In this document: piece by piece, positions 1-64,000 of the stretch | Numbering within the stretch: the stretch's first letter is position 1 | Layout of the letters: each line of letters starts with the position of its first letter | NCBI GenBank assembly: GCA_002104935.1 | Contig: MCGT01000016.1 | Span: forward strand, 372,001 to 436,000 | DNA: 64,000 nucleotides | Direction: 5' to 3' | Origin: Hesseltinella vesiculosa | Taxonomy: Eukaryota > Mucoromycota > Mucoromycetes > Mucorales > Cunninghamellaceae | Program-made: the position numbers and the translations under genes | The notes under the pieces: generated by a model | Seen by the model: the letters and a program-made list of their open reading frames with translations, nothing else | Told to the model about the DNA's origin: nothing | Database searches by the model: none

Positions 1-1607
1 AGATAATCGCCAAGCTTTGGGCCAAATCTGACAGGCATCGTCGGATGGTTGACCATTTTGAAAAACGCACGGACAAGGCGGTTTTGCTGCCGGCGGCCCA
101 GATCATTGAATTGGTCCAAACGCGTAAGCAGCTCCCAGCAGCTCTTGTTGTCAGTATAGTCGACGATTGTTTCTTCGCTCACTACACCAGTGGCTGCATT
201 ATTGTAGGCTTCCATTTCAGTTATTTTTATTTTTTGGAGGAGGAAGAGATGAGTCCTATTTCCTTTGACACAATTGAGCCTCTTTTTACGCCCTTACCAA
301 GGAATACATACACGACGGGCAAGTATAAGTTAAACTTGGCTGTTAGATTTTCCAAATTCACAGGCGTCGGCCCTAGGGTCACATTGGAAATCACTGACGC
401 CACAGCATCTTGCCAGGAAGCATGTGCATACGTAGGAGTTGCTGGTTCGCTGTCAGTCCCGCAGAGAGTGTCGTAGGCAAATGACACCAATTTCTTCAAT
501 GATTTTTTAGTTGGCTTTTCCTGTTAAGAGGCAAAGATGGAGAGTTGTTTAGTTCCTGTCTTCTTTTCCCTCGCAACTTACATTGGCTGGAATCAAAGAT
601 CGGAGTTTGAACGCCAAGAAGGTTCGGCAGCGAGGTTCAAATGATTCAGCCAGGCCATTCTTGACCGCTGTGGCTAGGGTCTTGGCCATATGAGCGTATG
701 TTTGGGAATAGCCAGGTAACGGTTGAACTGTTGGGAGATCCGCGGTTTCGAATGATTGGACATATGCGTGAAAAATGGATTCTGTGTCTTGGGGGAGGTT
801 CGGATTTTGATTCGTGATGTGACCACCAAGCAGCAACTGCATAACGCCATAAATGTAATCTTGCGAGCCAAAATGGAGAGGGATTGGCTCAGAACCTTCC
901 AACAGTGTCAGAGCATGATGTTGGGTAAAAAGCATGGCTTTGATCGACAGATCCCGCACATGGTCGACAACGACGTTCACTTCTTGCATCACATTTGCTT
1001 TGGCACGCATTCGCTGCCGTCTGGAATGGCCATAGCATCGCAGGGCATGCTTCAGAGAACAGCGACGGACAAAAGGGGTGTGGTTTGGACCAATGATGTT
1101 GCCCAGAACATCGTCCACATTGGTTTTATGGGCATGGCAGAGGTGGCTGGCAGCATTTCCGTGGTGCTCGCACGCATCATTGCTTCCGTCCGGGAGAATG
1201 CAGTGTGAGCATCGGGGAACGTTGGGATTGGCCCGGGCGGCGTCCAATTGCCGTTGGCCTGCTCTTCTCCCTTGTCTGTTCTGCTGTCTCACAACTGCTT
1301 GGGTTGGTGCCCCATAATGTCCTAGCAGCAAAAAAAAAAAAAACCAGTCAGATATTTCGTTTGACCAATGCTTGTCATGTCAACTTACTGTTGAATGGGC
1401 AGAGCCGGGAACGACCATCCACATGATCTGTCCTTCCGCATCTGGCACAGGGTGTTCTGCCTGAATGTATTGAAACAAAGCATTCTGTTAGCTGTCCTTG
1501 TTCTGGAGCAAGATCTCACCTTGTCGCTCTTGTTCTTCCTCTCTTTCAATTTTGCGCCGTTTTAGACCCTCCAAATAGGCTCTTTGTTGTAGAATGGTTT
1601 GGGACAT
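1..1607 (-). CDS. Zinc-knuckle protein, 5' part of a spliced gene cut by the window edge
   Basis: Five exons join in frame: 1607-1520, 1460-1389, 1321-582, 520-298 and 208 to the window start. Each junction except the last acceptor has ordinary GT..AG signals and the phases close. After a charged N-terminus (starts MSQTILQQ) comes a zinc-knuckle-like motif, CARCGRTDHVDGRSRLC (C-x2-C-x4-H-x7-C; a retroviral-type knuckle has H-x4-C). About 40 residues on is a second Cys/His cluster (CSHC ... CEHH ... CHAH), then a largely alpha-helical region with a WELLTRLDQF segment near the edge. The C-terminus is missing, so the function cannot be read. From memory, proteins with this knuckle followed by a long helical region occur in many copies in Mucorales and some continue into TnpB/Fanzor-like nuclease domains; that is recollection, not shown here. 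The exon structure is well supported, the identity is not. Confidence 0.6.
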
Positions 1608-1672
1608 TGCATAACTACAAGAATAAGGTGAACAAAGTCGAAAGGTAAATGCGTGAAGGAGAAAAAAAAAAG

Positions 1673-1673
1673 T

Positions 1674-1734
<61 letters not shown>

Positions 1735-1737
1735 GAA
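1673..1737. repeat. (AG)n microsatellite
   Basis: About 28 near-perfect AG dinucleotides just upstream of the start codon of the minus-strand zinc-knuckle gene (start 1607). The Ser-Leu ORFs that read across it are artefacts of the repeat. Confidence 0.95.
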
Positions 1738-2190
1738 AACAAACAAAAAAATAAGGCGGAGATGAAAATGGGACGCGCGACTGCAGCTCTGATTGCTCAC
1801 TCAAAAACGTATCTTCTCTCTTTTAGGGCTCTTCGTTTAACCTCATTGATAAACGAAAGTGATTGAGACATTTATTTTACAAGAGATCGGCTGAAGGAAA
1901 GCAAGAACTAAAAATAAGAAAGAGGGAGTGGGTAAACGAGCCTGAAATAATCAAGTAATAAAAACCCTGGGCTTTTCAGGCTTCCATCTTCTTCCTTGGC
2001 ATCCATCCTATCGAGCTCCATGTTTTCGAAGAGAAAAAGTGATACTGTGGTCCTTCACATTCAGTTGATACTGGAAAGCAGAAGCCATGTGTAAGTCTCA
2101 TTCATTTCATTACAATGCGACGCATCCGTCCTGAAAAAGGCGACAGTGTTTCACACAGAGGGCGACTTCCTTTCCTGGAAAAACTGTTTT

Positions 2191-2510
2191 TTCGAAAACC
2201 CGAGCCTGCCATTCTCATTGGTTGCAATTGGGCCAATGGCAATGGCTGGCTCGGGTTTCCTTCGTGTTTTTTCGAAAACCCGAGCCTGCCATTCTCATTG
2301 GTTGCAATTGGGCCAATGGCAATGGCTGGCTCGGGTTTCCTTCGTGTTTTTTCGAAAACCCGAGCCTGCCATTCTCATTGGTTGCAATTGGGCCAATGGC
2401 AATGGCTGGCTCGGGTTTCCTTCGTGTTTTTTCGAAAACCCGAGCCTGCCATTCTCATTGGTTGCAATTGGGCCAATGGCAATGGCTGGTTCGGGTTTCC
2501 TTCGTGTTTT
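2191..2510. repeat. Four tandem copies of an 80-bp hairpin unit
   Basis: The word TTCGAAAACC recurs at 2191, 2271, 2351 and 2431, an exact 80-bp period, and the fourth copy ends near 2510. The units are almost identical. Each unit is a quasi-palindrome: AACCCGAGCC pairs with GGCTCGGGTT about 60 bp later, and ATTGG pairs with CCAAT around a TTGCAATTGGG loop. ORFs across this array in all frames simply follow the repeat. Confidence 0.95.
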
Positions 2511-2610
2511 TGCCTGCCGATGAAATATTTTCGGCTGCTGAATACAAAATCCCAAATTAGGATGCGGCTTCGCATCGCTAAATACACAAAATCCATTTGT
2601 CGTTACATTT

Positions 2611-3096
2611 TTATTTTTTTTCAATGGGTGCCATGTCTAGACATTTTCCAAAGTAACTGATAGAATGACGGAGCCAACCACGACAGTCAGTAGGAGTGAC
2701 CATGCGAGTTGCTTCTTGAATTCGACCAGCCAAGTCGTCGTTTGTGCTCAATGGAGTCTTGCGTACTTGGTTTTTGATCTTCGCCCAAGCTTCCTCAATT
2801 GGATTCAAATCTGGAGAATATGGTGGTAAAAGCAGGGGAGTGTGGCCATGCTTTTTGATTGTTTCAATAACTGACTTGGTCTTGTGGATACCAGCATTAT
2901 CCATGACAAAATACATGTTGTTTAATCCAAGCTTGCAAAGAACACTCGCCATTTCTTCAACAAAAAGGATGAAGTGAGATGAATTTGTACCGTGCGGTAG
3001 ACCGCGTTTTGTTCCGTCAACCAGTCTTTTTCTTTTTTAGCTTTAGGAGACAAAGGCACTTGTTGGGATAAAGCGAGAATTCCATGCACGGAAAGG
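2611..3096 (-). pseudogene. Tc1/IS630-type transposase, C-terminal part (left copy)
   Basis: The minus strand encodes the second half of a DDE transposase: a NSSHFILFVEEM segment, VMDNAGIH (second catalytic Asp region), LPPYSPDLNPIEEAW (third-acidic-residue region) and a tail ending MAPIEKK at 2611. The frame is open from about 3035 down to 2611. A shift at the A-rich run near 3036-3048 separates it from VHGILALSQQVPLSPK further upstream, and the copy is truncated at about 3096 where it abuts the inverted right copy. It lacks the helix-turn-helix and first catalytic Asp, so it cannot encode an active enzyme. Confidence 0.8.
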
Positions 3097-3101
3097 CACC
3101 C

Positions 3102-3344
3102 ACAATCAAAAAGCATGGCCACACTCCCCTGTTTTTACCACCATTGAATCCAATTGAGGAAGCTTGGGCGAAGATCAAAAACCAAGTACGCAAGACTCCA
3201 TTGAGCACCACAAACGACGACTTGGCTGGTCGAATTCAAGAAGCAACTCGCATGGTCACTCCTACTGACTGTCGTGGTTGGCTCCGTCATTCTATCAGTT
3301 ACTTTGGAAAATGTCTAGACATGGCACCCATTGAAAAAAAATAA
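3102..3344 (+). pseudogene. Tc1/IS630-type transposase, C-terminal fragment (right, inverted copy)
   Basis: This plus-strand fragment repeats the last ~80 codons of the left copy (TIKKHGHTPL ... LNPIEEAWAKIK ... MAPIEKK). Relative to that copy it has a 12-bp in-frame deletion removing the YSPD part of the PPYSPDLNPIE motif and a 3-bp insertion giving STTNDD. These differences show the two arms have diverged since the inverted duplication. Confidence 0.8.
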
Positions 3345-3472
3345 AAATGTAACGACAAATGGATTTTGTGTATTTAGCGATGCGAAGCCGCATCCTAATT
3401 TGGGAATTTGTATTCAGCAGCCGAAAATATTTCATTGCTCTCCCAAAAATCGTATTTCTAAACGCACGAAGG

Positions 3473-3745
3473 AAACCCGAGAATGGCAGGCAAAAACACG
3501 AAGGAAACCCGAACCAGCCATTGCCATTGGCCCAATTGCAACCAATGAGAATGACCGAGAATGGCAGGCTCAGGTTTTCGAAAAAAAACACGAAGGAAAC
3601 CCGAACCAGCCATTGCCATTGGCCCAATTGCAACCAATGAGAATGACGAAGGAAAACCCGAGAATGGCAGGCAAAAACACGAAGGAAACCCGAGAATGGC
3701 AGGCTCAGGTTTTCGAAAAAAAACACGAAGGAAACCCCCAACCCC
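3473..3745. repeat. Rearranged hairpin units in inverted orientation
   Basis: These are reverse-complement copies of the 80-bp unit found at 2191-2510, here broken and shuffled. Two near-complete units begin near 3495 and 3587 (spacing about 92 bp), with partial units on both sides. The arms AAGGAAACCCGA and the CCAATTGCAACCAAT core are recognisable. Confidence 0.85.
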
Positions 3746-3869
3746 CGAGCTGGATTTTTATTTCTGTTTGACATAGACGGCTTTTTTCGCATACAGTATA
3801 TCGTTTTTTCGTATCGTAAAAGACATGTCGCGCGACAAATTGTTTATTAAATACAATTGCATGGGAGTC

Positions 3870-4238
3870 CTATTGATGCTCAATCGGATTGAGCTCTGGG
3901 GAATAGGGTGGAAGATACCCAAGGTTCCTGATGAAGGCATCGATGTCAACGCCTGAAATTCGTGAATGAGTGCATTCACCACGTCGCATATCGTTGTCGT
4001 CGATAAAGGAGATGATGAAGTCCTTGTAATCATCAAGCAAGATGGTTTTCCGTCCGGCGTTTTCTGTCTTTATGTCTATTGTTCCATCCACGTCAAATTG
4101 GCACCGCCTCTGGGCTGTCCTTGAGTCAACATCGACGTCCAGCTTCAGCCGCTGAACAAAACTTTTCCAACTTGTAGGTGAAAGACGCTTGACTTCGTAA
4201 TCATGCCGCGGCCTTTGCTTCCGCTTGACCGCTGTCAT
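3870..4238 (-). pseudogene. Second Tc1/IS630-type transposase, internally deleted
   Basis: A 122-codon ORF joins an N-terminal transposase region (basic start MTAVKRKQRPRHDYEV, then KTILLDDYKDFIISFIDDN typical of the helix-turn-helix part) directly to a C-terminal stub, LPPYSPELNPIEHQ. Everything between, including the first two catalytic acids, is gone. It differs from the neighbouring copies (PELNPIEH against PDLNPIEEA), so it is a different element. I could not define its terminal repeats. Confidence 0.7.
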
Positions 4239-4830
4239 CCGTTATTTTCCCTAGACCATCGTCGTGGACAAGCTGAACTTTTCATACGAATAACCAAAAT
4301 CAGTGCCCTTCGAAATTTACAACTGCCACACATTAGATCGCTTCTTTTATACTTATTTATCAAGGAAACTTAGGAAAAGGCAACTTTCTCAAAATGCGAC
4401 ACGATCCATTTGGTCATCCCGACAAAAAAAAAAAAAAAAAAGGCGGCAAATTTACCGGTGTTAAGAATTGACAAGGTCCTCTCCTTTCTTCTTTTTTTTA
4501 CCTTTTTTCTTCATTGCCCTTTCTTTTTTTTCTCTTCTTTTTCTCCCCTCTTTTTCTTTACCCGCACGTATATCAAAAAACTACTCGCTTACAGTGGTAA
4601 GTCATGTTATTAACTCCTAATAGTGCACTAACACCCAATAAAGGTTTTTTTTATATACTATTTCCATTTTCTTTTTTTCTGAAGCCCAACCAGACAGAGT
4701 GTAAGCCAGAAGAACACAAAGGCACAAGCTGCAGGCTTTTTTCTGGACATCAACCTTGACTATGGATCAATTCCTCTGAGAGGGCAACTGGTTTACCGCA
4801 AAACGTCTCATTGTTACCAACGGTGGCCTC

Positions 4831-4839
4831 TGATTGGCT
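4831..4839. promoter_or_regulatory. CCAAT box upstream of ATP12
   Basis: TGATTGGCT lies 86 bp before the ATP12 start codon. The same 9-mer (or TGATTGGCC) occurs upstream of several other genes here. CCAAT boxes bind the HAP/NF-Y complex, which in yeast drives respiratory genes; binding here is inference. The rest of 4239-4924 is AT-rich with T and A runs and shows no gene. Confidence 0.5.
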
Positions 4840-4924
4840 GCTGGCAGATTTTTTTTGAAAAAAAATGGGCGGTTCTGCCGTCCACTCATTCCTTTTCGCC
4901 TGTTTATTTTGACGATCGAACACG

Positions 4925-6064
4925 ATGCTAGCTTCTCGTTTAGTACGCACACAACAACAAACTCTTCAAAAACGAAGCTTTATGGCATGCGCTTCCCTGT
5001 GTCAAGAAGCTGAAGCCCAACGTAGGACATTGCCCTGACCATTTTCTGCATCGATCTCACCTGATTTATTTTGATCTGCAGGCGCTGAACGAACCATGAA
5101 GCGATTCTGGAAGAAAGCAGGAATCAAAGAAGACAAGGGTAAGCAATGAACTAGATGAAACTATGTTGATCCGTTTTGATCTTTGGCCCATAAACTTGCA
5201 TCTCATTTTCTTTTCTACTTTTTATGTAGATGGCGTTACTGTTAAGCTTGATCAGCGCAATCTTCGCACCCCTAGCAAAAATGTGATTACCCTGAGCCCA
5301 GAACAACGCTACTTGGCTCTCCTGACAGCTGCTGAATGGGATGCCCAAACCAAAGTGCTGAAGCCTCACACTCTTCCACTGGTAAGCCGGAGCAGGTGTG
5401 ACATCGAACACAGCTTCTGATAATTTTATCGATGTTTTTCTTTCATTTCTGCCGAGTTAGACCTCTGTGATCTCTCGGGCGATCGATGGGTTAGAACCAA
5501 AGAACAATGATAGGGACATTCGACCTGCAGTGGTCGACAAACTGATGACTTATTTTGACACGGACGCCACCTGTTACCACGAAGATTACCCTGAGGCATT
5601 GGTGAAATTACAAGACCAGTATTGGACACCTGTCATTGATTGGGTGTCAAAAAAGTATAACGTGGATATCCAGACCACCAAGGACATCTTTGCCGTGCAA
5701 CAACCCGAGGAAACCAAGGCCAAATTGCGTCAAGTGGTCGAAAACATGGACCCTCTCGAATTGGCCGCTTTCGAACGAGCTGTCATGTCATCCAAGAGCT
5801 TCTTGATTGGCCTTGCTCTAATCAAGCATGGCATCTCCGTGGAACAAGCCGCTCAAGCTGCTCAAGTTGAATCCAATTCGCAAATGGAACGATGGGGCGA
5901 GGTCGAAGACAGTAAGTATTACTTTCTGCATGAATCTGAAAGGCAAGAGAAAAACTGACTTTTTCTCGATTCTCTGCTTTCTTTTTTCAGGTCATGACGT
6001 CGAGCGAGAACACATCCGACAAACTTTAGGGTCTGCGGCCTTGGCTGTCTTGCATAAAAAATGA
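4925..6064 (+). CDS. ATP12: F1-ATPase assembly chaperone Atp12
   Basis: Five exons (4925-5021, 5082-5138, 5230-5381, 5461-5911, 5991-6064) give 276 aa. Atp12 binds the free F1 alpha subunit in the mitochondrial matrix until it assembles with beta. The N-terminus (MLASRLVRTQQQTLQKRSF) is basic, hydroxylated and free of acids, as expected of a targeting peptide. The body matches the family throughout: MKRFWKKAGI, GVTVKLDQRNLRTP, the LALLTAAEWDAQ segment, TDATCYHEDYPE, and WGEVEDSHDVEREHIRQTLG near the C-terminus. All phases close and splice sites are GT..AG. The length is normal for the family. Confidence 0.95.
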
Positions 6065-6943
6065 TTTGATCTGTTTGTGTTGTATCATATAAAAATTAGA
6101 CTCCAGGTATTTCTTGGCACCCCCTTCCCCTTCATTTGTTCCCTATTTTTTTTTTTTTTCAATTGAAAAGCGTTAATGCATGCATCATTGGATGCCAAGA
6201 AAAAGGTGTTTGGCAAGCGTCACTGAGATCGAAAAGCCAAGCTGATTTCGACAGTCTTGCGAGAGAAGATTTCTCCAAAAAAAGTTGATCGCGAGAGAAT
6301 GGAATCCTGGCCGGCACAAAGGACCATGTGAGATAATTGCAGCATGGGCTCATGAGACTCTTTGCATAAAATGGCCCATGTCATTTTCCACAGGGTTCAA
6401 AGCAGCCTATTTTTTTTCTGCATAAAGGAGTACGTTTACCTCTTTCTTCTCCTTTTTTTCCCTTGTAGTCGTTCATATTTTTAGGTAGCAGAAGAGAGAA
6501 CACTTAGTGGTGGATTAAATGTCACAGTCAAAAAAAATGCAAATGGGAAGGTTTGAAATTATCGTCTTCATGCTGGTATAATCTGGAAAAACGATTAGCA
6601 ACTGCATCATTATGTGCTGGTCTCAACCAGCCACTGCAGTTGGGAAGAAAAAAAAAAGGATGCCTTAAAGTGTCAGTGGCGATAGGGGTTGCGTGGTTGA
6701 AAAATCAATACACGTCTCTTCCATCTCGTTACTTAAAAAAGGAGAAAAGGGGATGTCGGGACACGTCTCAGGTCCAGGCCCTGGGCGTCGCAAATAAAAT
6801 GCAAATGTGCATCCTATTTTTTTTTTTTCTTCCCAATTTAAAACTAGAGTCAAAAACCTTCGAGCAGGTTCGAGATTTTTTTTTTCTTCTTCGTCTCGTT
6901 TTTTATACGCTTCTTTTTATTTTATTTTTTTTTTTGTAAACAA
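6065..6943. other. Intergenic, no gene seen
   Basis: This stretch holds the 3' region of ATP12 and the promoter of the first sugar transporter. It has several T runs and scattered short ORFs with low-complexity translations and no family resemblance. Confidence 0.6.
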
Positions 6944-9022
6944 ATGCTTGTACCTAAACCAGCAGAATCTGAGACTTCTAATCCACAGTCTCCAAATGTC
7001 CTGAAAAGACTGTTACAAAACCCACTCTTGCTAGCCATTGCTTTGCTATCATCTACTGGAGGATTCCTTTTTGGCTGTAAGATAGAAAGTGGCGGTCAAT
7101 GACGAGAACTCGAACACAGTTTTGGCCCTTTGCTAACATCAATTCATCTTCCTTATTCAGTTGATGAAGGGGTGATCTCTAGTATACAAGAAATGGAGGT
7201 AATGCCCTTACGCACAATAATGAAGTAGGATGTCGATTATATCTCTTCTTTCCCAGGCATTCAAAATGAAATTCCCAATGTCAAGCTCCGAAAAAGGCAT
7301 CGTAGTGTCCATCTTGGAGTTAGGCGGATGGCTAGGAAGTAAGGTTTTGGCAGCAAGAGAACAGCAGCTGTAAAATTGTTTTTTCTAGCATATTTTATTG
7401 GCGCCATTGCGGACAAAATCTCAAGAAAATACTCCATCATGGTTGCTCTCTTTTTCTTTCTCCTAGGTAGCATCTTGGTAAGAGCAAATCGAAAAAAAAA
7501 AAAAAAACGTGACAATTAAAAATAAGAGCACCGTTTTAAATCATCCTTTTTTATCTGCATGATTTTTGCAACACAGCAAACCAGCTCCCAACGTGTCCTC
7601 CATTTAATCTTGGGCCGCTTCATCAGCGGGTTTGGCATTGGATCTCTCAGTTTGCTTGGTCCACTGTAAATTCACCCCCCGACTGACGCCGGTTGCCTAA
7701 ACGTTTTATTTCTCTCCAGGTACCAATCCGAAGTGGCACCGCCCGACATCCGAGGAAGTATTGTCTCCATTTACAAATTATCAGTGACTATTGGCGTGGC
7801 AGCTTCCTTCTGGGTGGGCTATGGTACATCACATGTGCCAGGAGATATGGCTTGGCGATTACCTTTGCTGGTGCAAGTGGCTGCTGGCACGCTCATGCTG
7901 ATCGGGGTTTTCTTTTTGCCCTTCAGCCCTCGGTGGTTGATGCAAGCCGGGCGTGAAGAAGAGGCACACCGGGTACTTGTCCGATTACGCCGAGCAACAG
8001 ATGTGGACCAAGAATGGAAAGAGATCAGGACAATGACCTTGTTTGAGCAGCACATTGAGGAACAACAGCTGGCTGAAATGGATCAAGGCAACCCTGATCA
8101 AAAGGTTTCTGCACTCAGGCATTGGTGTCACAAGGAATGCATTCGCTATGCTAACGTGCTCCGCCATGGCATGTGGAAAAGAGTTCTTATCGGTAGCCTG
8201 GTCATGTTTTTCCAGCAGTGGCTCGGGCTAAACAGCATCATTTACTATGCCCCTTTGATCATCCACAACCTGGGTATCACCGACACTTCTGTCAAGTTAT
8301 TTGCTACAGGTATTATCGGCGTTGTTATGGTGATCAGTTGTTTTATGACGGTGTTTGTCATTGACTTGTTTGGCCGTCGCCTGATTCTTATGCTTGGCAC
8401 TGTTGCCGTGTTTATTTGCATGGTCATCATCGGCACTCTTTGCACAATTTTTGCTCAGTCATGGCCCGAGCACCTACCGGAGGGTTGGCTTTGCATCGCA
8501 TTGATATATGTCTACTGCAGCCTCTACGCCTTCAGCTGGGGCCCAGTAGCTTGGCTCATCCCTAGCGAGATCTTTCCTATTCGTGTGCGTGCGAAAGCTA
8601 TGGCCATCACCAGCTCAAGTCACTGGGTAAGCACAAAAAATGGGAGAGAGACATACGCATGGACGAACGAGGACAGCTCATATTTCATTTTATGCACCGG
8701 CCACGCTAGATGAACTTGTTTATTGTTGGTTTTATCACCCCTCAGTTAATTGAGAAGAGCCCATCTGCGATTTATTTTATGTTTGCAGGCATGGCTATCC
8801 TCGCTTTTATTTTTGTGTTCTTCTTTATCCCAGGTAAGCCGTTATAGAAAGAATTCGCCGACCTTTTTTTTACCCCATGCCATAGAGACAAAGAATAAGA
8901 CTCTGGAAGAAATTGATTTGATCTATGGTGGGAACACAGCCATGCAGGACAAAGAACTCATGGCAGATATTCGAGAGCAAGTGGATCAATTGGGTATTGC
9001 ATCCACCAACGTAAAAGTGTAG
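6944..9022 (+). CDS. MFS sugar transporter, first of a tandem pair
   Basis: Eight exons (6944-7076, 7161-7198, 7257-7338, 7389-7477, 7577-7665, 7720-8626, 8710-8833, 8886-9022) give 532 aa with the pattern of 12 membrane helices. Sugar-porter signatures appear in order: GFLFGFDEGVISSIQEME in the helix 1 loop, GAIADKISRKYS (loop 2-3), LGRFISGFGIG, SPRWLMQAGREEEA before the central loop, FFQQWLGLNSIIYYAP (helix 7 QQ..G.N..IYY), FGRR, and GWGPVAWLIPSEIFP-type sequence with RVRAKAM near helix 10. The C-terminus carries ETKNKTLEEID, the fungal hexose-transporter tail motif. It is probably a plasma-membrane monosaccharide/H+ symporter; the substrate cannot be told. A paralog of identical length follows 0.5 kb downstream. 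Confidence 0.93.
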
Positions 9023-9121
9023 AAGCCTTTCTTTAAATACTTGTATTCTCTGCTGCATATGGCTATTCATAATAAACTGTGCTGTAAATTCACGTAGGAT
9101 ATTGCCAAAGGCTCTCGTCTC

Positions 9122-9122
<1 letters not shown>

Positions 9123-9152
<30 letters not shown>
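9123..9152. repeat. 30-nt poly(T) run
   Basis: An uninterrupted T30 lies between the two transporter genes. It is the longest homopolymer I saw; runs of 10-27 T or A are common in introns and untranslated regions elsewhere in the window. Confidence 0.95.
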
Positions 9153-9154
<2 letters not shown>

Positions 9155-9523
9155 AGGAAGCGGCGATTTAACAGGGTGATGTGATTTTTTTAATTTCTGC
9201 AGCTTCGGCACAGTGCAAAGGCATTTCGCTAAATCAAATCATGTGCTCTGTTGGTCTTCCTATTCTTCAAAATCTAAAATATTGTTATCATTAAAACTAT
9301 GCCGATGAGCCAAGCTGTGCGCACAGAGTTAAAATAAAACCGTGGCCCAGGCTCAAACACCACGTTTGAAAACCGAGCCAGATGCATTTTTTTCAGCACA
9401 TGCACGACGACCCATTTTGAGTTTAAAAAAAAAAAACTCGAGAAATGGCATAAGCTGATCAACCTCCCTCTTTCTTTCCTTCATTTTTTTTTTCTTCAGA
9501 AGCGAAGCAGACCGAGATCTTCG

Positions 9524-11720
9524 ATGATTGAGTATAAGCAAACACATAAGCAGCCCGGTTCACCGTCTGTGTTCAAGAGATTGAGCGAGAATCCCATTTT
9601 GCTGATGGTTGCCTTTTTTTCCTCGATCGGGGGCTTCTTGTTTGGCTGTAAGGCTGTCGTCGGCGGGACATTGGCTTCAAATCCACGTTTACTTATCCAC
9701 ATATATTACCACCTCTCGACGTAGACGATCAGGGAGTCATTTCGTCTATTCAAGAAATGGAGGTAAACAAAGATGCAAACTAGACATACATGAGCCCTTA
9801 TTTTATTTCTGCACAGTCATTTCGTGCTCGTTTTCCGATGACGAGCACCGAAAATGGCCTTGTGGTGTCTATCTTGGAGCTTGGTGCCTGGTTAGGCTGT
9901 ATGTGTGATTTTTTTTTTAAATATTTGCCTGCCCTCATGTACTCATCGTTTTCTTTAGCTTATTTTATTGGTGCCATTGCTGACAAGATCTCGAGGAAAT
10001 ACTCCATTTTGGTGGCGTTGGTTATATTTTTGATAGGAAGCGCTTTGGTAAAATGCAAAGAACGAGGGGTGAAATCATACAGCATTTCTCACACACACGT
10101 GTTATTATTATTATTATTATTTTTACACAACAGCAAACAGGTGCCCAGCAAGTGCTGCATTTGATCCTTGGACGGTTTATCGGAGGCGTCGGCATAGGCT
10201 CCCTTAGCTTACTGGGACCACTGTAACCTCACTCACTGAGAAAAAAAAAACCAAGGCTCACCTTTTTTTTTTTTCGTGCACTACCATAGATATCAAGCTG
10301 AGCTGTCCCCATGTGACATAAGAGGTAGTATTGTATCGATCTACACATTGTCCATCACTATTGGCGTGGCATGCTCATTCTGGGTAGATTACGGAGCGTC
10401 GTTTGCTGCAGGAGATGCGGCATGGCGTGTGCCATTAATGCTGCAGATCGCAGTTGGGGTTATCATGTTCATCGGCGTGTTTTTTTTACCATTTAGCCCT
10501 CGGTGGTTAATGCAGGCCGGTCGCGAAAAAGATGCTCACCTCGTGCTTGTGCGACTTCGAGGTCATGTTGACGTGGATAGTGAATGGAAGGAAATCAAAG
10601 CAATGACGGTGTTTGAACGTCAGATTGAAGAACAGCAGTTTTTGAAGTTCAAAATTAAAGAGGAGCTAGCCAACCGCAGCCACCTGCAATCAGCCAAACT
10701 CTGGTGCCAAAAAGAGTATCTACGCTATAGCAATGTTCTTCGTCAAGGCATGTGGAAGCGTGTCCTCGTTGGAAGTACCATCATGTTTTTTCAGCAAATG
10801 ATGGGCATCAATGCCGTGGTAAGTTTATGAGGCGAATGTGATTTTAGCAGATGATTGGAGTGCGACATTTTTTTTATAGATCTACTATGCTCCATTTATC
10901 ATCAATGGCGTAGGGATCACCGGAAGCTCTGTCAAACTGTTGGCAACCGGAGTGATCGGAGTTGTCATGGTCCTGTGCTGCATTCCTACCGTCCTACTAC
11001 TCGACCGGCTTGGCCGACGCTGGGTGTTACTGTTTGGTGGCACCATCATCACTTTGTCCATGCTCACGGTGGGGATCTTCAGCACACTTTTTTCCCAAAC
11101 TTGGCCCCAACATATGACTGAAGGATGGGCTTGCGTGGCTATCATCTACGTATATTGTGGTATCTTTGCCTTTAGCTGGGGACCTGTAGCATGGCTGATT
11201 CCTAGTGAAATATTTCCTCTGCGGGTGCGTGCTAAAGCCATGGCAATCACAAGCTCTAGTCATTGGGTAAAAAGCGTATACCTCTGTGGTGAATGACTAT
11301 TTTTTCCTGTGTGTCACAGCTCATGTTTATTATTTTGACAGATGAACAATTTCATCATTGGGTTCATCACTCCTTCTTTGTTGGAAAGGAGTCCTTCTGC
11401 AATGTACTACATGTTTGCTGGTTTTGGTGTCACAGCTGTTGCATTTGTTTACTTCTTCCTTCCTGGTAGGTCTCTGTGCAGCCTAAATCTGGGGAAACTG
11501 AGTTTGCCTACTTTTTTTTCTGAATAGAAACAAAAGGGGCTTCCCTGGAAGAAATCGACTTGGTAAGGCTAACTTGTGCAAAAAAGTATCAGCTCATCCA
11601 TTGTTTTTTCTAACCCAGCTTCTCGGTGGAGGCATGGCAAGAGAGGACGATGAGCTTCTGGAACAGATTCGAAGGCAGATTGACGACCTGGAAATAGCGC
11701 AAGGCTCTAGTAAAGCATAG
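9524..11720 (+). CDS. MFS sugar transporter, second of a tandem pair
   Basis: Ten exons (9524-9647, 9725-9762, 9817-9898, 9959-10047, 10134-10222, 10290-10818, 10880-11266, 11342-11465, 11528-11562, 11619-11720) also give exactly 532 aa. It aligns with the upstream gene almost residue for residue apart from the N-terminus: GYDQGVISSIQEME, GAIADKISRKYS, SPRWLMQAGREKDA, FFQQMMGINAVIYYAP, GPVAWLIPSEIFPLRVRAKAM and ETKGASLEEID. Seven introns are at the same positions and phases. Two extra introns interrupt it, before IYYAP and after LEEIDL. GYDQG and the IN in helix 7 are closer to the canonical motif than in the first gene. It probably transports a hexose across the plasma membrane. Confidence 0.93.
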
Positions 11721-14700
11721 GTTTCGGTTGAGTTTCGATGGCAATGGTATTAAGTGAATGCTACAAATGCCATCGTGCGTCTGGTTTGATATGCTCGTGG
11801 ACAATCGGCTCCTGGCTGAGCCAAAAGTCTACTGCAAATGATAATAAAAGACACATTTTGTTTTTATACACCTAAACGGAAGATTTAGACTTCGCTATCC
11901 CCTTCATCATCATCACAGTAATACTGAACGATATTTATATATAATTATTCCAGGATTTAAAGTGGCAATAAGGAGTGCCACCATCATGTCCCCTCTTTAC
12001 AGTGGGCAAGAGTGTGATAAAAAACCCCAGCCAATTAAAAATGATGACGCATCCTACTGTCGGCTAGTTTTTTTTTTTTTTCTCAGACGGTTTCGCGTTT
12101 TCCTTTTTACACTCATTCCAATGCCACTAACACATTTTGCAGCACCGGTACCCAGATTGAAAATATCCTGTCGTGCCTCATTGATTGATCGAAATGTAGT
12201 CGGTCTTCCTCGCCAGCGGCCCCAAGGATATGGCGAAGCGCCGATGACAGAGGAACATGATGGCCACGAAGTTGCAAGTGAAACCACGCACCCGATTTAA
12301 CATGTCAGGGCACCTCGGTCTGAAAAAAAAAATAGAATCCAGCCTCCGACAGCTTGGTCAGCAGTTTTTTTTTTTCTTGTCTCTCCTTGCTTTTATTCGT
12401 CCCTTGCCATGACGATTGAAGTGTTTTAATTCAAACGCTTAGAATACGAGCGCATCGATGAATGTAGTTAACAGGATGAAGAAGACACTTGATATTTGCC
12501 CCTTTGTAGCGCCGAAAAGACAACGAACTGGGAGGTCACGCTCGACAACCAAAAGGAAACAAAATGTCGACGGGAAAAAGATGAAGCAAGGGGCACGCGA
12601 TGAATTCAATGCCAGTGTGAATCAACACCGGGAGGATCAACGTCCAATGACGTCCATACCCAACGTGCATGGCAGTCGGCAGCGATCTTTGACAAAGCTG
12701 GCGAAACAGAAGCCGCCGACGCTCGCCAGAACCACGCTCGTCAAGCCACCTGTGTCTGTACCACAAGGACCGACAACGAGCCCACAGCAAATCAACACTC
12801 GGTGGTGTTACCAAGTCATCTACTCTGAAGCACAGACCGAAAAACCTTGTCAAGCATCTGGACTCAACCAGTTCCAAAAAAAACACCAAGACGAACCTTA
12901 TTGAAGCAGTCGAAAAGTGGTGGACTTCAACACTGATAGGACGATCAAGGCACACTTGTTCCAAGTTTCCTCACCACCCAACTTCGTCAGCCTCAACCCT
13001 CCCTGGCTGCCGCCATTATTACGCAAATCTTCGTCACATCGACCTTTCAGCTGCTTCTGGGAAAGCTCACCATCAAAACCACGTTGACAGCTGATTTTCG
13101 TGCCAGGCTCGAAACAAGCTTTCAGCAATGCCAAGGTAAAAAGGGTGGTATGCTCCGCCCTGGAACCCACGTTTCTTTTCGTAGCAGCTGTCTATGCAAT
13201 GGACGACAATGACAGGCCCGTCCCTTTTGTGATCCAGTCATGGGGTGTTTTCACACGACATGGACGTCCATGCTGATGATTTGGCAACTAGCTATAAGAC
13301 CGCCTCTGGCCCCGGCCGCGACAACAGCAGATGAGCTGCAAACGAGACGTGGCCCTTCCATGACTCCTCGCCCGCCCATCGTATCACCAGACAGATGGTA
13401 GTTGCAATAGCGACACCAACAAGTGATGGGCGCCCAACCATTCTCCTTGCCATCCAAACGTCTTCCTCCGTGCACATAGCGATCCGTCATCCGCAACCAG
13501 CCCCAGCCATGGCCTATCTGTGTCAATTTCAGTGGCAAACACAGCAGCCAACATCGCGATTGCCATCGGTGCAACCAGCGCATGACGTTATCCCAGCCAG
13601 CTCTTGGCTCCAGCCCATCCATCTCAGCGACCTGCTGCCACCATCCAAACATCGCCCCCACCAACACAACCTCCTTCGTCTGTGACCAGTGAGATCGCGG
13701 TCACCAAAAAGTAAGTGCCTGGCTTATCGTTTTCATGCTTAAATCCAACGCTTTTCAAGACATGCTGATGATGCTTTTTTTTTAGTCCTTGGCACCCCCT
13801 TCCCTGTGCCCCAGAAATCGATCGATGGTGCTGCGCGGAGGTTGAATTTGACCACCCGTTTTTCTTTTTCGTTTTGAAAATAAACAAGTCCATCCAGCAC
13901 CTGCGTGATGAATCCCGTCTCCTTTACCCCGCTACCCTCTAATCATACTCCTCGCCCCATCTTTGCCTTGACCTCTTACATAGTTACCGTCACTGCCAAA
14001 TAAAATTTCTGATCGCCTCGATCTCAAAAAAAAAAAAAAAAATCGTTTTGAAAACAAAAAAGCAAATGCTGCACAGCACTTTTGAGCTATCATATCAATC
14101 TGACATGAAGTGAAGGTAGGAAAATGTATGGGCGTTCTCCCAGCATTTTTTTTTTGGAAGTATCTCTTCTCTTGGCCTGGAAAAAAAAGTCAAAATATCA
14201 CTTTTTTTTTCCTCTTCAGATGGCACCATTGGAAAGCTACCCTTCCCAGCTATCTATAGAACCAAAGATCATGAAAAAAGGAGAAATATTGAGGGTGATA
14301 TGGGAGAATCAGTATCAGGGAACGGATAAGGTTGGCGTGGGCGGGCAAGGTCAAGTAAAAAAAAAATGAAACTCTCATCCCCCATGAAACTGCTAACTTT
14401 GGGTGGAGGGGGACGTTGGTGTCGGTAATAGGCTGTGCGCATGGATCCAACCAACGCTCACTGGCAAATTTGGCCTGTTGATAGCCGCTAGTCAAGTCCC
14501 TAGCGAGAGGTACGAATACGAAGAAAGTCCTAGCAAGTAGGCCAGGGTCTGGGATACAGAAGTAAGCAATGTAACAAGATGATCGCCCCATCATCAAGAA
14601 AAAGAGGGAATAGGTGGTCTAGAGCGAGACACCATTGTGGAGAAACCCCTGTCAAGAGGATAAAGTCCCCACCAAGAGGGCGGAGGCAAGCTGGCAGTGG

Positions 14701-16746
14701 ATCCTTTACTGACTTCTGGCGTACTATCCTCGCCTCGTAGCCAGCGGTGGTGCTTGTTTGGTTGGTGTGAAGGGTAAGAAACAAGAAAAAAAAACTCTCA
14801 TTGCCCACATCATCCCTTTTCCCTTCCCACCCTTCATGATCAAAAAAAAGGAAAGAAAGAGAAGCACGCTTGTTGCCTCGTTGCCATCCTGATTGCCCTG
14901 TTGCCTCGTTGCCACTTTTACAGTTCTCTTTGCCATCACCCTTCCCCTTTCCTTCCTTTCCTCCCCTTACTGCTTCAAGCGAGATAAGCAGTACTACGAT
15001 ATGACCAAGTGTGAAAGGTACATCTCGAGACAAATGGGGATCTGTGACATCTCTGAGGTCAATGCCGGTGAGGTGGTGATGAACCATTTGATGGATGAGG
15101 AGAAATGACACTGCGTCTGCCGATTATTGGTGAAAAGTAGCGCAAAAGGTGCAGATCAGAAATTTGTCTCAGGCTAAATTGTAACAGAAAGAGAGTGAAG
15201 AAGTGGCAAGTGCACTAGACGACGAATGTAAAGGATTTTAATGTGCTCATGTGGTGCGCATCGAGTTTCCATTCTTGAATGCTTGGAAAAAGCCGTGCTC
15301 TTTCCCTGACGAGTAAATTGCTGCCCATGGTATAGACGCCCTTGCCTACCCAGTGGTTTCCTTGTGAAGCTGAACACGCTCGCTGACAAAATCCATTGGT
15401 CACGCTGGAGGGGTCTGGCTGTCGTGGGGAGCCAGTGATGGTAACGTGGTGTATGGGGGCGGCAGGTTTAGCGACACAGATTCTCTTTGCCTTTCTTAGA
15501 GTGTCATGAGGATAGAACGTGCAGCATCGAGCTTTTCTTCCACTCGCTGCCTCGCAGTGCTGTCACTCACGTCCTGCGTTAGACAACGGCGGCAGTATTG
15601 GTAGGCCTTGATTCAGAGGACGAGCGGCAAGCGATCGATGACGCCCAGATAAAAAAGCAGACAGGGTCGCAAGCGGCAGCAAAGGGAGAGCCTCAAGGCT
15701 GTTGCTGACAGATTTGGCGTCGATGAGATAGCCCATTTCTGCCCAAACCTCTTTTCGGTGATCGAGCATAAAGGGATGGCGTCGAGATGGCTTGCAATGT
15801 GAAGAGATGTTGTACATAATGCTGGATATAACGATGATCAGGACGACAGGTATGGACTTCATGGGCTTGTAGATCACGTCTGCGATCTTTCCCCTTCTTG
15901 TCTTCGTTGGCCATGGCTGGAAGATGTCATGCACACTTGGTTCTTTTTTTTAACAACATTAGATCATTACCAGGTAAGCAATGCATTGCCAATTCGAAGT
16001 GGGCAAGGTCTGCCGCTTGTTCTGCCATGAGTGAAGAAAAAAAAAAGTGAAAGTGAAAAAAAAACCAGCCAACTCATGCTTTCGCTTTTTGTGTAACCGT
16101 TGTCATCCAAAGCCTGTAACCAATAGCAGCAGCCTACTGACTCGCCCACTTTTTGAAAGTGGAGTAGCGACAGCAAAGGCGCTCTGTTTTCCTATTCATG
16201 TTCTCTTTTTCTCTTTGCCAATCTGAAAAAGCAGTCATTTTCTGCAGAGCATTTCAATACCAATGAACCGGTGTAAAATTTCGCATGGGTAGAAAGCGAA
16301 CTGCAGTTGTTGCTCGGATCGCTTGTGGACCCCCAGGCGGTTTGAACAAAAACCACAGTGCCAAAATTGTTAAGTTCATCCCCGCCAAATTTGGCATGCG
16401 AGTGCAAAATGTGAGAGATGACTCTGAGGCCGTTGAGAGAAATACTTTCTCGCATACTTGTCCTATGGTTTAGTGGTTCCTCCGATTGGTTCACCCGCTG
16501 CTGTGTGGCATTTGGAGGCTCGCCAAGGCGTCAAGGCTCGGTTTTTGGATTTTTTTCAAACACCTCGCGAGTGTGATCGCCCACTTTTTTTTACAGCAGG
16601 ACCATTGTTACTACTAAGGACCCATCCCTAACGTACAATAATGTTTACATGGAAATGCAAAAGATCTGCATGAAGAGGTATATTGAAAAAAAAAGGAGAG
16701 AGAGAGAGAGAAAGAGATTACAGATTCGGATTGGGGGAGAAATAGC
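11721..16746. other. Gene-poor region
   Basis: No spliced or unspliced reading frame here could be matched to a known family. Short ORFs exist on both strands, many antisense to one another, and none extends through good splice sites into a longer product. From about 12.4 to 16.2 kb the sequence is less T-rich than the surrounding introns and flanks, so it could be old mobile-element sequence. This is an impression, not a measured composition. Confidence 0.45.
12458..12904 (+). other. 148-codon ORF of uncertain status
   Basis: The open frame begins MNVVNRMKKTLDICPF and encodes a basic, Gln/Pro/Thr-rich product with no recognised domain. The same frame stays open after the stop, from 12905 to 13089, which could mean a decayed longer gene. 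The overlapping minus-strand ORF (12536-12964) is equally anonymous. I would not call this a gene without transcript evidence. Confidence 0.2.
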
Positions 16747-18616
16747 CTAAGGCTCGGCTGGTGCTGGTTCAGGAGGGGTGGATTCCAGGGAAGCTGCGGC
16801 AGAAGCCAATAGTTCATTAATATTGACGACACCAAAACCAGTGCTGATGGGCTGAGAGGCTGGCAAAGGATCCTTGAGTTTCTTGGTGGAAGGGTCGACA
16901 GCATCAATGACAGGCTGGGCAAGATCCCAGGCGTGATCGGTGATGTGTTCGGAGGTAGCCAGGGCCATGTCGCCTAGGCCAATGTCTTGGTAGAATCGCC
17001 ATAAGCTCTTCAAATACGCTTCGCCGGTGTCGTCTCCATACATGGCGTAGACACGGTGTGCAGTATCAGGATGGTAAAACATAGCAGGGGTACCAGTACC
17101 AAGGGTGGTGAAAGGAAACGGACCGAAATCGCTAAACATGCTTGATTGCACAAAATGGCGATGGCTGTGCCATTCGTCATGGTAACCGCGGCTGAAGGAG
17201 TAAAATGCGGATGGTAAGGCTTGTGGGTTGAGTATGGTGATCCTGGGTTGTTCGTGGAACTGCGGTCCAGGAGGAAGGATGGCATAGACGTCGACGGCTA
17301 TACAGGTGGGTGGGAAATAAAAAAAAAAAAAAAAGAGATGAGGCTTTTGGTTTCTTTCTCTCAGTCGGTGCTCATGCTCTCTTACCACCAGGGACGGCTT
17401 GTATGGATCCGTCGGATGAGTATGTGACGCCGGCATCGGCATGCTTTTTCTTTTTTTTCTTGCTGGAAGGCCGGTGGGAGGGATCGAGGCTGGGTTCACG
17501 GGTGGTGCGCTCGGACTCGGTTTTGATCAGAACAGTGGAGAATTTGCGGAAGGGAGGGGAAGGACCGTCGAGGGACATGATGTCAACTTCTTCTTCTTTG
17601 ACAGACTTCCTTCGCCAAGAGCTTGAGGGTGAGGTCAGAGGGTGGGTGGAGGAGGCATAGGAGGCAGGGATCAAGAAATGAGTAGATGTTGACGACGGAG
17701 GTGGAGGTGATTCTTCGAGGATCTGTTTTTCCATGCGCTGGATGGCTTTGAGGCCAAAGGACTGAAGCTTTTCGGCACTCTTCCAATAAACGGTATCGGG
17801 GGCATTGTAGAGCTTTGCATTGTTGACGATGAGTGAAAAGTCGGACTGGAAGTCTTGAGTAGAATGGTACTTGTCGGCAGCCAGGTTTTTTTTCATGGTG
17901 GAGAAGTCCATGGGGCGCTTGACGACGGTGAGATAATCTTTGACAATGGCGGTATTGACGGGCTCGATAAAAAAGCCATAGGCGTCCTTTCTGTGGAAGG
18001 AAAAAAGGCAGAAAAGTGGGTCAGCCAGTGTGTAGGGATGGGAAGGATAAACATACTTGATCAAAGCATCCAAGGTCTTGCCACAAATCACTTTGAAGTC
18101 TTTTTTTCTTTCCTTGTCCGAAGCAGCAGCAGCCCGGTGAGCAGCCACGGTGGCAGCACGGGCGACAGCCTTGTTGGTTGGTCGACCACGTTTCTTGGGT
18201 TTGCTGGACTGAGACTTTGCCTTGCGCTTTTTTGCGTGCTTGGAGGTGGAGCTGGTGGTGTGGTTGGTGGCAGTAGAAGAGGTGGATTGGCGTCGGTGAG
18301 TATCGACGCTTTCATTATCATCGTCATCAAAGTCATCTTCGTACTCAAAGTCGTCATCGTCATCTATCGGCTGCGAGTCGTCTTGGCTATTATTATAGTC
18401 TTGGTCTTGTTGTAGTAGAGCAAAAGGCCGTTTGCCGCCTATTTGCATTCGCTGGCTATTGTCGTCATGATGACTGGCTTCATGTTTATTTTTCCGTTGG
18501 TGCTGGTCATTGGATGATATATCTTGGGGAGGTTGAACTGGCAGCCGAAGTTTTAACTTAATGCGTGGTAAATTATCGGATGAAGAGTGAGAAGAGCCGT
18601 TGGATGTTGCTGGCAT
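16747..18616 (-). CDS. Bromodomain protein of the BRD7/BRD9 type
   Basis: Three exons (18616-18057, 17990-17386, 17297-16747) give 571 aa. The start chosen is MPATSNG; upstream in-frame codons are a poly-Phe stretch from a T run. The first ~150 residues are disordered and acidic (DDDDDFEYEDDF) followed by a nuclear-localisation-like stretch (KHAKKRKAKSQSSKPKKRGR). A bromodomain spans about residues 165-305: KDAYGFFIEPVN (ZA loop), KRPMDFSTMKKNL, then IVNNAKLYNAPDT with the acetyl-lysine-binding Asn. The C-terminal 180 residues (ITILNPQALPS ... FGPFPFTTLG ... LKSLWRFYQDIGLGD) resemble the conserved region after the bromodomain of BRD7/BRD9, subunits of SWI/SNF-type remodelers. Role in such a complex is inferred. 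The gene is divergent from RPS13, 458 bp away. Confidence 0.85.
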
Positions 18617-18721
18617 AGAAATAAAAAAAAAAATCAACGAATACAAAGGGAAAAAAAAAAAAAAAAGAGTGGATGAGAAAGAGGCGGAGGCCCTTGTTTT
18701 CTGTACTTGGAAAAAAAGGCG

Positions 18722-18730
18722 TGATTGGCT
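18722..18730. promoter_or_regulatory. CCAAT box in the BRD / RPS13 divergent promoter
   Basis: TGATTGGCT lies between the two divergent start codons (18616 minus, 19074 plus). A second CCATTGGCC-like element is at about 18955, closer to RPS13. Confidence 0.4.
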
Positions 18731-19073
18731 CATCACTCGTGCACTTGTGGCTTGATTTCCTTCATCACCATTTTCACGTTTTTTCAAAATTTGTTGTTGA
18801 ACATTGTTGTGATTCATATCATGCAAGACGACGCCTGCTAATGTCAAGACGACAAACGATTTGCCGGATGGTGGCTACCCATTTTTTCAGCTGGAGAAGG
18901 CATGGCCAAGAAAAGGAAACGCTGTCACTAAAAAAAAATTTCTCCAAGTTGCCCATTGGCCGCTGGGAAAGAAAAACAAAAAGGCTATAAAGGCTGAAGT
19001 AAAAAAAAATTTTTTTGGAGTTCCTTTTTTCTTTCTTTCTCTCTCTCTCTTTTTTCATAAATACTTAGTCAAC

Positions 19074-19683
19074 ATGGGTCGTATGCACACTCCTGGTAAG
19101 GGTATCTCTAGCAGTGCCCTCCCCTACCGCCGCACTCCTCCTTCCTGGGTCAAGACCTCTCCCGAAGAAGTTGTCGATATGATCTGCAAGAACGCTAAGA
19201 AGGGTTTGTCTCCTGCCCAAATTGGTGTTGTCCTCCGTGACTCCCATGGTATTCCCCAAGTCAAGGGTGTGACTGGTAACAAGATCCTCCGTATCTTGAA
19301 GTCCAACGGTCTTGCTCCTGAAATCCCTGAAGATTTGTACCACTTGATCAAGAAGGCTGTCTCCATCCGCAAGCACTTGGAACGCAACCGCAAGGACAAG
19401 GGCTCCAAGTACCGTTTGATTCTCATTGAATCCCGTATTCACCGTCTTGCCCGTTACTACAAGACCTCTGGCCAACTTCCTCCTAACTGGAAATAGTATC
19501 CTTTTTATCATTCATCTTCTATTGTTTGGGCTTCGGTTATTTTTTATACTTGCTATATTAGACATTACTGCCACAGAGTCGTCCTTTCCTTAAAGGATGG
19601 CTTGGGTAACTGTCGTTCATCCTTAACTGCTGCTTTTTTTTTCTTCTAGCGAATCCGCCACTGCCTCCACCATGGTCGCTTAA
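19074..19683 (+). CDS. RPS13: 40S ribosomal protein S13 (uS15)
   Basis: Two exons (19074-19495, 19650-19683) give 151 aa, the usual eukaryotic length. The sequence is unmistakable: [84 protein letters not shown]. Unspliced reading stops right after NWK. Splicing the 154-bp intron restores the universal tail, here [11 protein letters not shown], which fixes both splice sites. That intron starts GTATCCTTT and contains TCCTTAAC near its 3' end, the consensus of a U12-type GT-AG intron. The protein sits in the small-subunit body near h22 of 18S rRNA and is essential. Codon use is biased to C-ending codons, fitting high expression. Confidence 0.98.
19496..19649 (+). other. U12-type (minor spliceosome) GT-AG intron in RPS13
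   Basis: The donor is GTATCCTTT, a perfect U12 5' splice site, directly after the second base of the Tyr codon. TCCTTAAC at 19620-19627 is a perfect U12 branch element. The acceptor is TTCTTCTAG. The branch A is about 23 nt from the acceptor, slightly longer than usual for this class. Confidence 0.75.
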
Positions 19684-20351
19684 AGGAACTACCAAGAAAA
19701 CCATTGATGTGGAATGTCATTGTTATTTTGCATTGGCATGTTCTCGACACAATTTTTCTTCACTGTTCCTCCACTTTGGCTCAAGTCTTCCTCCTTTGTG
19801 TGTGTATATGAAAAAAAAGATTGTTTTTTTCTTTTTGGCCCCTATTGTCATGTACCTGTCAACAAATAAACCACAAGGATTTTTTTATTCGGGTGGGGTT
19901 TGGACTGGGGAGAGGGCGGGATCACTGCAGATTGACTAAATGATGATACTATGCATTTTAACGCTCGATCAAGGTTCACACACCTTAATGAGGGGTTATA
20001 TTTTGTCTTTACACTGTCTGACTAGTCAATCTTGCTTTTTGTTTGTCACATGGGAGTCCAGATCTCCAAACTGAAAAAAAATAAAAAAAATAAAAAAAGA
20101 AATGGATTCACGAACCATCATCCTTTTGCCACCTGGTCTTCCTTGACGGATCGTTGCTGTCATTTGTTTATTCATTTACCCTTGGCTTCCTCGGTTGACA
20201 TGGTAAAACAAAGCAAGTGATATTAGTTAACATTGTTGCACAAAAAAACGTAATTTTCAATTAAAGCGGTGGGATGAAAAAAACGTGATTCCCACTTTTC
20301 TTTCACTCCTTTTTCCTTTGTCCAATTTATTTTCTTTATTTTTGATCTTCA
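19684..20351. other. Intergenic, no gene seen
   Basis: RPS13 3' region, with TCAACAAATAAACC near 19859 offering an AATAAA signal, and the promoter of the next gene. Only short low-complexity ORFs are present. Confidence 0.6.
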
Positions 20352-22680
20352 ATGCAAGGTATACAAATGAAAGAAGAGGCGATAAATGAAGAACGAGAAG
20401 GGGAAGAAATGAGTAAGAAACTAATGCTTTTTCTATTGCTTTGGCAAAATTATAATTTTCAGGTACAAAACATGGGTATGCTGCATCCGTTTCAACTGCC
20501 TCGACACCATCTCGACGACCTCCTCCAATGAAAAAACGACGTGAACAACCACATCCACCCTCAAGAGACAATCTGATATATATGGAAGCTCTCGATTTCC
20601 GAGATCCTTTTGACGAAGATGAAGCGTATAAAGTTGAAAGTGCCGACCAACGTAACGAAGAAGAAGAAGAAGAAGAAAAAAGGAGCTGCCGCTAGCCTCC
20701 TATTGACGCTTGAAAAACTCGTTTTTTTTTTTTTTTTAATAGTCCAAGATCTACTTGTACGAATGGAAGAACTCAAACTGATCAACCGGGAGCAGCAACA
20801 AAAACTTGAAATTTATCAACAGCAGCTCCGTTTTCCAACGACTATCGTAAAGGAAGCGGTTGCCAAAGCTATCGAAGACCGAGTCATCCAAAGCACGGAC
20901 GAGCTCAATGAAGACTTGATCACGGTATTTCCACCATACTCACAAAAGCGTACGACCGCTCACTTTTGTTGTCTTCTGCTAGCAACTGCTGTTATCTTCT
21001 TGGATGAACCCCAAGGAATCCTTATCGCTTCCTTTTGCCATCCGCCAATTCCGCGATGAATGGAAAAAGCAAGCCAAAAACGTAACGACTGTGCCAGCAC
21101 GAGCAAATTGCCAGTGCTGATAAACTTTCTATTTTTCCTTTGCATTTACACCTTAGCTGGGCAGTCTTAGCAAGAAACCTTCCAAACAAGCACTTGTAAA
21201 ATCCGAATCAACGCCAACTTCTTCCAAACAGTAAGTAGAGCTGAAGTAAAACCACATCTGGACTGACCTCGTGCTTGTTATAGACATTCTACACCCTTGA
21301 AAGATGGAGGTATGTCGGCTACTTGCAAGAATTCACTCTAGACACTCCATCTGGAAAAAAAGTGCCTCATTTTTTTTTTCTTTTCTAGCCATTTACATCA
21401 CAGCTGCTGCCTCCACTGCAACGTCTAGTCAGCATTCGTTTGTTGCCATCTCCACAACCTCCGGGTCACGTGTCAGAATGATCGCAAGCGCGAGCAAAGT
21501 AGAAGACGACAATGTGATTGACGATGGTGAGAACACTGAACGAACAGGAGAAAACTTCGATCTCACTTCTTCCCTCCTTTTTTTTTTCCCATCGATTTAG
21601 ATACCCGACGAAACTTATTCGAGCAATTTATTAATGGCACGATCCCTTCACCGCGAACATTACCTTCGCCTCCTGAAACAACCGCCAGCCCTCAAGATTC
21701 GCAATCGCATCAAGGGGAATCCAAATTAACGGAGGCTGAGGAAGGTGCCATCAAAGAAACAACTCGCAAATGCTTCATGGCCTTTGACGGGAAAATGATC
21801 ATCGAAAGCGAAACGGAGCGCATGGAATACCTCGAGACAAACTGCCCCATGATCCCGCCCGCCTCACGACTTTCTGCCGCCGAGTTTTTCAAATCCGAGT
21901 TGGAAAAAATTCGCAACAAGACCAAGAAACAGGTACCAAGGCACCCCCTCCCTCCTTTCCCACTCACCTTTTTTTTTTCAGCTACTTCGACACCAAAATT
22001 ATAGTACAGACAAATGGGATAGACCCATTGAGGAAGTCTGTTTGCTGATCGTCGGCAAACACCGATGGGAACGCATGGCCAAGGATGAGCGGTACCTGAT
22101 CTGCGGCAAGTACGCCTTCCTGCGCATGGAGCTGGAAAACATCCGGGATCGCAAGGCCAAAGTCAAATGGGACAAGCTGCAAGACGAATTTGAACGCTAT
22201 GTCAAAGGCTACAAAGGTGGCTGGGAACAGCTCTGTGGCTACTGGATTTCCAAGGATCGACAACGCTTTGATCAGCGCAAGGTTCATGACATTGGTATTC
22301 ACGCAGAAAACAAGGATTCTCCTGTCAACCATCTGCCAACCCCTTCACCATTGCAGCAACATCCCTCACCACCAGCCTACCCTGTCATTCCCATCATTCC
22401 TTCTCAACCCCCACCACCTTCGACCACCTCGGTCAACCAACCCCTCCTACCGCCCCGCAACACGCCTCTCATCGTGGCCCAAGCGTCCTCGTCACAAACC
22501 GACTTGATGAATTCATCTTATATCCATTCACCATCTAATCATCCCGCTTCCAATAATACCAATCCCATGCCCCAAGGCTCGCAAATGCTGCCGGCCGGCT
22601 ACCTGGCTTCACAACCACAGCCACCTGCCATTGACAATTTACTGTATTACGATGACCCTATTTATTACTTACCTTCATAA
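20352..22680 (+). CDS. Unknown 599-aa protein with coiled coil and conserved C-terminal domain
   Basis: Nine exons (20352-20412, 20463-20651, 20743-20924, 20983-21081, 21157-21230, 21284-21309, 21389-21526, 21601-21932, 21982-22680) join in phase. The N-terminus is acidic and charged, followed by a likely coiled coil around LLVRMEELKLINREQQQKL. A Ser/Pro/Thr-rich linker is next. From about residue 300 there is a globular segment: CFMAFDGKMIIESETERM, SAAEFFKSELEKIRNK, then WDRPIEEVCLLIVGKHRWER, FLRMELENIRDRKAKVKWD and GGWEQLCGYWISKDRQRFD. The last ~110 residues are Pro/Gln-rich and probably disordered, ending YYDDPIYYLPS. I recognise no family. The disordered tails around a helical core suggest a nuclear regulator, but that is a guess. 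Confidence 0.75.
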
Positions 22681-22882
22681 ACAACCCCCTTTCTTTTTCA
22701 AAGTGTCCACAGCATGTGAAAAATGACCGTGTGCTGCTGTGACTGAAGATCTTTTTTAGGCTCTTGCGCGGGCTTTTTTTTTTTTTTGGCAAAAAAAAAG
22801 CTGAGAAAGAAAAAAAAAAAACTGACCTAGCTTTTTTTTTTTTTCTTTTTCTTCTGTTCCGTTCTTTCTACTTCCACCAAAC

Positions 22883-24729
22883 ATGCCCTTACAATCCAAG
22901 CAAATAGCTTACATTACCGCTGGCGTGGCGTTAACAGCTGGTCTGGGTTACTTGATTTACTTTGACCATAAACGTCGCCACGATCCTCAATACCGTAAAC
23001 AACTGAGTAAGTCTTACTATTTTGAAAAGGAGGAGACGACATGCCAAAGGTGGAATGGGTTGACTAACCGGATCTGCTTTTTTTTTTCCTTGCATGAATA
23101 GAAAAAGAACGCAAGAAGCAGGCCAAGAAGGAAAAGGTACAGAAAGAAGTCGATGACAACAACGTCAAGGATTTGATTGATACCGTGGTCGAAGCTGCCA
23201 ATCAAGTCAAGTTCCCCACCGACCCTGAAGCCAAGGAAAAGTACTTTATGGAACAGGTTGGCAAGGGTGAAGCCCTTTGCGCACAAGGTAAGAAAATAGA
23301 AACTCTAAGCTTGTGGTCGTTTTATTTCAAAGCACGCGTAACCTGTGTCTATTCTCTAGGACCCTCGTTCTTTGATCAGGCCGTTTTACCCTTTTACCTT
23401 GCTCTCAAGGTTTACCCAGCTCCTTTGGAATTAATCATGATCTATCAAAAGACTGTGCCTGAGCCCATCTTCCAGATCTTGGTGACCATCATGGCCAAGG
23501 AACAAAACAACCGCGTCAATGCCTTTTACGAACAATTCCCTGACCCTGCCACTGGCCTGAAGTTGGGCGAAATCCCTGTCGGTACCAACCCGGAGGGCAA
23601 GACCATTGTGCGCCGCAGCCTTGTTGCCACCCAGGACTTTGCCGAAGGCGATGTCTTGTTCTCCGAAGACCCTTTAGTGTCTGCAGTGCACCCTGGTTTA
23701 GAGGTAATAGACGGAGAAAGATGAAGGGGTGGAACGAACGTGCTCAACCTGTCTTATTTTTCCAACCTAGGGCAAACACTGTCACCACTGTTTGAAATCG
23801 ATCCAGGACAGTGAAAAGGTGGCCTGTGACAAGTGCACAACGGTTGTGTTCTGTAGCAGTGACTGTCAAAAGGCTGCCGCTGGCTATCACAAGTACTTGT
23901 GCGGTGATGAAAAGGACGACTCTCTCAAAGCCTTTTTATCGCACGCTCAAGAACAACGCCAAATGTATCCCCTGATGGTTGCTCAGTTCCTGTCTTCCAT
24001 GGTGGCCGAGGAAACCGAACGTGCTCGCCTGGGTGAAGACAACTCGACGTTTACCTCTTGGGATCACGTCGACCGCTTCCGTTACTTGGACATCCCTGCC
24101 TCGCCTTCGTCACAACAAGAAATCAAGTTGCTGAATGATTTGCTGGGCCCCAAGGTGCAAGGCATCTCTGAATTCTTGTCCGACCAAACTTACTTAATGC
24201 TCAAGGGCAAGCTTCTGTACAACGCCTATGCTATTGCCACTGCTCATGATCCCATCACCGTGCCCGTAAGTGCAAATCCAGAGAGAGAGAGGAGAACGTG
24301 AGCACTGAGATTTATTTTCCGATGTAGGCTTCGGAGGAACATGCTCGTGCAGTGGATACCGATGGCAAACATGTGGTTGGCGCTGGTTTGTACAAGCTGG
24401 CCACCTATTTGGGCCAAGCCAAGCAAGGCAACAGCAAGGTAGTGTTTGATAAGACACATAAGCTGACTGTCATTGCCACCAAGGCCATTGCCAAGGACGA
24501 TGAAGTCACCACCCACTACACTCTGCCCGTCAAGACTGCTGTTGACGAAGAGGAGGAACCCAAGACCGATGTTGCCAACGAAACCGACGAAAAGCCTGCC
24601 CCAGAAGACCCTTCCCAAGCCGAGGAATCTAAAGCCGACACAACTGTGCAGGAAGAATCCTCGTTAGAACCAGCTGAGCCTTTCCAACTAGAAACGAGCG
24701 AGCAAACCGCGGAAGCTGATGATGAATAA
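22883..24729 (+). CDS. TOM20: Tom20 import receptor fused to a MYND/SET (SMYD-like) region
   Basis: Five exons (22883-23006, 23102-23287, 23360-23703, 23771-24265, 24328-24729) give 516 aa. Residues 1-160 are a complete Tom20: N-terminal membrane anchor (AYITAGVALTAGLGYLIYF), a Lys-rich linker, then the presequence-binding core (YFMEQVGKGEALCAQGPSFFDQ split in an exon junction, AVLPFYLALKVYPAPLELI). The same exon runs on into the S-domain of a SMYD-type SET protein (RRSLVATQDFAEGDVLFSEDP). A MYND finger with all eight ligands follows (CHHC, CDKC, CSSDC, HKYLC). The C-terminal SET half keeps the scaffold (LYNAYAIATAHD, VIATKAIAKDDEVTTHY) but where methyltransferases have NHSCxPN it reads YLGQAKQGN, so catalysis is unlikely. 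An acidic tail ends the protein. It would sit in the mitochondrial outer membrane facing the cytosol. Confidence 0.9.
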
Positions 24730-25157
24730 ATTCCCTGCTTTGACTTTTTTTTTTTTTTCAAATACGGGCTTCACTATCTGTATAGCAGCAACGAAAGCTG
24801 ACTAGGACCACTTCACCACGGGATGATCAACCTCATGTCCAACAGCAAAGGAACGAGGCTAGGGCGCACTGGATCAGGGATTGGGAAGCTGGAATCAAAG
24901 ACAGCCGTCTTCAAACCCAACACTGAGAAATCCAAGAATGTGGGAATGTTTTTTTTTCACAAAGTTTATGGAGATTTGTGGTCAAGTGGGAAATCAAATT
25001 ATTTACAGGGGACAAAGGTTCAAAAAGCATGGCGTTACACATTCAATAAAATGTGGAGGGCAAAAAAAAAATAAAGTACAAATTTGGCAAGAGGGATGAA
25101 ACATGATACAAACACCACATGGATGGGACTATACAGTAGAAATAGGATGAAGAGACA

Positions 25158-25469
25158 TTACGAGATGGGCCATTGCACAGGGTCAGTGTACATCAAGTCT
25201 TCATCGTCATTGTCTAGGTCATTGGCTTGTTGGGTTTGGGATGACTCAAGCCATTGCTTGAGGTATTGGAAGGCGGTATCTTGGGTGGCGGGGTCTTGAA
25301 CATCCACGGCAATGGCCACCACGCCACCATCTTCGTCCAGCCATACATGATGGGCTTCACTAACGGGCACAGGAGCTGCACTACAGGACCACATCAAGGT
25401 GATTAAGCAGAGAATAAAGAAAACAGACGCAGGGTATCGCAACATGGACGAGGTAGTTTGTGGAAGCAA
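25158..25469 (-). CDS. Small predicted secreted protein, unknown
   Basis: Single-exon ORF of 103 codons; a second Met at 25445 (MLRYPASVFF) would give 95 aa. The start is followed by a hydrophobic core (VFFILCLITLMWSCSA) and a plausible signal-peptidase site before AP. The mature part is acidic (WLDEDGGVVAIAVDVQDP, LDNDDEDLMYTDP) with no cysteines, so it is not a typical Cys-rich effector. No family is recognised. Confidence 0.5.
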   Translation of the reverse strand: MLPQTTSSMLRYPASVFFILCLITLMWSCSAAPVPVSEAHHVWLDEDGGVVAIAVDVQDPATQDTAFQYLKQWLESSQTQQANDLDNDDEDLMYTDPVQWPIS

Positions 25470-25782
25470 AATAAAGAAAAAAAGAAAAAAATAACAAAAA
25501 AAGGCTCTTTGCTTTATGTTTCCGCAATGAGAAGTGCCTGAAAAAGAAATCTGTCAAAAAAGGCATGAATGGAGGAGGGATGGATTCCCAAAATAAAAAA
25601 TGCTATTTTTATCTTCTTGGAGGGCTTGCCATCCGCGGTTGTTGCTTGGTGAAGGTGGACCCAGGTAAGAGCTGCGTTTGCCTATAAACAAAAGCCAACA
25701 AAAACAAAGAATAGCCAAAACAAGACATGGGAAACGGACCATCGTAAAAATGGTTAAAACAAAGTGTTTCCCTGGCAATTCT

Positions 25783-26584
25783 TTATTTTGAGCTTGTGAT
25801 GGATATTTTTCGTAAAGGTTTCAGTGATTGCCACACAGACGTCCAAGACTTCTCTTGCTGCTTCGGGGTCAAGACTGTTCCAGTAGAGTGGCGCCGGAGA
25901 GGAGGCCGGGCTCCTTCGTCTTCTTTGGAGAGAGGGTCCTCTTCCTCAAGATCCGGTAGAGGCGGCAATTGGTTGATGCCGGCATGGTCATCATCAAACT
26001 CGGTACAGATCACCATGACCCGGCTGTCGAAACTGACTTTGCGGGGTGGACGAGACGAGGGCAAGGTGGGAGTGCTTGGATGTCGCCGGCGACGTGGAGG
26101 GAATGTGTTATTGTTGGTATGGTCAGGTGGTTGATTTGATCGAGGCATTTCATTGGTATCGAGGGGGTGGTTGAGAGATTCGGTGGGATGCAGCAGTGGC
26201 TCTTGTCGTTTGTCTGGACGGCTTGGTAATTCATGAGGAAGTTTGCTTGGTCGGATAAAACAGAGGGGAGAATCGGTTGGTGCTCGGCTAAAATGAATGG
26301 GTGGTAAGTGCTTTACGCCACATGGAACAGGCTGCCATCAAAGCCCACTTTTTTTTTTTCGCCCTTGCATTTCTGCCAGCCTTTTCTCACCTGGTCACCC
26401 CCACCTCTTTTTTTTGGTTGTCCATCCTTTTTTACCTTTTTAATCGAGGTACAGAAGGTATGATAGATTTATGCTGAGATTGGTATCGTTGACGAGAAGG
26501 ATTCAGGTTGATGGGCTGATAAAAATGATAATGATGTGATCGACCAGACGACGTTCTCGTTTGAGTGGTGGCAACAACAGACAT
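25783..26584 (-). CDS. Unknown 217-aa basic protein
   Basis: Two exons (26584-26436, 26287-25783) join in phase from MSVVATTQTRTSSGR to RKISITSSK. The product is rich in Ser, Pro, His and Arg and mostly disordered. A short conserved-looking stretch, RKVSFDSRVMVICTEFDDD, resembles the K/R-V-x-F docking motif for PP1 phosphatase (RKVSF), which would suit a regulatory subunit; this is inference from one motif. The intron model depends on GTAAAA and a TTTTAG acceptor and is the weakest part. The coding start of the next gene is 379 bp away. Confidence 0.45.
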
Positions 26585-26962
26585 GGCAAGAAATGAAAGA
26601 GATGGCAGCAAGTGGGTTTTGAACAATGAGCAGAGCCATCAACCAATGACACAGTACACAAATAAAATGAGATACACACAAATGTACACCCGATGCACGA
26701 ACAAAAAAAAAAAAAAAAAAAGGAAGAAAAATCATTTTTTTCAAATGGTGGGGTTTTTCCTTTTTCTTGGGCCTGACCCTCGCGTCGTACAAGCTCCATG
26801 TGCCTTTTCCACGTCTTTCAAAATGAGAGATTTCCGGAAAGTCACTGGTTGATTGTTTGTAAATGGACTTTATTGAAAGGAGGGGGAAAAATAGAGAAAG
26901 AGGAAAAAAAAAAAAAAAAAGGATATGGAGGGGGGATCTAGATTTGGCGTGAGATGGTTCAC

Positions 26963-29900
26963 TTAGGCAATGGCAGACAGCACCATTTGCGAGGTAAACT
27001 CATCCTCACTCCTGACCGCCAATTCAAAGGCCACTCCGGTTGAGTTATTAAATGTCATGCGACAACGGGCCAACACTTTGGCTCCACCCAAAAAGATCCC
27101 AGACAGCAACAAGGTATGGACATTGGCGTTCTTGGGCAAGGCCGAATCTTCCAAAGCTTGCATCCCCAAAAGGTCCAAGATCAGCGAACAGGCAACTTTT
27201 TCAAAAAAAAAAAAAAAAAAAAAAAAGAGTCAATACGGTAGTCTACCTACACAATCCTATTACCTTTCAAGCTGGGAGCCTTTTCCTTGTCCAAAGCAAA
27301 GGTTTCGAGCAATTCGAGTTGGCCGTCGATGGATTCCCAATCTTGGGTGAAATTTGACACATATTGGGGACGGACATAATCACTGATAGACCATTCGATG
27401 TCTTCGATTTGATATTCATCATCATAACCTTCGGGATCAGGTTCGCCTGTGGTAGGGTCGCAATCCTTGACATCGAATCGCAATGTGTTGGAGAAGGCGC
27501 CGACGGCAAGGTCTTCTTGAGGGTTGGCTTGCTCAAAAGCGACATAAATGACGCCAGGCACATTGTATTCCAACTTGGGAGCGGGCACTTCGATCACCTG
27601 TACCAAGGGCGCGTCGTCCAAGGGTTGCATCACCATTTGCACATTTTCCAGCAGCTGGTCGTTCAGGGTGTTGGTGCAGTTGAATTGGAAGATGACGTGC
27701 TGGGCAAAGGTGTGTTTGACACAGTGCACGACATATTCGGTTTCGGATTCGGTCAGGGGTACTGGCTTGCTGGAACTCTTGAACAAGGAGCCGAAGCTCT
27801 GGAAGGCGTCGATCTCGGCCAGCTGTTCGGCATAGACTGCTTGTTGGTCGAGGCTGTTAGACATGGGCGAGGCGGCCATGCCGGCGTGTGCCACCGCAGC
27901 AGCCGTGGCTGTGGGCGTGGGTGTCGACAGGCTTGGCGTCATGATGTCCTGGGTGCGTTGGCGGCGGCGTTCGTCTTCTTCTTGAGATTTGCTGATCACA
28001 GGTACACTGGCCAGGTCGAACTGTTTGTCGTTTGCCAGAGGGCTGTTTACATAGTCCACCAATTGACGTTCCAAGGAAGGCAAAGCAAAGGTGGCATCTA
28101 TAGAAAACGGGTGGTGAGCCTTGGGATTCCTTCTCGTTTTGGTCTTACCATCCTGGACATAAGCACCAGCCAAGTCCTCATGGTCCATCAGCTTCAGAGA
28201 CAGAGTAGCACGGTCACGTACTTCGTCATCCACATCGTCCAAGCATCTACAGGGAAACAGAAGAATCAGTGTGCGTGTTCTTCCCCATCAAAATAGAAAG
28301 ACCTACCTGGTCAGCAAAACACGCACGCTCTTCTTAACAAGCACATCTTGGACATGGACACCAAACTTGGCCAAGGCACTCACGGCAGCAGCTCGCACAA
28401 TCGAGTTTTCCAAAATAACACGGTTGTAAATGTAGCGAATGTATTTGTTAGGAGTAGGGGTCTTGGGGCCTTCGACACCGAGCACATGAAGGATGCGCAC
28501 CGACAGCTTTGTGAATTCACAATCTTCAATAAATTCGCAGAGGTGGGACAGGGCTACGAAGGAAGAGATATAAGTGTGTGTGCTTTTTTTTTTTTTTTTT
28601 TGGACTTTTTACCGGCGTCCTTGGCATCCGAGATGAATTTGACCATATCAAAGATGGCTTCCACCACGGTCTTCTTAAAATCATAGCCACCTTCGTCACG
28701 CAGCACGCCGCTCAAGAAGCTGAGCATGACGGCCTGCTTGGCAGGGAATTTGAGGCAAAGCGAGCGGATGGCTTCGACCACAATGACCTTGAATTCGTCC
28801 GAGATTTCCGACATGAAGCCTGAGATTTGTTTCATCAGACGATCGACGGAGGCTTCGTTACCAGTCTTCAAGAGAGTGGTGATGGCAAAGGTGGCCACGC
28901 TACGGTTCTGGTCGGTAATAAGGTTTTCCATGTCCAGGTTGCAGGGAGACACGGCCGCGGGGTTGTTCAAGGAGAGTTTGTTGAGAATGCGGATGGCGGC
29001 AAAACGCAGGGTGGGTTTGGGTGAGGATAAGAACAACTGCAAGACTATGGTACAAAAAGAAAAAAAAAATGAGCTCGTCAGATGAGAAGGCTGGGCCATG
29101 GATTACCGGAAATAGCGGGGTGCAATTCCTTCATGGAGACGTCGGACATTTCACAGATGGCACGAGCCGCTTCGAGGTTGACCATGTCGCTCTTGTGACG
29201 CAAGTACCCTTCCAGTAATTCGTAAATGCGGACGGTAGAGGAGGGGTCTTCTTCCATGACCTTGCAAGCCATACGAATCAACAGGCACACAGCCGCGGGG
29301 TTGCGCAGGGTCGAGCCGCTGCTGCCACCCAAGAAGCCACTACCACGACTGCCCGAGAAGGTTTGGACCAATTTGGTGACGGCCATGCGATCGTGTTGTC
29401 GGATCTGGTACAGCAGGCCCAGAGCATGGTATTGTGAGATGTTGGAGCTGGAGATGACCACGGGGCCCTGGTTGGCTTGGCCAAAGCTGGTCATGTATGA
29501 AGCTGCCGATGATAGTGATGAGCTGGCGGACTTGGCATGGACAGCTTCTTGTACTTCATTGGACCATCGACGGACAATGTCCTTGGCCACGTCAAACAGA
29601 TGGTAGGACGACACCAAAGCAGCGGAGGCTACAGATGGGTTCTTGTCCACAATGGAGGCCTTTAAAATACGTTCAATACCTTGTATCATCGAAGGCTAAA
29701 GGTAGAAAACAGAAGCGGTGAGATCACTAGGTGAGAACAGTCGTTTGTATTTACGTCGGTGATCAAGCAAAGGGCTCGAATAGCATTGGCACGGTAGATA
29801 GTTTCTTGCTTGGATTGGATATCTTTGATCAACGACTGAGTGACCATAATCACGTCTTCCGCAATGCCAGAGAGCTCTTTGATCACCAAATACATCATTT

Positions 29901-30290
29901 GGCGCAGGGAGGTCTGGAAAAAAAAAAACGTGGTGAGCCACCAGGTTATTTTTTGAAGAGGGTCTTACATCTTTGGACTGGAAGAGTTTGATGACGTTGA
30001 AAAACAGATCGGTAGCTTCTTTGGAGGCAAAGGGCTCGCCAAGATAGAGTAGATAGATGATCTTGGTGAGTAAAATGCGACACTTTCGAGCATTGATGGG
30101 TGAATTGTTGAAGAGGCGGGCTTCTTGCAAGACGGTGGTTTTGTCGAGATGATAGAACAAGCCGATTTCACCTATGCGTATTCATCAAGATAAATGCAGT
30201 CAGTACAGCCGTCTTGGCGAAGATTAGGTGATCAAGATAAAGAAAAGGAAATGCATTACCAGCGTCTTCGTCACGTTTGTTGTAGCTCAT
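26963..30290 (-). CDS. SEC21: Coatomer subunit gamma
   Basis: Nine exons (30290-30260, 30171-29969, 29913-29755, 29695-29107, 29044-28613, 28553-28307, 28246-28149, 28097-27264, 27195-26963) give 941 aa, close to yeast Sec21 (935). It is a core subunit of the COPI coat that returns cargo from Golgi to ER and binds Arf1 and dilysine tails. The N-terminal adaptin-type solenoid is clear: [71 protein letters not shown]. After a Ser/Pro/Ala linker comes the appendage domain ([53 protein letters not shown]), ending SQMVLSAIA. All phases close. Confidence 0.97.
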
Positions 30291-30555
30291 AAGTTAGATG
30301 ATGATGAAAGGGGGTGAAGAACACGTTTCAAGCGCAAAGTGCTATCCAAAGATGTTGTTTAAAAATAAATGGAATGGGTGGGATAAATAGAAGACAGTTC
30401 TTTCAAAAAAGAGGTCACCAAATAACAAAGGAAGAAGAACGGATTAAAATAAGATGCCACACGAAAAAAAAAAAAAAGAGGGAAAGGAAGAAGAAAAATA
30501 AAAAAAAATAGTGGACCATTTTTATTGGACGCCATTGACAGGCAATTTTCTACAA

Positions 30556-31274
30556 TCAAGCTGCTGCTTTTTGTGACAGATCAATTAACCGCTTCATTCC
30601 AAGCAACCAGTTTCCATGGCGTTCGTATTCACTCGTCATTAATTTTTGGTGGATGTCACTCGCCTTGTCCCATTCTTGCTCATGAAGAGCTTTGACAAAA
30701 GCAAAAAAAAAAAAAAAAAAAAAAAAATTCAGGGAGCTGGGCCACTGGTTTCTTTTTTTACCTTGACACAATTGCCCCACAGACACCAGCACAGGTTTGT
30801 CGAATTGTTCAGCTTGTGACGTTTCCAGTAGAGGCTGTAGTCGCTTGTTGGTATCCAGTAAAATACGTTTATTGGGCCCAGTCTATAGAAAAGGTGAGCC
30901 CTCTCCTGCTGGTTGGCTGGTTGGTACTCACTGTGAAAGTCGCCTGGCAGTTCTCCAATAAAGCTTGCAGTCGAGCTTGCCATTGTACTAAATCCAGATC
31001 ATGTAATTCCTCGTCTTTGTTCTTGTGAAAGATCTAGAGTGGCAGGGGAAAAGGATGGTCAACTAAGCTGGTGGATTCTTGCCTTGTTGCATACCTTCTT
31101 TGGAGGGTCATTCTAATAGAACAAGACAAGTTGTTAAAAAAAAAACCAAAAAAGCGGATGAGCGTGCATTTTTACCCAGTGGTTTTCAAAAATAGCATTG
31201 CGGAAATCAGACAATTTTTCTTTTTCCATGACAGTAACACCATTGTCATGAGGAGGGGTAGTGGTGGGGTTCAT
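30556..31274 (-). CDS. SRA1/Sec31-type helical domain protein
   Basis: Five exons (31274-31176, 31112-31095, 31033-30932, 30882-30762, 30689-30556) give 157 aa. The last exon, ALHEQEWDKASDIHQKLM and YERHGNWLLGMKRLIDLS, is the C-terminal helical bundle shared by steroid-receptor RNA activator protein (SRA1) and the Sec31 C-terminus. Upstream is DFRNAIFENHW and a NDPPKK stretch like the Pro-rich segment of SRA1. A free-standing copy of this domain suggests an SRA1 homolog, not COPII coat, but its job in fungi is not clear. One exon is only 18 bp. It lies 265 bp from the start of the gamma-COP gene in the same orientation. Confidence 0.75.
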
Positions 31275-31576
31275 TGGAAAAGAAAAAAAGTCGACCTGGA
31301 AAGAAAGGAAAAAGAAGGAAGCAGGAGCAAAAAAAAAAAAAAAAAGCTGGAGGTGACACATGCATTTCCTTTTCTGGCCAATGACAGCAGCGATTTTTTT
31401 GCTTGGTGTATTTTTTTTTTGTTTTTTTATTTTGAGTGAGAGAACAAGAGAAGGGTGGTATGAAGGAATGGGGCTATGTAGAAATAGATGTGGATGCTAA
31501 ATTTATATGTTTTCGCAGGGGAAAAGAAAGAGGGAATGAGGGTTCACTATGGTACAAAGGTGGGAGGTGGGGCAAA

Positions 31577-32734
31577 TCAGCCAAAATTGTGCAAAATGGC
31601 TTCATAGCACAGAAACATGATGGCAGCATTGGGCACCACACGCATCAAATGAGCAGACATGCCACCGTACAAGGAGACCATGCCTTCTTCTTTCCACACC
31701 AATCTAAAGGTTTGCCAGAGGCCGGTATATTTCAGCACGCCATTTTCTGCGGGCTGTCGTAGACGAGTCCGCACCACTTCATGAGGATAGGCCACACAGG
31801 CAGCAACGAGCTTGGAGACGGCAGCAGCTCCGAGATTACCGAGCCACTCCTTGGGCCCTTTGACTTGATCCTTTGTTTCGTCGATGCGTGCCCACCTGTG
31901 CTTGAGCTGTTCGTAAATGACCCATTGCACCGTGCCTTCGATCACGCCTAGATAGGATGCGCTCATGCCCTTGTATAGCCCACGGATGCCTTCTTCTTTG
32001 AGAATATGGGTGATACAGTCCACACTGTTCTGGTAGTGTCGCTGTGTGCCTTGTAGTTGTAGTCGAGTCTTGACCACCCAAATTGGATTCGTCACCGTCG
32101 ATGTCACCACACCAGCGGTAGCTGCCGAAATCAGATGAACCCCAGCTGTTTCTTGTCCATGATTCAGATCCGCATAGAACTTCTTGCCGTTGCCATAGGT
32201 ATAAAAATTGATGCTGCGGGCTGGAATCACTCCCACCAGGTTGGGACCCAAGCCTTTGAAGTAGCCAGCCATTCCTTCCACCTGCTTGATGCGCACCAGC
32301 AGGCGTGTGGTATCTACGAAATGACCCAAGAGGTATCGAGGATGGGTGGTGGTAATCGCCGTGGCTGGCAGTTTCTGTTTATAAAATGTCGACTATGAAA
32401 AAAGGCAGGCAGGCCATTGAGTTTGGGTGCATCTTCATGATCTGCCTTTTTTCCATTCTACCTACCTGCAATCGAGTCTTTACAACGTCCAAAGGAGAAG
32501 TACAAATAGCACCAATCATGCCACCCACTCTATTTCATTTTTTTAACCGTCAATAAACTGTATAAAAAAAAAAAACCTCCTTGGGCTTTTAGATCGTAGA
32601 ATAATCACTTACCCTCCAGCAATAAAGTGGACATAGGCACGATTATCCTTTTGGATCTTGGCAATGGGCTGCTTTTTCACCAGTTTGGTATCCATTGGCA
32701 TGAAAACAGTGGTAGATCCTTGTACGGTTGTCAT
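31577..32734 (-). CDS. RIM2: Mitochondrial pyrimidine-nucleotide carrier (Rim2 / SLC25A33-36 type)
   Basis: Three exons (32734-32613, 32529-32466, 32392-31577) give 333 aa. Three mitochondrial-carrier repeats are visible, each with its signature: PLDVVKTRLQ, PIWVVKTRLQLQ and PHEVVRTRLRQ. The Trp in PIW of repeat 2 and GVIPARSINFYTYGNGKKF before it are typical of the SLC25A32/33/36 branch, which carries folate/FAD or pyrimidine nucleotides across the inner membrane. The long insertion after the first signature (THPRYLLGHFVDTTRLLVRI) and the AAAVSKLVAACVAYPHEVVRTRLR segment favour Rim2. A related folate/FAD carrier is the main alternative. Confidence 0.85.
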
Positions 32735-32825
32735 TGGTATGAAAGGGAAAAAAGGGGAAACAAGAAGAGGAATTTGAAAAACTTTTTTTTTTTTTCCAAA
32801 TCCTGGCCAGCCATGCTTGTCAGTC

Positions 32826-32834
32826 AGCCAATCA
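32826..32834. promoter_or_regulatory. CCAAT box upstream of the RIM2-like gene
   Basis: AGCCAATCA lies about 90 bp upstream of the start codon (32734, minus strand). Just beyond is a GC-rich patch with the palindrome GGCGGTCCGCC at about 32909-32919, which could bind a regulator but has no assigned function. Confidence 0.4.
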
Positions 32835-33006
32835 GCACCCTTCTTATGCCGGCTGCCGAATCAAGACGCTCGGTCCTCTTTAGGCGGGCTGCTTGTCTGC
32901 CCTCCGCAGGCGGTCCGCCCGAAATCATACGCCCTGACTGCGTGCATTCGTACTGAAAAGAAACGATCACGATTGCAAGATGAAACTTCTCTATCCTTTC
33001 TTACTT

Positions 33007-33145
33007 TTTTCGCAATGAAGGTTTTTATTGATTCAAAGACTATAAAGTAAAAAATTGGAGAGCGATGCAGGTTTTATTAATTTTATCCATTTTTTTTTTC
33101 GCGATGCAGGTTTTTATTATTAATTCAAAGACTTTAAAAAATGGT
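33007..33145 (-). terminator. Three repeats carrying AATAAA downstream of the pirin gene
   Basis: Read on the minus strand, the phrase AATAAAACCTGCATCGC or a close variant occurs three times (about 33101-33125, 33062-33082 and 33009-33030), each with an AATAAA hexamer. Two copies also share TCTTTGAAT ahead of it. This looks like a locally triplicated polyadenylation region serving the pirin gene, whose stop codon is at 33202. Confidence 0.55.
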
Positions 33146-33201
33146 AAGAGATGCGATGATAAAAATACAATTCAAAGGGTGGAAATAGGTGGAGGCTAGA
33201 T

Positions 33202-34244
33202 TTAGTGACCACCGTTTGCCTTCCATTCTTGAGCAATTCGAGATTCAAATTCAGGAGCTCCTTCGAAGCCGTTCTTGCCTTGTTGGTAATCAGTAAAGGC
33301 TTGGTAGATTTGCTCTTGGGTGTTCATGACAAAGGGACCATATTGGACAATGGGTTCTTTCAGAGGGCGGCCAGCAATCACGACAAAGTGAGTGTCATCC
33401 GAGAGAGATTCTACAGGGATCGTTGTGCCATCGTCGTTCAATACCAGGGTGTGATGAGCCTCTGATTCATGGTTGGACCCGCCAAAACGGGCTTTGCCGG
33501 CCAGAGTATAAATGAAGCCACGGAAGTCGCTGGGGATGGTCTGTTCCATGACCACGCCCTTTTTCATCTTGATGTCGATGAACATGGTAGGTGTGTGAGT
33601 TTCGACTGGGCTCTTAGCGCCATAGCTTTCACCGGCGATCACGCTGATATGCAGACCTTCCTTGGGATCCACGTGCACCACCTTGCTTGCTGGGAATTCT
33701 TGATAGGTAGGCTCCATCATCTTGTCCTTGGCCGCTAGGTTTACCCACAATTGCAAGCCGTGCGAGCGGGTGTTGACACCAGGCACTGGCAGTTCGGCAT
33801 GCACAATACCACGACCGGCAGTCTAGAAAGCATGAATAAAATGAGTCTCATTTTTCTACTTCCAACCCCTCTCTTTCACTTACCATCCATTGCAAGTCGC
33901 CAGACTTGAGATGCCCTTTGTGGCCCTTGAAGTCTTCGTGTTGGAACTCGCCGTCCAAAAGATAAGTGACGGTCATGAAGCCTCGGTGAGGGTGGTCGGG
34001 GAAACCAGCAGGAGGCTGGACGTCGAATTCATCCAGCATCAAAAAGGGATCAAAATTGCGAAGAGCAGGTGTGCCAATGGAACGATACACTAAGTGAAAA
34101 AAATAAAAATGACGCATGAGCAAGGACTCTACTTCTTCTTCTTCTTCTTCTTCTTGGAACATGAGCCTTACCACGAGCACCAGCACCATCCATCTGTTCG
34201 CGAGAGAGTACAGCTTTGATAACGTTACGAGCAATAGCAGCCAT
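33202..34244 (-). CDS. Pirin
   Basis: Three exons (34244-34172, 34089-33884, 33822-33202) give 299 aa, the normal pirin length. The bicupin N-terminal domain is intact: NFDPFLMLDEFDV, GFPDHPHRGFMTVTYLLDG with the HxH metal ligands, then SGDLQWMTAGRGIVHAE with the third His and the Glu. The C-terminal cupin reads LQLWVNLAAKDKMMEP and HTPTMFIDIKMKKG. Pirins are Fe-binding nuclear or cytosolic proteins; some oxidise quercetin, others act as transcription cofactors, and the sequence does not decide between these. Confidence 0.95.
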
Positions 34245-35451
34245 TGTTATGAATAGAAATAGGAAAGTTTTTTTTTTGTAGTTGAAAAAAAAAAAAAGAG
34301 ACAACAAAAAAATGAGGGTGAAGCCAGCTCGTTTTATACTTTTCCAACCCAGCCAGTCATGTCTTTGTCATCTTAGTCAGGTCCGCTTGCATGACAAATT
34401 CTAGCGCTAAACTCATGTCAGCTCCTGTCATCCGGGAATCCAGCAAGCACCTGCTTTGGGTAATGATCCGAAACCATCCTTCAAGATAATAAAAAAAATC
34501 GGTAGTTTCCTGTTCCAGTCTGACTCTGATCCCACTAATCATTCAATAACAAGACCGCCGATGCTTTGGCTGATTAAATAAAAAAGAAAACACTGCAAGA
34601 GGAGGCAATGGCCAATGGCTCGGTTCCCTATCGATTCATTGCTTTCTGGTCGACCGTTGGCTGTAACATGCAATGCGCAAACTGGCAGTAAATGTGCCCA
34701 GAAGCATGATGCAAAGACCCAACCGTGAAATTTACAATAGTAAGCAGGAGAGTTTAGATTCCGACGTTGGCGGCTGCCAGTTGTTTCTTTTCTTTACGAG
34801 TGAAACAATCCGACGAAAGGCAGAGTCATCATTTTTTTGTCTGCTTGCCAGGTTTCTGTTCATCCTCCGCTGTCAGAGAGAGAGCTGCTATTTTCGTCAA
34901 GGTCATTGCTCATCATTTTGTAATAGCCTGGAAAATTTGGGGTGAATTTAGTTAGATCGATGTTGCACTGTGATTTTTGATCAGATGGCCTGGGGGTTGG
35001 TTGGTTCCCTGATGAAAATGGCTGGTGGATGGAGGTGTCGACACGAGACGGATCCAAAGTTGGCTGAGCAACCTTCACCAATCGATCTACTTTTTTCACT
35101 ACCATCGCTATTCATCTCTTTGCGCATTCCCTGAAAAATCCATGTCGATTGAGTCTCTCAAAAGTGCTGCGCAGTGTTTGCGTTTTTTTTTCAGAAGGAC
35201 GAAGAAAAAATGGTTGGCTACATTCAGTCTCCGCACGATGCCTTTGATTCCTGGCTGGTGCGCGCAGAGCTACCCCAGAACACTTCGAAAGTCCAACTTT
35301 CTCCAAAACAAAGCAAACTCGAATGACCCAGTTCGTCATGATTAAAAAAAAAAAAAAAAAAAAGGCAAGTTCCCCATCTGTGAGAAAAACTGCCTCATAC
35401 AACACCAAAAAGTAGAATGCAAACATTTTATTATAGGGATGCAAGAGGAGT
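34245..35451. other. Intergenic, no gene confirmed
   Basis: Pirin promoter and the 3' side of the ene-reductase gene. An 81-codon minus ORF (34860-35105) and shorter plus ORFs have no recognisable content or splice continuation. A21-type runs occur near 35343. Confidence 0.5.
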
Positions 35452-36878
35452 CTAAAGCTTGGGAGCTCGTTCACGGTAAGCCCGTTCGTATTGATTTGGC
35501 CATTTGACGGCGACGCCCAGCTGATCAGCGGCGGTCAGCACAAAGCCAGAGTCACGTAGGAATTCGCGAGCCACACAGACATAGTCGGCTTTGCCTTGCT
35601 GCAAGATGTCTTCGGCCTCGGTACCTTTGGTGATGATGCCCACGGCGCCGGTAGCGATACCAGCCTCCTTCTTCACAGCCTCGGCGTAAGGCACTTGCCA
35701 GCAAGGTCCAGCAGGGTACTAAAAAAAAGAGAGAGAGATGGTAAGCTTGGGCTTCGAGACGTGTTTTCATGTCACTTGCTTGAATGCCGTCCAGGTTGCC
35801 ACCGGTGGAGCAGTCAATGACATCGACACCGATCTTCTTGAGCTCTTTGGCATATTCGATGGACTGGTAAATGTCCCAGCCGTTGTCATCGCGACTCATC
35901 GCCTGTCCATCCTTCACATCACTGGATGAGATGCGCACCCAAAAGGGGTAGTCTTGGGGCCAGACATCTCGCACAGCTTGGATCACTTCCAGTGGGTAGC
36001 GGATACGGTTTTCAAACGAACCGCCATAATCATCGGTGCGAAGGTTGGTGTTACCCGAAACGAAGTTGGACAGCAAATATCTGGATCAAAAAAAAAGTTT
36101 AAATTTGAGCCTCTTTTTTTCCATCTCTCGAGTCTCACTTACCCATGGGCACCGTGGATTTGCATCACCTTGACACCGGCACGGAGGGCTCGTTTGGCTG
36201 CATCCACCCAAGCTTGTTTGATATCTTGCATTTCCGCCAGGGTAAGGGCATGTACTTTGGCATGCTGATCGTTGAATGGTAGATCAGAGGGTCCCACGAC
36301 ATCTTCTGGCCAGCCACCTTGTTCCTCGGGCACCAAACTGTATCCATTCAATGAAAAGGGACTACCCATGCTAGCTAAGAAAACGAGAGGGGGGGAAAGT
36401 TAGTAAAAAAAAAACCTTATCGATGACTAATGGGTGTCTACCTTTTCGGCCAGCATGAGCTAATTGGATACCGGGTATAGATCCTTGGGAGACGATCATT
36501 TCTATAACTTGACGTAATGGCTCGACTTGAGCTTCCTCCCATAAGCCCAGATCGTTGGGCGAGATACGACCTCTGGCTTCAACGGCAGTGGCTTCGATAA
36601 TGACGGTACCAGGACCTTTCAAGGCCAACGACCCATAGTGGGCCAGGTGATAGTGATTCATCCTTCCATTTTCAGCACTGTATTGGCACATAGGAGCCAC
36701 CACAATACGGTTGTGAGCTGTGACAGACTATTTCAAATACAAAGAGGTCAACAACGCGTCTTGGTTTCTTCACCGCTACCTTTGTGGTGATAGGAGAGAA
36801 AAGCAGTGTTTTTTTGGCATCTTTCACAGGAGTACCAGGCTTGATTTTTTCATTACGACCAGAAGCAGCGACTTGCAT
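35452..36878 (-). CDS. Old yellow enzyme family ene-reductase, class III (YqjM-like)
   Basis: Five exons (36878-36780, 36727-36442, 36374-36143, 36080-35780, 35718-35452) give 394 aa. It is an FMN-dependent NAD(P)H:alkene reductase with a TIM-barrel fold. Class III features are visible: RIVVAPMCQYSAENG with the flavin-tuning Cys, HLAHYGSLALKGPG, GIQLAHAGRKG, IHGAHGYLLSNFVSGNTN with the substrate-binding His pair, NLRTDDYGGSFENR, and the phosphate-binding GKADYVCVAREFL near the C-terminus. The fourth intron (35779-35719) begins GCAAGT, a GC-AG intron; using the GT four bases later would break the frame. The physiological substrate is unknown. Confidence 0.93.
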
Positions 36879-37259
36879 AATAATTTTGTTTTGGTTGGGA
36901 AAAAAAGTAAAAAGAAAAGGAAAAAGCAGCGAAAAAAAAAATGTAAGGCAAGATGACTTTTTTCTTTGCTGAATAATGACGGGACAACTGTCACTTTTTC
37001 CGGCATTGACTTTGATTGGCCTTGGTATCTGATTCCCCTGAAAAAGAGAACTGACGATTAGTAATGTTTGCGATAGTGATTTGAAGCAGGGCAGACATTA
37101 GTCATGTCTACGAGAGTGGTTTGAATTAGGAGAAGATAAAATGCAAAAGGTTTATGTATCAAGTTGATGAGAGGAAAAGACTCGTAAAAAAAACACACAC
37201 ATGATGAAATGGCGCCGGCCGAGGGACTGTGAGGGAGAGGGGGGGTAACAGGTACAAAG

Positions 37260-38167
37260 TTATGAGGCTTCAAAGAATTCGTCAGTAAAGGTTGAAGCTG
37301 AAGGAGAGTCAGTCGTTTCTTGGTCAAGGTCCGTGGCGTCTTCGATGGTGCCTTGCTTAATCAGACGCTTTCGCCAGAGATTTCGGTATTTTTTCTGAAG
37401 GTCTGGCAAGGTATCGGTTTCGTAGGCCTGTCGGATTTCTTCACGCAGCAAGGACTTTTTACCAGATCGGTGCTCGTCATCGTTTTCGGCATACAAGGAC
37501 GCATAGGGTAATGTCTTGGGGAAATTCTGTTGGAAAAAAGAAAAAAAGGTCAGCGCCAAGAAGTCCAGTTTTTTTTTTTGGTTTTTGACTTGCATCAATG
37601 TAGATCTTGTCCAATTCGAATTCTTTCAGTCTGGCCTCTGCAGCTTCACGAGTCATATCATCCAAGGCTTCTCTGATTTTCTTTCTAGTGCCAGTCAGCT
37701 TTCGGTTGACCTTGGTTCGCTCTATAAAAGAAGATTAGCCACCGATGACGCTCATGGGGGTCCCATTTACCAATGTGCTTGACGCCATGGTACGTTTTTA
37801 ACATGAGCCGTTCTCGTTCGTTAATCACACATTCGCCAAAGAGATGCTTGTATTTGATAAGCATTCGTTCCGCAGCCACACGTTTTGGGCCAGCAAGATC
37901 AGGCTAAACAAAAAAAAAAAAAAAAAAAAAAAAAACGATAAGAGGGCTGCCTCCTTTTTGTTGATCTGTTACCCTTGTTAAAGAACGGGTCATGTCTCTG
38001 ATCTTTCTACGCAGTTTGCTAGCACTCTCTTCTAAAGGCTTTGGCTGCGGCTGCTTTCTTTCCTTCTTGTTGATTTTCATTTTCAGAAGCTGATCACCTT
38101 TGGTAGAGGAAAAAGGAAAAGGAAAAAAAAAATTGAGTGGCTTCTTACTGGGCCGCGGCGATTTCAT
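37260..38167 (-). CDS. EFG1: rRNA-processing protein Efg1
   Basis: Five exons (38167-38149, 38097-37973, 37903-37771, 37721-37594, 37526-37260) give 223 aa. Efg1-family proteins act in the nucleolus in early 18S rRNA maturation. The family pattern is present: basic start, KLRRKIRDMTRSL, MLIKYKHLFGECVINERE, KYHGVKHI-type linker, the long charged helix RKLTGTRKKIREALDD, then KIYIDNFPKTLPYASLY. An acidic Ser/Thr tail ends it. The last intron (37593-37527) starts GCAAGT and ends CAACAG, a second GC-AG intron. The start codon lies only 105 bp from that of the divergent lipase gene. Confidence 0.88.
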
Positions 38168-38272
38168 GCCCGCCGCTCCTGCGGTTCCGTCGAAAAAAAG
38201 CACATGACCTCTTAAAAAAAACCGACACCTCTTTCTCTTTTCTTTTTTTTTCCTACCCCTTTCAAGACTTGC

Positions 38273-39798
38273 ATGCATACACTTTATTATCTTGTTCTTT
38301 TATGTATTTTATTAGACTTTAAATGGACGCAAGGCGCTGTCCCATTTCAACATTCGTTTACACGCAATCCCCTGTCAGTCCAGCTGAAATCAATATACCA
38401 TCATGCGTCCAGTCAAAGTGCCTTTCCTGGCCTCTTTCGACGCCAAGATATCCCTTCCTCCGATGCTCACTTCCAGCTCGATGGCATGCTGGCCACTTAT
38501 CATCGCCCCACTCAATTTGCCATTGATTACCTCGTTGGTCAACCACCTGCCACTTCGTCTCTTTCTTATCGGCCAAGAAGAATTCGCTGGCAGTCCCTGT
38601 CAGCCTTTAGTCCTGAACTTTTCATGACACCCGTGGATGACTTGGTACCCAACATTGGCGATCGAGATGTCCTCATGGCCTTGGCTATCATGACCAACAA
38701 TGCCTACTCTGATGTTGAAAATACCACAGACTGGTATGACCTAGGCACACCTTGGCAGCTGGTAAAGAAGGAGCGAAAATGAGCGAGCTACTGACCATTC
38801 TGATCCACTGATTTTAGAACACCTCTTTTGGCTGGAAAACCGATGGCGTGCGAGGTCATGTGTTTGCCAATCATGACGATTCCCTGCTAGTGATTAGCTT
38901 CAAAGGCACCAGCGCTGGCCTTTGGACCGGAGGTCCCACAGGGGAAAAAGACAAGATCAATGCAAGTGTTCCCCATCAACAAACCCAATCACCTAACCCT
39001 TTTTTTATAGGACAACATGTTATTTTCCTGCTGCTGTGCCCGGATCAGCCGTGCCTGGTCCACAGTGTGTGATTGTTACAATGGAAACACCTACTACTGC
39101 GAATCCGAATGCCTAGAAAACAGCATCAAAAACTCAGAACTGTATTACGACAATGCCATGGTAAAAGAAAACCGCACAGAGATCACCGGGGCTCATTCCG
39201 GTTTTTTTTTTTTTTTTTTTGACCTAGGCCATTTACCTGGAAGTAGCAGATCAATACCCAAAAGCAACCATCTGGCTTGTTGGTCATTCGTTGGGTGGAT
39301 CCTTGGCAAGTCTTGTGGGCCAGACGTTTGGCGTGCCGACTGTGGCATTTGAAGCCCCTGGGGAAGATTTGGCCTCCAAACGATTGCATCTGCCCCAGTT
39401 AAAGGATGCACCGCTCTGGCATTTTGGTCATACTGCTGACCCGATCTTTGTAGGCAGCTGCAATGGCCCCTCTAGTATCTGTTGGTATGGTGGATTTGCC
39501 ATGGAAACCAGCTGCCATGCTGGCAAGGTAACAAAACCTCCGCCAAGCCTGTGGATGACTGAACTCTTTTCTACTTGCTCTTTTCAAGGTGTGTCAATGG
39601 GACACAGTCAAAGACAAAGGCTGGCGTGTAGATGCAAGAACGCATCGGATCAAGGATGTGATTGATAATATTTTGAACAAGACCGAAGAATTCCCCTTAT
39701 TGCCAGAGTGCCTACCTCAAACAGACTGCGTAGACTGTAAAGACTGGCACTATTACGATCGACGAGAGGATCCTTTTCCTACATCTTCCAATCAATAA
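38273..39798 (+). CDS. ATG15: Atg15-type class 3 lipase
   Basis: Five exons (38273-38761, 38818-38961, 39011-39160, 39228-39527, 39589-39798) give 430 aa. It starts with a hydrophobic signal/anchor (LYYLVLLCILLDF). The lipase core has VISFKGTSAGLW, the Cys-rich MLFSCCCARISRAWSTVCDC segment typical of Atg15, the nucleophile elbow GHSLGGSLASL, GHTADPIFVGSC for the catalytic Asp and a candidate catalytic His in RTHRIKDVI. Atg15 is a vacuolar phospholipase that breaks down autophagic and multivesicular-body membranes, arriving via the endosomal route. The second intron (38962-39010) begins GCAAGT, a GC-AG intron forced by the reading frame. Confidence 0.92.
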
Positions 39799-40302
39799 AT
39801 GAACGTTATTTACACGTCGGACATGACTACAACAAGTAGTCTTCCTGATGAAAAAAAGGAGGCCACGACATGTCACACAAAACATGACGAGCCTACACTT
39901 CAAAGGGAGGATGTCCCAGGGGTCATCCACCAGATCAAAAAAAAGAATGTGGATTCCAGACGAATCCCATTCTCATCCCTTGACAACGACCAACCTTTAG
40001 TTGATGATTTATTAGCCCTCCTATCCCATCTAAGCTTTTTAATTTTTCATGCAACGCAATTCAAACTCCTCCGCTTATTTTTTTTTTCTTTCCACCCTAA
40101 GCGTTGTCCTTGACCCCCTTTTCTTCTTTTTTCTTTGTCTCCTCTTTTTTTTTTTTGTTTATATCTATTTTGCCCTTTTTCTTGTTGCCACTTGCCTTTT
40201 TGTTTATATATCCCTTTTCTCTCATCGTTTATATCATTTCATCCTCTTCTTTCCATCTCTCTTTTTTTTGCCCATTGATACTCACCATTCAACTCTTGGA
40301 CA

Positions 40303-42249
40303 ATGGATATAATGAACGATCATGATACAACCACCACAAGTTCCAGAAGCACAAGTTGTAGCCATAGCGATGATGACCTGGACGACGTCGAAACCGCCAT
40401 GACCACCCCAACCACCTCCAGTCAATACCCATCCATTCCCGACCATACCCCTCCCACTGTCCAACGACAGCGGGCTTGGACAAGCCCCACCGATTCAGGC
40501 AAAACCTCCATCTCTTCCTCTTCTTCTTCTTCACAAGGAACACCTACCATGCGCACCCGGGCCAACACCTTTACCATTCACCCTTCACCTATGATTGCTA
40601 CTACTTTCCGGCCGTCGGATTTCTACCGTGTACGCCAGCGCACCCCCAGTTTTTCCCATCTTGCCTCCACCGACACCCAAAAAGAACCCGAGCCCTCCTT
40701 CTCACAGCCGCCACAGCCAGAAAAAGACTTGACGTCCCTCAGGAATAGCGTAGACCCTGATGCCTACGACTGGGGTAACCACTCACCCGACCAGCAGTAG
40801 GAAGAACTGAACACTCACCTATTTTTTTTTTCATACCTGGGTAGATTTTTGGGCCAAAGTGATTAACGATGTAAAAAAAGTGAAACAAGACCCTGAAACG
40901 CAAAAACAAATCTGCCTGGGTATGCCTCCTTCGCTACGGGGCACTCTGTGGCAGCTGTTTTCCGAAGCTCAGCTGAAGCACGACCATTACGAATCCATCT
41001 ATCGCGACTTGCTGGACAAATCGAGCCCTCACGAAAAGATCATCCGGCGCGACTTGGCTCGCACCTTTCCTGCACACACTTTTTTCCGACAGCGTGATGG
41101 CGATGGTCAGGAGCTGCTGTTTAATGTCATCAAAGCCTACAGCTTGTACGATCCCCAAGTAGGTTACTGTCAAGGACTGCCCTTTGTTGTTGGGTGCCTG
41201 CTGCTCCATGTAATTTTTTTTTTTTTGGAAGCATGAACTCGTTTTGGCTCATTTTTTTTTTTTTTTGCAGATGCCTGACGAGGCGACATTTTGCTTATTG
41301 ATCCACTTGATGCATGATTATGGTCTTCGAGGTCACTTTACCCCCAAGATGGAACGATTACATGAACGCCTTTACCAACTCGATCAACTCTTGCTCAAAC
41401 ACCTTCCTCAAGTTCACCGTCATCTGGAAGCTCAGGGGGTGAGAGCCACCATGTACGCCTCGCCCTGGTTCATGACTCTCTTTGCCTACCGATGCCCACT
41501 ACCGCTGGTCTTCCGGATCCTCGATATGATCTTTGTCCAGGGCAGTGCTGCCCTGCTCAACGTTGCTTTGGCATTCATCCAAAAAAGTCAATCGACCCTC
41601 CTCAGCCTGGAATTCGAATCACTCCTGGCCTATATGGCCAACGACATATTTGATCCCTACCAGGTAAAGCGTCGAGCAAAATGGTTGCTGTGTTGGCCCT
41701 GACCAGTTCTTTCTTCAGGACGACCCTGTGGGGCTTGTGCAGGATGCCCTCTCATTCGAGTTGTCCAGCAAGGAGCTAGCAAAAATGGCAAAACAACATC
41801 AGGCCAAGGCGGCCAAGCAAGCCAAGTGGCAGAACAAAGAAGACCATTGGCGGCAACAAAACCACGAACTGACCCAGCGTGCAAAGCAGCTGGAACGATC
41901 ATACCATCAACTCGAAACCGAGCATCACTCGCTGGCCAAGCAAGTCGCTGAGGACAAGATGTCGATGGCCCGGGCAAGCGAAATCAACCAATCTCTAAAA
42001 CGAGAACTCACCACACTGACCCAGAACGTCGATGCCCGCCGACACCAGCTGCAGCTCCAGCGCCAAGGTGAATTTGACGCCCTGGCCAAAGAAAACACCC
42101 GCCTCGTCCAACGCCATGCACAGCTCCAAGACCAGCTTGCCGATGTCGAAGCCACCCTCATCGACTTTAAGCTCAAATATGCCCAGAGTGAAAATGAATA
42201 CGAGCAAATGAGGAATATGCTTGGCCAGATTAAGAAACTCACTGCTTGA
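40303..42249 (+). CDS. TBC-domain Rab GTPase-activating protein
   Basis: Four exons (40303-40774, 40845-41209, 41271-41663, 41719-42249) give 586 aa. The N-terminal 150 residues are disordered and Ser/Thr/Pro-rich. The TBC domain covers about residues 165-410: MPPSLRGTLWQLF (motif A region), IRRDLARTFPAHTFFRQRDGDGQ with the catalytic Arg, YDPQVGYCQGLPFVVG with the glutamine finger, and MYASPWFMTLFAYRCPLPLVFRI with RILDMIFVQG. The last 175 residues are a long coiled coil. That order, TBC then coiled coil, is like yeast Gyp5/Gyl1 and animal EVI5, which act on Rab/Ypt GTPases of exocytosis or Golgi. The partner Rab is unknown. A pyrimidine-rich leader (about 40080-40290) precedes it. Confidence 0.92.
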
Positions 42250-42388
42250 GTAAATAAAATAAAAAAAACCTGTCACATCTCTTCGCCGTTTGGATTGCCT
42301 GAACAAAAAAAAAAAAAAAAAGAGAATGGGTGCGCGGCACCGCGTTCTTTTTTTTTTTTTTTTTTTTTTTCTTTTTTCACAGCCCACT

Positions 42389-44245
42389 ATGTTTAAATCC
42401 AAGAAATCAAGAACGAATCGATTTGCTGCTGTGGCTAACCAACATGTGTCTGTTGGACGAGATTCGATGCTAGACTCTGAATACCCCTTTCGTCTCAACA
42501 TGTACTTGGACCCCCCTACCGATGAAATCACTATTGAAGAATTTGAAATCTTTGCTCTTGATCGACTGCAAGGCAAGTCGCTGCTCACCTTCCCTTTTTC
42601 TTTAGAAACAGCTCGCTAACCAAATTCTTTTTATTTTCGCTCTCTCTCTATTTCATGCCATGATCGACCACAGTGCTCAAAGCCATTGAAAGCGCCAAAC
42701 TGCGAAACCTCAATGACGAACAATTCAAAAAAGACGTTCAGTATGCCGTGGACAAATACCTACCGATGCATTCCAATACCGCATTTGATCTTATCAGCGA
42801 ACGAAGGAAAGATCACATCAGTCATTTTGTCTTGCGCCTGGCGTACTGTCGAAGCGATGAATCCAGAGAATGGTTCCTTCGGCAAGAAGCCGCCCTCTTC
42901 AAGTATGCCTCCATTCACCTGCGCTCAACCCATCCTCACCATCTCTTTTCTCTTGACTAGATATCGCCTGCTAGAGGAAAACGTCAAGGATCGAAGTGCC
43001 TTTTTGGAATCAGCAAAGCTGGATTGGCATGTCGTAAGCCGCTGGAAAAAAAAAAAAAAAAAAAAAAAAAAACGTGACCTACAGCTTCTCTTTCTCTCTA
43101 GGTGACTGCAGAGCAGAAACAAGCGATTCAAAATCAACTGGAACGCTGCGTACCATTGAAAATCAAACACAATGTTAAGGAATATGTTGAGCAGCAGACG
43201 TATTTCGAGGTAGGCAACAAAAAAATGGGCGGCAAAAGATCAGCGGCTCATTATTTTTTTTTCTATCTAGGTCCCTTTTGAAAAGGTGCCTTCACTTGTG
43301 CGCCAACGAGCCATTTACCTCCATCAAGGGAAAGCCTATGTACCTATGGAACATCAAACAAGCTTGGTGATGGAGGAGTTCACCTCTCGGCTGGAAAGCA
43401 TGCTGGTGGTAAGCACTAGGACACGAAAGAAGAAGCCCGCGCTTACCCTTTTTTTTTTTAGGCCACTGCCAAAGCGCTACCAAGATTAGAAGAAGACGAT
43501 CGACTGAAGCCTATTCTATTGAACGTCGAAAAACAATATGTTGGCAAGGTCTATGGTGCAGAACAGGTTGTGGACGGTGATCTTACAGCAGCCAATGTCG
43601 ATGGGGTAAGGAAGAAAGGAGAGAAGTAGAGAGAGCCTTGGTGGCTGATTTTTTTTTTTTTTTTTTTTTTTTTTGCAGGCTGTGGAGCAACATGCACCTC
43701 TGTGTATGCGCACACTCCATGATGCTCTGGTCCAGGACAAGCATTTGAAACACAGCGGTCGTATGCAGTTTGGCCTGTTTCTCAAAGCCATTGGTCTCTC
43801 TGTCGACCAAGCTTTGCTGTATTGGCGTATGGCCTTCAGCAAAAAGACCGACGACGAGTTCCAAAAAAACTACGCCTACAACATTCGACACAACTATGGC
43901 TTGGAAGGACGACGAGTAAGCTACGGTGCCTACAGCTGCAGTAAGATCATCAAGGGCGACGCTCCATCAGCAGGTGATCACCATGGCTGCCCTTTCCGCC
44001 ACTTCTCTTCTGGTAATCTTGAAGCGCGCTTGTACAAGGATAAACTGCTGCCAAACCAGGTCCGAGACATCATGAACCTCATCCAAGGCTCGCACTACCA
44101 GCTCGCCTGTACAAAATATTTTGAATTCACCCATCCTGGCCACGACCGCATCGACACCATCCAGCATCCCAATGCCTACTATGAACTCAGCGTCGCCAGT
44201 GCCGCCGAGACTGAGCAGGGCGAACCTATGGATGTCGAGCGCTAA
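42389..44245 (+). CDS. PRI2: DNA primase large subunit
   Basis: Seven exons (42389-42572, 42674-42902, 42961-43033, 43102-43209, 43271-43408, 43462-43605, 43679-44245) give 480 aa. It partners the catalytic primase subunit in the polymerase alpha-primase complex that makes RNA-DNA primers. The N-terminal helical domain includes YPFRLNMYLDPPTDEITIEEFEIFALDRLQ across an exon end, and FVLRLAYCRS. The C-terminal [4Fe-4S] domain shows its four cysteines: APLCMRTLHDAL, YSCSKIIKGD, HGCPFRHFS and LACTKYFEFTH, with GRMQFGLFLKAIGLSVDQAL between. The first intron (42573-42673) starts GCAAGT, a GC-AG intron. The polymer-A intron at 43034-43101 holds A27. Confidence 0.96.
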
Positions 44246-44461
44246 TAAAAAAAAAACTGCAACTGGTGCCAGCATATTCCAAAAAGCCAATCTAAGAGTC
44301 GCAGTCGCAAAACAAAAAAAAAAAAAAAGGTCCGCAGGGTGCCACAAACTTTGTGATCGACATCCCATTGGCTAATGGCACTCGGGTATTCGTTCGGACC
44401 GTCGGCGGCCGAACATGCCTGTGTCCTATTAGTGATGTCTGTCGGTTTCGACGTCACAGAG

Positions 44462-44535
44462 GTCTTCGTGGTGTAGTTGGTTATCACATGTGCTTCACAC
44501 GCACAAGGGCAAGAGTTCGAACCTCTTCGAAGACA
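44462..44535 (+). tRNA. tRNA-Val (CAC)
   Basis: A complete 74-nt cloverleaf without intron: acceptor stem GTCTTCG/CGAAGAC plus discriminator A, D arm GTGTAGTTGGTTATCAC, anticodon arm TGTGC-TTCACAC-GCACA with anticodon CAC, and T arm AAGAG-TTCGAAC-CTCTT. A T5 Pol III terminator follows at once. It decodes GTG. Confidence 0.97.
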
Positions 44536-44834
44536 TCTTTTTGCCTCTTTTGCTTTTGCTTTTTGGAGTCAAAAGAACTGCCGTTCAAAAATTGGGAGAC
44601 ATGCAAGGCTGCATCTTTCATTTTTTTTTTTCCTGCTGCCCTCAACATCTCACATGGCGCCAAGTTGCTGGTATTTTCTTTTTCACAGAGCCAGTGAATC
44701 AACTAGAAATAAAAGTGACTCCGGCGGTGTGACAAACATCAGTAGGATAAGAGAAAGAAGGTAGAAAGGAGGTTTGGTTGACTTTTGGCCATTGGCAATG
44801 TCCTCGCCGCCTGTCACCTCATGTCCCGAGAATC

Positions 44835-44843
44835 TGATTGGCT
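44835..44843. promoter_or_regulatory. CCAAT box upstream of DUG3
   Basis: TGATTGGCT is 91 bp before the DUG3 start codon. Same 9-mer as in several other promoters in the window. Confidence 0.4.
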
Positions 44844-44933
44844 GGCCATGCCCGCTCTGCAGTTTTTGTATTTTTTTCTTTCGTTGGCACCGTTCTGCAT
44901 TTCTCTTTCTTTCTGCATTTTCTTTTCTTTGAC

Positions 44934-46360
44934 ATGTGCCGTTTGCTTGTTTACAAAGGCAAGCAGTCAATCTTGCTGGGTCACTTGATTACCTACCCTA
45001 GCCATTCGATTGTGAAGTAAGCCATAAAAAAAATACAAGCGAACAGCAAACTCACCAGGCTTGTTTTTGCAGTCAATCATTTGACTCCAAGCTGCGATTG
45101 GATCATCGACGGCCGCTCAATGGTAAGGAAGAAAAGGGGAAATAGACAGGAGACTCAAACGCTAATGGCTGTCTTGTTGAATGGATCAGGTGATGGGTTT
45201 GGTGTAGGCTGGTACGACAGCGACTATGCCAAAGACGACGAAAAAAAGACACCGTGCATCTTCACTTCTGTGACACCGGCGTGGAACAATACGAACCTCG
45301 TGCGCTTGGCCGACAAAATCAAGAGCCCTCTGGTGTTTGCGCATGTTCGCGCAAGCACGTCAGGTGCTGTGAACGAAGCCAACTGTCATCCTTGGAAGTA
45401 AGGACGCCCAAACAAGACTTCTTTTTAACTCACGAGGCATGTTCTTTTTCTAGTTATGGAAAAATCATGTGGATGCACAACGGTGGCATTGCTCAATTTG
45501 AAAAGGTACAGAAAAAACGTCATGGCCTGGTATTTGGCGGAAGCAAATGGGAAGGACGATAAATCACGGTGACTCATTTTTTTTTTTTTTTTCTTGCAGA
45601 TGAAACGCAAGCTGCTATCTCACCTACCCGAAAATCTGTTCTTGTTTGTGCAAGGCAACACAGATTCAGAATGGGCCTTTGCGCTGTTTCTTAGCTTTGT
45701 AAGACTTGGCTCAGCAAATAAGGGCCTGCTGCTCACCCACTTTTTTAACAGCTTCCAAATATCGATGCTGATCGGTTTGACCAAACCCAGCTGAAAGAAG
45801 CCATGGTGAAAACAATTGCACAATTGAACGCTTGGGCCGAGGAATTGGATATCACAGAGGTAAGGGATGCACGTTGAAAAAAGGAGGCGGCTCACTGGTT
45901 TTTTGTCCAGCCATCCTTGCTGAATTTTGCTGTGACTGATGGCGAAAGTGTGGTGTGTGTACGATATATCAGCAGCAAGACCGAGGAAGCTGCGTCGTTA
46001 TACTTTTCATCGGGAACACGGTTTGAATGCTATCGACCAGGCCATTACCGAATGATCAAGGCTGATCGACGAGAAGACATGGTTGTGATTGCCAGTGGTA
46101 AAGTTTTGTGGCACCCACGATGAAAAAGGAGGGGAAAGCTCATTTTTTTTATATATAAATTACATGTAGAGCCCCTCACGTTTGAAAAGGCCGATTGGCT
46201 CACGATACCCACAAACAACTTGATGGTCATCACTCCCAAATTGAACGTCTTGCTGCAGCCAATCAAGGACAAGTTTTATAACCCTGACCGTGGCTTGGAA
46301 CCTCTCCCTGAAACGACCCAAATACCCGATGCCAGTTTGCGCTTAACCCAGACCGTTTGA
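44934..46360 (+). CDS. DUG3: Class II glutamine amidotransferase Dug3
   Basis: Eight exons (44934-45016, 45073-45122, 45190-45397, 45454-45505, 45600-45698, 45752-45859, 45911-46097, 46170-46360) give 325 aa. The second residue is the catalytic Cys (MCRLLVYKG), exposed once Met1 is removed, as in all class II amidotransferases. Family features follow: SFDSKLRLDHRRPLNGDGFG with GVGWY next, TPAWNNTNLVRLADKIKSPL, FAHVRAST, NCHPW, YGKIMWMHNGGIA and GNTDSEWAFALFL. Dug3 works with the peptidase Dug2 to cleave glutathione in the cytosol of fungi. Confidence 0.95.
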
Positions 46361-46948
46361 ACAGAAAATAAAAAAATGGCATGATCGTGCAACGTTGATA
46401 TCTCCCATGGGCACAGGCAGAAAAATTGGCGTTTTTTCCAAATTTGGCAGTCCTGCCAGGTTGGCGCAGACACGCCATCCGAACTTCATGAAATCTATCA
46501 AGGTAGGAACAAGGTTTTGAACGTCTACAGTGGACATCACCTTTTGAAAATAAAAGAGGTCCATCATTGTTTTTCGTTTCTTTTTTTTTTTTTATTGCCT
46601 CCTTTGCATTAGATATGCCTGCTTTTGTAGCGAAACCCTCCCCCTTTTTCCCAAGCTCCTATTTTCTACCCTTTTTTTTTTTTTTTTGGTCCTTTGACTC
46701 CTTGTGTTCCCTGTGTTCTTTTACAGGTTCAATCATTTCCCACATTTACCGCGTCTCCTTGTTTGTGTCTATCACTCAAACCCCCTTTATTTTCAGTGCG
46801 TACTATTTATTACCCTCTTGCTTGTGTGCCGTTGGTCGTCTCCACTTTTTTTTTCCCTTTACACTCCAGACAAGCTATCCCATTCCTTTCCCTTTTCCTT
46901 TTTTATTATTATTATTACTATTATTATTTTCAGTGGTGGGATCAACCG
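46361..46948. other. Long pyrimidine-rich leader, no gene seen
   Basis: After the DUG3 stop, the plus strand from about 46560 to 46935 is strongly C/T-rich with an (ATT)n patch near 46905-46932. It ends in TTTTCAG 18 bp before the next start codon, so part of it may be a 5'-UTR intron of the mannosyltransferase gene. Confidence 0.5.
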
Positions 46949-48282
46949 ATGACGATGTTGATGGAGAAACAGCATTACCCATATGCCTTGCCAACAAATA
47001 ATTCAACCAGCCCACCGCCGCGCATGAACAAATACCAGCAGTTTTTAAGCCATCGACGATGGCTCTGCGTTGCGCTGACCCTTTTTTTTTTAACATGGAT
47101 TGTGGCATGGGAGTGTGTGCCCAAGTACCTGTCCTCACACCTAACCTCAGTTGCAGCCAGTCATTCGGCAAGACTGGCCCCCAGTGTGACGCAGGCCGAA
47201 CCTGACCATGTCTTGATCTTGACACCGGTGAAGAATGCCGCTCGGTACCTTCCACATTATTTCGAGCTAGTCGACCGCCTTGACTACCCTAAAAACAAGG
47301 TCTCGATTGGCTTCCTTGTGTCCGACACCACTGACAACACCATGAGCCTCTTGCGCCGACAGCAGCGCCGTTGGAAATATCACTACCACAGTTTCGAGGT
47401 CTTTGAAAAGGACTATCACTTCCAGTTGCCCGAGGGCCGGCGTCACGACTTCCATCTACAACCACTCCGGCGCTCCTACATGGCTCGCTCCCGTAACATG
47501 CTGCTCAGCCTGGCGCTTCGGCAAGAACATGAATGGGTGCTTTGGCTCGATGTCGACGTCGTGCGCTATTCCACATCCATCCTGCGTGATCTGATGTCGG
47601 TCAACGTCGATATTGTGGTACCCAACTGTCTCCGTGTGACTGACGATGGTTCCTTTTGGGGCTACGATAAGAATAATTGGCAAGAAACCGAGGAATCTCT
47701 TGTCATCCAACGTGATCTAGATCCAGTAAGTCGTTGGTCCACTAGAAAAAAAAAACACCGTCAGAATCCCAGCCAATGGCCTCGAATTTGGCGCATCTCC
47801 AGCCTTTTATGCAGGAACTCACTTTTCTCGCCCATTGTCTCATCCTTTCCTTGTTTTTTTTTTTTTTTCATTCTACCTGTGACATAGGATTATGTTCTAC
47901 TAGAAGGCTATAATGAATTCCCTACAGAAAGATATTTAATGGTTGACATGCCAACCCATCATGACCGCTTAAACAAGGTGACCTTGGATGGGGTGGTAAG
48001 GACAAAAAAGGAAAGTGGATGGGGCCACTCATTTTATTGCCCGTAGGGTGCCACGTTTACTTTGGTCAAAGCAAATGTCCACCGCGAAGGAGCCAACTTT
48101 CCGTCCTTTGTTTTAAAACATGAAGTCGAGACCGAAGGTAAAAGAGCCGAGTTCATCAAGTAAAGGCCGGTGGCTGACTGCTTTTTGTTATCTATCTAGG
48201 CTTTGCCAAGATGGCCAAGGCTATGGGCTTTGGCGTTTATGGGCTTCCTTCTTATATTATATACCATGCTAAAAATGATTAA
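46949..48282 (+). CDS. Mnn9/Anp1-family mannosyltransferase
   Basis: Four exons (46949-47725, 47888-47995, 48047-48137, 48200-48282) give 352 aa. It is a type II Golgi membrane protein: short cytosolic tail, anchor WLCVALTLFFLTWIVAW, then the lumenal GT62 domain. Family hallmarks are VLILTPVKNAARYLPHYFEL, IGFLVSDTTDNT, ARSRNMLLSLAL, HEWVLWLDVDVVRY with the metal-binding DxD, NVDIVVPNC, and the C-terminal GFAKMAKAMGFGVYGLPSYI. Relatives in yeast extend the alpha-1,6 mannan backbone on N-glycans. I cannot tell which of Mnn9, Anp1 or Van1 it matches best. A Met 26 codons on (MNKYQQ) could be the true start. Confidence 0.93.
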
Positions 48283-48398
48283 AACGATTGTACTTTTTTC
48301 TCAAATTCAGAAAAAAAAAAAAAACCAGCAAATGGAAATCCCGCTCTTCGTTCCAGCCATATCTTTCCTCCTTTTACCTGTATTAATTTCATTTTGCA

Positions 48399-49974
48399 AT
48401 GGAAGCCGAGAATATTAGAGAAGGTGTCAAAATGATGCAAAGTGGTGACAAGGCGTACGTTGAATATTGATGGCAGCCATAAACTTGCTCACATTAGCCC
48501 TCTTTTACAATTCATAGCGCCAGTAAAGGGTTCTTTCGTCAACCTGATTGGGATTTAGCGGCTGGCTATTACAGTGATGCAGGTAAATCGTTGTTGTATT
48601 TATTTATTTAGCAAAGGAAAGCCATTCACTGTTTATTTTAAATGGCATCTAGCCACGTCGTTCAAAACGGCTCGATCGTTTGAACAAGCCGTGGATGCTT
48701 ACACCAAAGCATCCGAAGCCTACTTCAAGACCTATCAGTAAGCAATGGAGGGAGAGAACGACATAAAAAAAAAGTCAGGGCCATGCTCACACTTTGGCTT
48801 GGCTAGGATGCATCTGGCAGGCATGGCCATGGAGAATGTTGGGTTTATCCTTATCAAAAACTTAAACCGACCCCAGCGCGGGGCCGAGGCTTATAAACAG
48901 GCCAGCAACTTATTCATGGCCGACGGCAAGTTGCCACGAGGTGCAGAGCAGCTGTGCAAGGCTGCCAAGTAAGTATCTCTATTTTTATCCATGACACATT
49001 GTCGGCTGACCTGACATTGAAAAATATCACTAGTGCGATGGAGCCTATCGACGTGAATGCTGCCATTGACTTGTATATTTCAGCCATCGATTTATATGAC
49101 CAGGAGGAACGCTACACGTCATCTTTGGATGTCGTCAAGAAAGCCATCGGCATTGCTGTCAGGAGCCGCAAGTAAGTCCCAGGAAAATGAGATAAGAGCT
49201 GGCTCTTACTGGTTTTTTTTTTTTTTTTTCGTTTTGTCAGATACGCCCGGGGCGTGGAGTTGCTACAGCGACAATTGACCGTCATCGAAATGATAGAACG
49301 ACGCTCCCATACCAACAAGAGCCATTATGCGTCCATGACGAGCCAAGTTGGTCTCAGTATGACCGTACTGTTCTTGGCTATGGATGATGAGGTGGGCGCT
49401 AGCAAGCAATTTAATAACATGTGTGCAAAGTAAGCGAACTACGCCGCAAGCCTCGAAGGAAGACCGCTCACTTTTTTTTTAACCTGGAAGCGATATCCAC
49501 TATTCAGCAAGCCGAGAAGCCATTTTGGCTGAAACCATGTTGAAAGCCTATGACCAAGAGGACCAACAAGCCCTGGCTGACGCCGTGCGCAAGGATGGAT
49601 TTTCCTTTTTGGACAATGAGATCCAGCGCCTTGCTCGTGCTCTTCGAGTGCCGGGTGAAGGTCCTTCGTCACTCCCTCAAGGAGCTCGCCTACCACCCGC
49701 CGCTGCCAACCTGTCGTACGGTTCCTCCAGTGCTGCTGCCACCCCACCACCACCTCCATCCATGGGCTCCGATCGACAACGGCTCTATGGCAACCAACCT
49801 GCATTTGATCAGGGTCTGCCTCATTACGACAGTGCTCCCAGTGCCCCTCTTCCGGAAAAAGGCCAGCCATACCCTTCAGAGCTTCCGTACCATCAACAAG
49901 CCCCGCAAGGATTCCCTGCCCAGCCTCCCCTTCCTTCTCAGCAACATGAAGACGATTTTGATGATTTGCGATAA
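48399..49974 (+). CDS. Gamma-SNAP
   Basis: Seven exons (48399-48454, 48518-48582, 48653-48737, 48807-48968, 49034-49171, 49241-49429, 49491-49974) give 392 aa. SNAPs link NSF/Sec18 to SNARE complexes for disassembly after membrane fusion. The TPR-like helical repeats are clear: DLAAGYYSDAATSFKTARSF across two exons, AVDAYTKASEAYFKTYQ, LNRPQRGAEAYKQASNLF, DVNAAIDLYISAIDLYDQE. The order and the KGFFRQPDWDLAAGYY start favour gamma- over alpha-SNAP. An extra ~110-residue Pro/Gln/Ser-rich tail ends DDFDDLR; animal gamma-SNAP has only a short acidic tail, so this extension is a local feature. Confidence 0.9.
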
Positions 49975-50237
49975 ATGGTGCCCATGACCATTCAATTTCA
50001 AATAAACAGCCGATATGTATTTCGTTTTGTAGCATGAATGATGAAAATAAGCGACATGGAACCGTTGTAATGGGGTCCCCCAAGTCAGCTTGGTTGTCTA
50101 AAACTGAAACCTTGCAGCGTTGAACCCATCCATTTTTTTCTGTCATCCCTTGCATTTCACCCGACTCTTTTTTTTTTTTTTTTTTTTTTTTCGTTTTTTT
50201 TTTCGTTTTCCTTTTTTGTTTGTTCTCCTTCAGAGCC

Positions 50238-50582
50238 ATGTCCAGAAATTCGACGCACATTTCAAGGCAGGATTCGTTTGATCGAGATCCTATTATGAGG
50301 GACGATCATTTTTCACTCCGATTCGGCAATCCGATCCAAGAGATCCACGACGCTGCCAAACCAACCATCACAAGCTTTGAGCCCAGCAAGGATACGCCCG
50401 CTGTGGTCCCCACTATCGCACCCTCGCCCTTGGACCAAGAAGAACAATACCATAACGTCAACAACAGCAATCTCTTGTGTGGCCGTACGCACCATGAAGG
50501 CCCCTATATGACCGACCGCGATGCCTCGAGCTTTGCAGAATTTTACCACAAGGAGGGTCGAGTCAATGAGATTGATCATTGA
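50238..50582 (+). CDS. Unknown 114-aa protein
   Basis: Single ORF from MSRNSTHISRQDSFD to GRVNEIDH. It is hydrophilic, with many Asp, His and Ser and no membrane segment or cysteine cluster (one Cys). A TTCAG acceptor lies just before the start, so an upstream non-coding or coding exon is possible. The context (own promoter with a 24-base T tract, AATAAA at about 50612) looks like a real transcription unit. No family recognised. Confidence 0.45.
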   Translation: MSRNSTHISRQDSFDRDPIMRDDHFSLRFGNPIQEIHDAAKPTITSFEPSKDTPAVVPTIAPSPLDQEEQYHNVNNSNLLCGRTHHEGPYMTDRDASSFAEFYHKEGRVNEIDH

Positions 50583-51185
50583 ATACTGTCATGGTTTTTA
50601 CTTGAGCCGTGAATAAATAGAACCCTCATAAACCACTTTCCAGTCGCGAAATCATTTTAAATGCATGTTTGCCAGCCTTCTGTCCGATCTGCCATCTGAG
50701 AGACTTGTACTGCAAGCCAACGTTTGATCAGTTTTGTTTGACACCTCCTATTCCCCAGCTAAAAAAAAAACAGTAAATGGTCCAATTTCGCCAGTAGATC
50801 CTCAGATGATCAGATCAAAAACCACAGAGCAATGCCATCATAAATCAATCCACCCTAATTTTTGCATACGAGCATAGAAGAATGAGACTTTTCCAGCTAA
50901 AAAAACTTGAAAAATCGGCCATTTTCGCCAGGGGACTGGACCGCCAGGCCTCTGGATCGAACAGAGCATCCCAAAATTTTGATTACCAGTTCAACGTGAA
51001 ATGACCTCGATTAAAATAGCAAGACACTCAGGCATCAGACGGAAGGATGAGAAGGCTGGCGAACATGCACTAAAAATGATTTCGCACGAGCTTTGAATTG
51101 ACTTCTAGCGCAGTGCAGTAAAAAAAAAAAAGTGTCTCGCAAACTGATTTTTATTTTTATTTTTGGAGTTTGGTGGTTATGCAGT
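50583..51185. other. Intergenic, no gene seen
   Basis: Two loosely similar segments, CCAGCTAAAAAAA followed by TTTCGCCAG about 25-30 bp on, occur near 50756 and 50895. They may be a diverged repeat. No ORF of interest. Confidence 0.45.
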
Positions 51186-52403
51186 TCAATGGTGCGACCA
51201 CAGCTGTTGCACGACTTGGTCTGCGTTAGGGGCTTTGGGCTACAAAAAAAAACCAGGTCAGAGGTAGACTCGTGTGGGCACTGCTGTTACTCTTGTAAAA
51301 CGGTGCTGGCGCAGAGATTCTGTATTTTTGGCGGAGTAATACAGAGCAATGGTCAGTTGGGTGCATTGATCGGGCTGGGTCATCCCAAGCAGCGGGATGA
51401 GATGTTGCTGGGCATGCTAAAAGGAAAGAAAGTCAGGTAAATTGGATGGGCTCAAAACGATATTACCGTGACGAGATCCTGGGTTTCTTTGTGAAAAGCA
51501 GATGATGCATCGGCCGTGGTGAGAAATCGATGGAGCGAGCGAGCCATGATTGGAAGGTGTCGGATGATGCTGGTGAGTTTCTAACACGCAATCCAAAAAA
51601 GGTAGGTGCCCGTTTTTTCTTTCTTTGCTGATCCTTACTGTCAAATAGGTTTCTGAGAAAATCAAAGGGTACGAAGGGGACAGCCGTTGGAGCAAGGTAG
51701 CCAAAGCATTTTCCAGGCAATTGGCAATGCGCGGGTCCAATCCACGAATGTCTTGCAACAATGTGTCCTGACGTGGAGAAGCAAAAAAAAAAAAAAGAGT
51801 CAAGGGTAAAGGCAGGTTTAGGGCTGGCAAAGGGTGAACATAGGGGCATGTAAAAAGGATATTATGCGTGTCCATGTTGATTTTGATCCAAAGAGACAAC
51901 AACTGGCCAAAAGGCAGTGCCTGACCAACCATGTATGACAATGGCGTGTTGACAAGCGAATTCTGAATGAAAAATTGGTGGCCTATAGAAATAAAAAGAG
52001 AAAGAGGAGGTAAGAAAGAATGGGACCACATGAGCTGACTTACAGCGATCCACCACGCCACGATGCCTGAAGCCAAAGTCTGTCATCACTTTGAACAGGA
52101 CTGGATCCATAATAGCAGGAGGCACATGATGATCTACGCCATTGACTTTGAAATCACAGTAAGAATGAGTCAAGGACAATGTTAAAGCCTTCATATGAAA
52201 ATGTTTATAATAAAGGATATGTGAATTTCCAAGTTGCCAGCGTGGAGAATGACCTCCATGTCATAGAGATCGAATGGACTGGCGTTGTCTTGGGAAAGTC
52301 GCAAATACTGGATACGTTGGGCACAGTGAATGGTGAGTTGGTGAGAAGGTATAGACTCATCTTGCAGTGATACCACCATGGAGCATTCCCGTTGAACTAT
52401 CAT
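51186..52403 (-). CDS. Unknown 281-aa protein with two AT-AC introns
   Basis: Seven exons (52403-52221, 52158-52044, 51982-51863, 51772-51639, 51580-51467, 51416-51291, 51239-51186) join in phase. Introns 1 and 3 start ATATCCTTT and end AC, the signature of minor-spliceosome AT-AC introns; the other four are GT..AG. The protein starts MIVQRECSMVVSLQDE and ends VVQQLWSHH. It looks soluble and alpha/beta in the first half (DLYDMEVILHAGNLEIH, CDFKVNGVDHHVPP) and helical in the second (LENALATLLQRLSPSYP, LTSIIRHLPIMARSLHRFL). I do not recognise the family. A distant likeness of the N-terminus to Mediator subunit 18 was considered but is too weak. If intron 3 is not spliced, the frame stays open and 30 residues are added. 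Confidence 0.7.
51773..51862 (-). other. Candidate U12-type AT-AC intron (intron 3 of the 281-aa gene)
   Basis: A 90-bp segment begins ATATCCTTT, contains ACCCTTGACTC (one mismatch to the U12 branch consensus), a T14 run, and ends CTTCTCCAC. The branch-to-acceptor distance is about 27 nt, longer than usual. Length is a multiple of three and the frame is open through it, so retention cannot be excluded from sequence alone; the retained residues would include a poly-Phe stretch. Confidence 0.6.
52159..52220 (-). other. U12-type AT-AC intron (intron 1 of the 281-aa gene)
   Basis: On the minus strand this 62-bp intron begins ATATCCTTT, has the branch element GTCCTTGACTC, and ends TTCTTAC. The branch A is 11 nt from the acceptor, the usual U12 spacing. 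No GT..AG pair gives a continuous frame here: unspliced reading stops within 12 codons, and removal joins LEIH to CDFKVNG in phase 0. Confidence 0.85.
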
Positions 52404-52463
52404 CTTGAAAAAGTAATATGGAAAAAAGGAGGAAAAAAAGGCGCAGAATTCATGCCTAAAAAC

Positions 52464-52472
52464 TGATTGGCT
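52464..52472. promoter_or_regulatory. CCAAT box in the divergent promoter of the uS4m gene
   Basis: TGATTGGCT sits between the divergent start codons at 52403 (minus) and 52595 (plus), a shared promoter of 191 bp. Confidence 0.4.
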
Positions 52473-52594
52473 CGTTCAACGGTGTGACTTCAAAAAGACA
52501 GGGCAGCCTTTTTTGGAACTCCCAACTGTTTTTTTTTTATCCCTCTTCTTGATCGTTCACTTTTTTTTTTTTTTTCCCCCTTCACTAAAGCACC

Positions 52595-53327
52595 ATGAAG
52601 AAGCCTATTTATTCATTGACTCGTAAGCTTCCTCGCATGTCGTGGAACAAATACAACCTGTACAACATTGCTCAAAAGGAAATGCCTAATCTCAACAACA
52701 AAACACTGTTCCAGCAAAAGTGGCTGGCGAAACGAGAACTCCGAGCATACCATGGCGATGAGCTGACCGAAAAGCAATTCAAATCCAAATTCTTCAACCC
52801 CAAGCTTCCTACCGTCAATGCTGCATCCCAAACCGTCCCTCATCCTCCCGTCTCTGTCTTGACCTTTGCTGATCTTGAACGCCGGTTGGACTTTGTCGTA
52901 TTCCGATCCAACTTTTGCCCCTCGATCTACGCTGCTCGTCAGCTCGTTGTTCATGGCAAGGTCAAGGTCAATGGCAAAAAGGTAACATTAAAATCAAGGC
53001 TCATGGAAGATGGGTGGACTCATCGCTTTTCTGGTTCTTCAGCTGAACTACCCCTCACACAAGCTTCGCGATGGTGACAAGATCTCGGTCGATCCTCATT
53101 GCATTCCCATGCTCAATGGTGAAAAAGGCACTGAGCTCAACTTCACCTTGAAGCCATACTCTCAGCCATTCCTGTTTGTGCCCGAATATCTCGAAGTTAA
53201 CTACAACACTTGCGAAGCCGTCTTTTTACGGTCTCCAGTCTCACGCCCCGGCCGATCCGAAATCCCCTCGCCCTATCCCCCCGCCATCCACTCTCTTGCC
53301 TACGAATACTATGCCAGAAACAAATAG
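52595..53327 (+). CDS. NAM9: Mitochondrial small-subunit ribosomal protein uS4m
   Basis: Two exons (52595-52981, 53043-53327) give 223 aa. The S4 RNA-binding domain is clear: LERRLDFVVFRSNFCPSIYA, ARQLVVHGKVKVNGKK and LNYPSHKLRDGDKISV across the intron. The surrounding sequence (RKLPRMSWNKYNLYNI, EYLEVNYNTCEAVFLRSP) is typical of fungal mitochondrial Nam9, not of the cytosolic S9. It binds the 5' domain of mitochondrial 15S rRNA. The product is short for fungal Nam9, which often exceeds 300 residues in yeasts. Confidence 0.9.
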
Positions 53328-53418
53328 GCGCATTTTTTTTTTTTTTTTACCCTCTTCACCTTCATCATCCCCCCACCCAATTTTTTTTCAAAAATTAAAG
53401 AAATCATTGTCTAGACAT

Positions 53419-54496
53419 TTATTTTGCAGCTAAAAAGTCGACCCAGTGGCCTATATCCGACGACTTGCCCAGCAACAATGCATCCAAATGACGACCAGGT
53501 GTGGTGACGAGTTGGACCTTAGTATTGCCGCCACTTTCTAGCTTTTCCTTGAACCAAGGTGCATCTTCCAGCAGAACTTGTTGCTCGCCCATATGAAGCA
53601 GGATTCTCAAGGATGAGAATCGGCTCATGTCCGCCGTGTTGTGTAGGTAGGCCAGGGGTTCGTCCTCCTTGTAGCTGTCGTCGCGCAGTCCTGGTGCGTA
53701 GCGAGATTCCATGGCCTCGACATCCTTGTCCGTCAGCCGGTCTTCCGTTAAATTATCTTGCCACGACTTGCCACCTGATTCCATGCCGATGTAGGGTGAC
53801 ACTAGCATCAGGCTGGCTGGCTGTTGTTCGGTGGGTAGATCACGGCGGTACAGAGTGTCTAGAGCAATGGCGGCGCCAGCATCGTCCGCCCCCCACACAA
53901 CCTTTGACCCTGGCACCTGCAACGATTGATGTAGCCATGTTTGAAGTTTGACCAAATCGTCCAACGGCGCAGGATACGGCTTCAAGGCTGCAAACATATA
54001 ACAAAAAGAAAAAGGTGAGCTCGTTCCTCGTTCTAAATCCTTTTGTGTCTACAAGTGATCCTTACCATACTTGGCCATCAGCATGGTACATTTGATATTT
54101 TTCTTTGCGAGCTCATCGATCAATCGTACAAAGGTTGGATAATAAAGACGGCCAAGGTGACTTCGAAAGCCCACGCCTGTCAAAAAAGACAAAAAAAAAA
54201 TTGAGCACAGGAAGACATTATTCAAGCATCATTGAGCTACCTTGGATCCACACGAGTACAATATCAGCCTCGCCTAGTCGATTTATCAGGGTTTGCTCAT
54301 CATCGTTGTGAATGTCGTGGCCCAGCCATGTGCCGAAATCGCTGGTCAACAGCCAAGCGTCATCGACCTTGCCAAAGAAAAATGTCAAGCACCATGCGCA
54401 CAGTTGGACATACCAGTAGCGGGCACTGGTCCATACCCTTTGAAATAAAAACTCAATGGCTCTGTCGCGTAGCGTCATTGAAGTGTGGAAGGCCAA
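53419..54496 (-). CDS. Alpha/beta-hydrolase-like protein with altered nucleophile motif
   Basis: Three exons (54496-54241, 54176-54066, 53987-53419) give 311 aa from MAFHTSMTLRDRAIEF; an internal Met at 54478 is an alternative start. An amphipathic or membrane-associated N-terminus (YWYVQLCAWCLTFFFG) comes first. The fold pattern is that of HSL/arylacetamide-deacetylase-like esterases: VLVWIQG then VGFRSHLGRLYYPTF at the oxyanion loop, ALKPYPAPLDDLVKLQTWL, and SLRILLHMGEQQVLLEDAPWF plus GRHLDALL near the end for the acid/His region. Where GDSAGG is expected the sequence is WGADDAGAAIA, so the Ser nucleophile is replaced by Asp, and the HGGG loop is not conserved. It may be inactive or use other chemistry. 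Confidence 0.75.
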
Positions 54497-54568
54497 GGAA
54501 CAAAAAAAAAAAGAAAAAAAAAAGAAAAAAGAGGTATCAAGTCTAACATTTATTTTTCAAGACCAACT

Positions 54569-55771
54569 TCAAACCAAGGCGGCGCCGTAATGGATGGTTC
54601 TTTTATGTGGAGGTATTAGTGGTCCTTGTTCGCTTGTCAGGGGCCGATACAAGCGTTTTTGGTAAAGAAAAACAAGGCTGTAGACAATGGCTATCACCCC
54701 GAGGCCTCTAGGGACGAAAATGAGGTTCAGTCTCCATTCTCTCTTGTATTCGTATCCTTACAGTTTCACTGCGTCACCTTGAATACCACTCCAGTCCCTT
54801 TCAATATACGCATCCAATACCAACTGGGCAATGGAGCAGAGGCCACCCACCAAGGTCTAAGGTGAGACCAAAAAAAATAATAACAATAATAGACAGGTTT
54901 GTGAGGAGATGCCTCGCAGCTGGGTATCGTTCTTACCAGTGTGATCAGACTGCAACTCAGGGCACGGGTGGATTTGCGTTTGTAATTGAGCCATGCCTGA
55001 CCAAACGAGTTACAAATTAAGGTTTGCAAATAAAAGAAAAAGGTTAAATTGAGGATCTTCCCATGCAGTAAACAGTTTTTTTTCCCGGTGAGTACCTGAG
55101 GAAGGTATTGGATGGTATCGAAGGCAAGCTTGACAGCGCTCAAGTAATAGATCAGATGGATCCATTCACCGTTGCCATAATGGACCGATGCTGCGACCAA
55201 AATGCCACCAAGAATAGAAAGCCATGTGACAAAGGCAGCCATCGTGGATAGGTGCTGTGCACTACCTCTATAGACCTGCGTTTGGATGATCAGGACGAGG
55301 GACGCCACGGCACCGTGCAAAGCAAAGATGACATCATTGAATCTCACCAAGTTTTCGGATGCATGTCGCCTTTTGTATTCTTCTTGAATTTCGTTGTTCA
55401 GGTAAAATGTCAGTGTGAACACCTGTCGAAAGAGAAAGAGTGAGATTTTCAGTCGCAGATTGAGCTTGATGACGGCTTACCGAGTAACATAAAAACCCCA
55501 CAAAGCTGTAAGTCAAAAAATCGATCGATAGCCCTCGGACACTATAGATTCAAATGAGCTGGTTGCCACCCCACCTTTCTTTTTCAAAAAAAAAAAAAAG
55601 GCATTACCTGCGCCGTTGCCAGTTCCATAGAATCTGTGGGTATAAGAAAAAGCCAAGTGAAATGGCATACGTCTAAGTTAAAGTTAAATAAAAAAGCATG
55701 AGCCATTCGCACCTTTTGCTAGCCAAAAAAACTACCCAGCCAAGCACATCCGAAAAGAAATCCAGCAGCAT
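54569..55771 (-). CDS. ERS1: Cystinosin / Ers1-like lysosomal cystine transporter
   Basis: Seven exons (55771-55736, 55672-55608, 55541-55481, 55422-55096, 54996-54937, 54856-54762, 54707-54569) give 260 aa. The two PQ-loop repeats are evident: SLGFFLYPQILWNWQRR followed by RSVRGLSIDFLTYSFVGF, and FDTIQYLPQ followed by AWLNYKRKSTRALSCS. Seven membrane helices are predicted by eye. Cystinosins export cystine from lysosome/vacuole with protons; yeast Ers1 is the fungal homolog. The start MLLDFFSDVLGW lines up with the Ers1 N-terminus and lacks the lumenal domain of the animal protein. Confidence 0.92.
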
Positions 55772-56204
55772 AGGCAACAGGGCAAGAGGAAGAGAGAAAG
55801 AGAGAGAAGAAAAGGAAGACGAAAATTTTTTTAAAAGCTGTCCTTTTTTTTTTTTGGACGCTGAGTTGATCTGTCGCCGACGTCATTTGTGAAACAAAAG
55901 GATTTGCATTGATGGGTTTTTGCCCAGCCATGGCCTTGAGGATATTTTTTTTAAAAGAGTGGCATTTGAGGAGGCTACCAGCGTGGGCGAAGTCATGAGC
56001 GTTCCTTCAATAGAGGCCAATGGTGAAAGGACAGACGAGAATCAAAAGACGTCACTGTAAGCTACAGGCAGAGTGTTAGGGCGTCTGTGCAAGCCTCACA
56101 GACAATGTCACCTTTCCGATCAGTTGTGCCCCCCCTTTTTTGTATCAGCTAAGACTCAATCAGTCTGGGTTTATTGTATTGCAGATGAAGATGTAGTCCG
56201 ATGC
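55772..56204. other. Intergenic, no gene seen
   Basis: Upstream side of cystinosin and 3' side of the PRP4 kinase gene. The 70-codon minus ORF ending 55719 reads through a pyrimidine-rich leader and is not supported. Confidence 0.5.
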
Positions 56205-58543
<2,339 letters not shown>

Positions 58544-58782
58544 TTTTAAATGATTGGGTTGATTGGGAGGGGGGGGTTTTTTAAAAAAAAAGAATAAACG
58601 GGAATGAGTTAATAAATATTTTCACCAAGAAAGCGGTTTGTTCATGTACAAACAAAGAAAATACGATAAAAAAGGCTGGATATAATGAGGTTTGGGGATT
58701 CCCACAGCTCAAGCGATGAAAGAAAAAAAAAAAAAAAATAGAGAAAAGAAAACAATCGGCGGATGTCTTTTTTTTTATTTTT

Positions 58783-60103
58783 TCAAAAGGCGACGTGGTA
58801 GCTGATCACTCGGCTGAAAAGGAAGGGTTTGACATGGGACAAGGAGTACAGGTTCATTTCTTCACGGTCTGTGCGTTGGCTTGAGTAAGTCGTTAATTGG
58901 AGCTTGTACGGTCGCCGTTTGTCCTTGGTATTTGGGTACGGATGTTGGATATCAAAATCCATGGTGAATTTTTCAACAGGCCGCGTGCATTCTTCCATCT
59001 GCACCTGTACCTTGGTGGCTCCATCCCACTGAAACATGCCATGAAACACTTGCCACTTTAACTTGCGTTTAACTCCTGGCACCAGTTGCCGCACTACCTT
59101 GTTGGGTTCTTCATTCGTCAGCAGATGCACCATTGTGCCGTCAGGATAAAATCGGATATACCGATAGTGCGTCACCAAATGTACAGGTCGTGTCCATGGC
59201 GTCTCCGATTCACCTGGTCTACAAGAAAAAAAGAAAGGGAGCGATAAAACAAAGTAAATAAAAACCAGGCTTTGTTATTATTATTATTATTATTATTTTC
59301 ATACCGGACATATTTGCACACAGAGATATACACGCCGTCGAATCGAAGCCGTGGTCGGCATTTCATCATGGTCATCCAGTTATGGCTGTACCGAGGTAGC
59401 TGGTCAAACGGTGCCAAAGGCAGGGCTTGGGGTTGCTTGAACAGAAATTCACTGGCATGTCGCCACAACGTCGGAGAACGCGTGAGTAAATAAAACGGCT
59501 TGCACACCAATGCAAATTGGGCAATGGTGCCCAAGGACTGCAACGAAAGTTCACACAAAACGGCCACCAGCATCTCACCTATTCTCGTAAAAGGGATGAA
59601 TTTTTTTTTTTTTTGAATAAAGCGACTCACTTGGCAGTCGGTTGATATGAACTGGTTTGTTTTTTTTGCGTGCTGTATAGCAAAGTGATTCCTGAGAAAA
59701 TAAAGCAGCCAGGTTTGCCGGATTAGGGAGATGGGTCAAGTGACCCTCGTCCTCGTCTTCGTCCCAGTCGGTTGTCGAGGACGACGAAGCTCGTCTTGCT
59801 TTAAAAACGACGTCTACATCAGGGTCTAATTTGAATGCTTTTTGGAAGCAGATCATGGCTAATACGATAGTGAAGAAAAAATGAGACTGCTTCTGTCTTC
59901 ATCTTTCATGCTTCTCAGGCACAATAAAAAAAAATAGACTATGCTTTGCGTGGGAACACCCGTTCGTTTCCTCCCTTTTTTTTGTTGTTGTTTATTTTAC
60001 CGTGAGACAAGCTGCCTTCTTGCTCGTGCTGAATACCGGCTGCGTATTGCTGGGCAGCAAGGGTTTGGTTGGACGGAGCTGAGTTGGAAGGCGTGGCGGA
60101 CAT
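58783..60103 (-). CDS. F-box protein FBXO9 / Hrt3 type
   Basis: Four exons (60103-60001, 59858-59631, 59578-59305, 59218-58783) give 346 aa. FBXO9-like proteins are substrate adaptors of SCF ubiquitin ligases. The TPR-like start (AAQQYAAGIQHEQEG, AMICFQKAFKLDPDVD), the F-box (HINRLPSEMLVAVLCELSLQ across an intron, then FALVCKPFYLLTRSPTLW) and the C-terminal beta-rich domain (RFDGVYISVCKYVRPGE, YRYIRFYPDGTMVHLLTNEE, KLKWQVFHGMFQWDG) all match in order. Yeast Hrt3 and fission yeast Pof7 are the fungal relatives. Confidence 0.94.
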
Positions 60104-60116
60104 GGTAGCAAGAAAA

Positions 60117-60543
60117 ATGAGTAGCAAACACGTAAACGCAAAAGGATTCAGGAACAAGGAAAAAAAACGGAATGTTAGGAAGAAAGCAGCTAGGAAAATA
60201 AGCACCAGTGAGAATATTGTTTAAAAAGAAAAAAAAAAGTCTATTGTCACTACTCTAATTCTCCCACTTGGTTTTATGCAGGGTGTGCGTGAGGTCACCT
60301 TGGTTGCCATTGTGTTCAGCTGCTGTTACACAAACCCATGGACCTCTGCCTATGTCGAGGTGCCTTTCATTTCCGCCATTTCTCCAAAATCGCATAATAC
60401 ATGTGCAATATTTGTAGGAACATGAGAAAGGAGTGGCTGATGAGGAACGGTTTCGTCTTGAAGCATCGAATACCCGGTTAGCTCAGCTACTTCGGAAGCA
60501 GCAGAGGCAGCAACATGCGGAAAAAGGACATGAGGCCATGTAA
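60117..60543 (+). CDS. Candidate 72-aa single-pass membrane protein
   Basis: Three exons (60117-60131, 60282-60359, 60418-60543) join in phase 0. The product begins MSSKHGVREVTLVAIVFSCC, has one hydrophobic segment, then a charged helix (EEHEKGVADEERFRLEASNT, LRKQQRQQHAEKG). The size and layout recall small mitochondrial assembly factors, but I cannot name it. The first exon is only 15 nt and its start codon is 13 bp from that of FBXO9 on the other strand. The last two exons are better supported than the first. Confidence 0.5.
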
Positions 60544-61075
60544 CAATGTTTATGAAAGATTAATCAACGAAGCAACGATATACACGCTCTTTTGATCTGC
60601 AGTCCTCCAATCAAAGAGGCATTCGCATAGATTCTTGGAGACGCGCCATCGCAAAAAAAGGAAGCCTGTCAACCTCTTACGTTGATTGGCTAATGGCCCT
60701 CTTTGTGGGCACCCTTTTTTCGAAAGTCGCCCATCCAGCCAATCAGCCTTCACTAATCATGAGAGAGGCGGCTGACCGAAATGGTTCGATTGGAGCAGGG
60801 CGACGCATACCGTTAAGAACAGCGTGAAATTCGAGTATCCATCGATGCATGGCTCGTGTTTTAGGAGCTGCTTGTACTGCAGGGAAGCTTTTTTGCTGCC
60901 GTTCTGCGTTTCAAATGAAAATAAAAATGTGGAGAAAGAGGGATGACGTTGAAAATGGAAACTTTGTGTAACACAAGAGGGTGCTGACGCTCTTTCACAT
61001 GCCAAATTTCCCTCTTTTTTTCAAGTTATTCGTTTGTTATTTCTCTTTTTTTTCTCTCTTTTTCTATTGCTACCC
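60544..61075. promoter_or_regulatory. Region upstream of the ABCD gene with two inverted CCAAT boxes
   Basis: TGATTGGCT at 60683-60691 and AGCCAATCA at 60737-60745 face each other 45 bp apart, 330-390 bp before the start codon of the ABC transporter. No ORF of interest is present in this stretch. Confidence 0.4.
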
Positions 61076-63804
<2,729 letters not shown>

Positions 63805-64000
63805 ATGCAATGGTGCACTATCCAACCTTTTTATATATATATATTTTTGCTGATCCCTTTAATGCCCTACTTGTATTATGTTTAAACCAACCTTTTTTTG
63901 CTCTTTTCCTTGCTGACCACCAACCCCCAAAAAACCAGGGCATCTCCAAACAGAGGCATCGGAGTCTAATATGAAAAGATTTGAGTGATGAGCGGAAAAA
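63805..64000. other. 3' flank, nothing seen
   Basis: A TATATATATA patch follows the stop codon of the ABCD gene; the remaining bases to the window end hold no gene. Confidence 0.6.

Follow-up and report, generated by a model that had tools for sequence, protein, structure and literature searches.

Does an uncharacterised gene of Hesseltinella vesiculosa carry an intron that is removed by the minor spliceosome, or does the ordinary GT-AG intron drawn there by its public model, P0001, hold? AT-AC introns with a donor like the one at this locus are excised by the U11/U12-U4atac/U6atac spliceosome, which most fungi have lost and some Mucoromycotina keep. The sequence-only reading of this DNA had guessed at the latter lineage, and rightly so, as the species belongs to the Mucorales (Cunninghamellaceae); its genome comprises 27.05 Mb in 85 contigs, and the whole stretch analysed here, the window, covers 64 kb (C8:372001-436000). 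A 62-nt stretch of the gene is very probably a U12-type AT-AC intron removed by the minor spliceosome (U11, U12, U4atac/U6atac).

On the minus strand, positions 52220 to 52159 read ATATCCTTT..TCCTTGACTCATTCTTAC (Table 1), with a branch element TCCTTGAC(TC) whose branch A is separated from the intron end by 11 nt. The U12 consensus is given as /RTATCCTTT for the donor and UCCUUAACU for the branch (PMC2846911), and the optimum distance from branch to intron end in U12-type introns as 11-13 nt (PMC3584512). The donor has the form /RTATCCTTT, the branch, TCCTTGACT, differs from the consensus TCCTTAACT by one change, and donor and branch together equal the published consensus (PMC2846911) bar a G instead of an A preceding the branch A; moreover, the distance from branch to end is short and a distinct pyrimidine tract is lacking. 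Removal of the stretch joins ..HAGNLEIH to CDFKVNG.. and leaves the frame open up to the next intron (GTAAGT..CTATAG), while upon retention the first in-frame stop falls at intron nt 28-30, that is, at codon 10. The donor, the branch, the TTCTTAC end, the length of 62 bp and the 11-nt spacing that the sequence-only reading had described are thus all present; its claim that removal keeps the frame holds as well, and the stop that it expected within 12 codons of retained intron lies inside that limit.

Table 1. Features of the host gene and the two competing sets of intron boundaries (positions in the window)
Feature	Position	Strand	Remarks
Host gene exon 1	52221..52403	minus	starts at ATG 52403; last 33 nt are intron in P0001
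Predicted U12-type AT-AC intron	52220..52159	minus	62 nt, phase 0; based on motifs and frame
5' splice site ATATCCTTT	52212..52220	minus	
Branch region TTGTCCTTGACTCAT	52165..52179	minus	branch A at 52170
3' splice site TTCTTAC	52159..52165	minus	
Rival GT-AG intron of P0001, GTCATT..ATATGAAG	52189..52253	minus	65 nt
Host gene exon 2	52044..52158	minus	
Ordinary GT-AG intron, GTAAGT..CTATAG	51983..52043	minus	
Second U12-like intron, ATATCCTTTTT..CCCTTGACTC-T14-..CTCCAC	51773..51862	minus	90 nt, phase 1
GT-AG intron of P0001, GTTCAC..CGTCAG	51768..51839	minus	72 nt
Ordinary GT-AG intron	51581..51638	minus	
Ordinary GT-AG intron	51417..51466	minus	

The combination of signals is rare by chance in DNA of this composition. 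Specifically, the window contains the strict pattern RTATCCTTT..TCCTTRAC..YAS a single time, and none of 200 dinucleotide shuffles of the 64 kb contains it; a looser U12 pattern occurs twice, both times in the host gene, a number that no shuffle reached (0 of 200; mean 0.09). The element CCTTRACTC is found at two places in the window, one in each of the host gene's introns 52220..52159 and 51862..51773, and two of the four RTATCCTTT sites of the window lie in this gene. The loose pattern was absent from 63 other genome loci, partly overlapping and 190,409 bases in all, whose choice had not depended on the intron pattern. Across the genome, the gapped intron pattern was found at 11 places, corresponding to 10 distinct sites, against seven for the reversed pattern, so that the count on its own shows no clear excess; RTATCCTTT, TCCTTGACTC and an AC end occur together at three of the 10 distinct sites, the window intron among them.

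The other two sites lie in genes with conserved products. The AT-AC intron of prefoldin subunit 5 (C12:150996-151072, plus strand, L051) has the branch TCCTTGACTC and the junction LTSS/LYVPGK, and the spliced protein, its last exon left off, lines up gap-free across this junction with prefoldin subunit 5 of 7wu7 (E 5.2e-29). The AT-AC intron of GAA1 (C25:24940-25016, minus strand, L052) has the same branch and the junction LVFQ/SLALF; the spliced piece scores 109 bits with PF04114 over residues 2-108 and matches GAA1 in 9ub7 (E 7.1e-11), in an alignment that stops five residues past the junction. In both genes, removal of the AT-AC stretch restores conserved protein sequence. Among the remaining seven pattern sites, two (L050, L055) lie within a frame that is open over 480 nt. 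A further site on the minus strand (L054, C34:588100-588166) has ATATCCTTT, TCCTTGAC without the CTC extension, and an AC end.

The sequence-only reading had called for a search for the minor snRNAs, whose complete absence would have refuted it, and the outcome is in its favour, with U6atac and U11 retrieved above their Rfam cut-offs. U6atac (C5:77097-77235, minus strand) scores 56.3 bits against a cut-off of 33 and shows GAAAGGAGAGA and a terminal T run, and U11 (C12:1236213-1236394, minus strand) scores 62.3 bits against 39, starts with AAAAAGGGC and carries ATAATTTTTG and a strong 3' hairpin. The U4atac candidate (C12:1144452-1144578, minus strand) stays under its cut-off (39.9 bits against 53) and has an Sm site, AATTTTTG, and a 7-bp 3' hairpin (CATTCTC-TTTT-GAGAATG). 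Between its GUCCUUCUC and the GAGAAGGAC of U6atac a perfect 9-bp stem can form, and the duplex of the two RNAs reaches -30.7 kcal/mol, a value not attained in any of 500 shuffles of the 5' 25 nt of the U4atac candidate (mean -16.7, best -30.6).

The case for U12 is more delicate. Nothing was found at E<=0.001 in the first genome search, and a candidate (C65:16508-16645, minus strand; L031 489..626) emerged at 25.1 bits and E 0.07, under the Rfam cut-off of 53, as the only match to RF00007 at E<=10 among the 42 first-look candidates, out of 2559, for which scores were computed. It begins with UUGCCUCAAAUCAUGAGUAAGGAUAAU and its first 28 positions are near the consensus, unlike the remainder; its Sm site, AATTTTTTTTA, is unusual and includes a long T run. 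Near-matches to the U12 pattern ATGAGTAAGGAAAA are not enriched in the genome (22 against 50 for the backward control), and of the 22, the C65 site alone was recognised as U12 under the thresholds applied. The pattern AGTAAGG followed by an Sm site occurs at 13 places, as does its backward control, with no U12 match among them, and the pairing of the candidate with U6atac is no better than chance (109 of 1000 shuffles as low). In basal fungi, U12 is described with an atrophied third stem and a short last stem (PMC4133162), a description that fits the low Rfam score of this candidate.

Two proteins of the minor spliceosome are also encoded. Removal of two GT-AG introns from the 25K gene gives a protein of 128 aa that scores 70.4 bits with PF18036 and matches 25K in 8r7n (8r7n_B; E 1.3e-11). 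The 35K locus on C67 is 63% identical over 80 residues to human 35K; the C67 protein scores 99.2 bits to 35K vs 57.2 bits to the best U1-70K chain, and the best genome match to U1-70K is a different locus. For the zinc finger of U11-48K, the best score was 15.7 bits, under the cut-off of 21.1, in a test that is weak given a model of 25 positions. The gene content of the genome supports the earlier proposal of a working minor spliceosome through U11, U6atac, 25K and 35K.

Two other accounts of the locus have to be weighed. The protein of P0001 reads ..LYDME/ALTLSLTHSYCDFKV.., exactly as a major-class GT-AG splice from 52253 to 52189 would produce it, and the U12-like motifs would then be accidental, an explanation that is improbable. 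It would leave the donor, the branch, their spacing and the AC end jointly unexplained (0 of 200 shuffles), and its acceptor is an AAG without a pyrimidine tract that scores -2.68 vs 3.41 to 6.14 for the gene's other acceptors, a penalty partly built in by a matrix trained on YAG ends only; all five GT-AG introns removed from the prefoldin 5 and 25K genes end in YAG. Its donor, GTCATT, cannot be called poor: a rough self-trained matrix gives it 3.89, the 45th lowest of 154 values. Little weight attaches to the scores of these U2 matrices, given that the one self-trained on 154 introns had drifted to a nearly flat donor and the one built from introns with just one candidate acceptor or donor yielded noise. 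Codon usage also speaks modestly against P0001 at the disputed junction: the 33 nt spliced out in P0001 are coding-like at 0.44, and the 30 nt retained in their place reach -0.05, which falls between the 5th and 25th percentiles of coding sequence. Coding stretches as long as the discarded one have a median of 0.26 and a 75th percentile of 0.39, and off-frame stretches a median of 0.04 and a 95th percentile of 0.42; the remaining part of exon 1 scores just 0.10, which makes the test a modest one. A gene finder restricted to GT-AG introns would presumably be forced into a model like P0001, and these observations suggest that the public model is wrong at the AT-AC intron, such introns not having been allowed for.

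That the AT-AC intron is real and is nonetheless removed by the major spliceosome, like a few AT-AC introns, draws on the fact that AT-AC ends do not by themselves define U12-type introns (PMC3584512). It is exceedingly improbable here in view of a donor and a branch that match the U12 consensus (PMC2846911), except for the G preceding the branch A, of a branch distance within the 11-13 nt optimum (PMC3584512) and of the minor snRNA genes in the genome.

For the U12-type reading, base pairing outlines how excision may proceed. The TCCTTT of the donor (52212..52220) can form base pairs with two snRNA elements, the AAAGGG of the U11 5' end and the AAAGGA of U6atac, and the window branch forms 14 base pairs with one bulge with the U12 candidate. 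When 99 distinct CCTTRAC sites in the retrieved DNA were ranked by the energy of pairing with this candidate, the window, prefoldin 5 and GAA1 branches took ranks 1, 2 and 4, rank 3 went to an unrelated site in L035 and rank 17 to the branch of intron 51862..51773; part of the ranked DNA was chosen by the intron pattern, and the ranks therefore count as support, not as proof. At the place where AAGGAA stands in the Rfam consensus, the candidate reads AAGGAU, and the base opposite is A, A or G, not T, in the three clear introns, which hints at a joint change of branch and U12. Expression, particle assembly and splicing itself are modelled here on the mechanism known from animals. On this model, U11 would pair first with the donor TCCTTT through its 5' end (AAAAAGGGC), and U12 would base-pair around the branch point, with TTGTCCTTG(A)CTCAT, so that a single purine bulges out. 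U6atac, brought in paired to U4atac, would then take the place of U11 at the donor (AAAGGA on TCCTTT), and cleavage at the AT and AC ends would release the intron and leave the two exons joined in phase 0 (..NLEIH/CDFKV..).

A second U12-like intron of the host gene presents, in order from 51862, ATATCCTTTTT, CCCTTGACTC, T14 and GCTTCTCCAC. It has a U12 donor and a CCTTGACTC branch; it departs from the short branch-to-end distance and the lack of a tract, its branch A lying 27 nt from the end and T14 being present. Excision as AT-AC keeps the frame, and full retention also leaves the frame open; the alternative of P0001, with a GT 23 nt inside and an AG 5 nt beyond the AT-AC ends, keeps the frame as well. 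The intron is possibly a U12-to-U2 switch in progress, and either spliceosome might process it, with two protein products of which one is six residues longer than the other. One described route of such conversion is the activation of a nearby U2 donor (PMC3584512), and a U12 AT-AC intron of Trichinella moved by three codons on becoming U2-type in C. elegans (PMC2846911), a shift similar to that between the two overlapping readings of 51862..51768. In the Trichinella and C. elegans case (PMC2846911) the change is seen between species, whereas in H. vesiculosa a single intron carries the signals of both classes, which would be a direct test case for the conversion of U12-type to U2-type introns. 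The joint proposal that the host gene has two minor introns, the second of them between the two machines, together with the hint of a common change of branch and U12, is tentative and rather doubtful. The donors of the prefoldin 5 intron (L051) and of window 51862..51847 (minus strand) have 16 letters in common, ATATCCTTTTTACATG, a match that extends past the nine letters of the consensus.

Rhizopus oryzae and Phycomyces blakesleeanus are also Mucorales. In these species, ESTs identified one and 8-9 AT-AC introns, respectively (PMC2846911, Table 2), with the donor and branch consensus and the few introns per genome that are also seen in H. vesiculosa. They differ in having GT-AG U12 introns too (PMC2846911), whereas the strict pattern returned three AT-AC introns and no convincing GT-AG intron in H. 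vesiculosa. In Lichtheimia corymbifera, four of the five RNAs of AT-AC splicing are reported; U4atac went undetected in Lichtheimia and is given as one copy in other basal fungi (PMC4133162), and in H. vesiculosa it is represented by a candidate. Rhizophagus irregularis has minor introns, all four snRNAs and the proteins 20K, 65K, 35K and 25K (PMC10639083), and its 205 minor introns (PMC10639083) contrast with at least three in H. vesiculosa, a lower bound set by the strict pattern. A literature search on introns in H. vesiculosa brought up only papers about 6mA methylation in plants; the main text of PMC10639083 does not name the genus, and its data tables may include the species. Minor splicing is already reported in Mucorales, and the intron described here adds to a known class. 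H. vesiculosa is one more fungus in which a set of minor-spliceosome genes can be recognised, and it seems to maintain a complete second splicing apparatus for a small number of introns.

The 274-aa protein model of the host gene has one relative among 525 candidates, P0001 (H. vesiculosa DM01DRAFT_1374661), which is the same gene; P0001 is eight residues shorter at the start, has two different splice junctions and another 3' end, and is identical in between. Searches of Pfam, PDB sequences and proteins returned nothing beyond the host gene, and the 525 candidates held no homologue from another species, so that the AT-AC junction cannot be checked against relatives. The predicted fold of P0001, built without relatives, is poor (mean pLDDT 42.1). 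The idea of a likeness to Mediator subunit 18 found no support, though it is not disproved either: PF09637 gave no candidate in the genome, nor in the control genomes. Divergently from the host gene, a neighbour with an S4 domain extends from 52595 onward on the plus strand and probably encodes a mitochondrial ribosomal protein. Lastly, a tRNA gene at 44462..44535 (plus strand, 64.6 bits) is the sole Rfam match in the window above the family cut-off.
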